From: DASVDK01 sp036381125 [NCBI: Thermodesulfobacteriota bacterium]
GTDB lineage: Bacteria; DASVDK01
DNA: 64,000 nt
Assembly (NCBI GenBank): GCA_036381125.1
Contig: DASVDK010000177.1
Span: 8,164-72,163, forward strand
Direction: 5' to 3'
Every line of letters starts with the position of its first letter. Within the stretch, counting starts at the first letter, position 1. The notes under the pieces are model-generated. The model was not told the DNA's origin and did no database searches. It was given only the letters and a program-made list of their open reading frames with translations. Below are positions 1-64,000 of the stretch, piece by piece. The translations under genes were made by a program, and so were the position numbers.

Positions 1-2
1 GC

Positions 3-757
<755 letters not shown>

Positions 758-761
<4 letters not shown>

Positions 762-1528
762 GCCGGGCCCCCGAGGTAGGCGTCGAGCACGAGCGGGTCG
801 CGCTGGACCTCGTCGGGGGTGCCGGCGGCGATGACGCGCCCCTCGGCCATCACGATCACCCGGTGGCAGAGCGACATGACGAGGTCCATGTCGTGCTCGA
901 TGACGAGGAAGGTCGTCCCCTCCTGGTTGCGCGCGCGGATCGTCTCGACGATGCGGGCCATGAGGGCCGGGTTCACGCCGGCGCCCGGCTCGTCGAGCAG
1001 GGCCAGCCTGGGCCCCGCCATCAGCGTGCGGGCCAGCTCGAGGAGCTTCTTCTGGCCCCCCGAGAGGCGGCCCGCCGGGGCGTCGGCGTGGGAGGCGAGG
1101 CCCGTCAGCTCGAGGATCGCTTCGGCGCGCCGCCGGTGCGGCGCCTCCTCCGCGAGGACCCGGCCGAGCGAGACGATCGCCGGGAGGAGCCGCTCGCCCC
1201 GGCGGGCGGGGGCGGCCACGAGGAGGTTGTCGAGGACCGAGAGCGCGGCCAGCTCCCGCGGGACCTGGAAGCTGCGCACGAGCCCCCGGCGGGCCCGTTC
1301 GTGCGCGGGGAGGCCGTCGATCCGCCGGCCGTCGAACCAGATCTCGCCCGCGTCGGGCCGCAAGAGCCCCGCGACGAGGTGGAAGGCGGTGCTCTTGCCC
1401 GCGCCGTTGGGTCCGATGAGACCGGTGATGCTGCCGGCCTCGACGTCGAGGTCGAGACCGTCCACAGCCCTGATGCCGCCGAAGCGCCGCGTGAGCCCGC
1501 GAGTCGAGAGGAGGCCGGACGGGCTCAC
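758..1528 (-). CDS. livG: Branched-chain amino acid ABC transporter ATP-binding protein LivG
   Basis: This is the second ATPase of the Liv-type importer, 256 aa. Walker A (GPNGAGKST) lies at residues 39-47, the signature LSGGQKK near residue 150 and Walker B LALLDEPGAGVNP near residue 170; the H-loop reads VIEHDMDLVM. The start is GTG at 1528, whose GTGA overlaps the livM stop by 4 bp. An open frame continues far upstream, but it is arginine/proline-rich out-of-frame translation of livM, so the GTG is preferred. The C-terminal segment (AAGTPDEVQRDPLVLDAYLG) is the usual LivG tail. Confidence 0.93.
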
Positions 1529-2409
1529 GGCGCCTCCCGGCGCGCCATCGCCTCGGGGCGCCAGAGGCAGAGCGCCACGAGCGCGGCGCCGATGACCATC
1601 AGCCGGAGCGCGGCGAGCTGGACCCCGTCGATCCCCGGCAGGTAGTCCTTGAGGAAGCGGGTGCCCTCGAGGATGACCGCCACGACGACGGCGCCGAGGA
1701 CGGTGCGGGCGTGGCTGCCGCCGCCGGCCGCCAGGACGGCCACGAGGACGAAGACGCTCACCTGCGCGGTGAACATCTCGGGCGCGATGTAGCGCAGGTA
1801 GTGGACGTAGAGGCTCCCCCCGAGGCCCGCGGCCGCGGCGCCGAGCACGAACGCCTGGGCCTTCAGGCGAAGCACCGACTTGCCGACCGCCTGCGGAACG
1901 ACCTCGTCCTCCCGGACGGCTCGTAGCAGCCGGCCGATCGGCGCGCGGGTGATCCGGCTGAAGACCCAGCCGGTGACGGCGAGGGCGGCGACGGTGAGCG
2001 CGGCGTACGCGGCGGTGTACGCGCCGTCGGGCACGACCCCCCGCAAGGGCTGGGGGAGGTCCACGAGGCCGCGGGCGCCGCCCCCGATCCAGGCCTCGTT
2101 GAGCAGGACCAGGCGGATCGCCTCGCTGAAGCCGAGCGTGACGATGGCCAGGTAGTCCTCGCGAAGCCTGGGGGTCACGGCGACCAGGAGGACGCTCGAT
2201 GCCCCGGCGGCGGCCGCCGCCGCGGGGATCGCGAACCAGAACGGCCACCCGGCCAGCGCGAGAAGCGCCGAGGTGTAGGCGCCGATCGCCATGAAGCCGA
2301 CCTGACCCAGGTTGACGAGCCCGGTCTCGCCCCACTGGAGGTTGAGGCCGAGGGCGACGACGGCGTAGATGGCGGTGAAGGTGACGATGGCGATGGCGTA
2401 CTCGAGCAT
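1525..2409 (-). CDS. livM: Branched-chain amino acid ABC transporter permease LivM
   Basis: This inner-membrane permease has 294 aa and about 8-9 hydrophobic segments. The conserved LivM stretches are visible: LGLNLQWGETGLVNLGQVGFMAIGAY is the family's N-terminal signature region (here residues about 20-45), and RAVREDEVVPQAVGKSV is the cytoplasmic loop that docks the ATPase. It starts 3 nt after the livH stop and overlaps livG. It pairs with LivH to form the heterodimeric channel. No irregularities are seen. Confidence 0.93.
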   Translation of the reverse strand: MLEYAIAIVTFTAIYAVVALGLNLQWGETGLVNLGQVGFMAIGAYTSALLALAGWPFWFAIPAAAAAAGASSVLLVAVTPRLREDYLAIVTLGFSEAIRLVLLNEAWIGGGARGLVDLPQPLRGVVPDGAYTAAYAALTVAALAVTGWVFSRITRAPIGRLLRAVREDEVVPQAVGKSVLRLKAQAFVLGAAAAGLGGSLYVHYLRYIAPEMFTAQVSVFVLVAVLAAGGGSHARTVLGAVVVAVILEGTRFLKDYLPGIDGVQLAALRLMVIGAALVALCLWRPEAMARREAP

Positions 2410-2412
2410 CGC

Positions 2413-3282
2413 CTACCGCCCCGACGGTCTGGCGCGGCCGAGGAGGCCAGACGGGCGCCAGAGGAGGATGGCCGCGAGGATGACGAACGCCACGAGGTTC
2501 TTGTACGTGGCGGGCAAGAGGAGCGTGCTCCACTCCTGCGCGAGCCCGACGATCAGGGCGCCGACGAGGGCGCCGCTCAGGCTGCCGAGGCCGCCGAGGA
2601 CGGCGACGGCGAAGACCGGCAGCAGGAGGTTCCACCCCATGAGCGGCGACACGACGGTCTCCAGCGCCAGGAGCCCGCCCGCGACGCCGGCCAGGATCCC
2701 CGTGGCGAACCAGACGATCCGGGCCACCCGCTCGGCGTCGATGCCGGAGGCCAGCGCCACTTCCGGGTTGTCGGCCGTGGCCCGGATCGCCTTGCCGATC
2801 CGCGTGCGCGCGAGCAGCAGGTGGCCGACGACGAGCAGGACGACGGAGACGCCGACCATCACGAGCTGATAGGGCCCGATCCTGAGCCCGAGGACCTCGA
2901 GCGGCCGGAGCACCGGCAGGTCGAACGCCCGCATCCGATTGCCCGCGACGAACCGCACCGCGTTCTGCAGGATGAACATGACCCCGATCGACATGAGCAG
3001 GGGCGGGAGCGGGCCGTAGCGGCGCACGCGCCGGAAGAGGCCCTGGTCGAGCCCCGTGGCGAGCGCGCCGACGAGCAGGCCGGCGCCGCCCACGGCGAGC
3101 GGCAGCGGAACGCCGACGACCTGGAGCGCGACGGCGACGTACGCGCCGACCATGACCAGCTCCGCAATGGCGAAGTTGGGGTAGTGGAGCAGGCCGTAGA
3201 CGAGCGTCAGCGCCGAGGCCGGCAGCGCGAGGATGCTGGCCGAGACGAGGCCGTAGAGGGCGTACTGGGCGAGGAGGTCCAT
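2413..3282 (-). CDS. livH: Branched-chain amino acid ABC transporter permease LivH
   Basis: This 289-aa inner-membrane permease is the partner of LivM. The N-terminal LTLVYGLLHYPNFAIAELVM segment is the LivH hallmark, and RATADNPEVALASGIDAERV (about residue 185) is the ATPase-coupling loop. The ATG at 3282 (MDLLAQYALYGLV) was chosen because everything upstream in this frame is arginine-rich antisense-like sequence. The 65-bp gap between livK and livH includes a GC-rich inverted segment near 3310-3340 (GCGGGCGGACGGCATGCCG and GTCCGCCCGC), which could form a hairpin that lowers expression of the downstream genes relative to livK. Confidence 0.92.
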   Translation of the reverse strand: MDLLAQYALYGLVSASILALPASALTLVYGLLHYPNFAIAELVMVGAYVAVALQVVGVPLPLAVGGAGLLVGALATGLDQGLFRRVRRYGPLPPLLMSIGVMFILQNAVRFVAGNRMRAFDLPVLRPLEVLGLRIGPYQLVMVGVSVVLLVVGHLLLARTRIGKAIRATADNPEVALASGIDAERVARIVWFATGILAGVAGGLLALETVVSPLMGWNLLLPVFAVAVLGGLGSLSGALVGALIVGLAQEWSTLLLPATYKNLVAFVILAAILLWRPSGLLGRARPSGR

Positions 3283-3347
3283 GGGCCGCGCCGGAGGAGT
3301 GGACGCGCGGGCGGACGGCATGCCGTCCGCCCGCCGCCCGGGAGCCG

Positions 3348-4571
3348 CTACCGCAGGGAGACGGTGATCGTCTTGCCGGTCTCGACGATGCGGCCCTGCT
3401 CGACCTTCGCGACGCTGAAGTTCCCGCGGCTGATGTTGCCGTGCTCGTCGAAGTCGATGGGGCCGCTCGCCCCTTCGTAGTTGATCCGCTGGCCCTCCCG
3501 GAGCCGCTTCGCGCCCTCCTCGAACCCGACGACCGCGACGCCGTCCGGACCGGACACCTGGCGCATCGTCCGGTTGATCGCCTCGCCGGAAGCCGTCCCG
3601 GCCGCCTCGATGGCGAGCGCCACGAGCTGGATCTGGTCGTACGCCTGGGAGGCGAAGGGGTACGGCTTGCGCTCGCCCATGAGCGCGAGGAAGGCCTCGT
3701 GGGCCCTGCTGCCGCCCGCCACGCCCTCGTTGAGCATGACGAGCCCCTCGGCCGGGCCTCGGCCGACGTTCGCGAGGAGGTCGGCCGTGACGGAGAAGCC
3801 GGGGGCGAGGAACTGCCCCTTGAAGCCTGCCTGGTACGCGTCCTTCAGGATCTGCGCCGTGTCCGGCTCGTACCCGGCGACGAGGACGACCTCCGCGCGC
3901 GACCGCACCACGCGGTCGACCTCGGCGCGATAGTTCGGCTGGTTCTCGGCGTAGGTCACCCGCTCGGCGAACTGCCCGCCGCCGGCCTCGATGCCCGCGC
4001 GGAAGGCGGCCACCATGCTGTCCGCGTAGGGGACCTGCAGCTCGAGCGCGGCCGTGCGCCGCGCGCCGCTGCCGAGCGCGTACTGGGCGAACGCCCGGCC
4101 GAAGAAGGCGTCGTCGGGCTCGGTGCGGTAGACGAAGCCGCGCTTCTGGATCTCCGTGATGCGGCTCGCGCCCGACGTGCTCATCTGCACGACCTTGTTC
4201 TCGATGCAGATGGGCGCGACGGCGAGCGTCTCGCCGCTCGCCCAGCTCCCGATCACGGCGACGACCCTGTTCACGTCGATGAGCTTCTTCACGCCGCGAA
4301 CGGCCGCCTCGGGGTTGGTTTGCGAGTCCTCGACGAAGAGCCGGATCCGCCGGCCGAGGGGGCCGCCGGCCGCGTTGATCCGCTCGACGGCGCCCGTGAT
4401 GGCCTTCTGCATCTCGGCCCCGAAGGGGCCGCCCGCGCCGGTGAGGGGGGTGAGGACGCCGACCGGGATCGGGTCCGCCGCCGCCGCGAATGCCCGCAGC
4501 GGCGAGGCGCCCGCGAGTCCGGCCGCCGCCGCGGCGAGCACCGTCCGTCGAGAAACCGTCCACGTGGCCAT
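3348..4571 (-). CDS. livK: ABC transporter periplasmic substrate-binding protein (LivK-like, Tat signal)
   Basis: This 407-aa type-1 periplasmic binding protein is the first gene of the liv operon. The N-terminus has a twin-arginine motif (SRRTVLAAAAAG, residues about 7-18) and a cleavage region near AFAAA, so export is probably by Tat. The mature part begins PIPVGVLTPLTGAGGPFG, the standard Peripla_BP_6 opening that lies over the ligand cleft. IGSWASGETLAVAPI and the later VLVAGYEPDTAQILKDA are the matching lobe elements. Ligand identity is unknown. A promoter and an inverted repeat lie immediately upstream, shared with the divergent XRE/cupin gene, which may regulate this operon. Confidence 0.9.
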   Translation of the reverse strand: MATWTVSRRTVLAAAAAGLAGASPLRAFAAAADPIPVGVLTPLTGAGGPFGAEMQKAITGAVERINAAGGPLGRRIRLFVEDSQTNPEAAVRGVKKLIDVNRVVAVIGSWASGETLAVAPICIENKVVQMSTSGASRITEIQKRGFVYRTEPDDAFFGRAFAQYALGSGARRTAALELQVPYADSMVAAFRAGIEAGGGQFAERVTYAENQPNYRAEVDRVVRSRAEVVLVAGYEPDTAQILKDAYQAGFKGQFLAPGFSVTADLLANVGRGPAEGLVMLNEGVAGGSRAHEAFLALMGERKPYPFASQAYDQIQLVALAIEAAGTASGEAINRTMRQVSGPDGVAVVGFEEGAKRLREGQRINYEGASGPIDFDEHGNISRGNFSVAKVEQGRIVETGKTITVSLR

Positions 4572-4623
4572 CGGGCGCCTCCTTGCCTGCTCGCCGCTTG
4601 CCGGCGACTCCCGGATAGGGTAG

Positions 4624-4652
4624 ATGTAACCCCGTTCTGGCTCGTGGGTCAA
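4624..4652 (-). promoter_or_regulatory. Predicted sigma70 promoter of the liv operon
   Basis: On the minus strand, TTGACC (4652-4647) and TTACAT (4629-4624) are separated by exactly 17 bp. The -10 lies 52 bp upstream of the livK start. The match is to the general bacterial consensus only. Confidence 0.5.
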
Positions 4653-4659
4653 GGTCGAC

Positions 4660-4673
4660 TTCAAAATATTGAA
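4660..4673. promoter_or_regulatory. Inverted repeat, candidate operator of the XRE/cupin regulator
   Basis: TTCAA-AATA-TTGAA is a perfect 5-4-5 inverted repeat in an AT-rich island. It lies 7 bp upstream of the liv -35 box and 28 bp before the XRE start codon. Its position between the divergent genes suggests that the XRE protein binds here; this is inference. Confidence 0.35.
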
Positions 4674-4701
4674 CTCCTGCCGGAGGGGATCGATTCCGCC
4701 G

Positions 4702-5325
4702 ATGGACGCCACCATGGCCCGCCGCCTGCGCGAGCTGCGGCACGCGAGCGGTCTGACGCTTGCCGAGGTCGCCCGGGCCACACGCCTGTCCCCGTCGTTC
4801 GTGAGCATGGTCGAGACGGGAAAGACCGACATCTCGCTCGCGCGGCTCCTCTCGCTGGTGACCGCGTACGGGGTGACCATCCACGACCTGTTCGCCGACA
4901 GCGCGACCCCTGCCGGGCGCCGGGAGGCGCGCGTGATCCGCCGCTCCGGCTACGTGTCGGTGCCGCTCGCCGACCGGGGCGTGCGGCTCCTCCTCCTGGC
5001 GCCGGCAGCCGAGCGCCGGCTCGAGCCGGTGTTGATCGTGATCGACCCGGGGGCGGGGCTCGGCGCGCCGCTCAGGCACGAGGGGGAGGAGTTCGTGTAC
5101 GTAATCGAGGGGGAGGTGACGCTGACGGTCGGACGCCGCCGCCACCGGCTCGGGCGGGGCGAGACGGCCTACTACTCGTCCACGCTGCCCCACCGGTTCG
5201 CCAACCCGGGGCGGCGGCGGGCGGTGCTCCTCGGGGGCGCCACCTACTCGCCGCTGCACGTGCACGGCATCGGCCGGGGCGTGGGTGCGCCCGCTACGCC
5301 ACCGCGAGACGGACGCCGGCGGTGA
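4702..5325 (+). CDS. XRE-family regulator with C-terminal cupin sensor domain
   Basis: This 207-aa protein has an N-terminal helix-turn-helix (RLRELRHASGLTLAEVARAT, then SPSFVSMVETGKTDISLARL, residues about 5-50) and a C-terminal cupin_2 barrel. The barrel carries the two cupin motifs: G-x-HEGEEFVYVIEGEV near residue 130 and YYSSTLPHRFANPG near residue 160. This XRE-cupin architecture typically senses a small metabolite and controls a neighbouring catabolic or transport gene. The ATG at 4702 gives a start directly before the HTH. It is divergent from livK, which makes the liv operon the likely target. Its 3' end overlaps the convergent VOC gene by 32 bp. Confidence 0.88.
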   Translation: MDATMARRLRELRHASGLTLAEVARATRLSPSFVSMVETGKTDISLARLLSLVTAYGVTIHDLFADSATPAGRREARVIRRSGYVSVPLADRGVRLLLLAPAAERRLEPVLIVIDPGAGLGAPLRHEGEEFVYVIEGEVTLTVGRRRHRLGRGETAYYSSTLPHRFANPGRRRAVLLGGATYSPLHVHGIGRGVGAPATPPRDGRRR

Positions 5326-6007
5326 GGCCGGGGTCGAGCGGGCCGCGCGGCGCGCCCGCTCGCGCCGCGAGCGTGACGGCGAGCGGCCCGGCCGCGCCGA
5401 CCGCGGCCACGTACTCGAGCCGGTGCGGGCCGAGCGTCACCTCGAGGCCCGACCGCGTCGGGTCGAGGCCCGCGGCCGCGGCGACGACGGCGGCGATGCG
5501 GGCGGGGTCCCGGGCGCCGATGGTGACCGCGACGAGCCCGGTGACGCCGTTGGCGTGCGGGGCGGCGGCCGGCACGCGCGCCTCGCGGGGCGTGTCGTCC
5601 TCGATCAGGAAGGGCGCGACGCCGAGATCGGCCGGCGGCGGGAAGGCGAGCCGCCACCGCAGCGTGTAGCCGTCCGGCCTGACCCGCGTCCAGGGGGCCG
5701 GGTCGGTGTAGCGCAGGCCCGCGCGGTCGAAGGCGGCCAGGTCCGCCGCGAAGTCGGTCGTCCGCAGACAGACGTCCACGAGCCCGCCGCCCCGCTGGCC
5801 GGCGGGCCACCAGCGGTGCTCGGGGGCCGGCTCGAAGAAGGCGACGAGCTCGAGGTAGGAGCCGTCCTCGAAGGGGACGAGCGCGTTGTTCGTGCCGCGC
5901 GCATGGCGTCCGCCGGGCACGACGGTGAAGCCGAGCCGCGCGTACCGGTCCTCGGCCTCCGCGAGGTCGCCGACGAGGACCACGACGTGATCGATCCCGG
6001 CGAGCAT
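5294..6007 (-). CDS. VOC (glyoxalase-like) domain protein
   Basis: This 237-aa protein begins MLAGIDHVVVLVGDLAEAEDRYARLGFTV, the first beta-alpha-beta unit of a glyoxalase/dioxygenase-superfamily (VOC, Glyoxalase_3-like) fold. GTNNALVPFEDGSYLELVAF follows near residue 40. The metal-ligand pattern (H in IDHVV, E in YLELV) is consistent with the fold, but the substrate cannot be assigned. It is translationally coupled to the upstream GntR gene (TGATG, 1-nt overlap), so the regulator probably controls it. Confidence 0.8.
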   Translation of the reverse strand: MLAGIDHVVVLVGDLAEAEDRYARLGFTVVPGGRHARGTNNALVPFEDGSYLELVAFFEPAPEHRWWPAGQRGGGLVDVCLRTTDFAADLAAFDRAGLRYTDPAPWTRVRPDGYTLRWRLAFPPPADLGVAPFLIEDDTPREARVPAAAPHANGVTGLVAVTIGARDPARIAAVVAAAAGLDPTRSGLEVTLGPHRLEYVAAVGAAGPLAVTLAARAGAPRGPLDPGLTAGVRLAVA

Positions 6008-6726
6008 CAGCGCGGAGGCGGCAGGGCGAGGACCATGCGGTGACGGTCGGCCCTGGAAAAGACCTGGCTGAAGAACACCGGCCGACCGTCGGCGTCGAGG
6101 TACCGGCGCTCGGCCTCGAGGACCGGCGCGCCGACCTCGATGCCGAGCGCGGGCGCGAAGGCCGGGTCGGCAAGCCCCGCGGAGATCGTCTGGTGCACCG
6201 ACGCGACCGCCACGCCGAAGCGCCGCGACAGGAGGGCGACGATCCGCGTGCGCGCCAGTTCGGCCTGCGCGTCGAGCACCTTCAGGCCGAGGGCGTGAGG
6301 CAGGTAGGCGACGACGAAGGCGATGGGCGCCCGGGCGAGATACGCGACGCGGTCGATCGCGACGACCGGGGCTTCCGGCGCGAGCGCGAGCCGCTCGGCG
6401 ATGCGCGGCGTCGCGCGCACGGTCCGATGGTCGACCACGCGCAGGGCGTCGCCCTCGCCGCGCATCAACTCGACGAGCCCGCCCGGCGGCGTCTCGATGC
6501 GGTCCCTCGGCGCGCCGATGTAGAACGTCCCGCGCCCCTGCTCGCGCCGGATCGTCCCGTCACGCTCGAGCACGCGCAGCGCCTGCTGGATGGTGATGCG
6601 GCTGACGTCGAACTCCGCGCAGAGGTCCGTCTCGGACGGCAGCCGGTCGCCGGGGGTGTACTCGCGCTCGAGCCGCGCCTCGATGATGCGCTTGATCACA
6701 TAGAACTTGGCGACGAGGGGGCGCAC
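6007..6726 (-). CDS. GntR-family (HutC/UTRA) transcriptional regulator
   Basis: This 239-aa protein has a winged HTH (YTPGDRLPSETDLCAEFDVSRITIQQALRVLERDGTIRREQGRGTFY, residues about 22-70) followed by a UTRA ligand-binding domain (about residues 90-235). The HTH pattern PSE-x5-F-x-VSR-T-x2-QAL is diagnostic. It starts at GTG (6726). It is the first gene of a two-gene unit with the VOC protein. The effector is unknown. Confidence 0.9.
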   Translation of the reverse strand: MRPLVAKFYVIKRIIEARLEREYTPGDRLPSETDLCAEFDVSRITIQQALRVLERDGTIRREQGRGTFYIGAPRDRIETPPGGLVELMRGEGDALRVVDHRTVRATPRIAERLALAPEAPVVAIDRVAYLARAPIAFVVAYLPHALGLKVLDAQAELARTRIVALLSRRFGVAVASVHQTISAGLADPAFAPALGIEVGAPVLEAERRYLDADGRPVFFSQVFSRADRHRMVLALPPPR

Positions 6727-6872
6727 GCCGTCGATCCTAACATGCGGCGCCGCGACGACGTCAACGGTTGCGCGGCGCCGCGCGTCGTCTCGAGCGATGC
6801 GTTCGCCGCTTCCGCGAGGGACCGCCTACGCCATCGGCCGAGCGACGATCGCCCGTCGCCGGCGGCCGGCCG

Positions 6873-7937
6873 TCAGTAGCGGTCGTTCGGCCGCCCGAAC
6901 GCGGCGCGCACGAGGGCGCCGAGCGCGCCCCGGTCCACCTGCCTGGGTATCGAGAAGCGCGTCGGCTCCGCGACGAGCCGGCCCGCGGCGTCGAACACGC
7001 CGCGAACGCCCCAGAAGCCCCGCTCGTTGCCGCCGGGCAGCCCGTACCGCAGGTCGGTGAGTTCGACCACGGCGCCTCCCCGCTCCGCCGGCCGCACCAC
7101 GGCGAGCGTCTCGCCGCTCGTGAACCATTCGAACGTCCGGCCGGCCTCCGTGGCGCGCACGCGGTCGACGAGCGGGCTCTCCGGGACCGGGTAGCGGGTC
7201 CAGCGAATCGGCCGCGGCGACCAGGTGGAGACGAAGCCGACCCACACCTCGTCCGGCCTCCGCACGACGACCCGGCGCAGCCAGATCTGGAAGATCGTCG
7301 TGTAGACGCGAACGCGGTCGTAGCGCACCCCTTCGGCGGCGAGCTGCCGCCGGGCCTCGGCTTCGGCGCGCGCGTTCTGGGCGAGACCGAGGAAGAGGTA
7401 GCCGGTCCCCACAATGAGCGCCGCGCAGGCGGCCGCGGCGGCGAGCCGCGCGCGCGCGGGGCGCAGCAACCCGACCGCCAGGGCGGCGACCAGGATCCCC
7501 GTGTAGACCGGGTCGATGATCGGCACGGCCGAGAGCGCGAAGCGCCGGGTCGAGAAGGGCGCCAGGAGTTGCGTGCCGTAGACCGTGAGGACGTCGAGGA
7601 GCGGGTGCGTGACGAGCGCGAGGACGAGGAGCGCGATCCACGCCCGCACCCGCCCCGGGTCCGCGCCGGGGGCGGGGCCCGGGGCGCGGCGCGTCTCCCA
7701 GCGGGCGATCGCGGCGCCGAGCACCGGACCGAGCACCAGGCCGAACCAGAGCGCGTGGGTGATGCCGCGGTGGTACCGCCACTCGGCAAGCGGGCCCATG
7801 AAGGCGACCGGCACGACGTCGAGGTCCGGCAGCAGGGCGGCGACGGCGCCGACGAGCGCCGCGCGGCGGCCGAGGCGCCGGCGGAAGCCGGCCTGTCCCA
7901 CGGTTGCGCCGAGGGCCATCTGGGTCAGCGGATCCAT
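6873..7937 (-). CDS. Membrane-bound metal-dependent hydrolase-like protein (DUF457/YdjM family)
   Basis: This 354-aa integral membrane protein shows the YdjM-like metal motifs: D in LLPDLDVV (about residue 40), YHRGITHALWF (H-x3-TH) and HPLLDVLTVYGTQLL (H-x3-D). Four or five membrane segments in the first 180 residues are followed by a roughly 160-residue extracytoplasmic domain (from about ARAEAEARRQL). The start ATG at 7937 (MDPLTQMALGATVG) is the family's normal N-terminus. Homologues are annotated as metal-dependent hydrolases, but the reaction is unknown. A second, shorter member lies at 47215. Confidence 0.8.
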   Translation of the reverse strand: MDPLTQMALGATVGQAGFRRRLGRRAALVGAVAALLPDLDVVPVAFMGPLAEWRYHRGITHALWFGLVLGPVLGAAIARWETRRAPGPAPGADPGRVRAWIALLVLALVTHPLLDVLTVYGTQLLAPFSTRRFALSAVPIIDPVYTGILVAALAVGLLRPARARLAAAAACAALIVGTGYLFLGLAQNARAEAEARRQLAAEGVRYDRVRVYTTIFQIWLRRVVVRRPDEVWVGFVSTWSPRPIRWTRYPVPESPLVDRVRATEAGRTFEWFTSGETLAVVRPAERGGAVVELTDLRYGLPGGNERGFWGVRGVFDAAGRLVAEPTRFSIPRQVDRGALGALVRAAFGRPNDRY

Positions 7938-8062
7938 ACGCGGCTCAGGATGGCAGGCGGGAGAGAGGCCGGCAACCGGCCGTCCGGCCCGGCGGCCCGG
8001 CCGGCGTGCACGCCGCGGCCGAGCGTGCCACACTCGAGCCGAGCGAGCACCTGGAGGACGAC

Positions 8063-9502
8063 ATGCCGCTGGCTCGAGACCCCGACGTCTGTTTCCTTTC
8101 CGCCGGCGACCTCGTGCGCCGCTTTCGCGCCAGGCGCCTGTCGCCGACGGAGGTCGTGCAGGCGGTCCTCGCCCGGATCGACGCCCTGAACCCCCGACTC
8201 TGCGCGATGGTGACCGTGGACCGGGAGGGGGCGCTCGCCGCGGCCCGGCGAGCCACGGCGGCGCTCGGGCGAGGCCGTGCGCTGCCGCCGCTGCACGGCG
8301 TGCCGGTCACCGTCAAGGACGTGATCCCGACCAGGGGCATGCGCACGACCTGGGGCTCCAGGATCTACGAGCGCCACGTCCCCGACGAGGACGCGCTCGT
8401 CGTCGAGCGGCTCAGGGCGGCCGGCGCCATCGTGATCGGCAAGACCAACACGCCGGAGTTCGCCGCGGGCGCCAACACGTTCAACGCCGTCTTCGGCGCC
8501 ACGCGGAACCCGTGGGATCTCCGGCTCACCTGCGGCGGCTCGAGCGGTGGGGCCGCCGTCGCGCTCGCGACCGGCATGGGGCCGCTCGCGCTCGGCAGCG
8601 ACCTCGGCGGCTCGCTCCGCATCCCGGCGGCCTTCTGCGGCGTCGTCGGCTTCCGGCCCACGCCGGGCCTCGTGCCCGTCTACCCGACGGTCCTCGCGTG
8701 GGACACGTTGAGCGTGCAGGGGCCCATGGCGCGTACCGTCGACGACGCCGCGCGCCTCCTGGCCGTCATCGCCGGGCCGGACGACCGCGCCCCGATCTCC
8801 TATCCGGTGGACCCGCGCGAGTTCCTCCGGGCCGTGCGCTCGCCGTCCGTGCGCGGCTGGCGGGTGGCGTTCAGCGCCGACCTGAACGGGCTCGTCCCGA
8901 TGGACCCGGAGGTGGCGAGCGTGGCCGAGGGCGCGATCGCCGTCTTCCGCTCGCTCGGCGCCCGCGTCGAGAGGGGGGCGCCGGACTTCGACGGCCTCCA
9001 CGAGATCGTGCTCGCCACCCGCGGCCTGTCCATGGTGGCCCGGCACGCGGAGAAGCTGCCGCGCTGGCGCGACGAGATGCAGGCCGGGCTCGTGCGGAAC
9101 ATCGAGCAGGGTCTCTCGCTCGACCCGTCGACCATCGGTCGGGCCGAGCGGCTGCGGACGGCGCTCTGGCATCGCGTGCGGGCCTTCATGGCGGAGCGAG
9201 ACCTCCTGCTCCTGCCGACCACCTCGCTGCCCCCTTTCCCGGTGGAGCAGCCGTACCCGACCGAGGTCGCCGGCCGCCGGCTCGAGACCTACGTCCAGTG
9301 GATCTACCCGACCTACGCGGTCTCGGTCGTCGGCCTGCCGGCCATATCGGTGCCGTGCGGCTTCACGCGGGGGGGGCTGCCGGTCGGCCTGCAGATCGTC
9401 GGCCGTCGCATGCAGGACGCGGCCGTGCTGCGGGCCGCCGCCGCCTTCGAGCGGGCGGCGCCGTGGGCCGGCGCCGTGCCGCCGGTCGTGCGCGGCGCGT
9501 GA
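8063..9502 (+). CDS. Amidase (amidase signature family)
   Basis: This 479-aa enzyme has the amidase-signature core. The catalytic Lys is in PVTVKDVIPT (about residue 80), the cis-Ser in GGSSGGAAVALA (about residue 155) and the nucleophile Ser in GSDLGGSLRIPAAFCG (about residue 180), giving an intact Ser-cisSer-Lys triad. It hydrolyses a carboxamide; relatives include GatA, AtzF and aryl-acylamidases, and the substrate here is unknown. The start is ATG 8063, with a GGAGG site 6 nt upstream. The next gene begins 7 nt after its stop. The lack of neighbouring gatB/gatC genes argues against a transamidosome role. Confidence 0.88.
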   Translation: MPLARDPDVCFLSAGDLVRRFRARRLSPTEVVQAVLARIDALNPRLCAMVTVDREGALAAARRATAALGRGRALPPLHGVPVTVKDVIPTRGMRTTWGSRIYERHVPDEDALVVERLRAAGAIVIGKTNTPEFAAGANTFNAVFGATRNPWDLRLTCGGSSGGAAVALATGMGPLALGSDLGGSLRIPAAFCGVVGFRPTPGLVPVYPTVLAWDTLSVQGPMARTVDDAARLLAVIAGPDDRAPISYPVDPREFLRAVRSPSVRGWRVAFSADLNGLVPMDPEVASVAEGAIAVFRSLGARVERGAPDFDGLHEIVLATRGLSMVARHAEKLPRWRDEMQAGLVRNIEQGLSLDPSTIGRAERLRTALWHRVRAFMAERDLLLLPTTSLPPFPVEQPYPTEVAGRRLETYVQWIYPTYAVSVVGLPAISVPCGFTRGGLPVGLQIVGRRMQDAAVLRAAAAFERAAPWAGAVPPVVRGA

Positions 9503-9508
9503 CGGCTC

Positions 9509-10219
9509 GTGCTCCGCCTTCTCCTCGCCGACCCGGACCTGGCCGAGACGGTGGCGCGGGCCCGTCTCTTCCGCAATCAGCCGAACGCGCGCATCGTGTC
9601 GGCGCGCGGTCGGGCCGAGCTGCTCTCCGCGGCGAGGAGCGAGCGACCGCAGCTCGTCGCCGTGGACGCCGACCTCTACCGGAGCCGGATCGACGACCTC
9701 GTGCGCACCCTGCGCCGCGTGCCGGTCCTGCGATCCGTCCCGATCATCGTGACCACGGCGAAGTGGCGCGAGTCGTTGCAGGAGCTGCTGCTCGGCGCCG
9801 GCGCCAACGCGCTCCTCGTCAAGCCGGTGCGCGTGCAGCAGATCTACGATCTCGTTCGCGCCGCCGGGCCGGCCATGGCCCTCGACGTCCGCGTGCCGGT
9901 CGGCGCCGAGGCGGCCTTCCGGGTGGGGAATCGGGAGCGGCGGGGGCGGATCGTGAACGTGTCCAGGGGCGGCCTCTACCTCGAGTGCGAGGCGCCGCCG
10001 GCCGTGGGGACGCGCGTGCGGGTGGCGCTGTCGCTGCCGGCCTTCACGAACGTCGTGCAGATCGACGGCGTCGTCACCTGGACCAACGACGGCCGGACCG
10101 CCGCCGTCTCCCACGTCCCGCGCGGGGTGGGCGTCAGGTTCGTCGACGCGCCGCTCGTGGCGCGCAAGACGATCGCGCTCTACGTCTCGATGTCGAAGAC
10201 GGTCGTCCGGGTGACGTAG
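9509..10219 (+). CDS. Receiver-like plus PilZ domain protein
   Basis: This 236-aa protein starts at GTG. Residues 1-120 look like a response-regulator receiver (LRLLLADPD, then QLVAVDADLYR, then VPIIVTTAKWRE, then LLVKPVRVQQI), but the acidic pocket is reduced. Residues about 130-236 form a PilZ domain with the basic stretch RVGNRERRGR, the NVSRGGLYLEC motif and the GVGVRFVD end. PilZ domains bind c-di-GMP, so it probably couples this messenger to an output. The amidase upstream (7 nt) is probably co-transcribed. A gene partner for motility is not obvious nearby. Confidence 0.83.
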   Translation: MLRLLLADPDLAETVARARLFRNQPNARIVSARGRAELLSAARSERPQLVAVDADLYRSRIDDLVRTLRRVPVLRSVPIIVTTAKWRESLQELLLGAGANALLVKPVRVQQIYDLVRAAGPAMALDVRVPVGAEAAFRVGNRERRGRIVNVSRGGLYLECEAPPAVGTRVRVALSLPAFTNVVQIDGVVTWTNDGRTAAVSHVPRGVGVRFVDAPLVARKTIALYVSMSKTVVRVT

Positions 10220-10273
10220 GCCCCCGCCGGATGAGACGCGCGAAACCGCGCGGACGCCGCCCGGCGCGCCGCG

Positions 10274-10279
10274 TATGAT
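10274..10279 (+). promoter_or_regulatory. -10-like box of a probable leaderless transcript
   Basis: TATGAT ends 6 nt before the ATG at 10286. No Shine-Dalgarno sequence fits in the remaining gap, so transcription would begin at or next to the start codon. No clear -35 is seen. Confidence 0.4.
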
Positions 10280-10285
10280 CGTCGC

Positions 10286-10993
10286 ATGAGGATCGAGGAC
10301 CGACTTGCCGCGTACGACTGGGCCGCCGTCGAGCGGAGCCTCGCCGAGCGGGGCTACGCCCGCCTTCCCGGCCTGCTCACGCCCGACGAATGCGCCGGCG
10401 TCGCCGCCCTGCACGGCGATGCCGGCCGCTTCCGCAGCCGCATCGACATGGCTCGCTACCGCTTCGGCGTCGGCGAGTACGGGTACTTCGCCCAGCCGCT
10501 GCCGCCGATCGTCCAGGCGCTCCGCACGCACGCCTACACGCCCCTCTCGGCGGTGGCGAACCGCTGGATGGCGGCCCTCGGCGGCCGGGAGCGCTTTCCC
10601 GGCGACCTCGAGACCTTCCTGGCCCGCTGTCGCGCCAGGGGCCAGCGGCAGCCGACGCCGCTCCTGCTGCGCTACGAGGCGGGCGGCTACAACTGCCTGC
10701 ACCAGGACCTCTACGGCGACGTGGCGTTCCCGCTGCAGATCGCCATCGTCCTCTCGCGACGGGACGTGGACTACGAGGGCGGGGAGTTCCTGCTCGTCGA
10801 GCAGCGGCCGCGGGCCCAGTCCCGCGGCGAGGCGATCGCGGTCGACCAGGGAGAGGGGATCGTCTTCACGACGCGCTACCGCCCGGCCCAGGGAGCCCGG
10901 GGCGCCTACCGGGTGAGCGTGCGCCACGGCGTCAGCACGATCCGCCGCGGCGTCCGCTTCACCCTCGGCATCATCTTCCACGACGGGAAGTGA
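10286..10993 (+). CDS. 2OG-Fe(II) oxygenase
   Basis: This 235-aa protein of the prolyl-4-hydroxylase-like double-stranded beta-helix class has HQDLYGD (the H-x-D iron pair, about residue 145) and RVSVRHGVS (distal His, about residue 215). YRPAQGARGAYRVSV precedes the distal His, and Arg in RRGVRFTLGIIFHD is the likely 2-oxoglutarate anchor. FPLQIAIVLSR and YEGGEFLLVEQRPRAQSRG match the DUF2064-free, stand-alone bacterial subgroup. The substrate (nucleobase, peptide or small molecule) is not known. The gene has its own leaderless-type promoter. Confidence 0.83.
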   Translation: MRIEDRLAAYDWAAVERSLAERGYARLPGLLTPDECAGVAALHGDAGRFRSRIDMARYRFGVGEYGYFAQPLPPIVQALRTHAYTPLSAVANRWMAALGGRERFPGDLETFLARCRARGQRQPTPLLLRYEAGGYNCLHQDLYGDVAFPLQIAIVLSRRDVDYEGGEFLLVEQRPRAQSRGEAIAVDQGEGIVFTTRYRPAQGARGAYRVSVRHGVSTIRRGVRFTLGIIFHDGK

Positions 10994-11100
10994 TCCGTTC
11001 GCACCCGAGCGCCGCTCCGCTCCGGCCCGAGCGAGTGGCGGAATGGCGAGGTCGCGCCGCGTCGGCGGCGCGACGTGCCGTGGCCCGTGACGACCGGACG

Positions 11101-11355
11101 CTAGCGCCCGCCGCCGTGGTCGAGGTCGTAGGGGGCGGGGCGCGAGACCAGCCGGACCGCGTCGAGCCGGGCCGGCGCCTGGGCCGAGTCGATCTCGCCG
11201 TTGACGATGCGGCCGGCGCCCGGCAGCGGCGCGGGCGCGCTCACGACCTGCACCGGGGCGTCCTTCTCCATGGCGACCTCGTCCATCGCGCCGGCGAACG
11301 CCGGGGTGGCCGAGAGGGTGACGAGCGCGGCGGCGGCAAAGAGCAGGGGCTTCAT
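11101..11355 (-). CDS. Small exported protein with VNGE-D motif (copy 1)
   Basis: This 84-aa protein is not recognised. It has a clear Sec signal peptide (MKPLLFAAAALVTLSATPAFA, cleavage after about residue 21) and a 60-residue mature part. The mature part contains PAPLPGAGRIVNGEIDS and ends DLDHGGGR. A homologous 85-aa protein lies at 15767-16024, with PSPLAMPAGKTVNGESDG at the same place. AAGGAGC precedes the ATG. The role is unknown; both copies are orphans on the minus strand. Confidence 0.65.
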   Translation of the reverse strand: MKPLLFAAAALVTLSATPAFAGAMDEVAMEKDAPVQVVSAPAPLPGAGRIVNGEIDSAQAPARLDAVRLVSRPAPYDLDHGGGR

Positions 11356-11625
11356 GGCGGGGCTCCTTCCTCGTATCGGGGGCGCGGCCTGCACGACCGC
11401 GCCGCGTGATCTCCTGCGCGGGAGCGAGAGCAGGAGCCGTGCCGGTCCCGGTGCGCGGGGCGGGAGACGGTCGAAAAGGGACGTGCGGACGAGGAGTTGC
11501 GGAGATGTCGCCGGTGCGGCCCGGCCGCGGCGACCGCGCCGCGGCCGGCGGCGTGCTTCACGCTGCAACGCGAGTGCTCCAGATCGGATCAGGGGAGCCC
11601 GATCCGGATCGCCGACGGCGAGCCG

Positions 11626-12045
11626 CTACCGCGCGGCGTACCGGCGGGCGAGGTGGCCGGCGAGCATGCCGAGCGCGTAGAGGAGGCTCGAGGCGCTCCA
11701 CCAGAAGACGAGCCCCCCGATCCAGAACGTGGCGCCCGCGTCCTCGGGGACGCGCGCGGCGGCGCTCCCCGGGTCGAGCATCGCCGGCACGAAGCGGAAC
11801 GCGACGAGGACCAGGGAGGCGCCCCAGCCGAAGCCGAGGACCTCCCGGAACGTGCGCAGGCGGATGCCGAAGGCGAGGACGACCAGCAGGCGCGGCGCGA
11901 GGATCGCCGCCGCACCGGCTCCGAGCGGGTAGAGCACCTGCTCGCCGAGGACGATGGCCGCGGCCAGGGCGGCGAGGCTCGCGAGGAACCAGCCGACCGG
12001 GAAGGGGGCCTCCGGGGGGGGCGCGCCCCCGGTCGGACCGGACAC
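11626..12045 (-). CDS. Hypothetical integral membrane protein
   Basis: This 139-aa protein has four predicted membrane segments (starting about WFLASLAALAAAIVLG, ILAPRLLVVLAFGI, WGASLVLVAFRFVP and FWIGGLVFWWSASSLLYALG). It starts at GTG, and its G overlaps the ilvD TAG stop by one base, so it is co-translated with ilvD. No family is recognised. Its acidic/proline-rich N-terminus faces either side. Confidence 0.6.
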   Translation of the reverse strand: MSGPTGGAPPPEAPFPVGWFLASLAALAAAIVLGEQVLYPLGAGAAAILAPRLLVVLAFGIRLRTFREVLGFGWGASLVLVAFRFVPAMLDPGSAAARVPEDAGATFWIGGLVFWWSASSLLYALGMLAGHLARRYAAR

Positions 12046-13718
12046 TAGCCGGTCACCGCCCCTTCGGACGCGGACGACACGAGCTTCGCGTACTTCGCGA
12101 GCACGCCGGTCGTGTACATCGGCTTCGGCGGCTTCACCGCCTTGAGGCGGCGCTTGAGCTCGGCGGCGGAGAGCTCCACGTCGAGCCGCCGCTTCTTGAT
12201 GTCGATCGCGATGACGTCGCCGTTCCTGATCGCGGCGATCGGTCCCCCGTCGGCCGCCTCGGGCGCCACGTGGGCGATCATGAAGCCGTGCGTGGCCCCG
12301 GAGAAGCGTCCGTCGGTGATGAGGGCGACCGAGCCGCCGAGGCCGGCCCCCTGCAGGGCGGCGGTCACGTGCAGCATCTCGCGCATGCCGGGGCCTCCCT
12401 TCGGCCCCTCCCACCGGATGACGACCACGTCACCCGGCTTGATCTTGCCCGCCTTCACCGCCGCGAAGGCGTCCTCCTCGCGCTCGAAGACGCGGGCGGG
12501 GCCGCGGTGGGCGTCGCGGCTCTGGCCCGAGACCTTCGCCACGCACCCGTCGGGGGCGAGGTTGCCCCTGAGGATGACGAGGCCGCCGTAGCTCTTGAGC
12601 GGCTGGTCGACGGGGCGGATGACCGTCTGCCCCTCGGGCTCGCGCGCCGCGCGCGCCTCCTCGCCGATCGTCCGGCCCGTGACCGTCTTCTCGTCGGGGT
12701 GGAGGAGGCCCGCCTCGAGCAGGCGCTTCGCCACGACCGCCATGCCGCCCGCCTCGTACATCTCCGGCGCGGTGTAGCGGCCCCACGGCTTCATGTCGGC
12801 GAGGACCGGCACCTTGCGGGCGATGCGGTCGAAGTCGTCGATGGAGAGCCTGACGCCCGCTTCGCGCGCGACGGCGAGGAGGTGCAGGACGGCGTTCGTG
12901 GAGCCGCCGGTCGCCATCACGCCGGCGATCGCGTTGAAGAGCGCCTTGCGGGTGATGATCTGCCGCGGGAGCAGGCCGCTCCTCAGCACCTCCATCATGA
13001 TCCGACCGGTCTCGAACGCCGCGCCGCCCTTGTCCTTGTGGAGCGCGGGGACGCCGTTGGCGCCCATGGGCGACACGCCGAGCATCTCGAACGCGGTCGC
13101 CATCGTGTTGGCCGTGAACTGGCCGCCGCACGCCCCGGCGCCGGGGCAGGCCCGGCTCTCGATCTCGCCGAGTTCGCAGGCGTCGATCCGCTTCGCGTTG
13201 TACGACCCGATCGCCTCGAAGACGTCCTGGATCGTGAGCCGCCGGTCCTTGTACTCCCCGTACATGATCGAGCCGCCGTAGAGCAGGACCGACGGGATGT
13301 TCAGGCGCGCCATGGCCATGGCCATGCCCGGGATGGTCTTGTCGCAGCCGGCGATGCCGACGAACCCGTCGAGCCCGTGACCACGCACCACCAGCTCCAC
13401 GGAGTCGGCGACCAGCTCCCGGCTGACGAGGGACGCCTTCATCGCCTGGGTACCCATGGAGATGGCGTCGTTCACCGAGATCGTGTTGAACTCGATCGGC
13501 GTGCCGCCGTTCGCGCGGATGCCGTCCTTCACCTTCTCGGCCACCGCCCGGTGGTTGAAGTTGCAGGGGGCGATCTCGATCCAGCAGTGCGCGACCCCCA
13601 CCAGGGGCTTGCGGAGGTCGTCGTCGGTGAAGCCGATCGCCTTGAACATGGCTCGGGCGGCCGCGCGGTCCGCGCCGTCGAGCAGGACACGGCTCTTGTG
13701 CCGGGCGTCGAAGGCCAC
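12045..13718 (-). CDS. ilvD: Dihydroxy-acid dehydratase
   Basis: This 557-aa enzyme is IlvD. It dehydrates 2,3-dihydroxy-isovalerate and 2,3-dihydroxy-3-methylvalerate to the 2-keto acids in valine/isoleucine synthesis. The iron-sulfur cysteines are visible in GVAHCWIEIAPCN, GIAGCDKTIPG and CPGAGACGGQFTANT, and the C-terminal catalytic region contains ITDGRFSGATHG. Two in-frame GTGs lie at the 5' end; the second (13718) is 7 nt from GGGAGG and is preferred over 13724, which leaves only 1 nt. A TAGAAT box lies about 45 nt upstream. The neighbouring threonine-dehydratase-like gene is also in branched-chain metabolism. Confidence 0.93.
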   Translation of the reverse strand: MAFDARHKSRVLLDGADRAAARAMFKAIGFTDDDLRKPLVGVAHCWIEIAPCNFNHRAVAEKVKDGIRANGGTPIEFNTISVNDAISMGTQAMKASLVSRELVADSVELVVRGHGLDGFVGIAGCDKTIPGMAMAMARLNIPSVLLYGGSIMYGEYKDRRLTIQDVFEAIGSYNAKRIDACELGEIESRACPGAGACGGQFTANTMATAFEMLGVSPMGANGVPALHKDKGGAAFETGRIMMEVLRSGLLPRQIITRKALFNAIAGVMATGGSTNAVLHLLAVAREAGVRLSIDDFDRIARKVPVLADMKPWGRYTAPEMYEAGGMAVVAKRLLEAGLLHPDEKTVTGRTIGEEARAAREPEGQTVIRPVDQPLKSYGGLVILRGNLAPDGCVAKVSGQSRDAHRGPARVFEREEDAFAAVKAGKIKPGDVVVIRWEGPKGGPGMREMLHVTAALQGAGLGGSVALITDGRFSGATHGFMIAHVAPEAADGGPIAAIRNGDVIAIDIKKRRLDVELSAAELKRRLKAVKPPKPMYTTGVLAKYAKLVSSASEGAVTG

Positions 13719-13787
13719 GGTCACACCTCCCGTCGTGAGAAATGGTGGCTGCGGGGAAAACGCCGGAATTCTAGCACCAGGCGGGGC

Positions 13788-14714
13788 TCACGCGACGCTC
13801 GCCGGGTCGGTGTTGCCGCCGCAGACGAGGACGGCCACCCGCTCGCCGGCGCCCGGCCGGTAGGCCCCCGACGTCACGGCGGCCAGCGCCGCGGCGCCGC
13901 CCGGCTCCGCCACCACCCGGAGCGCCTCCCAGAGGGCGCGCTGGGCGGCGCGGATCGCCTCGTCGTCGACGAGCACCACCCGCTCGACGTGCGCCCGGGC
14001 CAGCGCGAACGCGAGGTCACCAACGCGCCTGGCGCCGAGGCTGTCGGCCGCGATCCCGCCCACCTCCACGTCCACCGGCCTGCCCACCGCCAGCGCCGCG
14101 TGCAGGGTTGGGGCCCGGACCGGCTCGACCCCGATCACGCGCACCCGGCCGGCGAACCAGGCGGCGGCGCCCGCGACGAGGCCGCCGCCCCCGACGGCGA
14201 CGACCACCGTGTCGAGCCCGCCGGCCTGCCGGTCGAGTTCTCGGAACAGGGTCCCCTGGCCGGCCACGACCTCCGGCTGGTCGTAGGCGTGGACCACCAG
14301 GGCGCCGCTCTCCGCGGCCCGCCGGTCGGAGGCGGCCTTGGCGTCGGCGTAGGTCGCGCCGGTGACCGTCACGGCCGCGCCGTAGCGCCGGAGCCGCTCG
14401 ACCTTCACGGGCGAGGCGACCTCCGGGACGAAGATCTCCGCCCGGTGGCCGAGCACGCGGGCCGCCCAGGCCACGGCCGCGCCGTGGTTTCCGCCGGAGG
14501 CGGCGATGACGCCGGCCGCCGGCACCTCGGCCGAGAGGATCCGGTTCAGGGCGCCGCGCGGCTTGAAGGAGCCGGTGTGCTGGAGCGACTCGAGCTTGAG
14601 GACGAGCGGCGCGGCCGCGCCCAGGGCCCCTCCCTCCAGCGCGATCACGGGGGTCTCGCGCACGCGGCCGGCGATGCGATGCGCGGCCGCGTCGATGGCG
14701 TCTCGATCGACCAT
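13788..14714 (-). CDS. Threonine/serine dehydratase-like PLP enzyme
   Basis: This 308-aa fold-type II PLP enzyme has its Schiff-base lysine in HTGSFKPRGALNRIL (about residue 51). Further marks are SGGNHGAAVAWAA (about residue 80) and the phosphate-binding VVVAVGGGGLVAG (about residue 170). It lacks the C-terminal ACT regulatory domains of biosynthetic IlvA, so it resembles catabolic threonine dehydratases or serine racemases. It ends 70 bp upstream of ilvD on the same strand. The start codon sits 6 nt after a TAGGCT box with no ribosome site. Confidence 0.87.
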   Translation of the reverse strand: MVDRDAIDAAAHRIAGRVRETPVIALEGGALGAAAPLVLKLESLQHTGSFKPRGALNRILSAEVPAAGVIAASGGNHGAAVAWAARVLGHRAEIFVPEVASPVKVERLRRYGAAVTVTGATYADAKAASDRRAAESGALVVHAYDQPEVVAGQGTLFRELDRQAGGLDTVVVAVGGGGLVAGAAAWFAGRVRVIGVEPVRAPTLHAALAVGRPVDVEVGGIAADSLGARRVGDLAFALARAHVERVVLVDDEAIRAAQRALWEALRVVAEPGGAAALAAVTSGAYRPGAGERVAVLVCGGNTDPASVA

Positions 14715-14720
14715 GCGGCT

Positions 14721-14726
14721 AGCCTA
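14721..14726 (-). promoter_or_regulatory. -10-like box of a probable leaderless transcript
   Basis: On the minus strand, TAGGCT is followed by 6 nt and then the ATG of the dehydratase gene, with no Shine-Dalgarno sequence between. Confidence 0.35.
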
Positions 14727-14778
14727 GCGCGGGTTCGGCCTGCTAGACTCCGCCACCGCGCGCCCGAGGAGGAGGACC

Positions 14779-15585
14779 ATGGTCGAACTCTGTCGCCGCA
14801 TCGCCGAACATCCGGCGTTCCAGCACGTGATCCTGGTGGTCATCCTCGTCAACGCCGTCGTGATCGGCTTCGAGACGTCGCCCGCGGTCATGGCCCGGTG
14901 GGGCGGGTTCCTGCTCGGGCTCGGCACGGCGATCCAGGCGCTCTTCGTCGTGGAGATCCTCGTTCGCCTCGTCGCCTACTGGCCGCGGCTCGGCCGCTTC
15001 TTCACCGACGGCTGGAACGTCTTCGACTTCCTCGTCGTCGCGATCTCGCTCGCGCCGCAGGCCGGCCCGTTCTCGACCGTGGTCAGGCTCGCGCGGGTGC
15101 TGCGCGTCGCGCGCCTGCTGTCGGTGGTGCCGGAGCTGCGGCTCATCATCGGCACGATGCTCCGCTCGATCCCCTCCATGGGGCACGTGATCGCGCTCCT
15201 GTCGCTCCTCCTGTACATCTACGCCGTCGTCGGCTTCTACCTCTTCGGCCGTCACGACCCGTCCCACTGGGGTTCGCTCTCGCAGGCCTTCCTCACTCTC
15301 TTCCAGATGCTCACGCTCGAGGGGTGGGTGGAGATCCAGGCGACCAGCATGGAGGCGGTGCCGCTCGCCTGGATCTACTACGCGAGCTTCGTCGTGGTCG
15401 CGGTCTTCGTCGTGATCAACCTGTTCATCGCGGTCGTCCTCAACAACCTCGAGCGGGCGAAGGACGAGGAGCAGGCGGAAGCCGACCGCAAGAGCCCGCA
15501 GGGCGCGCTCATCGAGCAGGTCGAGCGGCTCAAGGCCGAGCTCGCGCGGCTCGAGCGGGACCTGAGGGCGTCGGGGAGGTCCTGA
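14779..15585 (+). CDS. Bacterial voltage-gated cation channel (NaChBac-like, one domain)
   Basis: This 268-aa protein has six transmembrane segments. The S4 voltage sensor reads VVRLARVLRVARLLSVVPELR (about residues 97-117), with Arg at every third position. The pore loop carries LTLEGWVEI (about residue 180), close to the TLESW selectivity filter of bacterial sodium channels; Gly replaces Ser. A cytoplasmic C-terminal coiled coil (ALIEQVERLKAELARLERDL) should form the tetramer bundle. GGAGGA lies 5 nt before the ATG. Ion selectivity is not certain. Confidence 0.85.
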   Translation: MVELCRRIAEHPAFQHVILVVILVNAVVIGFETSPAVMARWGGFLLGLGTAIQALFVVEILVRLVAYWPRLGRFFTDGWNVFDFLVVAISLAPQAGPFSTVVRLARVLRVARLLSVVPELRLIIGTMLRSIPSMGHVIALLSLLLYIYAVVGFYLFGRHDPSHWGSLSQAFLTLFQMLTLEGWVEIQATSMEAVPLAWIYYASFVVVAVFVVINLFIAVVLNNLERAKDEEQAEADRKSPQGALIEQVERLKAELARLERDLRASGRS

Positions 15586-15766
15586 CTCCGGGGGGCGCGC
15601 TCGCCTCGTCCTCGTCGGCGAGGCGTTCCGTGCGATGCAGGCCCGTCGCTTCCGGGCGTCGGCGCTCCGATCTCCGGATGATGGCCCGTCAGTCACGCGG
15701 CCCGAGATCACCGATCTCCGCGACCCGGCGCCCGTCGTCGTGCGGGTGGAGAGCCCCCCGAGGGAT

Positions 15767-16024
15767 TTACCGGTCGCGATCGGTCGCCGGGCGCAGGTCG
15801 CTCGGGTACGTCGCCACGCGCTTGCGTTCCGCGCGGGACGGGGCGCCGGAGCCGTCGCTCTCGCCGTTCACCGTCTTGCCGGCCGGCATGGCCAGGGGCG
15901 AGGGGGCGGCGGTCTCGATTACCATGCGCCGGTCCCGGGCGATCTCCTCGATGGGCCTGGCGGCGGCAGGCGTGGCGGCGATGGCCGCGAGCGCGACGGC
16001 AAGCGCGACGAACGGGGTCTTCAT
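15767..16024 (-). CDS. Small exported protein with VNGE-D motif (copy 2)
   Basis: This 85-aa protein is homologous to the one at 11101-11355. Signal peptide MKTPFVALAVALAAIAATPA is followed by an acidic/basic stretch, then PSPLAMPAGKTVNGESDG and a basic tail. The first two residues, the signal peptide, the Pro/Leu block, VNGE-x-D and a following AP-x-R are shared. GAGGACCGCCGCC precedes the ATG. The function is unknown. Confidence 0.6.
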   Translation of the reverse strand: MKTPFVALAVALAAIAATPAAARPIEEIARDRRMVIETAAPSPLAMPAGKTVNGESDGSGAPSRAERKRVATYPSDLRPATDRDR

Positions 16025-16470
16025 GGCGGCGGTCCTCGGGGAGGTACGCCCGCCCGGGGAGCATGCTTCGTGCCGGGGCGGGCAGTCACGCAAGAAATCG
16101 AAGAGAGACGGCCGCTTACGTGACACTCCTGTGAGGATCGCGGACTTCCCGCTGCGGCACGGCATTGCGAAACGGAACGACGCCCGCTCCACATGCAACA
16201 GAGCCTCGGCCCTCCGAATCGGAGCCTGCGTCGATCAGGGGCGGAAGCGCTGTACATTGGAGCCTCGCGAAGGTCCACATGGGACGATCGGAGTGACCGT
16301 ATGGCCTGCGAGACGCCTTTCGTGCCCGCTTCTGGGGGCTCGTGTGCGATCGCTGGCGCGCGTGGAGCATCGGAGAAGCGCCCGTGTCCCTCTCCGAACT
16401 GGATCCCGAGATCGTCGCCGAACACGGTCCCGTGAATGCCAGCTTGCCGAGGCTCGTCCAGGCGCGGCCG
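16025..16470. other. Gene-free stretch upstream of the small exported protein
   Basis: No convincing gene is seen in 446 bp. Base composition is less GC-rich than the neighbourhood, as expected for a regulatory region. A short plus-strand frame around 16310-16435 looks codon-like (FWGLVCDRWRAWSIGEA) but has no start signal or recognised homologue. Confidence 0.4.
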
Positions 16471-17058
16471 CTACCCGGCCTGGAGGAGCCGCACGGCCCG
16501 CCCTTCTCGTGCGATCCGCCCCTCGGCCTCGAGCGCGGCGAGGGTCCGGTAGAGCGCTTCGTGCGTGAGGCCGATCTCGGCCGCGACCTGCTTGAGCGGA
16601 CGATCGCCGCCGATCGCGCCGCGCGGGGCCAGGGCGAGGTACTGGAGGACGCGCGCCCGCGCCGATCGGACGTTGCGCAGCTCGAGGCGCGCACGGAGCA
16701 CCTGGATCTGCGCCGCCATCTGCCGCATGAAGCCTTCGGCGACCTCCGGGTCCGCGCGCAGGGCGCGCCTCACGGCCGCCCGGGGCAGCACCGCGACGCG
16801 CGAGGGGACCTCGGCCACGGCGTCGCAGTGGTAGCGGTCGGAGAAGAGCGCCGCCTCGGCGAACGTCTCGCCCGGGCGAGCCACGTGCACCGTCACGCCG
16901 ACCCCCTCGCTCGTGTGCCGGACGAGCAGCACCCGCCCCGCCTCGACCACGAAGATCGCGGTCGTCGCGTACCCCTGTCGGAAGAGGGCTTCTCCGGCCG
17001 CGAGGTCGCGCCGCCGCGCGGAGTCGAGGAGCGCGGCGAAGGGGTCGGCCGCCGTCAT
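16471..17058 (-). CDS. Crp/Fnr-family transcriptional regulator
   Basis: This 195-aa protein has an N-terminal cyclic-nucleotide-binding-like barrel (GEALFRQGYATTAIFVVEAGRV, then RPGETFAEAALFSDRYHC, residues about 18-85), the dimerisation helix and a C-terminal winged HTH (PLKQVAAEIGLTHEALYRTLAALEAEGRI, about residues 155-185). There is no N-terminal cysteine cluster, so it is not an iron-sulfur FNR; a heme/NO (Dnr-like) or unknown ligand is possible. Its ATG overlaps the stop of the exported acetolactate-decarboxylase-like gene by 4 bp (ATGA). The palindrome at 17889 is the likely autoregulatory site. Confidence 0.87.
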   Translation of the reverse strand: MTAADPFAALLDSARRRDLAAGEALFRQGYATTAIFVVEAGRVLLVRHTSEGVGVTVHVARPGETFAEAALFSDRYHCDAVAEVPSRVAVLPRAAVRRALRADPEVAEGFMRQMAAQIQVLRARLELRNVRSARARVLQYLALAPRGAIGGDRPLKQVAAEIGLTHEALYRTLAALEAEGRIAREGRAVRLLQAG

Positions 17059-17831
17059 GCGGCCGGCAGGGACAGGACGGCGCCGCGGGCCACGCCGAAG
17101 GCGTCGAGGTGACCGGTCACCGTCCGCCCGGGGTCGAGCAGGTGGACGTGGATCCGCTCGCCCGGGTGGCTGATGACCCCCTCGAGCGCCGCGCCGGAAT
17201 GGAAGCCCACCAGGTCGGCCGCCATCCGATCGCCCCGCCGGACGACCCGGGCCGCGGCGGCGTGCCTGCCGCGACCGCCGTGCCCACCTCGGCCGCCGTG
17301 CCCGCCGCCCGGCGGCTCGCCGGGACCGGCCAGCACGTGCCAGGCGTAGCCGGTGACGACGCCCCGCACGAGGAAGGGGAAGGGGCGGGAAACGTCGATG
17401 CCGCGGCGCCCCGCCGTCGCGGCGACCGCCGCCTCGAGCGCGGGCATGGAGGCGAGGTCGGCCTCGACCGGCTCCGCCGTCCAGCGGTCCACCCGGGCGG
17501 TCACGAGGAGGGCCGCCTCGGCGTCGCGAGGCGCCGGCACGATCCTGCCGTCGGCTCGCCGACCGTAGCTCACGAAGAGGCGGCTCCCCTCCGCGGTCAC
17601 CTCGCCCTCGAGGCCCGCCAGGGCGCCGACGGCGTAGACGCCGGGCGCGGCGACCGCATCGGCGAGCCTCACCCGCCCGGCGACGGCGCCGTCGCGCATC
17701 ATCCGCTCGAAGTGGCCGTAGACGCGGATGTCGAAGGGCAGGTCGTCGGCGGCGCGGGCGAGGCGGGGCGGCGCCGCGAGGCTGCCGGCGGCCACGGCGA
17801 GGAGCGTGCGGCGAGTGAGCCGAGCGCGCAT
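17055..17831 (-). CDS. Exported acetolactate-decarboxylase-like protein (Tat signal)
   Basis: This 258-aa protein has a twin-arginine signal (LTRRTLLAVAAGSLAAPP). The mature part resembles the acetolactate decarboxylase (AlsD/BudA) fold. IRVYGHFERMMRDGAV and ALAGLEGEVTAEGSRLFV match the N-terminal block, and LEGEV holds the metal-ligand Glu. LVGFHSGAALEGVISHPGER leads into HVHLLDPGRTVTGH, which keeps the H-x-H-x10-H zinc site. A Gly/His/Arg-rich insertion (about residues 172-190) and loss of the catalytic Arg region (RTV is replaced by YAWHV) are odd. Decarboxylase activity is therefore unproven. It is the first gene of an operon with the Crp/Fnr regulator. Confidence 0.7.
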   Translation of the reverse strand: MRARLTRRTLLAVAAGSLAAPPRLARAADDLPFDIRVYGHFERMMRDGAVAGRVRLADAVAAPGVYAVGALAGLEGEVTAEGSRLFVSYGRRADGRIVPAPRDAEAALLVTARVDRWTAEPVEADLASMPALEAAVAATAGRRGIDVSRPFPFLVRGVVTGYAWHVLAGPGEPPGGGHGGRGGHGGRGRHAAAARVVRRGDRMAADLVGFHSGAALEGVISHPGERIHVHLLDPGRTVTGHLDAFGVARGAVLSLPAA

Positions 17832-17888
17832 GGGGTATCCTCCCGGTGCGGGTCCGCCGGCCACTCTGCCGCGGGCCGTCCGGCTCGC

Positions 17889-17906
17889 ATATGATCCGGA
17901 TCATAT
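17889..17906. promoter_or_regulatory. Perfect 18-bp palindrome, candidate Crp/Fnr-family operator
   Basis: ATATGATCCGGATCATAT is its own reverse complement. Its core ATGAT-N4-ATCAT has the 5-4-5 spacing of FNR/DNR boxes (TTGAT-N4-ATCAA). It lies 57 bp upstream of the two-gene operon that ends with a Crp/Fnr regulator. Confidence 0.6.
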
Positions 17907-17918
17907 CATCCGGCGGAG

Positions 17919-18233
17919 GTCGGCGCGGCCAGCGCCCTGGGAGTGGACGTGTCCGAGCGGATGCTGGCGCGTGCGAAGGCGGAGACCCGGGACGCGGCGA
18001 TCTCGTATATCAGGGCCGACCTGGAGGGCCTTCTGGGCAGGGTCCACGCGGCGCTTGCGCCCGGCGGCCATCTGCTCTTCTCGGTCGAGCACCCGATCGT
18101 TACCGCGCCCACCGATCCAGGCTGGTCGGTCGATGCCGCGAGACGCGCGGCGTGGCCCGTCCGCGGGTACCCCGACGAGGGCCCCCGTCGCACGGATTGG
18201 CTCGTGGCGTGCCGCTGTTCGACCTACCGGTAG
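17919..18233 (+). pseudogene. Class I SAM-dependent methyltransferase remnant
   Basis: The frame reads ASALGVDVSERMLARAKAE, a typical motif II region, then ISYIRADLE. It jumps straight to GLLGRVHAALAPGGHLLFSV and EHPIVTAPTDPGW, and ends after GYPDEGPRRTDWL. The N-terminal glycine-rich SAM loop is missing, about 30 residues between ADLE and GLLG are deleted, and the C-terminal third is gone. There is no start codon or ribosome site. It is a truncated relic with no expected function. Confidence 0.7.
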
Positions 18234-19021
18234 CCGGTCGCGTCCGCCGGTCTGCCGGCCTCCTGAACCTCCCGGATGTAGCGCCAGCAGTCCGGTTGCG
18301 ATCCGTCGAGGTCGGTGAAGCCGTAGACCTTCGCGAGCCCGCCGCTCGAGAGCGACTGTCCCGTCCAGCGGGCCTTCTGCGGGTCGGCGGCGAGCGCGGC
18401 GACGGCGCGTCCGACGAAGCGCGGGGACTCGGAGATCACGAAGTGGGGCGACCTGGCCGTGGCGTCGCGCCAGTTCTCCTCGGTGACGCCGTAGGTGTCG
18501 AGCATCATCTCGGAGCGCATCCACCCCGGCGTGATCGACACCGCCGTGGCGCCGTGGCGCGCGAGGTCCCTGGCGTGCGCCCAGGCCATCCGTATGGCGG
18601 CGACCTTGGCGAGGTCGTAGAAGACCGACAGGCGGTAGTGGTCCGCGTTGTACTCCGCCGTGCCGCCGGTCACCTCGACCATGAGGCCGCCGGGGTTCGC
18701 GATTCGAACAGGCGTTCGCCGCCCCAGATGTCGTTCACCAGGACGTCGAGCCGTCCCGTTCCGTCCGGATTCGCGCGACCAGCGCTTCGACCTCGCTCGG
18801 GACGAGATGGTCGACGCGAACCGCGATGCCCTCGCCGCCGGCCCCGGTGACCAACGCCGCGGTCTCCTCGATGGTCTCGGGACGGCCGTACTCCGACATC
18901 TGGCTTCGGGTGGTGCGGCCGGTCACGTAGACCGTGGCGCCTGCCGCGCCGAGCTCGATCGCGATTCCGCGCCCCGCGTCGCGCCGGCGACGAGCGCCAC
19001 CTTTCCCTCGAGCGATCGCAT
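18224..19021 (-). pseudogene. Short-chain dehydrogenase, frameshifted and internally deleted
   Basis: The pieces of one SDR gene lie in three frames. The first is MRSLEGKVALVAGATRGA (start 19021). After a shift near 18970 comes RGIAIELGAAGATVYVTGRT. After a second shift near 18765 comes GRLDVLVNDIWGGERLFE. About 50 codons, including the catalytic region, are deleted before LMVEVTGGTAEYNADHYRL. The last part is intact (FYDLAKVAAIRMAWAHARDL, the Y-x3-K helix, to the stop at 18224). It cannot encode a functional enzyme. Confidence 0.75.
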
Positions 19022-19203
19022 CCGTTCGCCCCGATCTCGCGCGCGTGTCGCGCGCGGCCTCCGTGACCTGCCCCCCGGCTCGGACGTCTCCGGGCGCCCG
19101 GGTCTCCTGGGTGCAGGGTGGCGCCGGCGGGCCGGGCGGCCAACGCACGCGGCGCCTGCGACGGGCCCCCGCGCCGGTCGAGGACCTGACCTGGTCCCCG
19201 GAC

Positions 19204-19995
19204 CTAGGCCCCGTCCCCCTTCGCCAGCACGCGTGCGAGGAAGCGCCGCGTCCGGTCGTGGCGCGGGTTGCCGAGCACCTCGTCGGGCGGCCCCTCCTCG
19301 ACGATCACGCCCCCGTCCATGAACACGACCCGGTCGGCCACCTCGCGGGCGAAGCCCATCTCGTGCGTCACGACCACCATCGTCATGCCGTCGGCGGCGA
19401 GCCCGCGCATCACCTTGAGCACCTCGCCGACGAGTTCCGGGTCGAGCGCGGAGGTGACCTCGTCGAAGAGCATGATCTCGGGCTCCATCGCCAGCGCACG
19501 CGCGATGGCCACCCGCTGCTGCTGCCCGCCCGAGAGGCGCGAGGGGTACTGGTCCGCCTTCTCGGCGAGGCCGACCCGGGCGAGCTACCGCCGGCCGATC
19601 TCGAGCGCCTGCTCCCGGGGGAGCTTGCGGACGACGAGCAGCGCCTCGATGACGTTGCCGAGGGCGGTCCTGTGCGGCCAGAGGTTGTAGGCCTGGAAGA
19701 CGATGCCGATCCGCTGGCGCATGGCGTTGAGGCGAGCCGCCGAGTCGCGCACCCAGCCGCCGGCCGGGCCCTCGCGCAGGCCGATCGGCTCGCCGTTGAT
19801 GTACACCATCCCCCGGGTCGGCTCCTCGAGGAAGTTGATGCAGCGCAGCAGCGTGCTCTTGCCGGAGCCCGAAGGGCCGATCAGGCAGAGGACCTCGCCC
19901 CGCCCGATCTCGAGGTCGATTCCCCTCAGCACCTCGAAGCTGCCGAAGGACTTGTGGAGGCCGACGATCTTCACGGCGGGGACGTCGGCAGTCAT
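19204..19995 (-). pseudogene. Polar amino acid ABC transporter ATPase (GlnQ-like) with in-frame amber codon
   Basis: The frame spans 263 codons and has all ATPase elements: Walker A GPSGSGKSTLL (about residue 41), Q-loop VFQAYNLWPH, signature [15 protein letters not shown] and Walker [15 protein letters not shown]. Codon 137 (19587-19585) is TAG, just before [15 protein letters not shown], where relatives have a sense codon. The frame is otherwise undamaged on both sides, and the start is coupled to the permease stop (TGATG). It is either a fresh nonsense mutation, a sequencing error or a recoded stop. If real, the ATPase lacks its signature motif and the transporter is dead unless another ATPase substitutes. 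Confidence 0.75.
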
Positions 19996-20654
19996 CAGCG
20001 GAGATGCCTCGTCACGCGGCGCTCGAGGACCCGGCCGCCCCACGCGACGACGTCCGTGAGCGCCCAGTACATGAGCCCCGAGAGGATCAGGGCCTCGAAG
20101 GGGGCGTAGCTCTCGGCGATGACCTGGTAGGCGCGGTAGGTCAGCTCCGGCACGGTGATGACCGACAGGATCGAGGACCACTTGAGGACGCCGGTGAACT
20201 CGTTCGTCAGGGCGGGCGTCACGAGGGCGGCCATGATCGGCACCGTGACGCGGCGCAGCGTCTGCCAGTAGCTCATGCCGAGCGACCGTGCCGCCTCGAT
20301 CTGCCCCTTGTGCACCGCCGTGATCCCCGCCCGGAAGATCTCCGACGTGTACGCGCCGACGTAGAGGGACAGGGACGTCACGCCGGACACGACCGGGGGC
20401 AGGGTGAGGTGATAGTAGGGGGCCGCCGCGTACAGGAAGTAGACCTGGACGAGGAGCGGCGTCCCCCGGATCAGCTCGACGTAGCCGCGGGCGACGAGCC
20501 GAAGCGGCCGCCACGGCGAGAGGCGCGCGACCGCCGTGAGGAGGCCGAGGGCCAGGCCGATCGCCATGGAGAGGACGGAGATCCACACCGTCGTCACGGA
20601 GGCGCGCACGAACAGGGGCCAGATCTCGGCGAGGAGCGCCTGGTCGAGGACCAT
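19995..20654 (-). CDS. Polar amino acid ABC transporter permease 1 (HisM/GlnP family)
   Basis: This 219-aa inner-membrane permease has the family signature ELIRGTPLLVQVYFLY, then GAYTSEIFRAGI, then KGQIEAARSLGMSYWQTLRRVTVP (the ATPase-docking EAA loop, about residues 125-150). It is translationally coupled on both sides through TGATG overlaps. It forms the channel with the adjacent permease. Confidence 0.9.
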   Translation of the reverse strand: MVLDQALLAEIWPLFVRASVTTVWISVLSMAIGLALGLLTAVARLSPWRPLRLVARGYVELIRGTPLLVQVYFLYAAAPYYHLTLPPVVSGVTSLSLYVGAYTSEIFRAGITAVHKGQIEAARSLGMSYWQTLRRVTVPIMAALVTPALTNEFTGVLKWSSILSVITVPELTYRAYQVIAESYAPFEALILSGLMYWALTDVVAWGGRVLERRVTRHLR

Positions 20655-21334
20655 CAGCGGTGCGCCACGAGGCGCCGCTCGAGCGCGTGCGACGCCCAGA
20701 AGATGGCCGCGTTGACGAGCAGGTAGAGGAGCGCCACCGCGAAGTAGATCTCGAGCGGGCGCAGGAGGCGGCCGACGAGCTGGTGGCCGGCGCGCGTCAG
20801 CTCGATGATGGCCAGCACCGAGATCAGGGAGGAGCCCTTGAGGAGGCTCGCCGCCTCGTTCGTGAGGGCCGGCAGGACGTTGCCGACCACCTGGGGGAGC
20901 ACGATGCGACGGACCGCCTGCCACTGCGTCATGCCGAGCGAGCGCGCGCTCTCCACCTGGCCCTTCGGGAGGGCCACGATCCCGCCCCGCAGGATCTCGG
21001 CCGTGTACGCGCCGCCGTTCAGGCCGAGGGCGAGCACCGCCGACTGGAGCGGGGTGAGGTCGATCCCGACGAGCGGGGGCAGGTAGAAGATGGCGTAGAG
21101 CTGGATGAGGAGCGGCGTGCCCCGGACGGCGTCGACGTAGAGGAACGCAAGTGCCCGGACGGCACGCGAGGCCGACAGCCGCGCGAAGGCGACCGGGACC
21201 GCGAGGACGCCCGCCAGCAGGATCCCGAGCGCCGAGATCTGAAGGGTGACGAGAGCCCCCCGGACGAGGACCGGGAGGCTCTCGACGACGACGCCCGGGT
21301 CGAACCCGGGCAGAACGTCCGCAAAGCCGGCCAC
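20654..21334 (-). CDS. Polar amino acid ABC transporter permease 2
   Basis: This 226-aa membrane protein is paralogous to its neighbour. It carries DAVRGTPLLIQLYAIFY, GLNGGAYTAEILRGGI and KGQVESARSLGMTQWQAVRRIVLPQ. It starts at GTG, 3 nt after the binding-protein gene stop. With the other permease it should form a heterodimeric importer channel. Confidence 0.9.
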   Translation of the reverse strand: MAGFADVLPGFDPGVVVESLPVLVRGALVTLQISALGILLAGVLAVPVAFARLSASRAVRALAFLYVDAVRGTPLLIQLYAIFYLPPLVGIDLTPLQSAVLALGLNGGAYTAEILRGGIVALPKGQVESARSLGMTQWQAVRRIVLPQVVGNVLPALTNEAASLLKGSSLISVLAIIELTRAGHQLVGRLLRPLEIYFAVALLYLLVNAAIFWASHALERRLVAHR

Positions 21335-21337
21335 CGC

Positions 21338-22180
21338 CTACTTGGCGTAGACCACCTGGTCGGGTACGTCCATGGGCCCGCCGAACCACTTGATCTGCAG
21401 CTCTCGCAGCGTGCCGTCCTTCTTGAGGGCGAGGATGCGCTGGCTGAACCAGTCGGCCAGCTCCTGGTCCTCCTTGCGGGTCGCCCACGAGAAGAAGGTC
21501 TGCTCGCCGAGCTGCCCGGCCGTCTTGTACTTGCCCGGCTGCTGCTTGATCAGGTAGAGCGCGTTCGGCAGGCCGTTCAGCGTGGCGTCGAGCCGGCCGT
21601 TCTCCACGTCGGTGTAGATCTCGGCGAAACCGACGTACTCGCGCAACTCCTTGATCGGCGCCCGCCCCTTGCGCGCCAGGTCCTCGCTGAGCGCCCTGGC
21701 GGCGGCGAGGTAGCGCGTGCCCTGCGGCGCGCCGACCACCTTGCCCGACAGGTCCTCGGGCTTCGTCACCGCTGCGTTGTCCGCCCTGGTGATGATCGTG
21801 GCCGTGCCGACCGCCGTGGGAACGGTGAACGCGAAGCGGCGCGCCCGCTCCTCGGTGGCGAAGAGCGCGGTCACCACGGCGTCGAACTTCTTCCCCTGGA
21901 GCCCTGCGAGGAGGGACTGGAAGGGGACGTCGAGCTGGGTGATCTTCACCCCCTGCTCGGTGAGGTCCTTCATCACCAGCGCGAAGAGATCGGCGTGGTA
22001 GCCGATGATCTTGCCGTCCTTCACGAACTCGAACGGCGCGTAGCCGGCCTCCGTCCCGACGACGATCTCCTTCCTGGCCTTGATCTCGTCGAGGATGCCG
22101 GCCGTGGCGGGGGCGGCGGAGAGGGCCGCCGCCAGCGCGAGGGCCGCCGCCGTCGTCCAGGGCGCGAGCAGTCTCGTCAT
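21338..22180 (-). CDS. Amino acid ABC transporter substrate-binding protein
   Basis: This 280-aa type-2 periplasmic binding protein (SBP_bac_3) is the first gene of the operon. It has a signal peptide (LAAALSAAPATAG, cleavage about residue 28), and the mature start EIVVGTEAGYAPFEFVKDGK is the family signature. The second hallmark is FDAVVTALFATEERARRFAF. The ligand is probably a polar amino acid or opine; this is inference. GGAGAGGAGG lies upstream of the ATG. It is divergent from the polysaccharide deacetylase gene with 60 bp between. Confidence 0.9.
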   Translation of the reverse strand: MTRLLAPWTTAAALALAAALSAAPATAGILDEIKARKEIVVGTEAGYAPFEFVKDGKIIGYHADLFALVMKDLTEQGVKITQLDVPFQSLLAGLQGKKFDAVVTALFATEERARRFAFTVPTAVGTATIITRADNAAVTKPEDLSGKVVGAPQGTRYLAAARALSEDLARKGRAPIKELREYVGFAEIYTDVENGRLDATLNGLPNALYLIKQQPGKYKTAGQLGEQTFFSWATRKEDQELADWFSQRILALKKDGTLRELQIKWFGGPMDVPDQVVYAK

Positions 22181-22240
22181 GCAACCCTCCTCTCCCGGTG
22201 GTTGTTAGGATACATGAAAATACGTCTTCGGAGGCGGCTC

Positions 22241-23071
22241 ATGACGGAGAACCTCTGGCCCTCGGGCACCCGCTGCCCGGTCACGCTCACGGTGGACGTG
22301 GACGGCATGTCGGTCTGGCTCAACCGGGGGCCCGAGTTCGCCCGACTGCCGTCCATCTGCTCCATGGGGGAGTACGGCCCGAACGTGGGCGTCCCGCGGA
22401 TCCTCGACCTGCTCGACGCCGAGGGGGTGAAGGCCACCTTCTTCGTGCCCGGCTTCGAGGCGGAGCACCACCCGGCGCTCGTGCGGGACATCCTTGCCCG
22501 CGGGCACGAGGTCGCCCACCACGGCTACAAGCACGAGCACGTCTGGAAGCTCTCGCCCGAGGCGGAGCGGGAGGTGTTCCTGCGCGGCCTCAAGGCCTTG
22601 CAGGACGTGACCGGCCAGACCCCGCGCGGCTGGCGCGCGCCAGGCGGGGAGATGAGCCCCCACTCGATCGACCTCCTCGCCGAGCACGGCTTCCTCTACT
22701 CGAGCAGCCAGATGGGGAACGACGTTCCCTATCCGGCGAGCGAGCGGCAGCCGGAGATCGTCGAGGTGCCGATCCACTGGATGCTCGACGACTACAGCTA
22801 CTTCTTCTACCAGCCGTGGGTGGGGGCGGGCGCTCCGCCCGCCACGCCGGACCACGCCTTCGCGGCCTTCTCGGCGGAGTTCGACGGGCTCTACCGGTTC
22901 GGCCGCATGTTCATGGTCGTCATGCACCCCGAGATCACGGGGCGGGCGTCGCGACTGACGGTGCTCGAGCGGATCATCCGGCACGCCAGGAGCCGGCCGG
23001 GTGTCCGCTTCATGCGGGTCGTGGACCTCGTCGAGACCTGGGTGGCGACCCGGGCCGGGGGGCCTCGCTAG
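22241..23071 (+). CDS. Polysaccharide deacetylase family protein
   Basis: This 276-aa carbohydrate-esterase-4 fold protein shows TLTVDVDGM (motif 1, catalytic Asp), GHEVAHHGYKHEH (motif 2, H-x3-H metal ligands) and RGWRAPGGEMSP (motif 3). The set resembles the cytoplasmic PuuE/allantoinase-like branch (VPRILDLLDAEGVKATFFVPG), so a small amide substrate is as likely as a polysaccharide. The ATG at 22241 follows GGAGGCGG; an earlier ATG at 22214 lacks a site. The stop codon overlaps the convergent isochorismatase stop through a shared CTAG. Confidence 0.87.
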   Translation: MTENLWPSGTRCPVTLTVDVDGMSVWLNRGPEFARLPSICSMGEYGPNVGVPRILDLLDAEGVKATFFVPGFEAEHHPALVRDILARGHEVAHHGYKHEHVWKLSPEAEREVFLRGLKALQDVTGQTPRGWRAPGGEMSPHSIDLLAEHGFLYSSSQMGNDVPYPASERQPEIVEVPIHWMLDDYSYFFYQPWVGAGAPPATPDHAFAAFSAEFDGLYRFGRMFMVVMHPEITGRASRLTVLERIIRHARSRPGVRFMRVVDLVETWVATRAGGPR

Positions 23072-23685
23072 GGGCGGCCGGCGGCCGCGTTGCCGAAGGC
23101 GCGTTCGGCATCGGCCACCGTCGTGAGGCGGCAGAAGACGTGCGAGAGGCAGAGGAGCGCGGCGCGGTGGCGCTCGAGACTCGTGGCGGCCACGCCGTCC
23201 TCGACGAGGAAGACGCGGTAGTCGAGGTTCCGGGCGCGCTGGACGGTCGCGCTCACGCAGACGTCGGTGCAGACGCCGGCGACGACGAGCTGGCGGACGC
23301 CGAGCATGCGCAGCAGGCCGTCGAGGTCGGTCCCCTCGAAGGCGTCGTACCGGCGCTTGCTCGTGATGTGGTAGTCCCCGGGCGCGACCGCGAGGCCGGC
23401 AACGAGGTCGGCGCCGGGCGTGCCTTCGATGCAGTGGATCGCCTCGTACTCGAGCTCGATGCCGAAGTCCGAGAGGTCCGGCCGGTGGCGTTCGTGCGTG
23501 AAAATCACCGGCACGCCGGCCGACCGGGCGGCGGCGGTGAGGCGGTTGATCCGGGGGACGAGGGCGAGGCCGTCCAGCGTCTCCGCCGGCGCGCCGGGGT
23601 CGAGGAAGTCGCGTTGCATGTCGATGACGAGCACTGCGGCACCTTCCGCGGAGAGCGGGGGCGACGGTCGTACGGGTCGTGGCAC
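23068..23685 (-). CDS. Isochorismatase-family cysteine hydrolase
   Basis: This 205-aa protein has the Asp-Lys-Cys triad: Asp in VLVIDMQRDFLDPGAP, Lys in ITSKRRYDAFEGTDL and Cys in VVAGVCTDVCVSATV (about residue 140). It belongs to the isochorismatase-like amidohydrolases (N-carbamoylsarcosine amidase, nicotinamidase and ureidoacrylate hydrolase relatives). GTG 23685 is preceded by GAGGGA at 6 nt. Its neighbours (amino acid importer, PuuE-like deacetylase, GntR/FCD) suggest catabolism of an imported nitrogen compound. Confidence 0.85.
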   Translation of the reverse strand: MPRPVRPSPPLSAEGAAVLVIDMQRDFLDPGAPAETLDGLALVPRINRLTAAARSAGVPVIFTHERHRPDLSDFGIELEYEAIHCIEGTPGADLVAGLAVAPGDYHITSKRRYDAFEGTDLDGLLRMLGVRQLVVAGVCTDVCVSATVQRARNLDYRVFLVEDGVAATSLERHRAALLCLSHVFCRLTTVADAERAFGNAAAGRP

Positions 23686-23742
23686 GGCGATCCCTCGTCG
23701 AGGCCACGATTGTAGCCGGCGGTCCGCCGAGAAGGGAGAGAG

Positions 23743-24453
23743 ATGCACGAGGACGACATCTACCGGCAGCTCAAGGCCGCGATCGTCGGCCATCGTCTGC
23801 CTCCCGGGACGCGGCTCGCGGAGGAGTCGCTGGCCGAGGCCTTCGGCGTGAGCCGGACGCCGATGCGCAACGTCCTGCGCCGGCTCTCCTACGAGCGGCT
23901 CGTCGTGATCGAGCGCAACCGGGGCGCGTCGGTCTGCTCGCCGTCCCCCCAGGACGCCCGCGAGGTCTTCGAGATGCGCCGGATCCTCGAGGACGCGGTC
24001 GTGCAGCGGATCGCCTCGCGGCTCGGCCCGGACGATCTCGCGAGGCTCAGGGAGATCGACGCGGCCGACGCCGCGGCCGCGGCCCGGGGCGACTTCCCGG
24101 CCTCGGTGCGCATCGCCGTCGACTTCCACCTGACGCTCGCCAGGTTCACCGGCAACAGCCTGCTCGTGCGCAGCCTCACGGAGCTGGTCGACCTCACCTA
24201 CGTCATCATCGCCCTCTACGGGCAACGGTTCGAGGAGATCGGCCGGACGGAGGGGCACGAGGCGCTCCTCGCCGCGCTCGAGGCGCGCGACGAGGCTCGC
24301 GCCCGCGCCGTCATGCGCGAGCACCTCGACCGGCTGGTCGCCGATCTCGACTACTCGCGTCCGGCCAGCCGGGAGATCGACTTCCGGCGCCTCTTCGCCC
24401 CGGCCTGGCAGAGCCGCCGGGGGGTCATCGGCGCACGCGGAAGAGGGCGCTGA
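23743..24453 (+). CDS. GntR-family (FCD) transcriptional regulator
   Basis: This 236-aa protein has an N-terminal winged HTH (RLAEESLAEAFGVSRTPMRNVLRRLSYERLV, about residues 25-55) and a C-terminal all-helical FCD ligand domain with D-x3-H (DFHLTLARFTGN) and the later EGHEALLAALEARD. FCD members usually respond to carboxylic acids and often bind a metal through these residues. It is divergent from the isochorismatase gene (57 bp). It is the best candidate regulator for the 19204-23685 nitrogen-compound cluster. Confidence 0.88.
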   Translation: MHEDDIYRQLKAAIVGHRLPPGTRLAEESLAEAFGVSRTPMRNVLRRLSYERLVVIERNRGASVCSPSPQDAREVFEMRRILEDAVVQRIASRLGPDDLARLREIDAADAAAAARGDFPASVRIAVDFHLTLARFTGNSLLVRSLTELVDLTYVIIALYGQRFEEIGRTEGHEALLAALEARDEARARAVMREHLDRLVADLDYSRPASREIDFRRLFAPAWQSRRGVIGARGRGR

Positions 24454-25957
24454 GGAGCCGCTTCACGCCCGGCGTGAGCTTCCTCCGACGCCACGCGTCC
24501 GCGGCCTTCCTCACGACCTCGGCCTGGGTGGGGTAGGGGTGGATCGTCCGGGCGATGGCGCCGAGGCCGATGCCGGCCGTGCAGGCGAGCGCGAGTTCGC
24601 CGACGATGTCCCCCGCGTGCTCGGCCACGATCGTGGCGCCGAGGATCCGATCGCCGCCGGCCTCGACGTGCACGCGCAGGAACCCCTCCGTCGCGCCGTC
24701 GAGCACGGCGCGGTCGACCTCCTCGAGCGGCACGGTGATGGTCTCCGCCGGGATGCCGGCCCGCGCCGCATCCGCTGCGGACATCCCGACGTGAGCGACC
24801 TCCGGGCTCGTGTAGGTGCACCGGGGCACCACGAGGCGCGAGGCCTTGCCGCGGCCGAAGAAGAGGGCGTTGGCCACGACGAGGCGCGCCTGGGCGTCGG
24901 CCACGTGGGTGAACTGGAGGCGCGAGCAGACGTCGCCGATGGCGTAGACCCTCGGGTTCGTCGTGCGGAGCCGGTCGTCCACCGTCACGCCGCCCGGGCC
25001 GCAGGCGACGCCCGCCCGGGCGAGGTCGAGCGACTCGACATTGGGCGTGCGGCCGGTCGCGACGAGGATCGCGTCCGCGACGACGGTCTCCAGCCGGCCG
25101 CCCTGTCGGACGTGGATCGCCGCCCCGGCGCCGCGCCGCTCCACCCGCTCGAGCGCGACCCCCGCCTGCACGACGACGCCGTCGCGCGTCATCGAGGCCT
25201 CGACCAGGCGCGCGGCGTCGGGGTCCTCCCGGGGCAGGATCCGGGGCGCGGCCTCGAGCAACGTCACCCGGCTGCCGAACCGGGCGAACGCCTGCGCCAG
25301 CTCGCAGCCGGCGGCGCCCGCGCCGATCACCGCGAGGCGTTCGGGCAGGGACTCGAGCGAGAAGACGGTCTCGTTGGTGAGGGGGGCGGCTTCGGCGAGG
25401 CCGGGGACGGGCGGAATCGTGGGGCGCGCGCCGGTGGCGATGACGCAGCGCCGGAAGACGAGCCGCGCGCCGTTCACCTCGACGGCGTCCGGGCCGGCGA
25501 AACGCCCCTCGCCGAGGAACACGTCCACGCCGAGGTCGCGGTAGCGACGGACGCTGTCGGTCTTCGAGAGGTCGGCGCGCAGCCGGCGCATGCGGCGCAT
25601 CGCCGCGCCGAAGTCGCCCGGGCCCGAGACCGCCGGTGCGCCGAAGGCCTCGGCGCCGCGGCGGGTCTCGTGCCACGCGCGCGCCGCGCGAATCAGGGCC
25701 TTCGAGGGGACGCAGCCCACGTTGAGGCAGTCGCCGCCCATGAGACGGCGCTCGACGAGCGCCACGCGAGCCCCGAGGGCGGCGGCCGCCGCCGCGGTGA
25801 CGAGCCCGCCCGGCCCCGCGCCGATGACGACCAGGTGGTAGCGCGACTTCGGGTCGGGGTTGACGTAGCCGTCCGGGTGGACGTTGGCGAGGTGTCGGCG
25901 GTTCGCCTCGTCGAGCGGGTGGACGAGGCCGGGCGGACTACCGTCCCGCGGCGGCAT
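24425..25957 (-). CDS. FAD/NAD disulfide oxidoreductase (mercuric-reductase/LpdA-like)
   Basis: This 510-aa flavoprotein has a 40-residue N-terminal extension, then VVIGAGPGGLVTAAAAA (FAD Rossmann, about residue 44) and the redox-active pair GGDCLNVGCVPSKALI (about residue 75). NAD-binding LAVIGAGAAGCELAQAFARF, YAIGDVCSRLQFTHVA and the dimerisation domain with HPYPTQAEVVRKAAD follow. The final His-Pro motif is the dihydrolipoamide/glutathione-reductase base; there is no terminal Cys-Cys pair, so mercury reduction is unlikely. It overlaps the TVP38 gene upstream by 20 bp, a pairing common in bacteria. Confidence 0.87.
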   Translation of the reverse strand: MPPRDGSPPGLVHPLDEANRRHLANVHPDGYVNPDPKSRYHLVVIGAGPGGLVTAAAAAALGARVALVERRLMGGDCLNVGCVPSKALIRAARAWHETRRGAEAFGAPAVSGPGDFGAAMRRMRRLRADLSKTDSVRRYRDLGVDVFLGEGRFAGPDAVEVNGARLVFRRCVIATGARPTIPPVPGLAEAAPLTNETVFSLESLPERLAVIGAGAAGCELAQAFARFGSRVTLLEAAPRILPREDPDAARLVEASMTRDGVVVQAGVALERVERRGAGAAIHVRQGGRLETVVADAILVATGRTPNVESLDLARAGVACGPGGVTVDDRLRTTNPRVYAIGDVCSRLQFTHVADAQARLVVANALFFGRGKASRLVVPRCTYTSPEVAHVGMSAADAARAGIPAETITVPLEEVDRAVLDGATEGFLRVHVEAGGDRILGATIVAEHAGDIVGELALACTAGIGLGAIARTIHPYPTQAEVVRKAADAWRRRKLTPGVKRLLSALFRVRR

Positions 25958-26639
25958 CGGTCGCCTCCTGGAGCGCTCGCCGGGCGATGCGCGTGACGAG
26001 CATCGTCGCGGCGAGCGTCGCGACGAGTCCCAGCGCCAGCACCGCGTAGTATCCCACGCCTCGCGGCATCGCCGTGCCGGACGCCAGCCGCGCCAGGTCG
26101 CCGGCCACCGTGCCGTAGTACACGTAGAGGACCATGCCCGGAAGCATACCGACCGAGGCGACGAGGTAGTCGACGAAGCGGACGCGCGTGAGGCCGAGGG
26201 CGTAGTTCAGGACGGTGAAGGGAAAGACCGGCGACAGGCGCAGGAGCAGCACGATCGTCCGTCCGTTTCGCCCGATCGCCCGATCGATGGCGGCGAGCCG
26301 GTCGTCGCCCGCGAGCCGCCGCTCCACGGCCCCGCGGGCCGCGTATCGCGCGATCAGGAACGCGGCGCAGGCGCCCGCGGTGGCGCCGATGGCGACGTAG
26401 AGGATCCCCGCGAGGCCGAAGAGCGCCCCGGCCGCCAGGGTGAGGACCGAGCCGGGCACGAAGGCGACCGTCGCGAGCGCGTAGCCGACCACGAAGGCGG
26501 CCGGCGCGGCGCTGCCGAGGCGGTCCACCCAGCCGAGGACCCACTCGACGTGCGCCCCGACCGCGTGGCCGAGGGCGAGCACGAGCGCGCCCAGGAGGGC
26601 GGCGCCGACGGCGGCCAGGGCGGTCCTGCGCCCGATCAC
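25938..26639 (-). CDS. TVP38/TMEM64 (DedA-like) membrane protein
   Basis: This 233-aa protein has six hydrophobic segments. The SNARE-associated/VTT signature is visible: VAFVPGSVLTLAAGALFG, then ARYAARGAVERRL, then LLRLSPVFPFTVLNYALGLT. The GTG at 26639 follows GGGAGA by about 8 nt and gives the usual length; an upstream ATG (26711) would add an unlikely hydrophilic tail. Related proteins scramble or transport lipids. It is co-transcribed with the oxidoreductase that follows. Confidence 0.82.
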   Translation of the reverse strand: MIGRRTALAAVGAALLGALVLALGHAVGAHVEWVLGWVDRLGSAAPAAFVVGYALATVAFVPGSVLTLAAGALFGLAGILYVAIGATAGACAAFLIARYAARGAVERRLAGDDRLAAIDRAIGRNGRTIVLLLRLSPVFPFTVLNYALGLTRVRFVDYLVASVGMLPGMVLYVYYGTVAGDLARLASGTAMPRGVGYYAVLALGLVATLAATMLVTRIARRALQEATDAAAGR

Positions 26640-26885
26640 GACGCGTCTCCCATCGGTCGTGATGCTTGCACATGGCCGCGCCCTTGACAGGGCCGTCCGT
26701 CCCGACGGCAAGCGCCGCCACGCCCGCGGCCGGCGGAGTCGGGCGCCCGACCGTCGTGACCATCGGGCCGGAGGGCCCGCCCCGGCCGGCGCGGTGGTTG
26801 CCGGGGGCTCCGGGCGCCGGCGGCCCTCCCGTCGACGGTCGTCCGGGCGGCCTGCGTCGTCCTCGCCGGCGCGAACCTCTCGCGG

Positions 26886-26915
26886 CTGCCGTGCCGGTTG
26901 CTGCCGTGCCGGTTC
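26886..26915. repeat. Two tandem 15-bp units
   Basis: CTGCCGTGCCGGTTG is followed directly by CTGCCGTGCCGGTTC. The units differ in the last base only. Confidence 0.7.
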
Positions 26916-26988
26916 ATGTCGTACCCGGCGTTCCCCTCGGGCACCTGGCCTCGATCCCGCTCCGGCGTCTGCCCGGGCTCGTCGAGCA

Positions 26989-27017
26989 TTGACACCATCA
27001 CCGGGGCGCTGTACGCT
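26989..27017 (+). promoter_or_regulatory. Predicted sigma70 promoter of the SulP transporter gene
   Basis: A perfect TTGACA (26989-26994) and TACGCT (27012-27017) are separated by 17 bp. The -10 lies 108 bp upstream of the SulP start codon. Confidence 0.6.
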
Positions 27018-27125
27018 CCCGCCGCCATTCGGTCACTCGCGGAGTCAGGTCGCTCGACCGCGTCGTCAGTCATTCGTATCGCAAAGTCAGGCACCGGGAC
27101 CGCGCTCGCCGCAGGAAGGCCCCTC

Positions 27126-28838
27126 ATGTTCATCCCCAAGCTCGTGGTCACCTTGCGGGAGGGGTACACCCGCGCCCAGTTCACGTCCGACGTCGTCGCC
27201 GGGGTCATCGTCGGCATCGTCGCGCTGCCGCTCGCGATGGCGTTCGCCATCGCCTCCGGCGTGCCGCCCGAGCGCGGCCTCTACACGGCCATCGTGGCGG
27301 GGTTCCTCATCTCGGCGCTCGGCGGCAGCCGGGTGCAGATCGGCGGGCCGACCGGCGCCTTCGTCGTGATCGTCGGCGCCATCGTCCACCAGTACGGCTA
27401 CACGGGGCTCGCCGTCGCCACGTTCATGGCCGGCCTGGTGCTGATCGGCATGGGCATCGCGCGGCTCGGCGGCACCATCAAGTTCATCCCCTTCCCCGTG
27501 ACGACCGGCTTCACCTCCGGGATCGCCGTCATCATCTTCTCCTCGCAGATCAAGGACCTCCTCGGGCTCCGGATGGCCGAGGTCCCGCTCGAGTTCGTCG
27601 AGAAGTGGGAGGCCTACTGGGCGAACCTCGCGACCGTTTCCTGGCCGACCGCGGCGCTCTCGGCCGGGTGCCTCGCCCTGATCCTGCTGTGGCCGAGGGT
27701 CACCCGGCGGATACCGGGCGCGGTGGTCGTGCTCGTGGTCGCGACCGCCGCGTCGGCGGCCCTCGGGCTGCCGGTGGAGACGATCGGCTCGCGATTCGGG
27801 CAGATCCCGCACGGGCTCCCCGAGCCCGAGGTGCCCGCCATCGGGGTGACCGAGGTCCTCGACCTCGTCGGGCCGGCGCTCACCATCGCCATGCTGGCCG
27901 CGATCGAGTCGCTCCTCTCGGCCGTCGTGGCCGACGGCATGATCGGCGGCCGCCACAAGTCGAACATGGAGCTGGTGGCCCAGGGCGTGGCCAACATCGC
28001 GTCGCCGATCTTCGGCGGCATCCCCGCCACGGGGGCCATCGCCCGCACCGCCACCAACGTGAAGAACGGGGCGCGGACGCCGGTGGCCGGAATCGTGCAC
28101 GCGCTGACGCTCCTGCTCATCCTCGTCGCCTTCGGCGGGCTCGCGAAGTACGTGCCGCTCGCCGCGCTCGCCGCCATCCTCGTCGTGGTGTCGTACAACA
28201 TGAGCGAGTGGCGCTCGTTCCGGGCGCTCCTGCGCGGGCCGAGGAGCGACGTCGCGGTCCTCCTGGCCACCTTCGGCCTCACGGTCCTCGTGGACCTCAC
28301 GGTCGCCGTGGCGGTCGGCATGGTCCTCGCGGCCTTCCTCTTCATGAAGCGGATGGCGGACGTGACGGACATCCACGCGATCACCAAGGAGTTCCGCGAG
28401 GCCGACGACCTGAACGGCGCCGACCCGATGTCGATCGAGAAGCGGACGGTACCGAAGGAGGTCGAGGTCTACGAGGTGAACGGGCCCTTCTTCTTCGGCG
28501 TGGCCGACCGGGTGAAGGACATCCTGTCGGTCATCGGCACGCCGCCGCGGGTCTTCATCCTGCGCATGCGCAACGTGCCGGCCATGGACGCGACCGGGAT
28601 GAACGCCCTCATGGACCTCCACGCCAAGTGCGTGCGCCAGGGCACGACGCTCATCCTGTCGGGCATCCACGCCCAGCCGCTCGTCGCGCTCGAGAAGTCG
28701 GGCAACGTCGAGCGGATCGGCCGCGAGAACCTCGCCGCCGACATCGACGCGGCGCTCGCCCGCGCCCGCGACATCCTCGAGGGGCGGGTCCCCGAGGTCG
28801 CCGCCCGCGCGCCCGCCGCCGCGCCGACGCACCGGTAG
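27126..28838 (+). CDS. SulP-family anion transporter with STAS domain
   Basis: This 570-aa secondary transporter has 10-14 membrane helices. The SulP signature region SDVVAGVIVGIVALPLAMAF is near residue 20, GLYTAIVAGFLISALGGSR near residue 45, and QIGGPTGAFVVIVGAIV follows. A cytoplasmic STAS domain (about residues 440-560; FILRMRNVPAMDATGMNALM) ends the protein. Family members carry sulfate, bicarbonate or dicarboxylates; the ion here cannot be read. The start ATG 27126 is preceded by GGAAGG. It has its own promoter. Confidence 0.9.
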   Translation: MFIPKLVVTLREGYTRAQFTSDVVAGVIVGIVALPLAMAFAIASGVPPERGLYTAIVAGFLISALGGSRVQIGGPTGAFVVIVGAIVHQYGYTGLAVATFMAGLVLIGMGIARLGGTIKFIPFPVTTGFTSGIAVIIFSSQIKDLLGLRMAEVPLEFVEKWEAYWANLATVSWPTAALSAGCLALILLWPRVTRRIPGAVVVLVVATAASAALGLPVETIGSRFGQIPHGLPEPEVPAIGVTEVLDLVGPALTIAMLAAIESLLSAVVADGMIGGRHKSNMELVAQGVANIASPIFGGIPATGAIARTATNVKNGARTPVAGIVHALTLLLILVAFGGLAKYVPLAALAAILVVVSYNMSEWRSFRALLRGPRSDVAVLLATFGLTVLVDLTVAVAVGMVLAAFLFMKRMADVTDIHAITKEFREADDLNGADPMSIEKRTVPKEVEVYEVNGPFFFGVADRVKDILSVIGTPPRVFILRMRNVPAMDATGMNALMDLHAKCVRQGTTLILSGIHAQPLVALEKSGNVERIGRENLAADIDAALARARDILEGRVPEVAARAPAAAPTHR

Positions 28839-29021
28839 CGCCGCGCCGGCGCCTCGGTATCCGGGTCGGATGGGGCCTCTCACCACAGGGAGCTCCTCGC
28901 CCCGGCCGTCGCGCGAGCCGCGTGCCGAGCAGGCGTGCGCCCCCGGCGGTCACTGCGCTCGTCCCCGCGCACCGGCCGCAAGCGGCAGGCCCTGTCTCCG
29001 AACGTCCCCGGCGTCGTGCGC

Positions 29022-29351
29022 TCAGCGGTGCTCGTAGCGCTCGACTGTCAGGGCGTAGTCGTTCGACAGGACTTCCTCGAGGCGGCGAACGAGGCCGTCG
29101 ATCTCGGCGCGCACCTCCGGCCGCCTGCCGTCGGCGCGCCTCAGACCGAAGTTGACCAGGTATCCCACCGGCCGGTTCTTCGTCGCGGTCGTATACCAGC
29201 ACGTGGAGATCGTCACGGGCTCCTCGATGCTCGCCAGGCGCCGCGTGAAGTATCGGCAGTTCGCGGGCTGCTGGGTGATGCGAATCTCCTCCGCGTCGCC
29301 GAGGCGGAGGACGGCTTGCGCCAGCGTCTCGTCCGGTCGAGGCGGCAGCAC
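29022..29351 (-). CDS. Hypothetical protein downstream of glycogen phosphorylase
   Basis: This protein of about 109 aa is not recognised. Coding is supported by strong third-position GC and a regular sequence (ITQQPANCRYFTRRLASIEE, then GYLVNFGLRRADGRRPEV, then an amphipathic C-terminal helix). The start is uncertain: in-frame GTGs at 29351, 29363 and 29390 all lack a clear ribosome site. It lies 20-60 nt after the phosphorylase gene and may be its translationally coupled partner. Confidence 0.5.
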   Translation of the reverse strand: MLPPRPDETLAQAVLRLGDAEEIRITQQPANCRYFTRRLASIEEPVTISTCWYTTATKNRPVGYLVNFGLRRADGRRPEVRAEIDGLVRRLEEVLSNDYALTVERYEHR

Positions 29352-29410
29352 GCTCGACCGCACGCCGGCGTTGCAGGTAGGGGCGTGCACGCCGCGACCG
29401 ATGCCAGCAC

Positions 29411-31915
29411 CTACGCGATCCCCCAGATCCCCCTGGCGTACTCGAGGATCGTCCGGTCGCTCGAGAAGAAGCCGGCGCGCGCGATGTTGACGAGGGCGGA
29501 GCGGGCCCAGCCGTGCCGGTCGGCGTAGCGCTGCACGGCCTGCGACTGCGCCGCCGCGTAGGCCGGCAGGTCGGCCAGGACGAAGTAGCGGTCGCCGTGG
29601 ACCATGAGCGCGTCGTGAATGGGGGCGAAGAGCGAGGGGTCGCCGCCGTTCAGCCAGCGGCTCCGGAGCGCCTCCACCGCCTGGGCGACCTCGGGATGGC
29701 GGCTCGCCACCTCGGCCGGACGGTAGCTGCCGGCCGACCGCATCGCGGCCACCTCCTCGGTCCTGAGGCCGAAGATGAAGATGTGCTCGGGGCCCACGCG
29801 CTCGAGGATCTCGACGTTCGCGCCGTCGAGCGTGCCGATCGTCAGCGCCCCGTTCATCTGGAACTTCATGTTCCCGGTGCCGGAGGCCTCGTGGCCGGCG
29901 GTGGAGATCTGCTCGGACAGGTCGGCGGCCGGAATGATCTTCTCGGCGAGCGACACGCGGTAGTTCGGGACGAACACGACCGAGAGCCGGCCGCGGCAGT
30001 CGGGGTCGGCGTTGATCACCTCGCCGAGCCGCGTGAGGAGCCGGATGACGAGCTTGGCCATGTGGTAGCCCGGCGCGGCCTTCGCCGCGAACACGAACGT
30101 CTGCGGCTGCACGTAGTCGCGCGGCCTGGCCTTGATGCGCTGGTAGAGCACGAGGATGTGCAGCGCGTTGAGGAGCTGTCGCTTGTACTCGTGGAGCCGC
30201 TTCACCTGGACGTCGAAGAGCGAGTCGGGCTCGACGGCGACCCTGCACTCCTGCCGGATGATCGCGGCGAGCTGCTCCTTCTTGCGCCGCTTGACCGCGA
30301 GGAACTCGCTCCGGGTGTCGAAGTCGTCGGCGTAGGGCTCGAGGCGCGCGAGCTGCTCGAGGTCGGTCACCCAGCGGTCGCCGATGCGGCTCGTGATGAG
30401 CGCGGACAGCTCGGGGTTCGCCGCGAGGAGCCACCGGCGCGGCGTCACGCCGTTGGTCTTGTTGCTGAAGCGCTCGGGCCAGAGCTCCGCGAAGTCGGGG
30501 ACGAGCTGGGTCGCGACGAGGCGCGAGTGGAGCGCCGACACGCCGTTCACCGCGTGGCTCCCCGCGATGGCGAGGTTGGCCATGCGGGCGCGCTTCTCGT
30601 TCCCCTCCTCGATGAGCGACATGCGGCGCAGCCTCGCCGGGTCGTTCGGCCAGCGGCGCCGCACCTCGGCGAGGAGCCACTCGTTGATGTCGTAGATGAT
30701 CTGGAGGTGGCGGGGGAGGAAGCGCGAGACCATCTCGATCGGCCAGCTCTCGAGCGCCTCGGGCATGAGCGTGTGGTTCGTGTAGCCGAACGTCCGCGTC
30801 GTGAGCTGCCAGGCCTCGTCCCAGTCGAGCCCTTCCTCGTCGAGGAGGACGCGCATCAGCTCCGGGATCGCCAGCGCGGGGTGGGTGTCGTTCAACTGGA
30901 TCGCCACCTTGTCGGCGAACTCGAGCAGGTACGGGTCGCCGGGCCGCTCGCGCTTGTAGCGGCGGACGATGTCCTGGACGGCGCACGCGACGAAGAAGTA
31001 CTCCTGCTTGAGGCGCAGCTCCTGGCCGCTGCGCACGGAGTCGGACGGGTAGAGGATCTTCGAGATCGTCTCGGAGAGCGCCTTGTCCTCGACGGCGCCC
31101 ACGTAGTCGCCCCGGTTGAACTTGACGAGGTCGAGCTCGTTCGAGGCCTTGGCGGCCCAGAGCCGCAGGCGGTTGACGGTCTTGCCGCCGTAGCCGACGA
31201 TCGGCATGTCGTACGGGACGCCGAGGATCGTCTCGCCCCCCACCCATCGGGGGCGGTAGCGGCCCCGGGCGTCGACGTCGTCCTCGAGCCGCCCGAAGAA
31301 CCTGACGGTGACCGTGTCGTCGGGGCGCACGACCTCCCACGGGTTGCCGTACCGCAGCCAGTGGTCCGGGTCCTCCACCTGGAACCCGTCGACGATCCGC
31401 TGCTCGAACATCCCGTACTCGTACCGGAGGCCGTAGCCGTGCCCCGGCAGCCCGAGCGTGGCGAGCGAGTCGAGGAAGCAGGCGGCGAGGCGGCCGAGGC
31501 CTCCGTTGCCGAGCCCCGCGTCCAGCTCCTCCTCCAGCACGTCGTCGAGGTCGACGCCGAGGTCGGCGAGGATCTCGCGCGCCGTGTCGCGGATGCCGAG
31601 GTTGATGAGGTTGTTGCCGAGCAGGCGGCCGACCAGGAACTCCATCGACAGGTAGTAGACCTGCTTGCGATCGGCGGCCCGGGTCTCCTGCTCGGTGCGC
31701 AGCATCCGCTCGACGAGGCGGTCGCGCACGGTGAGCGAGAGGCTCACGAGCCGGTCGAGGTTGGTCGACTCGCTCCACCGCTTGCCGAGCGCGCACTTGA
31801 GGTAGCGGATGAACGAGCGCTCGATCGCCGCACGGTCGGTGCCGAGCGAGGCCTCCTGCCAGATGGCCGGTTCGCTGGCGAACGGCGACGAGGTACGGGT
31901 GACGGCGCGGCTCAT
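29411..31915 (-). CDS. glgP: Glycogen/alpha-glucan phosphorylase
   Basis: This 834-aa enzyme phosphorolyses alpha-1,4-glucans to glucose-1-phosphate. The PLP site is complete: EASGTGNMKFQMNGALTIG (Lys, about residue 680) and TLDGANVEI follow the family pattern exactly. The N-terminal YLSMEFLVGRLLGNNLINLG and the active-site loop GLGNGGLGRLAACFLDSLAT are also present. Length and motifs match the GlgP/MalP family. GGAGGA precedes the ATG by 8 nt. No other glycogen genes are within the window. Confidence 0.95.
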   Translation of the reverse strand: MSRAVTRTSSPFASEPAIWQEASLGTDRAAIERSFIRYLKCALGKRWSESTNLDRLVSLSLTVRDRLVERMLRTEQETRAADRKQVYYLSMEFLVGRLLGNNLINLGIRDTAREILADLGVDLDDVLEEELDAGLGNGGLGRLAACFLDSLATLGLPGHGYGLRYEYGMFEQRIVDGFQVEDPDHWLRYGNPWEVVRPDDTVTVRFFGRLEDDVDARGRYRPRWVGGETILGVPYDMPIVGYGGKTVNRLRLWAAKASNELDLVKFNRGDYVGAVEDKALSETISKILYPSDSVRSGQELRLKQEYFFVACAVQDIVRRYKRERPGDPYLLEFADKVAIQLNDTHPALAIPELMRVLLDEEGLDWDEAWQLTTRTFGYTNHTLMPEALESWPIEMVSRFLPRHLQIIYDINEWLLAEVRRRWPNDPARLRRMSLIEEGNEKRARMANLAIAGSHAVNGVSALHSRLVATQLVPDFAELWPERFSNKTNGVTPRRWLLAANPELSALITSRIGDRWVTDLEQLARLEPYADDFDTRSEFLAVKRRKKEQLAAIIRQECRVAVEPDSLFDVQVKRLHEYKRQLLNALHILVLYQRIKARPRDYVQPQTFVFAAKAAPGYHMAKLVIRLLTRLGEVINADPDCRGRLSVVFVPNYRVSLAEKIIPAADLSEQISTAGHEASGTGNMKFQMNGALTIGTLDGANVEILERVGPEHIFIFGLRTEEVAAMRSAGSYRPAEVASRHPEVAQAVEALRSRWLNGGDPSLFAPIHDALMVHGDRYFVLADLPAYAAAQSQAVQRYADRHGWARSALVNIARAGFFSSDRTILEYARGIWGIA

Positions 31916-32037
31916 CGGGCGTATCCTCCGGACGGCCGGAGGGTAGTGAGAGGGGGGGCCGCTGTCAACCAGGCCGACAGCCGGGCGCGGGAAAGTGCTT
32001 TCCGAACGCCTGCGAAGTGTAATAAAGTCGGCAGTCG

Positions 32038-32949
32038 ATGGCCCGGCCGATCAAGCTGTCGGTTGTCATCCCGACCTACAACCGGGGCTGGCGGATCGTC
32101 CAGTGCCTCGACGCGCTGGCCCGGCAGGCGGGCGGCTGGGACGAGGCCGAGGTCATCGTCGTCGACGACGGGTCGACGGACGATACGCTCGATCGGCTGC
32201 GGAGCTACCCGCCGCCCCCCTTCCGCCTTCGGGTGCTCACGAAGCCCAACGGAGGGTGCGGGAGCGCCCGGAACCTCGGGCACGCGAAGGCGCGAGGCGA
32301 GTGGGTGGCCTGCCTGGACGACGACTGCGTCGTCCCGCCCGACTGGCTCCGGACGGCGCTGGCGGCCATTGCCGCGAACCCCGATGCGGCCGCCGTCGGC
32401 GGTCTCGTCGAACCGATCTCGGCCGACGGTCTGGTGAGCCGGTACACCCGCGCGCGCCGCGTCCTGGCCGGTCCGTCGATCATCGGGGATCGGGTGGTCG
32501 CGGTCGTCACCGCCAACGCGCTCTTCCGCAAGGCGTCCCTCGACGCCATCGGCGGGTTCGACGAGCGCTTCCGATTCCCGGGGGGCGAGGACGTGGACGT
32601 GTGCCAGCGCCTCCTGGCCGCCGGGGGCCGCCTGGTCGCCGACACGCGCCTGGTCGTGCGTCACCACCACCGGCAGGGGCTGCGTCCGCTGCTCGCCCAG
32701 GTCTACTGGTACGGACACGGGTCGGGGCTGCTCAACTGCAAGGCGCGGCGCCGGCCGCTGCGGCTGCACGCGCCGGTCAAGGCCCTCTCCGCCGCGGGTT
32801 TTCTCCTGATGACGCCCCTCTACGCCGCCCGGTACGCGGCCAGTCGGGCCGATCGCCTCGAGGGCGCCGCCTTCGGCTGCATCGAGGGCTTCAGGCGAGC
32901 CGCCTACGCGCTCGGCAAGGCCCGCGGGCTCTGGCGGGGCTTCGCCTGA
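32038..32949 (+). CDS. Glycosyltransferase family 2
   Basis: This 303-aa GT-A enzyme starts KLSVVIPTYNRGWRIVQCL and has the nucleotide-binding EVIVVDDGSTDDT, the metal-binding WVACLDDDCVVPPDW (DxD) and the acceptor-site FPGGEDVDVCQRLLAAGG (ED motif). C-terminal hydrophobic segments (about residues 240-265) may anchor it to the membrane. The gene lacks a Shine-Dalgarno sequence, and a TAATAA box is 12 nt before the ATG. The acceptor is unknown. Confidence 0.87.
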   Translation: MARPIKLSVVIPTYNRGWRIVQCLDALARQAGGWDEAEVIVVDDGSTDDTLDRLRSYPPPPFRLRVLTKPNGGCGSARNLGHAKARGEWVACLDDDCVVPPDWLRTALAAIAANPDAAAVGGLVEPISADGLVSRYTRARRVLAGPSIIGDRVVAVVTANALFRKASLDAIGGFDERFRFPGGEDVDVCQRLLAAGGRLVADTRLVVRHHHRQGLRPLLAQVYWYGHGSGLLNCKARRRPLRLHAPVKALSAAGFLLMTPLYAARYAASRADRLEGAAFGCIEGFRRAAYALGKARGLWRGFA

Positions 32950-32974
32950 GCGCGAAGGCCCACGCGGCGCCCGC

Positions 32975-32980
32975 TATACT
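32975..32980 (+). promoter_or_regulatory. -10-like box of a probable leaderless transcript
   Basis: TATACT is followed by 7 nt and the ATG at 32988, with no ribosome site between. Confidence 0.45.
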
Positions 32981-32987
32981 TCGGGCC

Positions 32988-33650
32988 ATGCGACCCCCGT
33001 CCGTCCGTCCGGCCGTGGATGACCCGGCGTTCTGGGAGGCCCTCTACGCGAGCGGCCGCGACGGCTGGGACCTCGGCGGCCCGACGCCGATCCTCGAGCG
33101 GGTGATCGGCGAGGGGGCGCTTCCCCCCGGCGCCCGCGTGGCCGTGCCGGGGTGCGGCCGCGGGTACGACGCTCGCCTGCTCGCCGACCTGGGATACCCG
33201 ACATGGGGCTTCGACTTCGCCCCCAGCGCGGTGGCCGAGGCGCGGCGGCTCGCCGGCGCCGCGTTCGCGGCCTCGGGGCCAGGCCCCGCGCCGCTCGTCT
33301 TCGAGTCGCGCGACGTCTTCACCCTGCCCGGCGCCTACGACGGGGCCTTCGACGCGGTCTGGGAGTACACATGCTTCCCGGCCATCGACCCGGCGCGCCG
33401 CGCCGAGTACGTCGAGGTACTGCGGCGGATCCTCGCGCCGGGCGGTCGCCTGCTCGCCCTCTTCTTCCCGGTGGAGGAGGCCCCGCGCAGCGAGGGGCCG
33501 CCCTTCGCCTCGACGCGGGGCGAGGTCCGCGCGCTGCTCGAACGGGCGTTCCGGATCGACGCGGCGGAGGATCCGCCCGACTCGATCCCGCTGCGGCGGG
33601 GCAAGGAGTGGCTCGTACGGGCGACGCGGCTGGACCAGGACCCATGGTGA
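32988..33650 (+). CDS. TPMT-like SAM-dependent methyltransferase
   Basis: This 220-aa class I methyltransferase of the thiopurine-methyltransferase-like group has FWEALYASGRDGWDLGGPTPI near the N-terminus (the W-x-G-x-P element), the SAM loop VAVPGCGRGYDARLLADLGY (about residue 48), WGFDFAPSAV and FDAVWEYTCFPAIDP. Relatives detoxify selenium or tellurium oxyanions or thiols. The substrate is unknown. It follows the glycosyltransferase by 38 nt but carries its own leaderless-type promoter. Confidence 0.83.
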   Translation: MRPPSVRPAVDDPAFWEALYASGRDGWDLGGPTPILERVIGEGALPPGARVAVPGCGRGYDARLLADLGYPTWGFDFAPSAVAEARRLAGAAFAASGPGPAPLVFESRDVFTLPGAYDGAFDAVWEYTCFPAIDPARRAEYVEVLRRILAPGGRLLALFFPVEEAPRSEGPPFASTRGEVRALLERAFRIDAAEDPPDSIPLRRGKEWLVRATRLDQDPW

Positions 33651-33756
33651 GCGTGGCCATCGGGCAACCTTGGGGCGCGAATGGCGAGACTTCCAGAATG
33701 GATGCCAGACGGATGCTGGGCGAGCGCGCCCGACCTGTCGGCGAGGCGGCAGCCCG

Positions 33757-34650
33757 ATGAGCCGTTCGGAAGCGCCCCCGCGCGCGGTCGCCGACCTGGC
33801 CGATCGGGTCTCGACCGAGGGGGGCCAGGTCGTCGGGGTATACCGCGAGCCGGTGGGCGGCCACTGGCACGTCTTCGCCCTGATCCCGGTCGACCGGCTC
33901 GAGCCGACGCCGTTCCAGCGCGATCGCTCGAAGCCGCACGTCGAGCGCCTGCGGACCGTGATCGCCCGGCTCGACCGCTTCGTGGACCCCCTCGTGGCCG
34001 TCCCGGCGCCGGAGCCGGGGCGCTACTGGGTGCCGAACGGCAGCCACCGGCTCGCGGCGCTCGAGAAGCTCAGGGCGCGGCGGGCGCCGGTGATCCTCGT
34101 GCCCGAGGTCGACACCGCCTACGAGATCCTCGCCCTCAACACCGAGAAGGCCCACACGCTCAAGGAGAAGTCGCTCGAGGTCGTCCGGATGCTCCGGGGC
34201 CTGGCCGAGGCGCGCCCGCGCGCCACCGAGGCGTCGCTGGCCGCGGTCTTCGAGGCGCCCCACTTCGCCACGCTCGGCCTTCTCTACGAGGCGAAGCCGC
34301 GCTTCGCCGGCGGCGCGTTCGCCCCCATCCTCCGGCGGGTGGACCGGTTCCTCGACCTCACGCTCCCGAAGGCGCTCGCCGAGCGGGAGCGCCGGGCAGA
34401 CCTCGTCTCCACCGCGGACGACCACCTCACCGCGCTCGTGGCGAAGCTCAGGCGCCGAGGCGTCACGCATCCGTACGTCAAGCCCTATCTCCTCGCCCGC
34501 TGCTCGCCGCTCACGCGCGCTCGCAAGCGGCTCCCCTCGTTCGACCAGACCTTCGAGCGGCTGGCCGAGGCGCTCGCGGCCTTCGACGTGGCCTCGGTGC
34601 GCGCGGACGCCATCGCGCGCGCGGCCATGGCCCCTCCGGCCGCCGAGTAG
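33757..34650 (+). CDS. Stand-alone ParB/Srx-fold domain protein
   Basis: This 297-aa protein has an N-terminal ParB-like domain (residues about 40-140): IPVDRLEPTPFQRDRSKPHV, then the box with PNGSHRLAALEKLRARRAPV, where chromosomal ParB has GERR. Then comes a helical region with no typical ParB HTH-DNA-binding order. No parA gene lies next to it, so it is not the chromosome-partition ParB. It may be a nuclease or CTP-binding switch; this is inference. The ATG 33757 start gives the full domain. Confidence 0.7.
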   Translation: MSRSEAPPRAVADLADRVSTEGGQVVGVYREPVGGHWHVFALIPVDRLEPTPFQRDRSKPHVERLRTVIARLDRFVDPLVAVPAPEPGRYWVPNGSHRLAALEKLRARRAPVILVPEVDTAYEILALNTEKAHTLKEKSLEVVRMLRGLAEARPRATEASLAAVFEAPHFATLGLLYEAKPRFAGGAFAPILRRVDRFLDLTLPKALAERERRADLVSTADDHLTALVAKLRRRGVTHPYVKPYLLARCSPLTRARKRLPSFDQTFERLAEALAAFDVASVRADAIARAAMAPPAAE

Positions 34651-34676
34651 GCCGAGCATCCGCCCGCGCTGCCGGG

Positions 34677-34682
34677 TACAAT
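34677..34682 (+). promoter_or_regulatory. -10-like box of a probable leaderless transcript
   Basis: TACAAT is followed by 7 nt and then the ATG at 34690, with no ribosome site between. Confidence 0.4.
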
Positions 34683-34689
34683 CGCCTCC

Positions 34690-35472
34690 ATGCCGACCGA
34701 CCTCGACCTTGCACGCGCGCTCACCACCGCTCGCCGGGCCGTCTCCGCCGCCGCCGAGGCGAGCCTCAAGTACTTCCGGCGCGGCGTCGCCGTGGAGACC
34801 AAGCCGGACCGCACGCCGGTCACCGCGGCCGACCGGGAGGCCGAGGCCGCCATCGTGGCCGTCATTCGCGACGCCTTCCCCGACCACGGGATCCTCGGCG
34901 AGGAGAGCGGGGTGCACGCGGCCGGCTCGGCCTGCCGCTGGATCGTCGATCCCCTCGACGGCACCCGCGGCTTCAGCCGGGGCGGCATCTTCTGGGGGCC
35001 GCTCGTGGCGCTCGAGCAGCGCGGCGAGATCGTCGCCGGCGCCATGGCGCTGCCGGTGCTCGGCGAGACCTACTGGGCCGCGAAGGGGCAGGGCGCCTTC
35101 CGCAACGGGGAGCGGCTGCGCGTCTCGAGCATCGCCGACTGGCGCGAGGCGACGGTGAGCTTCGGCGAGCTCGGCCGCCTGCTGGAGCCCCCGTACCAGG
35201 GCGGCGTCGGCGAGCTGGCCCGAACGGCCGCCTCGGCGCGCTGCTACGGCGACCTGGCCGGAGCCGTCCTCGTCCTGACCGGTCGGGCCGAGGCCTGGAT
35301 CGAGTGCGGGGTCAAGGTCTGGGACGTGGCCCCCGTGAAGATCCTGGTCGAGGAGGCGGGGGGGCGCTTCACGGACATGGCCGGGGCGGGCTCGGTCGAG
35401 AGCGGCCACGCCGTCGCCACCAACGGCCGCGTCCACGACCACGTGCTGCGGACCCTGCGCGCCGGGGCCTAG
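34690..35472 (+). CDS. Inositol-monophosphatase-family phosphatase (HisN-like)
   Basis: This 260-aa protein has the magnesium-site motifs: LGEESGVH (Glu), WIVDPLDGTRGFSRGG (D-P-x-D-G-T) and WDVAPVKILVEEAGGRFTDM near the C-terminus. GIFWGPLVALEQRGEIVAGAM resembles histidinol-phosphatase HisN more than inositol monophosphatase, but CysQ-like activity is possible. The gene is separated from the ParB-like gene by 39 nt. Its stop overlaps the convergent TraF-like gene by 4 bp. Confidence 0.85.
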   Translation: MPTDLDLARALTTARRAVSAAAEASLKYFRRGVAVETKPDRTPVTAADREAEAAIVAVIRDAFPDHGILGEESGVHAAGSACRWIVDPLDGTRGFSRGGIFWGPLVALEQRGEIVAGAMALPVLGETYWAAKGQGAFRNGERLRVSSIADWREATVSFGELGRLLEPPYQGGVGELARTAASARCYGDLAGAVLVLTGRAEAWIECGVKVWDVAPVKILVEEAGGRFTDMAGAGSVESGHAVATNGRVHDHVLRTLRAGA

Positions 35473-36941
35473 AACCTGAGCGTGACGCCGGCGTTCAGGC
35501 GGCCCTCCTCCGGATACTCGCGGCCGTCGTAGGTCGTCCGGTCGACCGCCACCGCGCCCTCGACGTCCACGGTGAGCCAGGGGACGCCGACGGCCAGCCC
35601 TGCGGTCAGGACCGGGCTGCTGCCCGACTCGGCCAGGTTCGTGTAGGCGCCGCCGCGCAACCGGAACCACTGGAAGGGCGCGAGCTCCACGCCGCCGCCG
35701 AGGATCCGGCTCCGCACCCCCGCGAGGGCCGTCTCGTTCTCCGTCAGGTCGATGTCCGCCGCGAGCGAAAGCCACCGGAGCGGCGCCCAGGAGACGCCGG
35801 CCCGCACCTGGGGGTCGACCTCGAGGTCGGGGCCGATCGGCGCCTCGAACCTCGGGCCGTTGAGGTGCTTGCCGACCACGCCGACGCCGATCGTCCGGTT
35901 CGGCCACCAGACCGCTCCCAGGTCGAGGCCGAACGCCGTGCTGTCGCGGTAGGACTCCCGGAGCTCGTCGAGCGCCTCCCCCGCGTCGGTGCCGAAGACC
36001 TCGATCTCCGAGACGTACACCCGACCCCGCATGAGCTTCACCGACGCGCCGAGCCCGAGGCTGCCCAGGCGCCCGAGGCGGATCGGGTGGCCGTACGACA
36101 GCGGCACCTCGACGAGGCCGATGCCGCGGTTGCGCAGGACCGAGGCGTTGGCGTCGATCGGGCCTCCGGAGCCGAGCGCCTCGGCAAGGGCGACGAGCGC
36201 GTCGGTCGCCTCGGCCGGCGTGACGCCGGCCTCGTTGGAGCCGTCGAGCTCGGCGTCGAACGCGCTCACCACATCGGCCGGGTTCGCGACGCCGGCCGCG
36301 GCGAGCGCGGCCTCGATCTCGGCGCGTTGGGCCGGCGAGAAGAAGGCGTTCGAGGGCGGCGCGCCGACGCCGAGCGCGCTCATGGCGGCGGCGTCGATGG
36401 GCGCGCCGCCCGCCTCCGGCAGGACGTTGGTCGTGTCGATGTCGGGCAGCAGCGCCGCCTCGCCCGTCCCGTAGACGCCGAAGCCGAGGCGCCGGACGTG
36501 CAGCCCCGCGAGGGCGTTGGCGCGGACCGACAGCGCCCCCTCGCTCCGATCGATCTTCCGAAGCAGCGCGAGCATCTGCACGGCGTCGGCTGCGACGCCC
36601 CGGTCGGTCGCCGGCGATCCGGTGAAGTCGGCGATGGCCTCGACGTCGATGCGCGAGAGCCGGTCGAGGTCGTCGACGATGTCGTCGTGCGCGGCGGCGC
36701 CGACGCCCGCGCCGAGGCGAGCGGCGACCCGGCGGTTGAACGCCAGGGCGGCGGGGTTCCAGTAGGGTGCGAGCCCGTCCGGCGGCCGGGCGACGCCCGC
36801 GCCGCCCATGCCGAGCGTGCCGAGGGGCTGGAACTCGACGGCGGCAGCCGGGGCGGCGGCAGCGAGGCCGAGGGCGGCGGCGAGAGCCGCCGCAGGGGCG
36901 AGCGGCCACCGGCCCGCCCATCGGTCCGGGGTTCGGTGCAT
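35469..36941 (-). CDS. Outer-membrane TraF/FadL-like beta-barrel protein
   Basis: This 490-aa protein has a signal peptide (LGLAAAAPAAAVEF, cleavage about residue 34). The start of the mature part, FQPLGTLGMGGAGVARPPDG, is the N-terminal element shared by OmpP1/FadL and TraF_2 (PF13729) barrels, followed by PYWNPAALAFN. The long middle is followed by repeated amphipathic strands (VGVVGKHLNGP, then RLRGGAYTNLAESG) and a final strand NAGVTLRF with a terminal Phe, as expected for BAM insertion. A role in transfer or transport is not proven. GGGAGGG precedes the start. Confidence 0.75.
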   Translation of the reverse strand: MHRTPDRWAGRWPLAPAAALAAALGLAAAAPAAAVEFQPLGTLGMGGAGVARPPDGLAPYWNPAALAFNRRVAARLGAGVGAAAHDDIVDDLDRLSRIDVEAIADFTGSPATDRGVAADAVQMLALLRKIDRSEGALSVRANALAGLHVRRLGFGVYGTGEAALLPDIDTTNVLPEAGGAPIDAAAMSALGVGAPPSNAFFSPAQRAEIEAALAAAGVANPADVVSAFDAELDGSNEAGVTPAEATDALVALAEALGSGGPIDANASVLRNRGIGLVEVPLSYGHPIRLGRLGSLGLGASVKLMRGRVYVSEIEVFGTDAGEALDELRESYRDSTAFGLDLGAVWWPNRTIGVGVVGKHLNGPRFEAPIGPDLEVDPQVRAGVSWAPLRWLSLAADIDLTENETALAGVRSRILGGGVELAPFQWFRLRGGAYTNLAESGSSPVLTAGLAVGVPWLTVDVEGAVAVDRTTYDGREYPEEGRLNAGVTLRF

Positions 36942-37083
36942 GGGTCCCTCCCGCGAAGCGGCGGGACCTTACGCCAGGCGGGCCGGCGATGCAAGCGGAA
37001 CCTGGTCTCGATCGTGAGGGACAGGCTCGGGCCGGAGTCGCACGCCGCGAGCCGGTGGACGGCGGTCGTTCGGCAGGGCGGCG

Positions 37084-37965
37084 TCAGCGTCCCGGCGCCC
37101 GCGCCTCCCCGCGAAGGGGCCCCCGCGCCTCGTCCTCCTCGCGGGCCGACCAGATGAGGAAGACGGTGGTGAGGGCGAAGAGCCAGAAGAACCCGCCCGC
37201 CACCCACATGATGAGCGCCCCGAGCTGCTGGTCGTAGAGGGCCGTCATGTCCGTGACCCGCGGCGCCTCGGCGTACCAGGGATAGAGCGGCTCGGTGGCG
37301 AGGGCGATGATCGCGCCCACGAGGGAGCCGGGCACGATCTGGAAGAAGAGATAGAGCATGGCGACCGGCGGCGCGAGCCTCGGCCAGCCGGGGACGCCGA
37401 GGGGGCCGCTGACGGGCCACCACATGATCACCGCGGTCACCAGGTAGGCGAGGTGAAGCGCGATGTGGAAGTCGTGGTTCCGCATCTGCAGCTCGTACAC
37501 GGGCACCACGTGGGAGACGGCGAAGAGGACGTTGAAGATCAGGAAGGCCGGCACCGGCCGCGTCACCCGGCGGCCGAGGGGGCCGATCACCCGCATGCGC
37601 GCGAGGGGCCGGAACGCCCAGGCCGGCATTCCGGCGAGGAGGAGCGGCGCCACGACCAGCGTCACGAGGAGGTGCTGCACCATGTGGACGCTGAAGAGGC
37701 AACAGTCGCCGTACTCGTGGATCGGACCGCTGAGCGCACCGAACATGACGGCGACCCCGGCCACGAAGGCCGCCTGCCGCGCGCGGTGAACCGGCGCCGA
37801 CCCGGCGATCCGCGCGCGTCCCGGTCCGACGAGCCAGAAGTACCCGGCGAGAAGGGCGAGGCACCCGATGACGATGCTCGGGTGCCCGAGCCAGACGGTG
37901 AGCCCGTCGGGGACCGTGTAGGTCCCCGACGACGGGTCGAGGACGAGCGGATGGGAGAGGAGCAC
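37084..37965 (-). CDS. ctaG: Cytochrome c oxidase assembly protein CtaG (caa3 type)
   Basis: This 293-aa, seven-helix inner-membrane protein of the Caa3_CtaG family shows HMVQHLLVTLVVAPLLLAG (His pair) and HDFHIALHLAYLVTAVIMWWP, both typical. It helps build the CuB centre of subunit I. It starts at GTG, 4 nt after the subunit IV stop, and ends the oxidase operon. Confidence 0.85.
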   Translation of the reverse strand: MLLSHPLVLDPSSGTYTVPDGLTVWLGHPSIVIGCLALLAGYFWLVGPGRARIAGSAPVHRARQAAFVAGVAVMFGALSGPIHEYGDCCLFSVHMVQHLLVTLVVAPLLLAGMPAWAFRPLARMRVIGPLGRRVTRPVPAFLIFNVLFAVSHVVPVYELQMRNHDFHIALHLAYLVTAVIMWWPVSGPLGVPGWPRLAPPVAMLYLFFQIVPGSLVGAIIALATEPLYPWYAEAPRVTDMTALYDQQLGALIMWVAGGFFWLFALTTVFLIWSAREEDEARGPLRGEARAPGR

Positions 37966-37969
37966 CCCG

Positions 37970-38296
37970 CTACCAGAGCCCCTTGAAGAGGGCGATGAAG
38001 GACAGGATCGTCGCCGTCGCCACCATGAGGCCGAAGAGGAAGAAGCCCGAGAAGATCCGGCTGTCGAACTTGAGGTGCATGTAGTAGGCGACGACGAGGG
38101 CGAACTTCAACGTGCCGAGCGCGAGGATCGTCGGGACGAGGATCGGCCGCAGGAAGGTCGCGTAGTAGGTCCAGACCTCGACCGCCGTGACGACGGTGAG
38201 GATGACGGCGATCTTCCAGTAGGTCGCGTCCGACGCGTGCGTCTGGTGCGCCGCCTGGTGGCCCGTCTGCGAGATGGCGTTGCCGTGGTCGCTCAT
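37970..38296 (-). CDS. ctaF: Cytochrome c oxidase subunit IV
   Basis: This 108-aa protein has three membrane segments, TYWKIAVILTVVTAVEVWTYY, LGTLKFALVVAYYMHLKFD and SGFFLFGLMVATATILSFI. The COX4_pro signature K-F-x-L-V-x-A-Y-Y-M-H-L-K is clear. The N-terminus is His/Gln-rich and hydrophilic. It lies 11 nt after the subunit III gene. Confidence 0.87.
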   Translation of the reverse strand: MSDHGNAISQTGHQAAHQTHASDATYWKIAVILTVVTAVEVWTYYATFLRPILVPTILALGTLKFALVVAYYMHLKFDSRIFSGFFLFGLMVATATILSFIALFKGLW

Positions 38297-38307
38297 GCGC
38301 GTGGCTC

Positions 38308-38940
38308 CTACGGGATCAGGTAGATGATCGCGAAGAGGACGATCCAGACGATGTCGACGAAGTGCCAGTAGAGGCCGCAGATCTCCACGTTGATGGCGTT
38401 CGCCGGCGTGAGGCGGCCGGTGAACGACCAGAGGAAGAGGGAGAGCAGCCAGACGACCCCCACCGTCACGTGCGCGCCGTGGAACCCGGTCAGGGTGAAG
38501 AAGGTCGCGCCGAAGAGGTTGCCGCCGAGCGAGAGCCCCTTGTGATAGAACTCCGTGAACTCGTAGACCTGGAAGCCCACGAAGATCGAGCCGAGGGCGG
38601 CGGTCATGAAGATCCAGAAGCGGAACTTCCGCATGTTGCCGGCGGTGATGCCCGAGAGCGCCAGCACCATGGCGAGGCTGCTCATGAGGAGCACGAACGC
38701 GCTCACCGACGTGAGCGGGATGTTCAGGATCCCCTCGCCGAGCGCCGTCGTGTGCGGCGTCGGTCCGACGGCGTCCCGCCCCTTGTAGACGAGATAGGTC
38801 GCGATGAGCGACCCGAAGAACATGCAGTCCGAGCCGAGGAACGCCCACCAGAGCATCTTGCGGTGGTCGAGCCCCGTTGCCGTCGCGTGCTCGACGCCGT
38901 GCGCGTCGAGGTGGGCGGTGGCGGAATGGGTTGCGGACAT
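38308..38940 (-). CDS. ctaE: Cytochrome c oxidase subunit III
   Basis: This 210-aa subunit has five membrane helices. The FLGSDCMFFGSLIATYLVYK region and GFHGAHVTVGVVWLLSLFL followed by ICGLYWHFVDIVWIVLFAIIYLI are diagnostic. The short five-helix form belongs to A-type caa3/aa3 oxidases. It lies between subunits I and IV in the operon. Confidence 0.92.
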   Translation of the reverse strand: MSATHSATAHLDAHGVEHATATGLDHRKMLWWAFLGSDCMFFGSLIATYLVYKGRDAVGPTPHTTALGEGILNIPLTSVSAFVLLMSSLAMVLALSGITAGNMRKFRFWIFMTAALGSIFVGFQVYEFTEFYHKGLSLGGNLFGATFFTLTGFHGAHVTVGVVWLLSLFLWSFTGRLTPANAINVEICGLYWHFVDIVWIVLFAIIYLIP

Positions 38941-38971
38941 GGGTTGTCGTCTCCTCGAGATGTCGTTCGGC

Positions 38972-40789
38972 CTAGCTGGCCGGCTCGAAGGCCCACGCGA
39001 AGAAGCCCGCGAGCATGATCCCCACGCCGGTCAGGAAGACCGGCACCGAGTGCGAGACGCCGCCGGCGCCCATGGCCAGCAGGCCCACGGCGGCGAACGC
39101 CGGCCAGAACGACGGGTTCGGCAGGTGGATGCCGTGACCGTCGCCGGCCGTGACCCCGGTCTGGCTCCGCTCCTCCCAGAGCGGGTAGCGGCTCTGCACC
39201 GTCGGGACCACGGCGAAGTTGTAGGCCGGAGGCGGTGAGGGGATCGACCACTCGAGGGTCGGCGCGTCCCACGGGTTGACCGGCGCGCGGTCGCCGCTGC
39301 GCAGGCTCTTCATGAGGGTCCAGATGAAGACCAGGAACGCCAGCATGAGCACGAAGGCGCCGATGGTCGAGGCCATGTTGAGGCCGCCGAGCCCGAGCTC
39401 CTCGTGGTACGTGTAGATGCGGCGAGGCATCCCCAGGAGCCCGATCATGTGCATCGGGAAGAAGGTGAGGTTGAACCCGATCAGGGCGAGCCAGAACACC
39501 ACCTTCCCGAGCTTCTCGTCGAGCATCTTCCCCGTCATCTTCGGGAACCAGTAGTGGAAGCCCCCGAGGAGGGCGAAGAGCGCCCCGCCGAACAGCACGT
39601 AGTGGAAGTGGGCGACGATGTAGTACGTGTCGGTCTGCTGCAGGTCGGCCGGCGGCGAGGCGTGGTGCACGCCCGACAGCCCGCCCATCGTGAACATCGC
39701 GATGAAGGCGACCCCGTAGAGCAGCGGCGTCCGCATCGCGATGGACCCGCCCCAGAGCGTCGCGAGCCAGTTGAAGATCTTGACGCCGGTCGGGATGGCG
39801 ATCGCCATCGTCGTGACGGCGAAGATCGCGTCGGCGAGCGGCCCCATGCCGACCGCGAACATGTGGTGCGCCCAGACGCCGAAGCCGAGCACGGCGATCC
39901 CGATGCCCGAGAGGATGACGAAGGGATAGCCGAACAGCGGCTTGCGCGCGAACGTCGGCAGCACCTCGGAGATGATGCCGAAGGCCGGCAGGATCAGGAT
40001 GTAGACCTCCGGGTGGCCGAACACCCAGAAGAGGTGCTGCCAGAGCACCGGATCACCGCCGCCCTGCGGGATGTAGAAGTGCGTCCCGAAGTACCGGTCG
40101 AACGTGAGGAGGATCAGCGCGACCGTGACGACCGGAAACGCCAGGGCGACCAGGACGTTCGTGATGAGCGTCATCCAGACGAACGGCGGCATCCGCATCA
40201 GCCGCATGCCCGGCGCGCGGAGGTTCACGATCGTCACGATGAAGTTGAAGGCCGAGGCGAGCGACGAGACGCCGAGGATCTGGAGCCCCACGAGCCAGTA
40301 GTCCACCGACTTGCCCGGCGAGTACTGCGGCGAGGTGAGGTTCGCGTAGCCGAACCACCCCGTGTCCGGCGCCGCCCCCGCGATCCAGCTCCAGTTCAGC
40401 ACGAGCGCCCCGGCGAGGAAGACCCAGTAGCTGAACGCGTTGAGCCTCGGAAACGCCACGTCCCGCGCGCCGATCATGAGCGGCACGAGGTAATTGAAGT
40501 ACATGGCGTTGAGCGGCATGATCGCCAGGAAGATCATCGTCGTGCCGTGCATCGTGAAGAGCTCGTTGTAGGTCTGAGCCGTCACGAGGTCGTTGTTCGG
40601 CACGGCGAGCTGCGTGCGGATGATCAGCGCCTCGATGCCTCCGAGCAGGAAGAAGACGAAGGCGCTCACACCGTAGAGGATGGCGATCCGCTTGTGGTCG
40701 ACGGTGGTGATCCAGCTCCACACGCCGCCGGCGTACGGGCTCACCGCCGGGGCGGCGGCGGCCGTTGCGCCCATGGCTCTCGTCGTCAT
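38972..40789 (-). CDS. ctaD: Cytochrome c oxidase subunit I
   Basis: This 605-aa catalytic subunit has 12 or more membrane helices and the heme/CuB ligands. The first helix His is in YNELFTMHGTTMIFLAIMP; WVFGHPEVYILILPAFGII has the cross-linked His-Tyr pair; VGMGPLADAIFAVTTMAIAI and VAHFHYVLFGGALFALLGG (the H-F-H pair) supply the remaining ligands. The K-channel residues around YG are retained. The start overlaps the subunit II stop by 4 bp (ATGA). Confidence 0.95.
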   Translation of the reverse strand: MTTRAMGATAAAAPAVSPYAGGVWSWITTVDHKRIAILYGVSAFVFFLLGGIEALIIRTQLAVPNNDLVTAQTYNELFTMHGTTMIFLAIMPLNAMYFNYLVPLMIGARDVAFPRLNAFSYWVFLAGALVLNWSWIAGAAPDTGWFGYANLTSPQYSPGKSVDYWLVGLQILGVSSLASAFNFIVTIVNLRAPGMRLMRMPPFVWMTLITNVLVALAFPVVTVALILLTFDRYFGTHFYIPQGGGDPVLWQHLFWVFGHPEVYILILPAFGIISEVLPTFARKPLFGYPFVILSGIGIAVLGFGVWAHHMFAVGMGPLADAIFAVTTMAIAIPTGVKIFNWLATLWGGSIAMRTPLLYGVAFIAMFTMGGLSGVHHASPPADLQQTDTYYIVAHFHYVLFGGALFALLGGFHYWFPKMTGKMLDEKLGKVVFWLALIGFNLTFFPMHMIGLLGMPRRIYTYHEELGLGGLNMASTIGAFVLMLAFLVFIWTLMKSLRSGDRAPVNPWDAPTLEWSIPSPPPAYNFAVVPTVQSRYPLWEERSQTGVTAGDGHGIHLPNPSFWPAFAAVGLLAMGAGGVSHSVPVFLTGVGIMLAGFFAWAFEPAS

Positions 40790-41829
40790 TTGAGGCTCCC
40801 GAGGTAGGCGACCAGGGCCTGCACGGTCTCGTCGTTCAGGTTGAGGTTGGGCATCTTCGACCCGGGCTTCACCGCCGGCGGGTTCCTGAGCCACCGCGCG
40901 AGGTTCTCCGGGGTGTTCGGCATCATGCCTGCCGCGATGGTGTGGCGGCGGGCGAAGTACGTGAGGTCGGGCCCGATGACGCCGGCAGCGGGCGTGCCCG
41001 CGATCCGGTGGCACCCGATGCAGGCGCTGGTGATGAACGCCTGAGCACCTTTGGCCGCGAGCGGATCGGTCGTGTCCGGCGGCTTCGGGGCCTTGAAGTC
41101 CTGGACCCAGCGGTCGAACTCCGCCGGCTCGGCGACCACCACGCGGAAGCCCATGTTGGCGTGCGAGGCGCCGCAGAACTCCGCGCACTGGCCCCAGAAG
41201 AGGTCGGCGACCTGCGGGGTCAGGCTGATGTGGTTCACGTGGCCGGGAACGAGGTCACGCTTGCCGCCGAGCTTCGGCGCCCAGAAGCTGTGGATCACGT
41301 CCGCCGACTCGAGGGCGATGTCGACCTTGCGCCCCCTGGGGAGCCAGAGGTCGTTCGCCGTGACGATGTCGAGCTGCGGGTAGCGGAACTCCCACCACCA
41401 CTGGTGCCCGATCGCACGGACCTGCAGGTTCTCCTCGGCGGGCGGCGCCTGGGTGTCGAAGATCGTCTGCACGGTCGGCACCGCCACCGACGCCAGGATG
41501 AGCGCCGGGGCGAGCGTCCACGCGATCTCGATCCGGGTGTTGCCGTGGACCTGGGCCGGAAGCGGCTGGCCGGGCCTGCGGCGGAACCGGAAGATCGCAT
41601 AGATCAACAGGACCTCGACCAGGATGAAGATCACGATGGACCACCAGATGATGGTCCAGAAGAGGTCGTTGATGGTATGCGCGAAGTCCGAGTGCGGATC
41701 CATGGCGTTCTGGACGTACTCGCCAGCGCAACCGGACAGCAGGATCGTCAGAGCCGGGAGGACGACACCGGACAGGAAGCGGACCCGTCCGGGCCGCGCG
41801 TATGTGCCGTGTGCCACGCTGTGGACCAC
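40786..41829 (-). CDS. ctaC: Cytochrome c oxidase subunit II with fused cytochrome c domain
   Basis: This 347-aa protein has an N-terminal lipoprotein-like signal (LTILLSGC, about residue 34), two membrane helices and a CuA domain with HSFWAP and the complete copper set QCAEFCGASHANMGF. A fused C-terminal cytochrome c follows, with the heme motif CIGCH (about residue 279) and methionine PGSKMPNLNL. This caa3 fusion lets the enzyme take electrons without a soluble cytochrome. It starts at GTG; an in-frame GTG 15 nt downstream is an alternative. Confidence 0.93.
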   Translation of the reverse strand: MVHSVAHGTYARPGRVRFLSGVVLPALTILLSGCAGEYVQNAMDPHSDFAHTINDLFWTIIWWSIVIFILVEVLLIYAIFRFRRRPGQPLPAQVHGNTRIEIAWTLAPALILASVAVPTVQTIFDTQAPPAEENLQVRAIGHQWWWEFRYPQLDIVTANDLWLPRGRKVDIALESADVIHSFWAPKLGGKRDLVPGHVNHISLTPQVADLFWGQCAEFCGASHANMGFRVVVAEPAEFDRWVQDFKAPKPPDTTDPLAAKGAQAFITSACIGCHRIAGTPAAGVIGPDLTYFARRHTIAAGMMPNTPENLARWLRNPPAVKPGSKMPNLNLNDETVQALVAYLGSLK

Positions 41830-42131
41830 CTTCGCAAGAGAGGGTGACGGTCAGTTTGCTGGAGACCAGGGTAGTTTTGATCTGAAACAGTAGCCCGGTC
41901 AAGTGATACCTGGCACATGCTTGGTTTTGCACGACTTTATCGGCGCCGGGCCTCTCCGGAAAGCTCCGTAACCGCTCGAAGCGTCCGCCTGTCGAGTCAG
42001 CGGGCCGACGGGCCCGGCCCTGCGGGGCTGTCGCGGCGCCCGCGGCTGCGGCGGGCGAGGGTGCGGCGCTGTCCCGGGTGGGGCGTGTCTCGGGGAGGCG
42101 GGCCGGCTGGCGCCGGCCCGCCAGATGGGCG
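41830..42131. other. Upstream region of ctaC
   Basis: No gene is seen. Around 41860-41950 the sequence is unusually AT-rich (GTAGTTTTGATCTGAAACAG, then TGGTTTTGCACGACTTTATC), as expected of the oxidase promoter region. On the minus strand a TTGACC is present near 41898, but no convincing -10 follows it. Confidence 0.4.
42097..42122 (-). terminator. GC-rich hairpin after the cytochrome c gene
   Basis: GGCGGGCCGGC and GCCGGCCCGCC form an 11-bp stem with a 4-nt loop, 10 bp beyond the stop. No U-tract follows, so it may be a partial terminator or an mRNA-stabilising hairpin. Confidence 0.35.
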
Positions 42132-42692
42132 CTACTTGCCCTTGAGGGAGAGGATGTAGGCTACGAGGGCGTGCCGGTCGGCCTCCGGGAGCGAGGCCCA
42201 GGAGACCATCGCCGTTCCGGGCACCCCGTTGGTAATGGTCTGAAAGATCTGGTCCGGCGAGCCGCCGTGCTTCCACTCGTCGTCGGTCAGGTCCTGCGGC
42301 TTCGGGTTGAGGGCCGCGGCGGCCGGCCCGTCGCCGTGCCCGCTGGCGCCGTGGCAGGTGGCGCAGTTCTGGGCGAAGAGCTGCTGGCCGCGCTGGACGT
42401 CACCGCCGCCACCGCCACCGCCCGCCGGGGCCGCCGCGACCTGCGTGCCGCCGCCTGCCCCGGGGCTCGCCTCGGTGGTCGCGCCGGCGGGCGACTCATC
42501 GGCGGCCGGTGCTGCAGGGGAGGCGGCGGCCGTGGGGCCTGCCGGGGACGTCGCCGCCTGCGGGCTCGAGGCGGCCTGACCGCCCGGCGCCGGAGATTCG
42601 CCCTGGCTGCAACCGGCGGCGAGCCCGCCGCCGAGCAGGGCCGATGCCATCAGTGCTGCCACGCGCCCGGAAACCGGGAAGAGCTGTCGCAT
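42132..42692 (-). CDS. Cytochrome c lipoprotein
   Basis: This 186-aa protein has a lipoprotein signal (LLGGGLAAGC, Cys about residue 28), then about 70 residues of Ala/Ser/Pro/Gly linker, then a single class I cytochrome c domain with QNCATCHGASGHGDG (heme site, about residue 108) and the axial methionine in VPGTAMVSWASL. The linker would let the heme domain swing from the membrane. It precedes the oxidase operon on the same strand and may be an electron donor. AAGGAGG precedes the ATG. Confidence 0.85.
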   Translation of the reverse strand: MRQLFPVSGRVAALMASALLGGGLAAGCSQGESPAPGGQAASSPQAATSPAGPTAAASPAAPAADESPAGATTEASPGAGGGTQVAAAPAGGGGGGGDVQRGQQLFAQNCATCHGASGHGDGPAAAALNPKPQDLTDDEWKHGGSPDQIFQTITNGVPGTAMVSWASLPEADRHALVAYILSLKGK

Positions 42693-42928
42693 GTGAGTCC
42701 TCCTTACGGGAGACCAGGTGAGTTAATTAGAGGAGACGCTGCCGGGGGGCGCGGTCTCGAGGACCGGGTGAACAGGCGAGCAAGAAGCGCGCCGGCCTGT
42801 CGCGAGCCTGGGTGGCGCTATCCTATCGCGTCCGGACGCTCGCTGCCGGTAGCCGGTCAGGGGATCTGCCCCACGTCCTGCGGCGCAGCGCCGGGTCCGT
42901 GCTCGGGCGAGCGATCGGGAGAGGCCCA

Positions 42929-43891
42929 GTGAAGCTGCGCGGATGTCGGATCGCTGCCGGAGTCGTGCTGGCCGCCCTGGTCGCCGGGTGCGGCGGCGCC
43001 AGCGGGGACGACGCCGGCACGTTCAGCCTCCAGATCGGCGACACACCGATCGACGGTACGTCGCGCGCGGTGGTGACGTTCGACCGGGTGGAACTGGTCG
43101 GTGAAGGGGGGCGGCTCACGGTCTGGCAGGGGTTCGAGACGGTCGACCTCCAGCGGCTCGGCGGCTGCGTCCTCTTCGACCTCGTCCCGCCGACCACGGT
43201 CCCGGCCGGGACCTACGCGGAGATCCGGCTCGGCATCGTCGCGCAGGACGACCCGCGGTTCCGATCGACCGACGAGCTGCCCCACCCGAGCTTCGTCGAC
43301 CTCGGCGGCGCCGACGTCCGGCTGCTCAGCGTGCCGGGCGGCGGGCAGGCCGAGGCCAGGATCCCGGGGCCGTTCGTCGTCCCCGACGGCGGCTCGCTCG
43401 GCGTCCTGGCCGACCTCGACCTGCGCCGGTCGATTCGCACCGTCGCGTCCGGCGCGGGCGCCCGGTACATCCTCCGGCCCGTCCTCAGGACGGTCGAGGA
43501 CGCGCAGGCCGCCGCCATCCGGGGGACGGTCCGCAAGGCCGACGGCTCGGCCTTCTCCGCCGCGGAGGCGCCCGTGGTCTACGCGTGGCGGGGCACCGGC
43601 TCGCTCGTCGATCCCACGACCGACTTCGTGGATGCGGCGAAGGTGGTCGCGTCGGCCATCCCGCGGCCGGCCGGCGATCCGGCCGAGGGGGAGTACTGCC
43701 TCGGGCCGCTCGAGCCGGGCACCTACCGGGTGACGGCCGTGGCGGGGGTCGAGACGGTGGCCGCGCTCGACGGTGCGCTCCTCGACCGGTGGGACGGCCG
43801 CTACGCGCCCGCCGAGGTCGACGCGCCCGTGACGGTCGGCGCGGCGCAGACCGCCGACGGCGTCTCGTTCACGCTCTCCCCCCTCTACTGA
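42929..43891 (+). CDS. DUF4382-domain lipoprotein (copy 1)
   Basis: This 320-aa protein starts at GTG after GGGAGAGG. Its lipoprotein signal ends LVAGCGG (about residue 21). The DUF4382 domain (residues about 30-190) has GTFSLQIGDTPIDGTSRAVV, then TFDRVELVGEGG, FDLVPPTTVPAGTYAEIRL and ARIPGPFVVPDGGSLGVLAD. A C-terminal carboxypeptidase-regulatory-like beta domain (about 210-320) follows. The function of DUF4382 is unknown; it is often found in surface lipoproteins. A paralogue follows directly. Confidence 0.78.
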   Translation: MKLRGCRIAAGVVLAALVAGCGGASGDDAGTFSLQIGDTPIDGTSRAVVTFDRVELVGEGGRLTVWQGFETVDLQRLGGCVLFDLVPPTTVPAGTYAEIRLGIVAQDDPRFRSTDELPHPSFVDLGGADVRLLSVPGGGQAEARIPGPFVVPDGGSLGVLADLDLRRSIRTVASGAGARYILRPVLRTVEDAQAAAIRGTVRKADGSAFSAAEAPVVYAWRGTGSLVDPTTDFVDAAKVVASAIPRPAGDPAEGEYCLGPLEPGTYRVTAVAGVETVAALDGALLDRWDGRYAPAEVDAPVTVGAAQTADGVSFTLSPLY

Positions 43892-44829
43892 TCCGTCCCT
43901 CGAGAGCGCCCGTCAGACCGCCCGATCGCCGGGGAGCGGCGCTGGCGCTCGCCGCTGCGCTGGCGGGCTGCGGCGCCGGCGAGGAGCAGGGGACCGGGAC
44001 CTTCGGCCTGCGGATGGGGGACGCGCCGATCGAGGGCGCGGAGCGCGTCGTCGTCACGTTCGACCGCGTCGAGCTCGTCGGCGCGCCGGGCCGGGTGACG
44101 GTGTGGGAGGGCCGACGGTCGGTCGACCTCCTCGAGTTCCGGAACTGCGAGCTCTTCGACCTCGTGCCGCCGACCAGCGTGCCGGCCGGCGTCTACGAGC
44201 AGGTGCGGCTCCACATCGTCGGCCCGAGCGGCCGGGACCCGATGCCGAACTACGTCGAGTTCGCCGGCGGCCGGCGCGAGGCGCTCGAGGTCCCGAGCGG
44301 CGGGCAGTCGGGCGCCAGGATCCCGGGGCCGTTCGTCGTCCCCGCCGGCGGCTCGCTCGGCGTCCTGGCCGACTTCGACCTCGGCAAGTCGATCCACCTC
44401 GTCGAGACGGGGAGCGGGAAGTACCTCCTCCGCCCGGTCCTGCGCGCGGTCGAGGACGTGCGGGCCGCGGCCGTCCGCGGCACGGTGACGGCGGTCGGGG
44501 GCGAGCCCCTGGCGCTCGAGGACGCCCCCGTGGTCTACGCGTGGCAGGGGACCGGCCCGCTCGTCGACCCCGCGACGCGCATCGTCGCCGCCGAGAAGGT
44601 GGTCGCCTCGGCCGCGCCGAGGGTCGACGGGAGCTACTGTCTCGGCCCCCTCGGGGCCGGAACCTACCAGGTCACGGCGCTCGCCGGGGTCCATCGGGCC
44701 CCGGTCGGAGACACCCTCGTGGACCAGTGGGACGGCCGCTTCACGCAGGAGACCTGGCCCGTCCCGCTGGCGCTCGAGTCGGGCGAGGAGGCGACGGGCG
44801 TGGACTTCTCTCTCTCGCCGATCCCGTAG
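43888..44829 (+). CDS. DUF4382-domain lipoprotein (copy 2), CTG start
   Basis: This 313-aa paralogue of the preceding gene has the same order: lipobox AALAGCG (about residue 28), GTFGLRMGDAPIEGAERVVV, TFDRVELVGAPG, FDLVPPTSVPAGVYEQVRL, ARIPGPFVVPAGGSLGVLAD and a similar C-terminal domain. There is no ATG, GTG or TTG before the signal peptide. The likely start is CTG at 43888, overlapping the previous stop as CTGA. The two genes form a tandem duplication and are translationally coupled. Confidence 0.68.
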   Translation: MIRPSRAPVRPPDRRGAALALAAALAGCGAGEEQGTGTFGLRMGDAPIEGAERVVVTFDRVELVGAPGRVTVWEGRRSVDLLEFRNCELFDLVPPTSVPAGVYEQVRLHIVGPSGRDPMPNYVEFAGGRREALEVPSGGQSGARIPGPFVVPAGGSLGVLADFDLGKSIHLVETGSGKYLLRPVLRAVEDVRAAAVRGTVTAVGGEPLALEDAPVVYAWQGTGPLVDPATRIVAAEKVVASAAPRVDGSYCLGPLGAGTYQVTALAGVHRAPVGDTLVDQWDGRFTQETWPVPLALESGEEATGVDFSLSPIP

Positions 44830-44846
44830 CGTCGGCGCCGCGGCGC

Positions 44847-46220
44847 TCAGCGCCTCGCCTCCCACGCGTTCATGCCGCCCACCACGTTGAACACCTCGCG
44901 GAAGCCGGCGCGGGCGAGGAGGCTCGCCGCGACACTCGACCGGTAGCCGCTCTGGCAGACGACGGCCAGGGGCGCGTCGCGCGGGGGGAGCCCCTCGCCC
45001 GACGCCAGCCTCGCCGGCAACTCGCCGAGCGGCAGGTGTCGGGCGCTCTCGAGGTGCCCCCCGCTCCACTCCGGCGGCCGCCGCACGTCGAGCACGAGCG
45101 GTGCACGCGCCGGGTCCTCGAGCCGGCGCGCCAGCTCGTCGGCCGGCATCTGCGCCAGCGTCGCCACGGGGCGGCCGGCGGCCGCCCACGCCGCGAGCCC
45201 TTCCTCGAGCACGCCGACCACCCGCTCGATGCCGACCCGCGCGAGCCGGATGCGCGCCTCCTCGGCGCGCTGCGGGTCCTCGGCCACGAGCACGACGGGG
45301 GTGTCGAGGCCGATCACGGCGCCGGCCCACGCGGCGAACTGCCCGCCGAGGCCGATGTTGACCGAGCCGGGCAGATGCCCGGCGCCGAACCGGGCCGGAT
45401 CGCGCGTATCGAGCACGACGGCGCCGGCGGCCAGCTCGCGCGCCGCGGCCTCGGGCGAGAGGGGGGCGGGGGGCGGCAGGCCGGTGAGGAGGGGCGGACC
45501 GCTCCGGTTGATCTCGGCGTCGCGCCCGAAGTAGCCCGGCAGCTCGGGGAGGTCGGTCGTCATCATCCGGACGAACACCTCGCGCGACATCGGCGCGAGG
45601 GCGTAGTTGAAGCGGCGCTCGCGGCCGATGGTCGAGCGGGTGTCGGAGGAGAGGTTGCGGCCGCAGAGCGATCCCGCGCCGTGCGCCGGATAGACCACGA
45701 CGTCGTCGGGCAGCGCGAGGAGCGTGCCGTGGAGGCTGTCGTAGAGCTGCCCGGCCAGGGTCTCGGCCGAGACGCCGCGCGCGGCCACGAGATCGGGCCG
45801 CCCCACGTCGCCGATGAAGAGGGTGTCGCCGGTGAGGACCGCAACCGGCCGGCCGCCCTCCACGACGAGCAGCGAGATGCTCTCCGGCGTGTGCCCCGGC
45901 GTCTCGAGGACGCGCAGGCGCACGCCGCCGAGCGCGATCTCGTCGCCGTGGCGGGCCGCCATGTGGGGGAAGGCGACCCCGGCACGGTGTCCGAAGACGA
46001 TCGTCGCGCCCGTGCGCGCGGCCAGCTCCCGGTGGCCCGAGACGAAGTCGGCGTGGACGTGCGTCTCGACGACGTAGCGGATCTCGAGGCCGTGCCGCGC
46101 CGCCGCCTCCAGGTACGGGTCGACGTCGCGCCGGGGGTCGACGACCGCCGCGACGCCGCCGTCGCCGACGAGATAGGAGGCCTGGGCGAGACAGCCGAGG
46201 TAGATCTGCTCGAGGACCAT
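44847..46220 (-). CDS. MBL-fold metallohydrolase with two rhodanese domains
   Basis: This 457-aa protein has an N-terminal metallo-beta-lactamase domain with ETHVHADFVSGH (H-x-H-x-D-H), TPGHTPESISL, LTGDTLFIGDVGRPDL and YPAHGAGSLCGR, like persulfide dioxygenases (ETHE1/Blh). Two rhodanese domains follow (about residues 255-345 and 360-457). Only the second has a catalytic Cys loop (VVCQSGYRSS); the first reads VVLVAEDPQRAEEA and lacks it. It probably handles glutathione or protein persulfides. GGAGGTG precedes ATG 46220. Confidence 0.85.
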   Translation of the reverse strand: MVLEQIYLGCLAQASYLVGDGGVAAVVDPRRDVDPYLEAAARHGLEIRYVVETHVHADFVSGHRELAARTGATIVFGHRAGVAFPHMAARHGDEIALGGVRLRVLETPGHTPESISLLVVEGGRPVAVLTGDTLFIGDVGRPDLVAARGVSAETLAGQLYDSLHGTLLALPDDVVVYPAHGAGSLCGRNLSSDTRSTIGRERRFNYALAPMSREVFVRMMTTDLPELPGYFGRDAEINRSGPPLLTGLPPPAPLSPEAAARELAAGAVVLDTRDPARFGAGHLPGSVNIGLGGQFAAWAGAVIGLDTPVVLVAEDPQRAEEARIRLARVGIERVVGVLEEGLAAWAAAGRPVATLAQMPADELARRLEDPARAPLVLDVRRPPEWSGGHLESARHLPLGELPARLASGEGLPPRDAPLAVVCQSGYRSSVAASLLARAGFREVFNVVGGMNAWEARR

Positions 46221-46491
46221 GGGGCACCTCCGGGGAGGCGTCCGGGCCGGGCCCGTGCCGGCAGAGTCTCGGGGGAGGGCTCCGGCAGGGGCCTCCCGCC
46301 GCGCCACGTCGTTCGACCGCCCCCGCTCGGCGGGGGACGATACGGCTCCTGTCCCGGCGTGCCGCCCACGGACCGGCGTCACGGCGCCCGGGCCTTTGGC
46401 CCGGGGCCGCTTGCGCGGCCCGCCTCAACGCTCCGGTGCCGGCGGCCGCCGCGTTCCGGCCGGTCCCGCAACCGGCCGCTGCGGACGGGCC

Positions 46492-47184
46492 CTAGAGCGC
46501 GGCCGGCCGCTCGGGGGCGTCGAGATCGAGGCAGCCCTCGGGCGCGCGGCCGTCGAGGAGGGCGCTCACCACGTCCCGGTACCGCGCCTCGTCCGCGACG
46601 CCGGCGAGGACGAACCGCTCGTCGAAGACCACGGTCGGCACGCCGGTGAAGCCGAGCGCCCGGGCGCCGGCGTCGTCGGCGAACGCGTCGGGCAGGAACG
46701 CACCCTGCTCGAGCCCGATGGCGAGCGGCGTCGGGTCCAGGCCGACCGCCGAGGCGCACTGCAGGATGACGCCGGGGTTGCCCGTGTCGCGCCCTTCGAC
46801 GAAGAGCGCCTCCTGCAGGCGCCGCAGAAGCACGAGGTGCGCCGCCATCCCGGCGATCTCCTCGGCCCCCTTGACGGCCGCGGCCGCCGGCAGGGAGAGC
46901 GGCATGCGCGCGAGCTGCCGGCGCGCCCGGTCCGGGTCGATCGCCTCGCCGCCCGGCTGCGCCTTCGCCCGCGCCCACCCGGCCAGGATCGCCTCGGTCC
47001 GCGCGGCCTGGTCGGGCCATCGCCTGAGCGCCTCGGTCTCGTCGCGGGCGAGCAGGAACACCTTCCCGGCGAGCGTCACCCGGTCGCCGAACGCCTCCGC
47101 CACGCGCCGCAGCCGGACGGCCGAGAGGAACGACCAGACGCAGACCGGATCGTGGAAGAGGAGGATGCGGACCGGATCGCCCAT
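46492..47184 (-). CDS. DsbA-like thioredoxin-fold oxidoreductase/isomerase
   Basis: This 230-aa protein of the DSBA-like (2-hydroxychromene-2-carboxylate isomerase / FrnE) family opens ILLFHDPVCVWSFLSAVRL, with CVWS in the place of CxxC, so only one redox Cys is left. TGVPTVVFDERFVLAGV (cis-Pro, about residue 185) is also present. It is probably cytoplasmic, as there is no signal peptide. It shares a palindromic promoter with the divergent DUF457 gene. Confidence 0.82.
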   Translation of the reverse strand: MGDPVRILLFHDPVCVWSFLSAVRLRRVAEAFGDRVTLAGKVFLLARDETEALRRWPDQAARTEAILAGWARAKAQPGGEAIDPDRARRQLARMPLSLPAAAAVKGAEEIAGMAAHLVLLRRLQEALFVEGRDTGNPGVILQCASAVGLDPTPLAIGLEQGAFLPDAFADDAGARALGFTGVPTVVFDERFVLAGVADEARYRDVVSALLDGRAPEGCLDLDAPERPAAL

Positions 47185-47191
47185 GACGGCA

Positions 47192-47209
47192 GAGGGTAGC
47201 GCTACCCTC
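47192..47209. promoter_or_regulatory. 18-bp palindrome forming a divergent promoter core
   Basis: GAGGGTAGCGCTACCCTC is a perfect palindrome. It contains a TACCCT box on each strand. The plus-strand box ends 6 nt before ATG 47215 and the minus-strand box 8 nt before ATG 47184, so both genes would be leaderless or nearly so. Confidence 0.5.
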
Positions 47210-47214
47210 CGGGG

Positions 47215-47781
47215 ATGCCCTCCCCGCTGGGACACGCACTCGCCGGGCTCGCCCTGGCCGTCGCCCTCGCGCCCGGGGCCCGCGTCGCGTCGGCGGCCGT
47301 TCTCGCCGTCGCGGCGAGCCTGTCGCCCGACCTGGACTTCGTCCCGGGCCTCCTCGTCGGCGACCCCGGACGCTACCACCACCACGGGGCGAGCCACAGC
47401 GTGGGGGCCGCCGCCGCGGCGGCCCTCCTCGGCGGCGCGCTCGCGGCCTCCCCTTACGGGCGGGCAACCGGTCTCGCCTCCGTCGGCGCGGGACGCGCGG
47501 CGCTCCTCTGCGGGCTCGCGGTGCTCGCGCACGTCGTCCTCGACGCGCTCGCCGTCGACACGTCGCGGCCGTACGGGGTCGCCCTCCTCTGGCCGTTCGA
47601 CGGCGCGTACCTGATCAGCCCGTGGACCCCCTTCGCCGACATCCAGCGCGAGGAGAGCGACGCGTCCGCCTTCTTCCGGACGCTCGCGAGCTCGCACAAC
47701 CTGCGCGCCGTGGTCGTCGAGGCGGCCCTGATCGGCCCGCTCGTCCTCCTCGCGGTGTTGGCCCGCCGCCGGACGCGATGA
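47215..47781 (+). CDS. Small DUF457-family membrane protein
   Basis: This 188-aa integral membrane protein has family motifs: SPLGHALAGLALAVAL (start), SLSPDLDFVPGLL, HHHGASHSVGAAAAAAL (H-x3-SH) and LAHVVLDALAVDTSRPYG (H-x3-D). It is shorter than the member at 6873 and lacks the extracytoplasmic domain. It is divergent from the DsbA-like gene, and its stop overlaps tadA (ATGA). Confidence 0.78.
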   Translation: MPSPLGHALAGLALAVALAPGARVASAAVLAVAASLSPDLDFVPGLLVGDPGRYHHHGASHSVGAAAAAALLGGALAASPYGRATGLASVGAGRAALLCGLAVLAHVVLDALAVDTSRPYGVALLWPFDGAYLISPWTPFADIQREESDASAFFRTLASSHNLRAVVVEAALIGPLVLLAVLARRRTR

Positions 47782-48266
47782 CCGACGACGCGCGGTTCAT
47801 GGCAATGGCCCTGCGGGAGGCCAGGCGGGCGGCCCGCCTCGGCGAGGTCCCGGTCGGGGCCGTGCTCGTCGGGCCGTCGCCCGACGGCGCGGCGGTCGTG
47901 CTCGCGGCCGGCCACAACCTGCGAGAGGCCCGCCAGGACCCCACCGCGCACGCCGAGATGCTCGCCATCCGCCGCGCGAGCCGCCGCCTCGGCGCCTGGC
48001 GCCTCACCGGGACCACGCTCTACGTGACGCTCGAGCCGTGCCCCATGTGCGCGGGCGCGCTCGTTCTGGCACGCGTCGCGCGCCTGGTCTTCGGCTGCCG
48101 CGACCCCAAGGCGGGGGCCGTGGGGTCGCTCTACGACCTCGCCCGCGACCGGCGGCTCAACCACCGCCTGAGCGTCACCGAGGGGGTCCTCGGCGACGAG
48201 GCGGCGGCGCTTCTCAGCGACTTCTTCCGGGCGCGGCGGCGCGGCGGCGAGGCGGCCCGACGCTGA
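47778..48266 (+). CDS. tadA: tRNA-specific adenosine deaminase TadA
   Basis: This 162-aa zinc deaminase converts A34 to inosine in tRNA-Arg(ACG). The motifs are DPTAHAEMLAIRRAS (H-A-E, catalytic Glu) and VTLEPCPMCAGALVLARV (P-C-x2-C zinc site). FMAMALREARRA and GEVPVGAVLV are standard for TadA. The ATG overlaps the upstream stop (ATGA), and two tRNA genes follow. Confidence 0.93.
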   Translation: MTDDARFMAMALREARRAARLGEVPVGAVLVGPSPDGAAVVLAAGHNLREARQDPTAHAEMLAIRRASRRLGAWRLTGTTLYVTLEPCPMCAGALVLARVARLVFGCRDPKAGAVGSLYDLARDRRLNHRLSVTEGVLGDEAAALLSDFFRARRRGGEAARR

Positions 48267-48305
48267 AAAAACGGAGCGATTTCGAGGCTTTCGGAGACAT
48301 CGCGC

Positions 48306-48334
48306 GCTTGACGCCCCCGGACGCCGGTGGTACA
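48306..48334 (+). promoter_or_regulatory. Predicted promoter of the tRNA-Ser/SRP RNA cluster
   Basis: TTGACG (48306-48311) and TACAGT (48329-48334) are 17 bp apart. The first tRNA begins 28 nt downstream. Confidence 0.55.
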
Positions 48335-48362
48335 GTCCCCTACCAGTTTTCGCCGGTTGCGC

Positions 48363-48455
<93 letters not shown>

Positions 48456-48503
48456 TCTGTGGAGGCGGGGTGCCCGGGGCGCCCCGCGTCGCCTGCATGC
48501 CCC

Positions 48504-48597
48504 GGAGAGATGTCCGAGTGGTTGAAGGAGCACGCCTGGAGAGCGTGTAGGCTGGCTCAAACCGGCCTCGAGGGTTCGAATCCCTCTCTCTCCGCCA
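48504..48597 (+). tRNA. tRNA-Ser(GGA)
   Basis: The acceptor and T arm are identical to those of the first tRNA-Ser. The anticodon loop CTGGAGA gives GGA. The long variable arm contains GGCTGGCTCAAACCGGCC. CCA is encoded and the length is 94 nt. Confidence 0.95.
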
Positions 48598-48633
48598 GAC
48601 ACGCAGCAGCCCCGCCAGGCCGGCGCCGTGAGC

Positions 48634-48741
48634 GGTGGTCGCTGGGTCCTTCGCAACGGAGCGCGGCGAACCCCGCCAGGTCCGGAAGGAAGCAACGGTA
48701 CCCGTTTCCTCCGTGTGCCGAAGGGGTGCCTAGCGATCACC
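48634..48741 (+). ncRNA. ffs: Bacterial signal recognition particle RNA (4.5S)
   Basis: The conserved domain IV is clear: CCAGGTCCGGAAGGAAGCAA followed 20 nt later by CCGTGTGCCG. The ends pair as GGTGGTCGC with GCGATCACC (one G-U), giving a 108-nt hairpin. It binds Ffh and targets membrane proteins. The position directly before dnaX is a conserved bacterial arrangement. Confidence 0.93.
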
Positions 48742-48798
48742 CTTGACGGCGTCGGCCGGGCCCGGGGCGACCCGGACCCTGGCCGACCCGGAGTACCG

Positions 48799-50595
48799 AT
48801 GGCCGACACCGGCGCCGCCTACCAGGTCATTGCCCGCAAGTGGCGTCCACCGACGTTCGACGACCTCGTCGGGCAGCGGCACGTCGCCCGGACGCTGCAG
48901 AACGCCATTCGCACCGGCCGTCTCGGCCACGCCTTCCTCTTCACCGGTCCGCGCGGGGTCGGCAAGACGTCGGCCGCGCGCATCCTGGCGAAGGCGCTCA
49001 ACTGCACCGCCGCCCCCGGGCCCAACCCGACCCCCTGCGGCGCCTGCGCCTCGTGCGAGGCGGTCGCGGCCGGCACCGCGGTGGACGTCGTCGAGATCGA
49101 CGGCGCGTCGAACAACGGCGTCGACGAGGTGCGGGAGCTGCGGGAGAACGTCAAGTACCTGCCGGCCTCGTCGCGCTTCAAGGTGTACATCATCGACGAG
49201 GTCCACATGCTGTCGACGGCGGCCTTCAACGCCCTCCTCAAGACCCTCGAGGAGCCGCCGGCGCACGTGAAGTTCGTCTTCGCCACGACCGAGGTCCACA
49301 AGGTCCCGGCCACCATCCTCTCGCGCTGCCAGCGGTTCGACTTCCGCCGCATCCCGCTCGACGAGGTGACCGCGCGCCTCGGGACGATCACCGAGGCCGA
49401 CGGCGTCAAGGCGGACGTCCGGGCCCTGCGCCTCATCGCGCGCCAGGGGGAGGGGAGCATGCGCGACGCGCAGAGCCTCCTCGACCAGGTCATCGCCTAC
49501 GCGGGCAGCGGCGAGGTGACCGAGGCAATGGTGCGCGAGGTGCTCGGCATCTCGGACCGCGCCGCGGTCCGCGACCTCGCCGACGCGGTCCTCGCGCGCG
49601 ACGCGGCGGCGGCCCTGGTCGGGCTCGACGCGCTCTACCGGGGCGGCTCGGACCTCCGGCAGCTCGCGCGGGACCTCCTCGAGCACTTCCGGCACCTGCT
49701 CCTCGCCCGCGTCGCCGGCGCGAAGGCGCTCGAGGCGGAGCTCGGGCCGGACGACGCCGCCGAGGTGGTCCGCCGTGCGGAGGGGCACGGCGTCGACGAG
49801 CTGCAGGCGCTCGTCGGCCTCCTCGTCAGGGGCGAGGAGGAGCTCTCCCGCGCGCCGGCCCCGCGGCTCGCCTTCGAGGTCACGCTGATCCGCATGGCGC
49901 GCGTGGCCGAGCTGCGATCGCTCGGCGACATCCTGGCCGACCTCGACCGTCTCGGCGCCCGCCTCGGCGGCGGCGACGGGACGGCCGGCTCGGGGAGCGG
50001 TCCGGACGGCGGCAAGCGCGGGCCCGGCTCGGCCGGGCCAGGCCGCGGGGGTGCCGGGCACCCGGCCGAGAGGTCGGGTGCCACGGGCGGAACGCCGCGG
50101 AGCAGCGCCGCCCGGGCGTCCACGGGCGAAGGCGGGCCTGCGCGCGGCGGCCGCGGGGCAGGGGCCGCGGCGCCCATCGAGCTGACGCCCGAGCGGTGGG
50201 TCGACGCCGTGCAGTTCGTGGCGTCGCGGAAGCCGGCCCTCGGCGCGATCCTTGAAGAGGCCGTGCTGCTCGAGGCGGCGCCCGGCCGGGTTTCGCTCGG
50301 CATGCCCGAGGGCAACCCCTTCCACGAGGACACGCTTGCCGACGCGGCGCGTTCCGGGGTCCTCACCGACCTCCTCGCGCAGGCGACCGGCCGGCGCTAC
50401 GAGGTGCGGGTGGGGCGACTCACGGCCGGCATGTCGCCTCTCGCGCCGTCGGTGGCCGAGACCGCCGAGGCCAGGGCGAGGCGCGAGCGGGACGCGCTCC
50501 TCGCCGAAGCGCTCGCGCACCCGGTGGTGCAGGCCGCGGCCGAGGTCTTCGAGCTTGCGCCCGACGCCCTCGCCGTGAAGCCGCTCGCGAGCTAG
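48799..50595 (+). CDS. dnaX: DNA polymerase III subunit gamma/tau
   Basis: This 598-aa clamp-loader ATPase opens YQVIARKWRPPTFDDLVGQ and has Walker A GPRGVGKTSAARIL (about residue 45), the zinc cysteines CGACASC (fourth Cys upstream) and Walker B YIIDEVHML (D-E-x-H). The sensor motif is ATTEVHKVPATILSRCQRF. A Gly/Ala/Pro-rich linker (about residues 385-445) precedes the tau C-terminal domain that binds the polymerase. It is the first gene of dnaX-ybaB-recR. Confidence 0.95.
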   Translation: MADTGAAYQVIARKWRPPTFDDLVGQRHVARTLQNAIRTGRLGHAFLFTGPRGVGKTSAARILAKALNCTAAPGPNPTPCGACASCEAVAAGTAVDVVEIDGASNNGVDEVRELRENVKYLPASSRFKVYIIDEVHMLSTAAFNALLKTLEEPPAHVKFVFATTEVHKVPATILSRCQRFDFRRIPLDEVTARLGTITEADGVKADVRALRLIARQGEGSMRDAQSLLDQVIAYAGSGEVTEAMVREVLGISDRAAVRDLADAVLARDAAAALVGLDALYRGGSDLRQLARDLLEHFRHLLLARVAGAKALEAELGPDDAAEVVRRAEGHGVDELQALVGLLVRGEEELSRAPAPRLAFEVTLIRMARVAELRSLGDILADLDRLGARLGGGDGTAGSGSGPDGGKRGPGSAGPGRGGAGHPAERSGATGGTPRSSAARASTGEGGPARGGRGAGAAAPIELTPERWVDAVQFVASRKPALGAILEEAVLLEAAPGRVSLGMPEGNPFHEDTLADAARSGVLTDLLAQATGRRYEVRVGRLTAGMSPLAPSVAETAEARARRERDALLAEALAHPVVQAAAEVFELAPDALAVKPLAS

Positions 50596-50650
50596 GGTCA
50601 CGGAGGACGCCGGAGCGGACGCCGGCCGCGAGCCGTTAATGGAGATTCGC

Positions 50651-50992
50651 ATGAACAAGAACATCGGCCAGCTCCTCAAGCAAGCCCAGAAGATGCAGCA
50701 GAAGATGCAGGAGCTGCAGGAGGAGCTGGGGAAGAAGACCATCGAGGCGACGGCGGGCGGCGGCATGGTCACGGCCGTGGTCAACGGCAAGCAGGAGCTG
50801 GTGTCGCTCAGGATCGAGAAGGAGGTGATCGACCCGAACGACGCCGCCATGCTCCAGGACCTCGTGGTCGCCGCCGTCAACGAGGCGATGGGCAAAGCCC
50901 GTCAGCTCGTGGCCGACGAGATGGGGAAGCTCACCGGCAGTCTCGGGCTGCCCGGCCTCGGGGGCCCGGGCGGTGGAGGGTTTCCCTTCTGA
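50651..50992 (+). CDS. YbaB/EbfC nucleoid-associated protein
   Basis: This 113-aa protein starts [20 protein letters not shown], with GGAG 7 nt before the ATG; an earlier ATG at 50639 would place this site inside the gene. The pattern [20 protein letters not shown] and [20 protein letters not shown] matches the family. It forms tweezer-like dimers that bind DNA. Its gene lies between dnaX and recR as in most bacteria, and its stop overlaps recR as CTGA. Confidence 0.92.
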
Positions 50993-51588
50993 TCCCCTAC
51001 GCCGGCCCCATCGCGGCCCTCATCGCCGAGCTGGCCAAGCTGCCGGGGGTGGGGGAGAAGACCGCCTCGCGGCTCGCCTTCCACATCCTGCGCGCCCCCC
51101 GGGGGGACGCCGACGCGCTGGCGCACGCCATCTTGCGGGTCAAGGACGAGATCCGGCTCTGCGGCACCTGCTTCAACGTGACCGACGTCGATCCCTGCCG
51201 CATCTGCGCGGACCCGAAGCGGGATCCGGCGCTCATCTGCGTCGTCGAGGAGCCGCCCGACCTCCTGGCCATCGAGCGGACGCGCGAGTACCGGGGGCGC
51301 TACCACGTGCTGCACGGCGCCCTCAACCCCATCGAGGGGGTCGGGCCGGAGGCGCTGCGCATCCGGGAGCTGCTCACGCGCCTCGCCGACGGCGAGGCGC
51401 GTGAGGTCATCCTCGCCACGAACCCGAACGTCGAGGGGGAGGCCACCGCCATCTATCTGTCGAAGCTCCTCAGGCCGCTCGGCGTGACGGTCAGCCGCAT
51501 CGCCCACGGGGTGCCGATGGGGGGCGAACTGGAGTACGCCGACGAGGCGACGCTCGCGCGCGCCCTCGAGGGGCGCCGCGCGTTCTGA
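50989..51588 (+). CDS. recR: Recombination protein RecR, CTG start
   Basis: This 199-aa protein acts with RecF/RecO to load RecA. It has the helix-hairpin-helix [21 protein letters not shown] (about residues 12-35), the four-Cys zinc finger [16 protein letters not shown] and a Toprim domain with [19 protein letters not shown] and [15 protein letters not shown]. No ATG, GTG or TTG lies at the right place: the first GTG (51049) would cut off the helix-hairpin-helix. CTG at 50989 (CTGA overlap with ybaB) gives the normal length and N-terminus. Confidence 0.88.
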
Positions 51589-51724
51589 CCCTCGCGCCGA
51601 GCGCCGCGACCGACCGACGGCCGCCCGCGGAGTTGCGGGCGAAGCCGGGGCCGCGGGCCCGGCGGCGGCCGGAAGGTCTCGTTCGGCTTACGGTTTCGTC
51701 CCCCTTCCCGCCCCTTCCCGCCGC

Positions 51725-51751
51725 TTGACAACCCCCACGGCCTGGTATAGT
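51725..51751 (+). promoter_or_regulatory. Predicted promoter of mglBA
   Basis: TTGACA (51725-51730) and TATAGT (51746-51751) are near-perfect boxes, but the spacer is only 15 bp. A second -10 reading, TAGTGT at 51748, gives 17. The transcript would have a leader of about 60 nt. Confidence 0.5.
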
Positions 51752-51819
51752 GTCCGCGCCCACTTGCCCGAGAGCGCGCCCCGGGCGCGCCCCGAGTCGG
51801 CTCCGGAGAATGATCGCGC

Positions 51820-52308
51820 ATGGCTGGTCCGTCGCTCGTCATGTATGAGGGTGAGTTCAAGCAGATCAACGCCCTCATCGAGAAGCTGTGCCGGGAAGCC
51901 AACGCCAAGGTCGTCTTTCTGGTCGACAAGAACGGTCAGCTCATCGCGGCCACCGGCGAGACCAACGGCCTCGACACGACCTCCCTCGCCTCCCTCACCG
52001 CCGGCAACATCGCCGCGACCGGCGGCCTCGCGAAGCTGATCGGCGAGAAGGAGTTCTCCGTCCTCTTCCACGAGGGCGAGCGCGACCACATCCACATCAC
52101 GCTCGTCGGCTCGCGCGTGATCCTGGTGGTCATCTTCGACCAGCGCTCCTCGCTCGGGCTCGTGCGGCTCAGGGTCAAGAAGGTGGCCGACGAACTCGGG
52201 ACGATCTTCGGCGCGCTGCTCAAGAAGGTGGAGGCGACCAACCACGACGCCGACTCGCCGTTCGCCGAGATCACCGACGACGACATCGACAACCTCTTCC
52301 GGGAGTAG
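51820..52308 (+). CDS. mglB: Roadblock/LC7 protein MglB, GTPase-activating partner of MglA
   Basis: This 162-aa roadblock-fold protein shows KQINALIEKLCREANAKVVF, LVDKNGQLIAATGE and TTSLASLTAGNIAATGGLAKLIG. MglB homodimers stimulate the MglA GTPase and set cell polarity in Myxococcus; homologues occur in many phyla. The C-terminal tail ends DDDIDNLFRE. GGAGA lies 8 nt before the ATG. mglA follows after 9 nt. Confidence 0.9.
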   Translation: MAGPSLVMYEGEFKQINALIEKLCREANAKVVFLVDKNGQLIAATGETNGLDTTSLASLTAGNIAATGGLAKLIGEKEFSVLFHEGERDHIHITLVGSRVILVVIFDQRSSLGLVRLRVKKVADELGTIFGALLKKVEATNHDADSPFAEITDDDIDNLFRE

Positions 52309-52317
52309 GCGGCCGCG

Positions 52318-52911
<594 letters not shown>

Positions 52912-53044
52912 GGTCCCGCGCGGACCCGCACGCCCGCTCGGACGCGATCGCCGCCCGGTTGCTCCGGCCGGCGGCATACCGCTCGCCTTCCGGCCGCCGG
53001 CCCCCGTCCGGCGCGCGCTACGATTCCCCCGAGACGAGAGCCGA

Positions 53045-54169
53045 ATGCGTTCGCATCGCGCGCACGACTCGCCGGCCTTTCGCCTCGAGTGGGCCGAGCC
53101 TGCCGACGGCCGGGCGCGCCTGCGCATCACCGGTGCCCTCGTGCTGCGGGATGCCGCTGCCTTCTCGAGGGAGGTCCGCCGCCTGCCGCCCGACGCGAAG
53201 GTCGTGCTGGACCTCGCCGGGCTCACCCGCGTCGACGCCGGCACGGCGGCGCTCCTCGTGCGCCTCGCGTCCGCACGCGGGACGGGCGACATCGTCGGCG
53301 CGTCGGGTCAGGTCGCGGCGATGCTCGCGCTGGTCGCGCCGCGCGGCACGGTCCTCCCCCCCGCGCCGCCGCCCACGGGCCTCCTCGAGCAGATCGGTGG
53401 AGGCCTCCTCAACCTGCGGGACGAGGCGAAGGCGACGCTCGGCTTCCTCGGGGACGCCGTCGTCGCGGCGGGTGCGGCCATCGGCGCGCCGCGGTCCGTT
53501 CGCTGGCGCGACGTCGCGCCGCTCATGGAGCGCGCGGGCGCCGAGGCGGTGCCGATCGTCGCCCTCGTCAACTTCCTCGTCGGCCTCATCCTCGGCTTCC
53601 AGGCGGCGGTCCAGCTCCGCCAGGTCGGCGGCAGCATCTTCGTCGCCGACCTGGTGGGCATCGCCATGACGCGGGAGCTGGGACCGCTCATGACGGCGAT
53701 CGTCGTGACCGGCCGCTCCGGCGCCGCGTTCGCGGCCGAGCTCGGCACCATGGCGGTGAACGAGGAGGTCGACGCCCTCGAGACGCTCGGCCTCGACCCG
53801 CATCGGTTCCTCGTCCTGCCGCGCACCCTCGCGCTCGTCCTCGTCGCGCCGCTCCTCACGGTCATCGCCGACGTCATGGGCATCCTCGGGGGCCTCGGCG
53901 TCGGCGTCGGCGGGCTCGACCTCACGGCCCTCGCGTACCTCACCGAGACCCGGCAGGCGCTCACGCCGTGGGACGTCGGCTCCGGCCTCCTCAAGTCGGT
54001 CGTCTTCGCCCTCATCGTGGCCCTCGTGGCGTGCGGCCGCGGGCTCGCCACGCGGGGCGGGGCGGCCGGCGTCGGGCGGTCGACGACAGCGGCCGTCGTG
54101 TCGATCCTCTTCCTCCTCGTTGCGGCCGACGCGGTCTTCACCGCGCTCTTCCACGTCTTCGGGCGCTAG
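53045..54169 (+). CDS. mlaE: MlaE-type ABC transporter permease with N-terminal STAS domain
   Basis: This 374-aa permease of a phospholipid (MCE) transport system has a STAS domain at residues about 10-105 (VVLDLAGLTRVDAGTAALLV). The MlaE permease follows (about 120-374), with VALVNFLVGLILGFQAAVQL, then FVADLVGIAMTRELGPLMTA and TGRSGAAFAAELGTMAVNEEVDAL. The fused STAS replaces the separate MlaB of E. coli. It starts the mlaE-F-D cluster. Confidence 0.9.
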   Translation: MRSHRAHDSPAFRLEWAEPADGRARLRITGALVLRDAAAFSREVRRLPPDAKVVLDLAGLTRVDAGTAALLVRLASARGTGDIVGASGQVAAMLALVAPRGTVLPPAPPPTGLLEQIGGGLLNLRDEAKATLGFLGDAVVAAGAAIGAPRSVRWRDVAPLMERAGAEAVPIVALVNFLVGLILGFQAAVQLRQVGGSIFVADLVGIAMTRELGPLMTAIVVTGRSGAAFAAELGTMAVNEEVDALETLGLDPHRFLVLPRTLALVLVAPLLTVIADVMGILGGLGVGVGGLDLTALAYLTETRQALTPWDVGSGLLKSVVFALIVALVACGRGLATRGGAAGVGRSTTAAVVSILFLLVAADAVFTALFHVFGR

Positions 54170-54252
54170 CGGGGGGATGCGTCCGTCCGGGTCGTTCACG
54201 CCGCTCCGCGGGTCCGGGCGGCGACGTGCGACCCGGCGGGTCTAGCCCGGCC

Positions 54253-54987
54253 ATGGCCGTCATCGAGGTCGAGGACCTGGCGATCGGCTACGACGACGAG
54301 CCGGTCCTCGAGCACCTCACCTTCGAGGTCGCGGACGGGGACATCTTTTTCGTCATCGGGGGCAGCGGCTCCGGGAAGTCGACCCTCCTCAGGGCCCTCG
54401 TCGGCCTCCTCCCGCCGCTCCGCGGTCGGGTCCGGGTCGCGGATGGCGAGTCCGCCGCGGCGCGGCGAGCGCCGCCGTCCCTCGGCGTCGTCTTCCAGTC
54501 GGGCGGGCTCTTCGGCTCGATGACGCTCGCCGAGAACGTGGCCCTCCCGCTCGAGGCCTGGACGGACCTCGACGCGGCCGCCATCGAGACGATCGTGTGC
54601 AGCAAGCTCGACCTCGTCGGCCTGCGCGGGGCGGAGCACCGGCTGCCGGCCGAGGCCTCGGGGGGGATGGTCAAGCGAGCGGGCATCGCCAGGGCCCTGG
54701 CGCTCGAGCCGCGGCTGCTCGTCCTCGACGAGCCCTCCGCCGGGCTCGACCCGGTCGTCTCGGCCGAGATCGACGACCTCGTCCTCGCGCTCAACCGGAG
54801 CCTCGGCACGACGTTTGTGATCGTGTCCCACGAGCTCGCGAGCATCCTGACCATCGGCCGGCACTGCATCATGCTCGACCGCGAGGCGCGCGGCATCATC
54901 GCGCGGGGCGACCCGCGGCAGCTCGCGGCCCGTGCCGAGGACCCGAGGGTGCGGCGCTTCTTCGACCGGATGCCGGCACGGAGGTGA
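54253..54987 (+). CDS. mlaF: MlaF-type ABC transporter ATP-binding protein
   Basis: This 244-aa ATPase has Walker A GGSGSGKSTLLRAL (about residue 36), Q-loop GVVFQSGGLFGSMTLAENVA (the QSGALF-type motif typical of MlaF), signature EASGGMVKRAGIARAL and Walker B LLVLDEPSAGLDPV. It energises lipid transfer through MlaE/MlaD. The ATG at 54253 is 83 nt after mlaE; no strong ribosome site is seen. Confidence 0.92.
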   Translation: MAVIEVEDLAIGYDDEPVLEHLTFEVADGDIFFVIGGSGSGKSTLLRALVGLLPPLRGRVRVADGESAAARRAPPSLGVVFQSGGLFGSMTLAENVALPLEAWTDLDAAAIETIVCSKLDLVGLRGAEHRLPAEASGGMVKRAGIARALALEPRLLVLDEPSAGLDPVVSAEIDDLVLALNRSLGTTFVIVSHELASILTIGRHCIMLDREARGIIARGDPRQLAARAEDPRVRRFFDRMPARR

Positions 54988-54991
54988 CGCC

Positions 54992-55996
54992 ATGGCGACG
55001 ACCCCCGCCACCAGGTGGAAGCTCGGCCTCTTCGTCGTCGTCGGGCTCGCGCTGGCGATCGGCGCTCTCTTCTGGCTCGGCGTGAGCGCCGTCGGCCGAG
55101 AGACGCTGACGATCGTGACCTACTTCGACGAGTCGGTGCAGGGTCTGAGCGTCGGCTCGGCGGTCACGTTCCGCGGCGCGCCGATCGGAACCGTCTCGCG
55201 CATCAGCGTCGCGCCGGACCGCCGCCGCATCGAGGTCGAGTGCAGCATCCTGGTGGACAGCCTCGAGCGCCTCGGGCTCGTCGAGCCGAGGGCCCTCTTC
55301 GACAGCAAGACGCGGGAGATGCCGGCCGAGCTCCGCACGCAGCTCACGCTGGCCGGTCTCACGGGCCTCGCGCTCGTGCGGCTCGACTTCTTCGACCCGG
55401 AGGCCTACCCTCCGCCGGCGCTCCCGTTCCCGACGCCGCCCAATTACATCCCGTCGGTGCCGTCGGTGTTCCGGGACATCCGCGAGGCCGTCCTGGTGGC
55501 GCTCGCCCGGTTGCCGGACCTCGAGGCACGGCTCACGGGCGTCCTCGGGAACACCGACGATGTGCTCGCGGAGGTCAAGGGCCTCGTGCGGTTCCTCGGC
55601 GCGGAGGACGGCCCGCTCGTCCGGCTCCTCACGCGGTTCGACCGGGTCGGCGGCTCGCTGGACCGACAAGTCCAGGAGGCGCACCTCGGCAAGACCGCTG
55701 CGTCCGTGCGCGGCGCGGCGGACGCCCTCGCCGAGGCTGCGCGCAGGCTCGGGGCCGCCAGCGCCGAGTTCGACCGGGCCGCGCAGCGCGTCGCCGACGC
55801 CTCCGAGCAGGTCGGCCGCAACGCCGACGGCGTCGCCGCGGACCTGCGCGGGACGCTCGAGGACCTCGGCGAGTCGGCCGAATCGATCCGCGCGCTCGCC
55901 GACTACCTCGAGCGCGATCCCGGCGCGTTGCTGAGGGGCCGAGCGCCGGGCTCGGCCGGGCCTCCCGGCGGGGTGCGCGACGCGGGGCGGCGATGA
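54992..55996 (+). CDS. mlaD: MCE-domain lipid-binding protein (MlaD-type)
   Basis: This 334-aa protein has an N-terminal membrane anchor (LGLFVVVGLALAIGALFWLG, about residues 11-30), an MCE domain (about 40-130; YFDESVQGLSVGSAVTFRGA, then IGTVSRISVAPDRRRIEVEC) and a long helical tail with heptad-like ASVRGAADALAEAARRLGAA and ADASEQVGRNADGVAADLRG, resembling the PqiB/YebT tunnel. GGAGGTGA precedes the ATG. It hands lipids between membranes. Confidence 0.9.
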   Translation: MATTPATRWKLGLFVVVGLALAIGALFWLGVSAVGRETLTIVTYFDESVQGLSVGSAVTFRGAPIGTVSRISVAPDRRRIEVECSILVDSLERLGLVEPRALFDSKTREMPAELRTQLTLAGLTGLALVRLDFFDPEAYPPPALPFPTPPNYIPSVPSVFRDIREAVLVALARLPDLEARLTGVLGNTDDVLAEVKGLVRFLGAEDGPLVRLLTRFDRVGGSLDRQVQEAHLGKTAASVRGAADALAEAARRLGAASAEFDRAAQRVADASEQVGRNADGVAADLRGTLEDLGESAESIRALADYLERDPGALLRGRAPGSAGPPGGVRDAGRR

Positions 55997-56640
55997 CCCG
56001 CCCCGTCCGGCGCCGAGGCGGCCGGTGGGGCCCCGCCGGGATCGCGGCGGCGCTGGCGCTGTCCGGCTGCCTCTCGGGGCTCGTGCCGGCCCCGCCCGAG
56101 ACGCCGCGGTACTTCCGCCCCGATTTCCTCGAGACCGAGCCGGCCGGTACGAGCGGAGCGGCCGGCGTGGCCGGGCGGGCCGGCCTGCCGCTGCGGCTCC
56201 GGGAGGTGCGTGCGAGCGGCAGCCTCGGCGAGCGGATCGCGTGGCGCGCCTCCGACGTCGAGGTCGGCTTCTACGAGATGCTCAGGTGGACGGACCCGCC
56301 GGCGGCCCTGGTCGAGCAGGCGCTCGCGCGCGAGTTCTACGAGCGGCGGGGCTTCCAGCGGGCCGTGTCGGGCCAGGCTCCGGCGCTCGCCGTCACGGTG
56401 CTTGCCTTCGAGGAGGTCGTGGCCCCGGCCCACGAGGGGCGCGTCGCCCTGGCCGTGCTCCTGACCGAATCGGGCCGCGCCGTCGTCGACCGCGTCGTCG
56501 TCACCCGGCGGCCGGTGCCGGACCACGAGGCCTCGTCGCTCGCCCGGGCCCTCGGCGACGCCCTTGCCGAAGCGGTCGAGGAGATCGGCGCCCAGGTCGA
56601 GGAGGCGCTCCACGCCGCGCGGGCGGGGCCGGCGCCTTGA
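55993..56640 (+). CDS. ABC-type transport auxiliary lipoprotein (PqiC-like)
   Basis: This 215-aa protein has a lipoprotein signal ending ALALSGC (about residue 26), then PRYFRPDFLE and the ABC_trans_aux region with LRLREVRASGSLGERIAWRA, WTDPPAALVEQALAREFYER and ALGDALAEAVEEI. Such lipoproteins accompany MCE systems at the outer membrane. It overlaps mlaD by 4 bp (ATGA). The TGA stop lies inside the next promoter's -35 box. Confidence 0.82.
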   Translation: MTRPVRRRGGRWGPAGIAAALALSGCLSGLVPAPPETPRYFRPDFLETEPAGTSGAAGVAGRAGLPLRLREVRASGSLGERIAWRASDVEVGFYEMLRWTDPPAALVEQALAREFYERRGFQRAVSGQAPALAVTVLAFEEVVAPAHEGRVALAVLLTESGRAVVDRVVVTRRPVPDHEASSLARALGDALAEAVEEIGAQVEEALHAARAGPAP

Positions 56641-56665
56641 CACCGGACGGCCCGGCTCTTACCAT
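56637..56665 (+). promoter_or_regulatory. Predicted promoter of tRNA-Asn
   Basis: TTGACA (56637-56642) and TACCAT (56660-56665) are 17 bp apart. The tRNA begins 45 nt after the -10. The -35 box overlaps the stop codon of the preceding lipoprotein gene. Confidence 0.55.
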
Positions 56666-56709
56666 GACCTCTCTTCGCGCGCCCAACCCCACGGCGCGCC
56701 AGCCGTTAT

Positions 56710-56784
56710 TCCTCGGTAGCTCAATGGTGGAGCAAGCGGCTGTTAACCGCAAGGTTGCAGGTTCGAGTCCTGCCCGAGGAGCCA
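56710..56784 (+). tRNA. tRNA-Asn(GTT)
   Basis: The acceptor stem TCCTCGG pairs with CCGAGGA; discriminator G and CCA are encoded. The anticodon loop CTGTTAA gives GTT. The T arm GCAGGTTCGAGTCCTGC is standard. It is 75 nt long. Confidence 0.96.
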
Positions 56785-56794
56785 ACTGACCAGG

Positions 56795-56824
56795 AGCCCC
56801 GATCGCGGCGCCGCGATCGGGGCT
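56795..56824 (+). terminator. Intrinsic terminator of tRNA-Asn
   Basis: A perfect 30-bp palindrome (starts AGCCCCGATCGCGG) lies 10 bp after the tRNA and is followed by TTCGCGTTTCTC. The stem can reach 13 bp or more. The tail is only moderately U-rich. Confidence 0.6.
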
Positions 56825-56875
56825 TCGCGTTTCTCGCGCGGCGCGGTCGAGGCGCCGAGCCTCAGTCCCGAAGGA

Positions 56876-57137
56876 TCACAAGGTCTCGGCCACGGAAACC
56901 GCCCCGCGGACCTCGCTCGGTGCCCCCGCCGCCACGGCTGCGCCGTCGGCCGGACCACGGCCTCCGGGTCGAGCAGCGCGAGAAGCACGTCGAGGTCGCC
57001 GCTGCGCGAGCCGCGAGGGAGGCCCGGACGAATTCCCGCCGGCGCGTGAGATCGGCATCGGACACCGTGGCCACGCCCTGTACCCGGCGGCGCGCACGGT
57101 TGGCGAGCTGCCGTGCCGCCGTCGGGGAGCGTCCCAG
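56876..57137 (-). pseudogene. ECF sigma factor (SigJ/ECF41-like) C-terminal remnant
   Basis: Fragments in three frames form the end of an ECF41-type sigma factor. GRSPTAARQLANRARRRVQG is the end of the sigma4 helix, and DADLTRRREFVRAS is the linker. After a shift near 57015, SGDLDVLLALLDPEAVVR is the start of the SnoaL-like domain, and after another shift, AGAPSEVRGAVSVAETL. The sigma2 part and most of the SnoaL-like domain are missing. It is non-functional. Confidence 0.65.
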
Positions 57138-57268
57138 CCGTGCTGGCCAAAGCCGAACGCGCCGGCGGCAGGATCGCCGGGCCGGCGCAGACTGCAACCT
57201 CGGGCGGATACTTCGGCCACTTCACCGATCCAGACGGCTGCCTCTGGAAAGTCGCGAAGGGTTACGGG
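57131..57268 (+). pseudogene. VOC (glyoxalase-like) protein C-terminal remnant
   Basis: A 46-codon piece reads VPAVLAKAERAGGRIAGPAQ, then GGYFGHFTDPDGCLWKVA, the last beta-alpha-beta unit of a VOC protein. The remainder upstream is missing, and no start or stop fits. It abuts the sigma-factor remnant and runs antisense into the end of the diiron gene. Confidence 0.6.
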
Positions 57269-58098
57269 AAGGAGCCGTTCGCCGCGGAATGGCCCGTGCC
57301 GCCGCTCTGGCGCCGGCCGGCGAGCCCGAGCATCACGGTCCACCGGGGAGGCTCGATCCCCACGTCGCGGAGCCGGCGCGGCACGGCGCGCGACGTCGAG
57401 GTCGCCAGGCGACGGACGTCGACGCCGAGCGCCACGAGGAGCGGGACGGTGGCGGCGACGGTCCGGAGGTTGAGCCACATGGCCCGCGACACCGCCCGCC
57501 GGGCCGCGTGCACCCCGCGCGGGTCGGCCCGGAGGAGGCGGCGGGCCCACTCGGCGCCGCCGCTCACGTGGCGCCCCTCGTCCGCGTGGATCGCCGCGAG
57601 GACCGCTCCGGTGTCCGGGTCCACGAGGTCGCGCAGGGCGGCATAGAGGTGCAGCGAGAGCGCCTCGATCGTCAGGTGGGTGGTGGTGAGCCGCTCGGCC
57701 CAGGTGGGGGCGTCGTCCTGCCAGTCCATGAGCCGGACGATGCTGCGGGGCGGCGATGGTAGCCGCGGGTGACGATCCGGCCGGCGGGCGGCCGAGACGG
57801 CGCCGCCCGGCGGCATGGGAATCCCCCGCCGCACGAGCCAGTCCGCCCAGAGAGCGGCGTGCCGCCGCTCGTCGTCCACCTGGCCCGCCAGGAAGCCGAT
57901 GAAGTCCGCCTCGACCTCCGGCGGCCCGCCGTCGCGGCGCGCCTCCTCGAGCCACCGCGCCATGGTCTCGGCGCCGCGTGCCTCGCCGTACCAGAACACG
58001 CCGCCGGCAAGCCGTACGAGCGCCTCGTCGGCACGGGAGCGGAGTCGTCCGTCGGGCAGGTCGGTCGAGGCGCGGGGGTGCAGGCGGGACAGCATCAT
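57262..58098 (-). CDS. Ferritin-like diiron protein
   Basis: This 278-aa helical protein has two E-x2-H motifs, VDDERRHAALWADWL (about residue 80) and IHADEGRHVSGGAEWA (about residue 175). The extra glutamates lie in GEARGAETMARWLEE and LTIEALSLHLY, giving the full E/ExxH/E/ExxH set of a diiron site. The substrate and exact family are not recognised; oxygenase or oxidase activity is possible. The last 18 residues run antisense to the VOC remnant, so the C-terminus may be altered. A 117-bp piece of its 3' part is duplicated at 61871-61987. Confidence 0.7.
   Translation of the reverse strand: MMLSRLHPRASTDLPDGRLRSRADEALVRLAGGVFWYGEARGAETMARWLEEARRDGGPPEVEADFIGFLAGQVDDERRHAALWADWLVRRGIPMPPGGAVSAARRPDRHPRLPSPPRSIVRLMDWQDDAPTWAERLTTTHLTIEALSLHLYAALRDLVDPDTGAVLAAIHADEGRHVSGGAEWARRLLRADPRGVHAARRAVSRAMWLNLRTVAATVPLLVALGVDVRRLATSTSRAVPRRLRDVGIEPPRWTVMLGLAGRRQSGGTGHSAANGSFP
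57322..57438. repeat. 117-bp duplicated segment, parent copy within the diiron gene
   Basis: This segment aligns without gaps to 61871-61987 (about 10 mismatches by eye, about 91 % identity). It encodes, on the minus strand, LVALGVDVRRLATSTSRAVP to GIEPPRWTVMLG. Confidence 0.85.
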
Positions 58099-58247
58099 CC
58101 GGGTCCGGTCCTCCAGAGCCTACGTCCGGCGCGAGCCGTCCCACAAGAGGCGGTGCGTGGCCTGCCGGGCAAGAGAGGGTCGGCCGACGCGGCACGCGGC
58201 CGCGCTACGGTGAGCGTGACGAGAACGGCGAGTACCAAGGAGGCCCT

Positions 58248-58712
58248 ATGCGTGACACATCCGCGATACGGTCGGTGCCGGTCTGGTCCGCCCGGCGCGC
58301 CGGCCTTGCGTTCGTTGCCGGGTTCGTGTCGGTCCTGATCTTCCACCAGCTCATGTTCGCCCTCCTCTACGCCGTCGGGCTGGTCCAGGCGGCCCCCTAC
58401 AACCTCCAGCCGGTCCCGCCCTTCGGCGTCCCGGCGGTGCTGTCGGCGGCCTTCTGGGGCGGCGTCTGGGGCATCGTGTTCGCCCTCGTGGAGCCGCGCT
58501 TTCCACGCGGCCCGGGCTACTGGGTCGCGGCCGTGCTGTTCGGCGCCGTGGCCCTGACGGTGGTGTTCTGGTTCGTCGTGGCCCCGCTCAAGGGCTTGCC
58601 GGTGGGCGGCGGCTGGCGGGCGGCGGCGTGGGTGCCGGGGCTGCTGGTCAACGGCGCCTGGGGGCTCGGCACCGCCCTGCTCCTGCGGGCGTTCGCCCGG
58701 CCTGCTCGCTGA
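58248..58712 (+). CDS. Small integral membrane protein
   Basis: This 154-aa protein has four membrane segments: AGLAFVAGFVSVLIFHQLMF, AVLSAAFWGGVWGIVFALV, YWVAAVLFGAVALTVVFWFV and WVPGLLVNGAWGLGTALLL. AAGGAGG lies 5 nt before the ATG. Similar four-helix proteins are common in proteobacteria, but no function is known. Confidence 0.72.
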   Translation: MRDTSAIRSVPVWSARRAGLAFVAGFVSVLIFHQLMFALLYAVGLVQAAPYNLQPVPPFGVPAVLSAAFWGGVWGIVFALVEPRFPRGPGYWVAAVLFGAVALTVVFWFVVAPLKGLPVGGGWRAAAWVPGLLVNGAWGLGTALLLRAFARPAR

Positions 58713-59391
58713 CGCGGGCGGCCGCCCCGGCGCACGGTCGCCAGGGGGAGCCGGCGAGGCGCGCCGCCGTGCCGTCGAGGGCGTCGAGGAGCCGGTCTAC
58801 CACCCAGGGGCGGCCGGTGGCTGTTGGTCTTCCAGGCCGCCGGCCTGCGCGCCTGCAATCGGCTCGTCCCGGTCCGGTACCGGCATCGGTTTGCGGGTGA
58901 GCCGGCCGACCTGCCGCCCGGGCCCCCGACCGCGGTCCCCTGGCCAGCGGGGCTTTCGGCTCGAGCCACCTCGTACGCGCATCCTCGCCGCCGACGACGC
59001 GACCGGACTCGGCCATCCGCTTTCGCATTCTTGCGGAATAGTACGGACGCGTGCAGCCCACCCATCCCATGCGGCCGTCACAACACCGAGGCGCCCACGA
59101 CCACACGCTAGACCCGCCCAACGGGCCTGTCGCCTGGTGGCAGTACCGCGAGAACGGCGTAGTGACGTCGGTGGGGATGTGCTGCCCTTCGATGGCCCGG
59201 AGTCCGGAGATTGCGTGACAGCTCCTCGAGCAGCACAGGCCCAGTCCTCTGAGGGCGCCCCGATAGCACCATGATAAGGGAGCTGGCGGCCCCACGCCTG
59301 GCGGCGTGGCGGCCGCCGGCGTGGACGTGGCGCCGGCAGTGGTCCAGGCCGACGGCCAACCCGTGAGCGCGCGCGAGGAAGGACACGCACG
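58713..59391. other. Gene-free stretch of 679 bp
   Basis: No reliable gene is seen on either strand. On the minus strand around 58770-58800 a short string, VVDRLLDALDGTAARLAG, resembles the CDP-alcohol phosphatidyltransferase signature (DG-x2-AR), but the following G-x3-D-x3-D is missing and the surroundings do not match. The composition is less regular than in coding regions, consistent with decayed sequence. Confidence 0.45.
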
Positions 59392-60147
59392 ATGAAGATC
59401 GTCGTTGTCGGCGGCACCGGCCTGATCGGCTCGAAGACCGTCGCCATTCTGCGCCAGGGCGGCCACGAGGTCGTCGCCGCCTCGCCCGGTACCGGCGTCA
59501 ACACCATCACCGGCAAAGGCCTCGAGGAGGCCATGGCCGGCACGCAGGTGGTGATCGACCTCGCCAATTCGCCTTCGTCCGAGGACAGGGCGGTGCTGGA
59601 ATTCTTCGAGACCTCCGGCCGCAATCTTCTCGCGGCGGAGGCCGCAGCCGGCGTCCGGCACCATGTCGCGCTCTCCATCGTCGGAACCGACCGGATGCCC
59701 GACAATGGCTATTTCCGCGCCAAGGTCGCCCAGGAGAAACTGATCGAGGGGTCGGGTATCCCCTACACCATCATCCGCTCGACCCAGTTCCTGGAGTTCC
59801 TCGGCAACATCGCCGCTTCGGCTACGGATGGAAACACGGTCAGGCTTTCGCCCGGCCTGTTCCAGCCTATCGCAGCGGACGACGTTGCCGCCATCGTCGC
59901 CGATGTGGCGCTCGCGGCGCCGCGAAACGGGATCGTCGAGATCGCCGGCCCGGAACGAGCACCGTTGAACGAGATCGTCGCCCGCTATCTGAAGGCGCTC
60001 GGCGACCCGCGCGTCGTCGTGAGCGGCCCCGAGGCCCGATACTTCGGCGGCCGGGTCGAGGAGCGCTCGCTCGTGCCGCTGGGCGAAGCGCACCTCGGCC
60101 GCATCGGTCTCGACGAATGGCTCCGCCGCCCACAGGCACGAGCCTGA
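59392..60147 (+). CDS. Atypical SDR (NmrA-like NAD(P)-binding protein)
   Basis: This 251-aa protein begins MKIVVVGGTGLIGSKTVAIL with the G-x2-G-x2-G nucleotide motif, then VVIDLANSPSSEDRAVLEFF, HVALSIVGTDRMPDNGYFRA and YTIIRSTQFLEFLGNIA. There is no Tyr-x3-Lys in the usual place (GYFRAK substitutes), as in atypical SDR/NmrA sensors. Codon use is a little lower in GC than the neighbours, hinting at transfer from an alphaproteobacterium. It is followed by the cupin gene after 32 nt. Confidence 0.82.
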   Translation: MKIVVVGGTGLIGSKTVAILRQGGHEVVAASPGTGVNTITGKGLEEAMAGTQVVIDLANSPSSEDRAVLEFFETSGRNLLAAEAAAGVRHHVALSIVGTDRMPDNGYFRAKVAQEKLIEGSGIPYTIIRSTQFLEFLGNIAASATDGNTVRLSPGLFQPIAADDVAAIVADVALAAPRNGIVEIAGPERAPLNEIVARYLKALGDPRVVVSGPEARYFGGRVEERSLVPLGEAHLGRIGLDEWLRRPQARA

Positions 60148-60179
60148 TCCTGCATCCGCCAACCGAAGGAGAGGACTCC

Positions 60180-60596
60180 ATGAAACGCGCCCTCTGTGCG
60201 CTGCTTGTCGCCGCCCTGCCGCTCGGCAGCGTCCTCGCCGCCGAACCGAAGTCGAAGAACGCCAAGGTGACCCTCGTCTACCAGCACGAGCTGCCGAACG
60301 TTCCCGGCAAGAGCATCAAGGGCGTGCTCGTCGAATACGGCCCGGGCGGGTACTCGCCTGCCCACACGCATGCCAGATCCGCCTTCATCTACGCGACCGT
60401 GCTCGAGGGGGCGATCCGCAGTCAGGTCAACGACGGACCGGTGACGACCTACCGGGCGGGCCAGAGCTGGTCCGAACTGCCCGGCGACCGCCACCGCGTC
60501 AGCGCCAACGCCAGCGAGACGAAGCCGGCCAGGCTCCTCGCGGTGTTCGTGGTGGACACGAACGAGACGGAACTGACGATCCCATCCGGGACCTGA
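60180..60596 (+). CDS. Exported cupin-domain protein
   Basis: This 138-aa protein has a Sec signal peptide (ALCALLVAALPLGSVLAA, cleavage about residue 21) and one cupin barrel: GVLVEYGPGGYSPAHTHARS (H-x-H metal motif) and GDRHRVSANASETKPARLL (second motif). GAAGGAGAGG precedes the ATG. Proteins of this kind accompany NmrA-like genes in many genomes, and the two are probably co-transcribed. The ligand is unknown. Confidence 0.8.
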   Translation: MKRALCALLVAALPLGSVLAAEPKSKNAKVTLVYQHELPNVPGKSIKGVLVEYGPGGYSPAHTHARSAFIYATVLEGAIRSQVNDGPVTTYRAGQSWSELPGDRHRVSANASETKPARLLAVFVVDTNETELTIPSGT

Positions 60597-60673
60597 CGTC
60601 CTGGCGGTGCAGCAAGGTGCCAGGATGACGACGGACACGGTGACAGTCGAGGAGGCCGGGCGCTGTCAGATGA

Positions 60674-60691
60674 CCGGGCGAGACCGCCCGG
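60674..60691 (+). terminator. Possible terminator of the SDR-cupin unit
   Basis: CCGGGCG and CGCCCGG form a 7-bp stem with loop AGAC, followed by GCTCTCTTGTT. Confidence 0.4.
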
Positions 60692-60777
60692 GCTCTCTTG
60701 TTCCGCCGACATGCAGGTAGAACGGCGCCGACCTCGTCGTGCGCCTGCCCAATCCGGCCGTAACGAGGAGGTCGGCG

Positions 60778-61200
60778 ATGCCATTGCACTGGGCGTGAGT
60801 TTCTGAGCGGGGTCGCCGATCGGTTCGGCCTGTGGGGCCCGGCAGGCGCCGTGAACGTTGCCTGGGGCGACTTCCAGCACTTCACCGCGTACACCGCTCG
60901 ACTGAACCCATGGGCGCCGACGCCGGCAGCGCCGGCGCTGGCCTGGGCCGCCACCGTCGCCGAACTCGTCCTCGGCGTTGCCCTCATCCTGGGGTTCTTC
61001 ACCCGGTGGTCGGCGCTTCTGAGCGGAGTCCTCCTGCTCCTGTTCGCCTTCGGGATGACCGTCGGCACCGGGCTCAAGTCCGCTCTGGGCGCTTCTGTCT
61101 TCTCTGCGGCGGCCGCGGGATTCGCGCTCGCAGTTCTGGGGCCGGGGCTCTGGACCGCGGACGGCCGGCTCGGGGATCGCCACGAGGTCGCGCGAGCACC
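60778..61200 (+). pseudogene. DoxX-family membrane protein, frameshifted
   Basis: The family order is visible: ALGVS, then LSGVADRFGLWGPAGAVNVA, WGDFQHFTAYTARLNPW, then GVALILGFFTRWSALLSGVL and GMTVGTGLKSALGASVF with the usual helices. A base is missing in AGTTTCTGAGC near 60803, shifting the frame between ALGVS and LSGV, and the first residues before ALGVS are lost. An internal GTG at 60851 could start a shortened version. The frame then runs past the normal C-terminus into sequence antisense to the ArsR gene, ending only at 61444. Confidence 0.6.
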
Positions 61201-61277
61201 CGGCGGCGCGGTACCCCTCGGCCCTCCCGAGCGTCCCCGGCGATCCTCGGTGGTCTCGATCCGGGAGCGCGCCGCGG

Positions 61278-61631
61278 TCACCCGCGCCCGCGCGCTCGGC
61301 GCGGCGGCTCCTCGACCAGTCCACGCAGACGCTCGATCGCGCGATCCCAGCCTGCGGAGATCGCATCGAGGAACGCCCGCGCCTCGTCGAGTCGGCGCGC
61401 ATCGAGCGCGTAGAGCACCTCCCGGCCGCGCCTCTCGTGCGTGACCAGGCCGGCAGCCTCGAGCACCTGCAGGTGCTTCACGATCGCCTGTCGGCTGACC
61501 TTCGCCCCGTCGGAGAGCGAGGTGGCCGACAGGGCTCCGTCGGCCCTCAGCCTGGTCACCACCGAGAGCCTCGTGCCGTCGCCGAGCGCGAAGAACACGT
61601 CGGCGATCGTCTGCTCAGCTCCCCTCGACAT
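61278..61631 (-). CDS. ArsR-family transcriptional regulator
   Basis: This 117-aa winged-HTH protein shows MSRGAEQTIADVFFALGDGT, then SATSLSDGAKVSRQAIVKHLQVLEAAGLV (recognition helix, about residues 35-60) and the wing HERRGREVLYALD. No metal-binding Cys are seen. The C-terminal helix AFLDAISAGWDRAIERLRGL is typical of the ArsR proteins that pair with SRPBCC proteins. It overlaps the truncated SRPBCC gene by 17 bp. Confidence 0.88.
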   Translation of the reverse strand: MSRGAEQTIADVFFALGDGTRLSVVTRLRADGALSATSLSDGAKVSRQAIVKHLQVLEAAGLVTHERRGREVLYALDARRLDEARAFLDAISAGWDRAIERLRGLVEEPPRRARGRG

Positions 61632-61839
61632 ACCTCTTGACGTTCTCCGCCTGCCCGGCCCAGCCCCCCTCGTTCATGCGGAAGGCCCGCTCACGTCGGT
61701 GCGGCGGCACCTTGTCGAATCCGGACTCCACGATCGTGAGGAGCGTCCCCTCGGCGACCGCCTCGAGGCGGAACTCGACGAGCGTCGATGATGGCGGCTT
61801 CGTCGTAGCAGGATGCCAGGGGGTCGGGACTATGTGCAA
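61615..61839 (-). pseudogene. SRPBCC (AHSA1-like) protein, N-terminally truncated
   Basis: An open frame of 74 codons encodes only the C-terminal half of the AHSA1 fold: TLVEFRLEAVAEGTLLTIVE, then GFDKVPPHRRERAFRMNEGGWAGQAENVKRY. The first 70 or so residues are missing, and MHIVPTPWHPATTKPPSS replaces them. It ends inside the ArsR gene. A short product could still be made, but it cannot form the ligand cavity. Confidence 0.65.
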
Positions 61840-61852
61840 CTCATTTGTTGCA
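61835..61852. promoter_or_regulatory. Inverted repeat, candidate ArsR operator
   Basis: TGCAAC-TCATTT-GTTGCA has perfect 6-bp arms with a 6-bp spacer. It overlaps the first codons of the truncated SRPBCC frame and lies about 200 bp before the ArsR start. Confidence 0.4.
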
Positions 61853-61870
61853 TGTCTCGGAGGCGGCCGC

Positions 61871-61987
61871 GAGCCCGAGCGTCACGGTCCATCGGGGCGG
61901 CTCGATCCCCACGTCGCGGAGCCGCCGCGGCACGGCGCGCGACGTCGAGGCCGCCAGGCGGCGGGTATCGACGGCGAGCGCCACGAG
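61871..61987 (-). repeat. 117-bp duplicated segment, isolated copy
   Basis: This is a remnant of a diiron-gene 3' part that aligns without gaps to 57322-57438. On the minus strand it encodes VALAVDTRRLAASTSRAVPR to GIEPPRWTVTLG, then a stop shortly after. It sits directly next to the break point of the SRPBCC gene and has no start. Confidence 0.85.
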
Positions 61988-62096
61988 CGCGTGGCCGGCG
62001 CGTAACCTGTCGATCCGAGAGACGGTCGGCCGGCGGGCGACGAAGCTACCCGGAACCTGGTACCGACCGAGCAAGGATCGGCGTCCGCAGACACTC

Positions 62097-63722
62097 ATGG
62101 ATCCTCGCCGCCGTCCCATCGCGCTGCAGCACGCCCTGCTCGTCGGCGCCGGCCTCGCGGCCGGCCTCGCCATTCGCGCCGCCAACCTGGGCGGACCCGC
62201 CTTCGGGTACGACGAGCTGTATCACGTCTTCGCCGCGAAGGGCCTCCTCGACGGGGAAGGGCTCGCCTTGCCGTCGGGCAGGCCGTACACGCGCGGCGCC
62301 CTCGTGTCGCTCCTCACCGCGGGCGCGTTCGTGCTCTTCGGCGAGCACGAATGGTCCGCCAGGGTCCCGGCGCTCCTCTTCGGCGCGGCGAGCCTCGTCC
62401 TGATCTACGCCGCCGGCCGTACACTCTTCGGCCCGATCGCCGGGGTGACGGCGCTGTGGCTCCTCGCCCTCTCGCCCGAGGCGGTGGACGCCGATCGGTA
62501 CGCGCGCATGTACAGCCCGCTCACCGCGTTCGGGCTCCTCGCGGCGCTCGCCGCGTACCGGGCCCTCGAGGGGGGCGGGCGGCGATGGGCGGTCGTCGCC
62601 GTCGCGGCCGCGGCCGTGGCGGTGCACCTCCACCCCGCGGCGCTCATGCTCGTCGTCGCCGTCGGGGCCTATGCGGCGTCGTGCTGTCTCGCGGCGGCGC
62701 TGCGCGGCGAGCGCCAACCACGGCGGCACCTCGCGCTCGCCCTCGGCCTCCTCGCGCTGGCCGCCGCCTCCGCCCTGACGCCGCCGGTGCGCTCGCTGGT
62801 CCGCGAGGCGGCCGCGACGCCGCTGCCGTGGTATCGGCCGGAGCCGGGCGACGTGCTCACCTATCACCGGCACCTCGCGGCGACGTACGGTTGGCTCTGG
62901 CCGCTCCTCTGGCCGGCCACGTTCGTGGCCCTGCTCACCCGTCCGAGGCCCGGCCTCTTCACGGCCCTGGCGTTCTGGCTGCAGCTCGTGATCCTCAGCG
63001 TGGCGGTGGCGACGAAGCACGTCCGCTACATCATCCATGTCCTCCCGTTCGCCTGGCTCGTCCTCGGCGGCGCGGCCCAGAGCCTCTGGCCGCCGGCGCG
63101 AGACGCCCTTCAGGCTCGCGTGCGAGCCTGGGTGCCGGGGCGGCTCGCGGGCGCGGCAGCATCGGCCGCCGTGCTCGTCCTCGCCGTCGCGCCGCTCGCC
63201 CGCCTGATGCCGTCGGTCCCCGCGGCGGCGTCCCGCCCGTGGCGGACCGAGGGCGCCTTCGCGACGGGGCACTTCGACGACTGGCGGGGGCTCGAGCGCG
63301 AGCTCCGTCCGCGTCTCGACCCCCGCGCCCTGCTCGTCACGCGCGTGCAGCTTGCGGCCCGGTACTACCTCGGCCGCCCCGCCCACCACCTCCTCTCGGC
63401 GCACGCGCGCCGAGGGGGCGGCGATTGGGAGCAACCGAGCCGGACCGACGACGACCAGGTGCAGCACGCCGGAGACCTGGCCAGGCTGAGGCGCCTCGGC
63501 GCGCCGGTCTGGCTGGTCGTCGAGGCGTGGCGCTGGGAGCAGCCGGGCTACCTCGACGAGGGGCTCGTGGCGGCGGCCGCACGTGACTGCCGGCCGGTGC
63601 CGGTCGGCGCCGTCGCCTTCGTCGTCTTCGCGTGCGACCCGATCACCGCCGTCGGCCTGGCGCCGGCCGCGGACCGGTCGGCCGGCGAGCGCGGGGGGAC
63701 CCGGCCCGAGAGGGGCCGTTAG
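62097..63722 (+). CDS. Glycosyltransferase family 39-like membrane protein
   Basis: This 541-aa protein has about 10-11 membrane segments. The catalytic-type motif GYDELYHVFAAKGLLDGEG (D-E at the end of the first loop, about residue 40) and ALWLLALSPEAVDADRYARM (with the R-M-Y loop) are like the GT-C fold of PMT/ArnT enzymes. A C-terminal periplasmic domain of about 120 residues follows. It transfers a sugar from a lipid-phosphate donor; donor and acceptor are unknown. The ATG at 62097 begins just before the first helix. It overlaps the sirtuin-like gene by 4 bp. Confidence 0.8.
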   Translation: MDPRRRPIALQHALLVGAGLAAGLAIRAANLGGPAFGYDELYHVFAAKGLLDGEGLALPSGRPYTRGALVSLLTAGAFVLFGEHEWSARVPALLFGAASLVLIYAAGRTLFGPIAGVTALWLLALSPEAVDADRYARMYSPLTAFGLLAALAAYRALEGGGRRWAVVAVAAAAVAVHLHPAALMLVVAVGAYAASCCLAAALRGERQPRRHLALALGLLALAAASALTPPVRSLVREAAATPLPWYRPEPGDVLTYHRHLAATYGWLWPLLWPATFVALLTRPRPGLFTALAFWLQLVILSVAVATKHVRYIIHVLPFAWLVLGGAAQSLWPPARDALQARVRAWVPGRLAGAAASAAVLVLAVAPLARLMPSVPAAASRPWRTEGAFATGHFDDWRGLERELRPRLDPRALLVTRVQLAARYYLGRPAHHLLSAHARRGGGDWEQPSRTDDDQVQHAGDLARLRRLGAPVWLVVEAWRWEQPGYLDEGLVAAAARDCRPVPVGAVAFVVFACDPITAVGLAPAADRSAGERGGTRPERGR

Positions 63723-64000
63723 GGGCGGGTGAGGCGCGCCGCGAGCAGGTCGGCGAGCGGCGGCACGGCGGCGCACGCCGTGCCGGTGAGGACCAGCCCG
63801 GCCGGGCTCGATTCGGCGAGCCGCGTGAAGGGCGTCGGGCCGGGATCGACGACGATCATCGGCGCGCCCCTGGCGGCCACGGTCTCGCACATCCGCGCGG
63901 GGAGCGTCGTCGCGCCGCTGGTGCCGACGACGACGAGGAGGTCGGCCGCGGCGGCCGCCCGGAGGGCGCTCTCGAAGCGGAACCAGTCCTCGTCGTAGTA
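63719..64000 (-). CDS. Sirtuin-like (Sir2-family) NAD-dependent deacylase, C-terminal part
   Basis: The 93 codons before the TAA stop encode the end of a Sir2-fold protein, and the gene continues beyond 64000. Visible are YYDEDWFRFESALRAA, then DLLVVVGTSGATTLPARMCE (the G-T-S motif for NAD), then GAPMIVVDPGPTPFTRLAES and a final PPLADLLAARL. The arrangement fits class III/U bacterial sirtuins. The catalytic His region is outside the window. Confidence 0.75.
   Translation of the reverse strand, partial: YYDEDWFRFESALRAAAAADLLVVVGTSGATTLPARMCETVAARGAPMIVVDPGPTPFTRLAESSPAGLVLTGTACAAVPPLADLLAARLTRP

What the first reader, a model, noticed from the sequence alone, without database searches (positions are those of the whole stretch)
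17055..17906. Exported acetolactate-decarboxylase homologue coupled to a Crp/Fnr regulator under an FNR-spaced palindrome
The protein keeps the Glu and the H-x-H-x10-H zinc ligands of acetolactate decarboxylase but has a Tat signal, so it would fold in the cytoplasm with metal and act in the periplasm. There is no acetolactate synthase next to it. Its stop overlaps the start of a Crp/Fnr regulator, and the operon lies below ATATGATCCGGATCATAT, whose core has FNR/DNR spacing. A periplasmic role outside acetoin synthesis, switched by a gas or redox signal, would be new.
Basis: partly seen in the sequence, partly recalled or inferred. Interest (0 to 1): 0.65.

Follow-up and report, generated by a model that had tools for sequence, protein, structure and literature searches.

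The report
Exported AlsD-like protein, metal-linked Crp/Fnr operon
A secreted relative of a fermentation enzyme has lost part of that enzyme's active site and sits under a DNA switch whose regulator family, in other bacteria, lies beside histidine-rich secreted proteins, mostly inside copper and heavy-metal gene islands, so it is probably a metal-handling protein rather than an acetoin enzyme.

Summary
In detail: window 17055-17831(-) encodes an exported, distant acetolactate decarboxylase (AlsD) homologue. Its stop overlaps a Crp/Fnr gene (16471-17058), and a perfect 18-bp palindrome (17889-17906) lies 57 bp upstream. The gas/redox reading is not supported.

E77 and H228/H230/H241 (AlsD Glu65, zinc triad) remain. 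The Arg145 position is His in all 8 aligned members, and C-terminal Glu253 is absent.

The regulator has one Cys, so no FNR-type cluster. It belongs to a subfamily with His-Cys where CRP binds cAMP. All 22 such plasmid loci fetched carry the same operator type (ATATGAT-N4-ATCATAT) beside an exported-protein gene (4 of 22 look frame-broken). Across 23 loci, window included, a -10-like element stands 20 bp past the operator (its A in 22), and an ATG 50-63 bp past it (22). Three regulators without His-Cys lack the site. 17 of 22 loci have metal genes nearby.

One AlsD relative is fused to the LTXXQ "Metal_resist" protein that is the partner elsewhere.

Best reading: a metal-responsive (probably copper) Crp/Fnr activator driving a periplasmic metal-handling protein, here an AlsD-fold one. 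Metal sensing and binding are inferred.

The parts
17055..17831 (-). exported AlsD-like protein P0001 (258 aa); Tat-like signal about residues 1-27; H165 at the AlsD Arg145 position; His/Gly-rich loop about residues 174-193; E77, H222, H228, H230, H241 conserved
16471..17058 (-). Crp/Fnr regulator P0002 (195 aa), single Cys (C78) in the motif Y-H-C-D-A at the cAMP phosphate-binding position
17889..17906 (.). operator ATATGATCCGGATCATAT, same family as the site beside 22 of 22 fetched His-Cys Crp/Fnr genes on plasmids
17863..17868 (-). -10-like hexamer CAGAGT, 20 bp past the operator, which puts the operator centre at -41.5 (class II activator geometry) if the hexamer starts at -12
   Evidence: A at hexamer position 2 in 22 of 23 loci, T at position 6 in 17 of 23

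Best explanation
The operon is a regulator-plus-exported-protein module. The Crp/Fnr protein does not use cAMP or an Fe-S cluster; it senses a metal, most likely Cu(I), or a closely linked thiol signal, through the His77-Cys78 pair that replaces the cAMP-binding Arg-Ser. The activated dimer binds ATATGAT-N4-ATCATAT centred at -41.5 and activates, class II fashion, the gene for an exported protein. Because crp is the second gene of the operon here, it also raises its own level. The exported AlsD-like protein keeps the AlsD zinc triad and Glu but not Arg145 or Glu253. It carries a His-rich loop and would bind, buffer or chaperone metal in the periplasm instead of decarboxylating acetolactate. 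Shown: sequence features, operator conservation, promoter geometry, gene contexts, the fusion. Inferred: the ligand, the direction of regulation, metal binding, loss of decarboxylase activity.
For: (1) 22 of 22 fetched plasmid relatives of P0002 with His-Cys have the operator as the best match in their 6-8.6 kb locus (11-14 of 14), at the crp boundary next to an exported-protein gene (partners in L036, L046, L050 and L053 look frame-broken and that of L043 truncated). The three fetched relatives without His-Cys (Thermus, Thiothrix, Enterococcus) have no such site by crp. (2) Counting the window, A at hexamer position 2 in 22 of 23 loci and an ATG 50-63 bp after the operator in 22 of 23; the window has 57. 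(3) The partners are exported proteins of two kinds with His-rich parts, one scoring as Metal_resist/LTXXQ. The Burkholderiaceae AlsD-like protein L006 is fused to that same LTXXQ type (54.5% identity to the Microvirga partner, E 8e-51). (4) 17 of 22 loci have annotated metal genes besides the partner: Cu/heavy-metal P-type ATPase, HMA, DUF411, CDF, multicopper oxidase, CopC/CopD, four-helix copper protein and the like (tallied). (5) AlsD-like genes elsewhere: L004 in an ECF sigma/anti-sigma/Metal_resist cluster, a remnant L002 in a copper island, and broken copies L007/L028 with metal-efflux-like genes some kb away (by eye). (6) Arg145 position His in 8 of 8, Glu253 absent.
Against: No other AlsD-like locus examined shows a His-Cys regulator beside it or a good operator: best score 10-11 of 14 in L079-L081, no score of 12 or more in L001-L007, L026, L027, L034. 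The window near the operon has no obvious metal gene. Several AlsD-like loci (L001, L005, L027, L034) have no evident metal neighbours. Distant relatives L079 and L080 lack H222, and a truncated copy L081 has Tyr at the H165 position. The His-rich loop is clear in only about five of the eight aligned members (by eye). Metal neighbourhoods are common on plasmids, and one of three non-His-Cys controls (Enterococcus) also lies beside a heavy-metal ATPase. Six of the 22 loci are close Roseobacteraceae relatives (69.9-100% identical to L040). 5 of 22 loci show no metal gene. Two loci carry a Rieske petA gene and one a FixH gene, which points to respiration rather than metal resistance.
Confidence: 0.6

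Rival explanations
1. Same module, but the regulator senses a reactive or thiol signal (oxidant, reactive sulfur, copper-made radicals) at Cys78, and the exported partners are envelope-stress chaperones or holdases rather than metal binders.
For: LTXXQ proteins include the Spy/CpxP-type stress proteins (recalled). A DsrE gene adjoins one His-Cys regulator and YeeE/YedE genes lie about 3 kb from another, beside a different Crp/Fnr gene. One strictly conserved Cys.
Against: His is as invariant as Cys in the 16 aligned. Partners have His-rich parts, and metal genes are the commonest neighbours (17 of 22).
Confidence: 0.2
2. One reading: a periplasmic AlsD-type enzyme switched by NO, O2 or redox through an FNR/DNR-like regulator.
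For: Nearest solved relative of the regulator profile is DNR (3dkw, E 9e-23). Distant AlsD-like gene L079 lies near a gene that reads by eye as a cytochrome cd1-like protein and has a weak site ACATGATCCTAATCATTC 35 bp before its ATG. Rieske petA or FixH genes near three His-Cys regulators. An FNR element before budR of the ordinary acetoin operon is described in PMC10466699 (passages).
Against: One Cys only, so no Fe-S cluster. The operator arms are ATGAT/CATGAT, not TTGAT. Metal genes are the commonest neighbours, and I saw no denitrification gene named in the 22 loci. Arg145 and Glu253 lost.
Confidence: 0.1
3. A still-active enzyme with a new substrate: the AlsD fold with a rebuilt site (E77, H165, H222, H228, H230, H241) works on a periplasmic keto-acid or similar compound, for example one that makes or breaks a metal-binding metabolite.
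For: The three zinc His, the Glu and two added His are invariant in the 8 aligned proteins, a strong constraint for a mere metal buffer. L080 has no evident signal and sits beside an aldehyde dehydrogenase-like gene (by eye).
Against: I saw no biosynthetic or transport partner shared between loci. His-rich loop, LTXXQ fusion and metal contexts.
Confidence: 0.15

Closest known systems
Acetolactate decarboxylase, AlsD/BudA (PF03306, TIGR01252; structures 4bt2, 5xne, 6inb)
   Same: Homologous over the core; Glu65, His194, His196 and His207 conserved
   Different: Arg145 position is His, C-terminal Glu253 absent, 3-residue insertion with H222, His-rich loop in most, exported; far below the TIGR01252 cut-off (16.8 of 180.65 bits)
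Crp/Fnr family: CRP, FNR, DNR
   Same: cNMP-binding domain, C-terminal HTH, palindromic operator with TGAT-N4-ATCA core; DNR is the nearest solved relative
   Different: His-Cys-Asp in place of the cAMP-binding Arg-Ser; no Fe-S cysteines; extended ATATGAT or ACATGAT arms
Metal_resist / LTXXQ periplasmic proteins (PF13801, PF07813)
   Same: Sit under the same operator and regulator subfamily; fused to an AlsD-like domain in L006
   Different: No sequence similarity to the AlsD-like domain noted; no LTXXQ protein seen next to the window operon
Known bacterial copper sensors (CueR, CsoR, CopY, CusRS; named from the listings and from recall)
   Same: Probably the same job: switching on metal-handling genes
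   Different: None of these is of the Crp/Fnr type (recalled)

Membership tests
Acetolactate decarboxylase (EC 4.1.1.5) | Homology over the core of the domain | tested here: met
   hhalign 98.9%, E 1e-17, 182 columns; the single sequence alone gives 50.5%, E 1.6e-4
Acetolactate decarboxylase (EC 4.1.1.5) | Zinc triad His194/196/207 and Glu65 | tested here: met
   H228, H230, H241, E77 invariant in 8 of 8; positions in 4bt2 counted from the alignments
Acetolactate decarboxylase (EC 4.1.1.5) | Active-site Arg145 and Glu253 (roles recalled from the literature) | tested here: not met
   His at the Arg145 position in 8 of 8, against Arg in 8 of 8 ordinary AlsD; the protein ends before Glu253
Acetolactate decarboxylase (EC 4.1.1.5) | Equivalog score TIGR01252 | tested here: not met
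   16.8 bits, cut-off 180.65
Acetolactate decarboxylase (EC 4.1.1.5) | AlsD fold by structure prediction | tested here: inconclusive
   AlphaFold2 pLDDT 37 with four sequences; no fold search run on it
FNR (oxygen sensor) | Cysteines for a 4Fe-4S cluster | tested here: not met
   one Cys in P0002
CRP (cAMP receptor) | Arg-Ser in the phosphate-binding cassette | tested here: not met
   Y-H-C-D-A at that place; CRP residues and register recalled
DNR/NnrR (NO sensors) | haem or NO binding | not testable with these tools
   sequence similarity only
His-Cys Crp/Fnr module (described here) | His-Cys motif, ATATGAT-type operator, -10-like element 20 bp on, exported partner gene with an ATG 50-63 bp past the operator | tested here: met
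   the window meets every point

The most novel reading that the evidence does not exclude
A Crp/Fnr lineage has turned its cyclic-nucleotide pocket into a His-Cys metal (copper) sensor and, through a -41.5 class II operator of its own, switches on interchangeable exported metal proteins. One of these is an acetolactate decarboxylase fold rebuilt as a periplasmic metal-binding protein.
Probability: 0.45. Interest if true: 0.78.

Novelty: new variant of a known kind. Interest (0 to 1): 0.62.

Why it matters
If true, the large Crp/Fnr superfamily gains a metal-sensing branch with a defined operator and promoter geometry, testable at once in culturable rhizobia and roseobacters. Some proteins annotated as acetolactate decarboxylase, such as the one on an Acinetobacter plasmid, would be misannotated metal-handling proteins. 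It would also give a route to the unnamed His-rich exported proteins found beside metal genes.

Tried and rejected
Related-loci scan with P0001 alone found nothing; phages gave no match and viral contigs none. Acetoin synthesis was rejected as the role because of the lost Arg145/Glu253 and because no synthase was seen among the neighbours looked at. An FNR oxygen switch was rejected because of the single Cys. 'Crp beside metal genes is specific' was weakened by the Enterococcus control. The search for a His-Cys regulator in eight AlsD-like genomes is incomplete: six gave a Crp/Fnr match, three of these were read and have no His-Cys (L061-L063), three were not resolved by my script (L064-L066).

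Literature: ten searches listed no paper that I recognised as describing a metal-responsive Crp/Fnr regulator of this kind or an AlsD-like metal protein. I saw titles and abstract starts of the listed rows only (several lists were capped), apart from passages of PMC7908345 (a table row naming a Crp/Fnr regulator among metal-resistance genes), PMC2121137 and PMC10466699. 'crp fnr' may not match text printed as 'Crp/Fnr', so searches are weak evidence; one search used 'fnr family' instead and listed 9 papers.

Full report
WHAT IS THERE. On the minus strand of the window, 17055-17831 encodes a 258-residue protein (P0001). Its stop overlaps the start of a 195-residue Crp/Fnr regulator (P0002, 16471-17058; overlap). 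The perfect palindrome ATATGATCCGGATCATAT lies at 17889-17906, with 57 bp between it and the ATG. TGAT-N4-ATCA occurs once in the 64 kb (mean 0.13 expected); the 18-mer with up to three mismatches also occurs once (0.00 expected). The next best match in the window to the 14 specified bases scores 9.

THE EXPORTED PROTEIN. Alone, P0001 scores 23.1 bits against PF03306, just under the cut-off of 25. Four relatives (Acinetobacter plasmid, Desulfobacteraceae MAG, Zwartia, Burkholderiaceae MAG) score 48.7-57.7 bits. Alignment A4 holds eight intact members including P0001; alignment A5 holds eight ordinary AlsD from other genomes. Profile comparison: 98.9%, E 1e-17 over 182 columns. Against 4bt2 the conserved residues are Glu65 and His194/196/207. 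The position of Arg145 is Arg in 8 of 8 ordinary AlsD and His in 8 of 8 of this group; the group ends before Glu253. That these two residues are catalytic is recalled from the literature. Further traits of the group: invariant H222 in a 3-residue insertion, and a stretch between H165 and the C-terminal half that is clearly His-rich in about five of the eight (by eye; little of it in L026 and L032). Signals differ: Tat-like in the window, Sec-like in most, a lipobox in L032 (by eye). More remote members weaken the picture: L079 and L080 keep the His at the Arg145 position but lack H222, L080 has no evident signal, and a truncated copy L081 has Tyr there.

HOW COMMON IT IS. Surveys with A2 or A4 found members of this group in few genomes. 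Counts are genomes with any match, centre genome included: 6 of 297, 3 of 369, 3 of 268, 6 of 99, 1 of 398, 4 of 194, 3 of 173, 9 of 180. Eight of the weak matches were read and are ordinary AlsD; the other weak ones were not examined. Samples overlap in part. The distribution is patchy, with broken copies in Acinetobacter (L007, L028) and a remnant in Variovorax (L002), as for a horizontally moved gene.

THE REGULATOR. P0002 has one Cys. I fetched 25 plasmid relatives from the hit lists (206 and 121 records in all; my picks from the top rows and from spread rows, not a random sample). 22 have His-Cys where CRP has the cAMP-binding residues (Y-H-C-D-A, with HHCDA, YHCEA, YHCDG and YHCGA variants). 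In the 16 aligned, P0002 included, His and Cys are invariant. The other three (Thermus, Thiothrix, Enterococcus) lack it.

THE OPERATOR. In all 22 His-Cys loci the best match to ATATGAT-N4-ATCATAT in 6-8.6 kb lies at the crp boundary beside an exported-protein gene (scores 11-14 of 14). That partner gene looks frame-broken in four loci (L036, L046, L050, L053) and truncated in L043. In shuffled sequence a score of 12 or more appeared anywhere in a locus in 0-1 of 100 trials (five loci tried). The three other regulators have no such site near crp (best 8, 10 and 11, elsewhere). Counting from the operator end towards the exported gene, A at index 21 is present in 22 of 23 loci and T at index 25 in 17 of 23, window included. 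With five near-duplicates dropped (L043, L044, L045, L054, L060), 12 of 18 have both, and no other offset scanned has more than 3. An ATG lies 50-63 bp from the operator in 22 of 23 (33 in L041). In 15 of the 22 plasmid loci it is the annotated start. In the others it is my reading: L038, L046, L050, L051 and L060 have another annotated start, and L053 has no annotated partner. If the hexamer at index 20-25 is the -10 box, the operator centre lies at -41.5, the class II activator position of Crp/Fnr proteins (recalled). Three gene orders share this geometry: divergent crp, crp upstream, and crp downstream of the exported gene (the window).

PARTNERS AND NEIGHBOURS. The exported partners are of two kinds: LTXXQ/Metal_resist (e.g. 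L037, L041, L047, L051, L054, L060) and an unnamed His-rich protein of about 175-225 aa (e.g. L038-L040, L042-L045, L048, L049, L052, L058, L059). The window adds a third, the AlsD-like protein. The link is direct in L006, an AlsD-like domain fused to an LTXXQ protein 54.5% identical (E 8e-51) to the Microvirga partner L037, which sits under the operator. Besides the partner, metal genes are annotated in 17 of 22 loci (tallied; DUF411 counted as metal from recall, and in L051 it is the only one). None were seen in L036, L039, L041, L047 and L058. Six of the 22 are close Roseobacteraceae relatives. One of three controls (Enterococcus) also has a heavy-metal ATPase, so context alone is not specific. 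Rieske petA genes (L040, L044) and a FixH gene (L060) also occur.

MECHANISM. Shown: sequences, operator, geometry, contexts, fusion. Inferred: the regulator activates its partner; its ligand is a metal, probably Cu(I) at His77/Cys78; the AlsD-like protein binds metal in the periplasm. Against this: no other AlsD-like locus examined shows the regulator or a good operator. Of eight genomes with AlsD-like genes searched with A6, six have a Crp/Fnr match; the three that I could read have no His-Cys, and three were not resolved. The window operon has no obvious metal neighbour.

NOVELTY. Ten literature searches listed no description that I recognised of such a regulator or of an AlsD-like metal protein (listings only, with the limits given under Tried and rejected). 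FNR control linked to ordinary acetoin operons is known (PMC10466699, passages), so the FNR-AlsD link as such is not new. I rate this a new variant of a known kind: a Crp/Fnr branch plus a repurposed AlsD fold.

Noticed in passing
window 15767-16198 (-): Short ORF downstream of crp that may encode a small exported protein from an internal ATG; no Pfam match.
   Followed up: no
window 17943-19148: Remnants upstream of the operon: a methyltransferase-like fragment (by eye, no Pfam match) and an SDR-like gene that looks frame-broken, suggesting a rearranged spot.
   Followed up: no
window 24425-26711 (-): Pyridine nucleotide-disulphide oxidoreductase next to a VTT-domain membrane protein; VTT genes also neighbour several His-Cys Crp/Fnr loci.
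   Followed up: no
window 14779-15585 (+): Single-domain Ion_trans channel of 268 aa (157 bits), reading like a bacterial voltage-gated channel.
   Followed up: no
L039-L060, crp start codons: In many of the divergent loci a crp ATG lies at or inside the operator's far edge, which suggests leaderless mRNA and self-repression.
   Followed up: partly
L040 3391-3915, L042 3389-3913, L048 2342-2911 and similar: Unnamed family of His-rich exported proteins (...GQSAFAA..EIV..L..DP.TDW...LR.HL.DM...); the four scanned (L040, L048, L049, L052) have no Pfam match at E 0.05; under the same operator wherever seen here.
   Followed up: partly
L036, L046, L050, L053, L043: Partner genes that look frame-broken (first four) or truncated (L043) beside the conserved operator; the annotated crp of L053 is also short.
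   Followed up: partly
L004 6278-8753: Desulfobacteraceae cluster with ECF sigma, AlsD-like protein, zf-HC2 anti-sigma and Metal_resist protein, followed by ABC transporter-like genes.
   Followed up: partly
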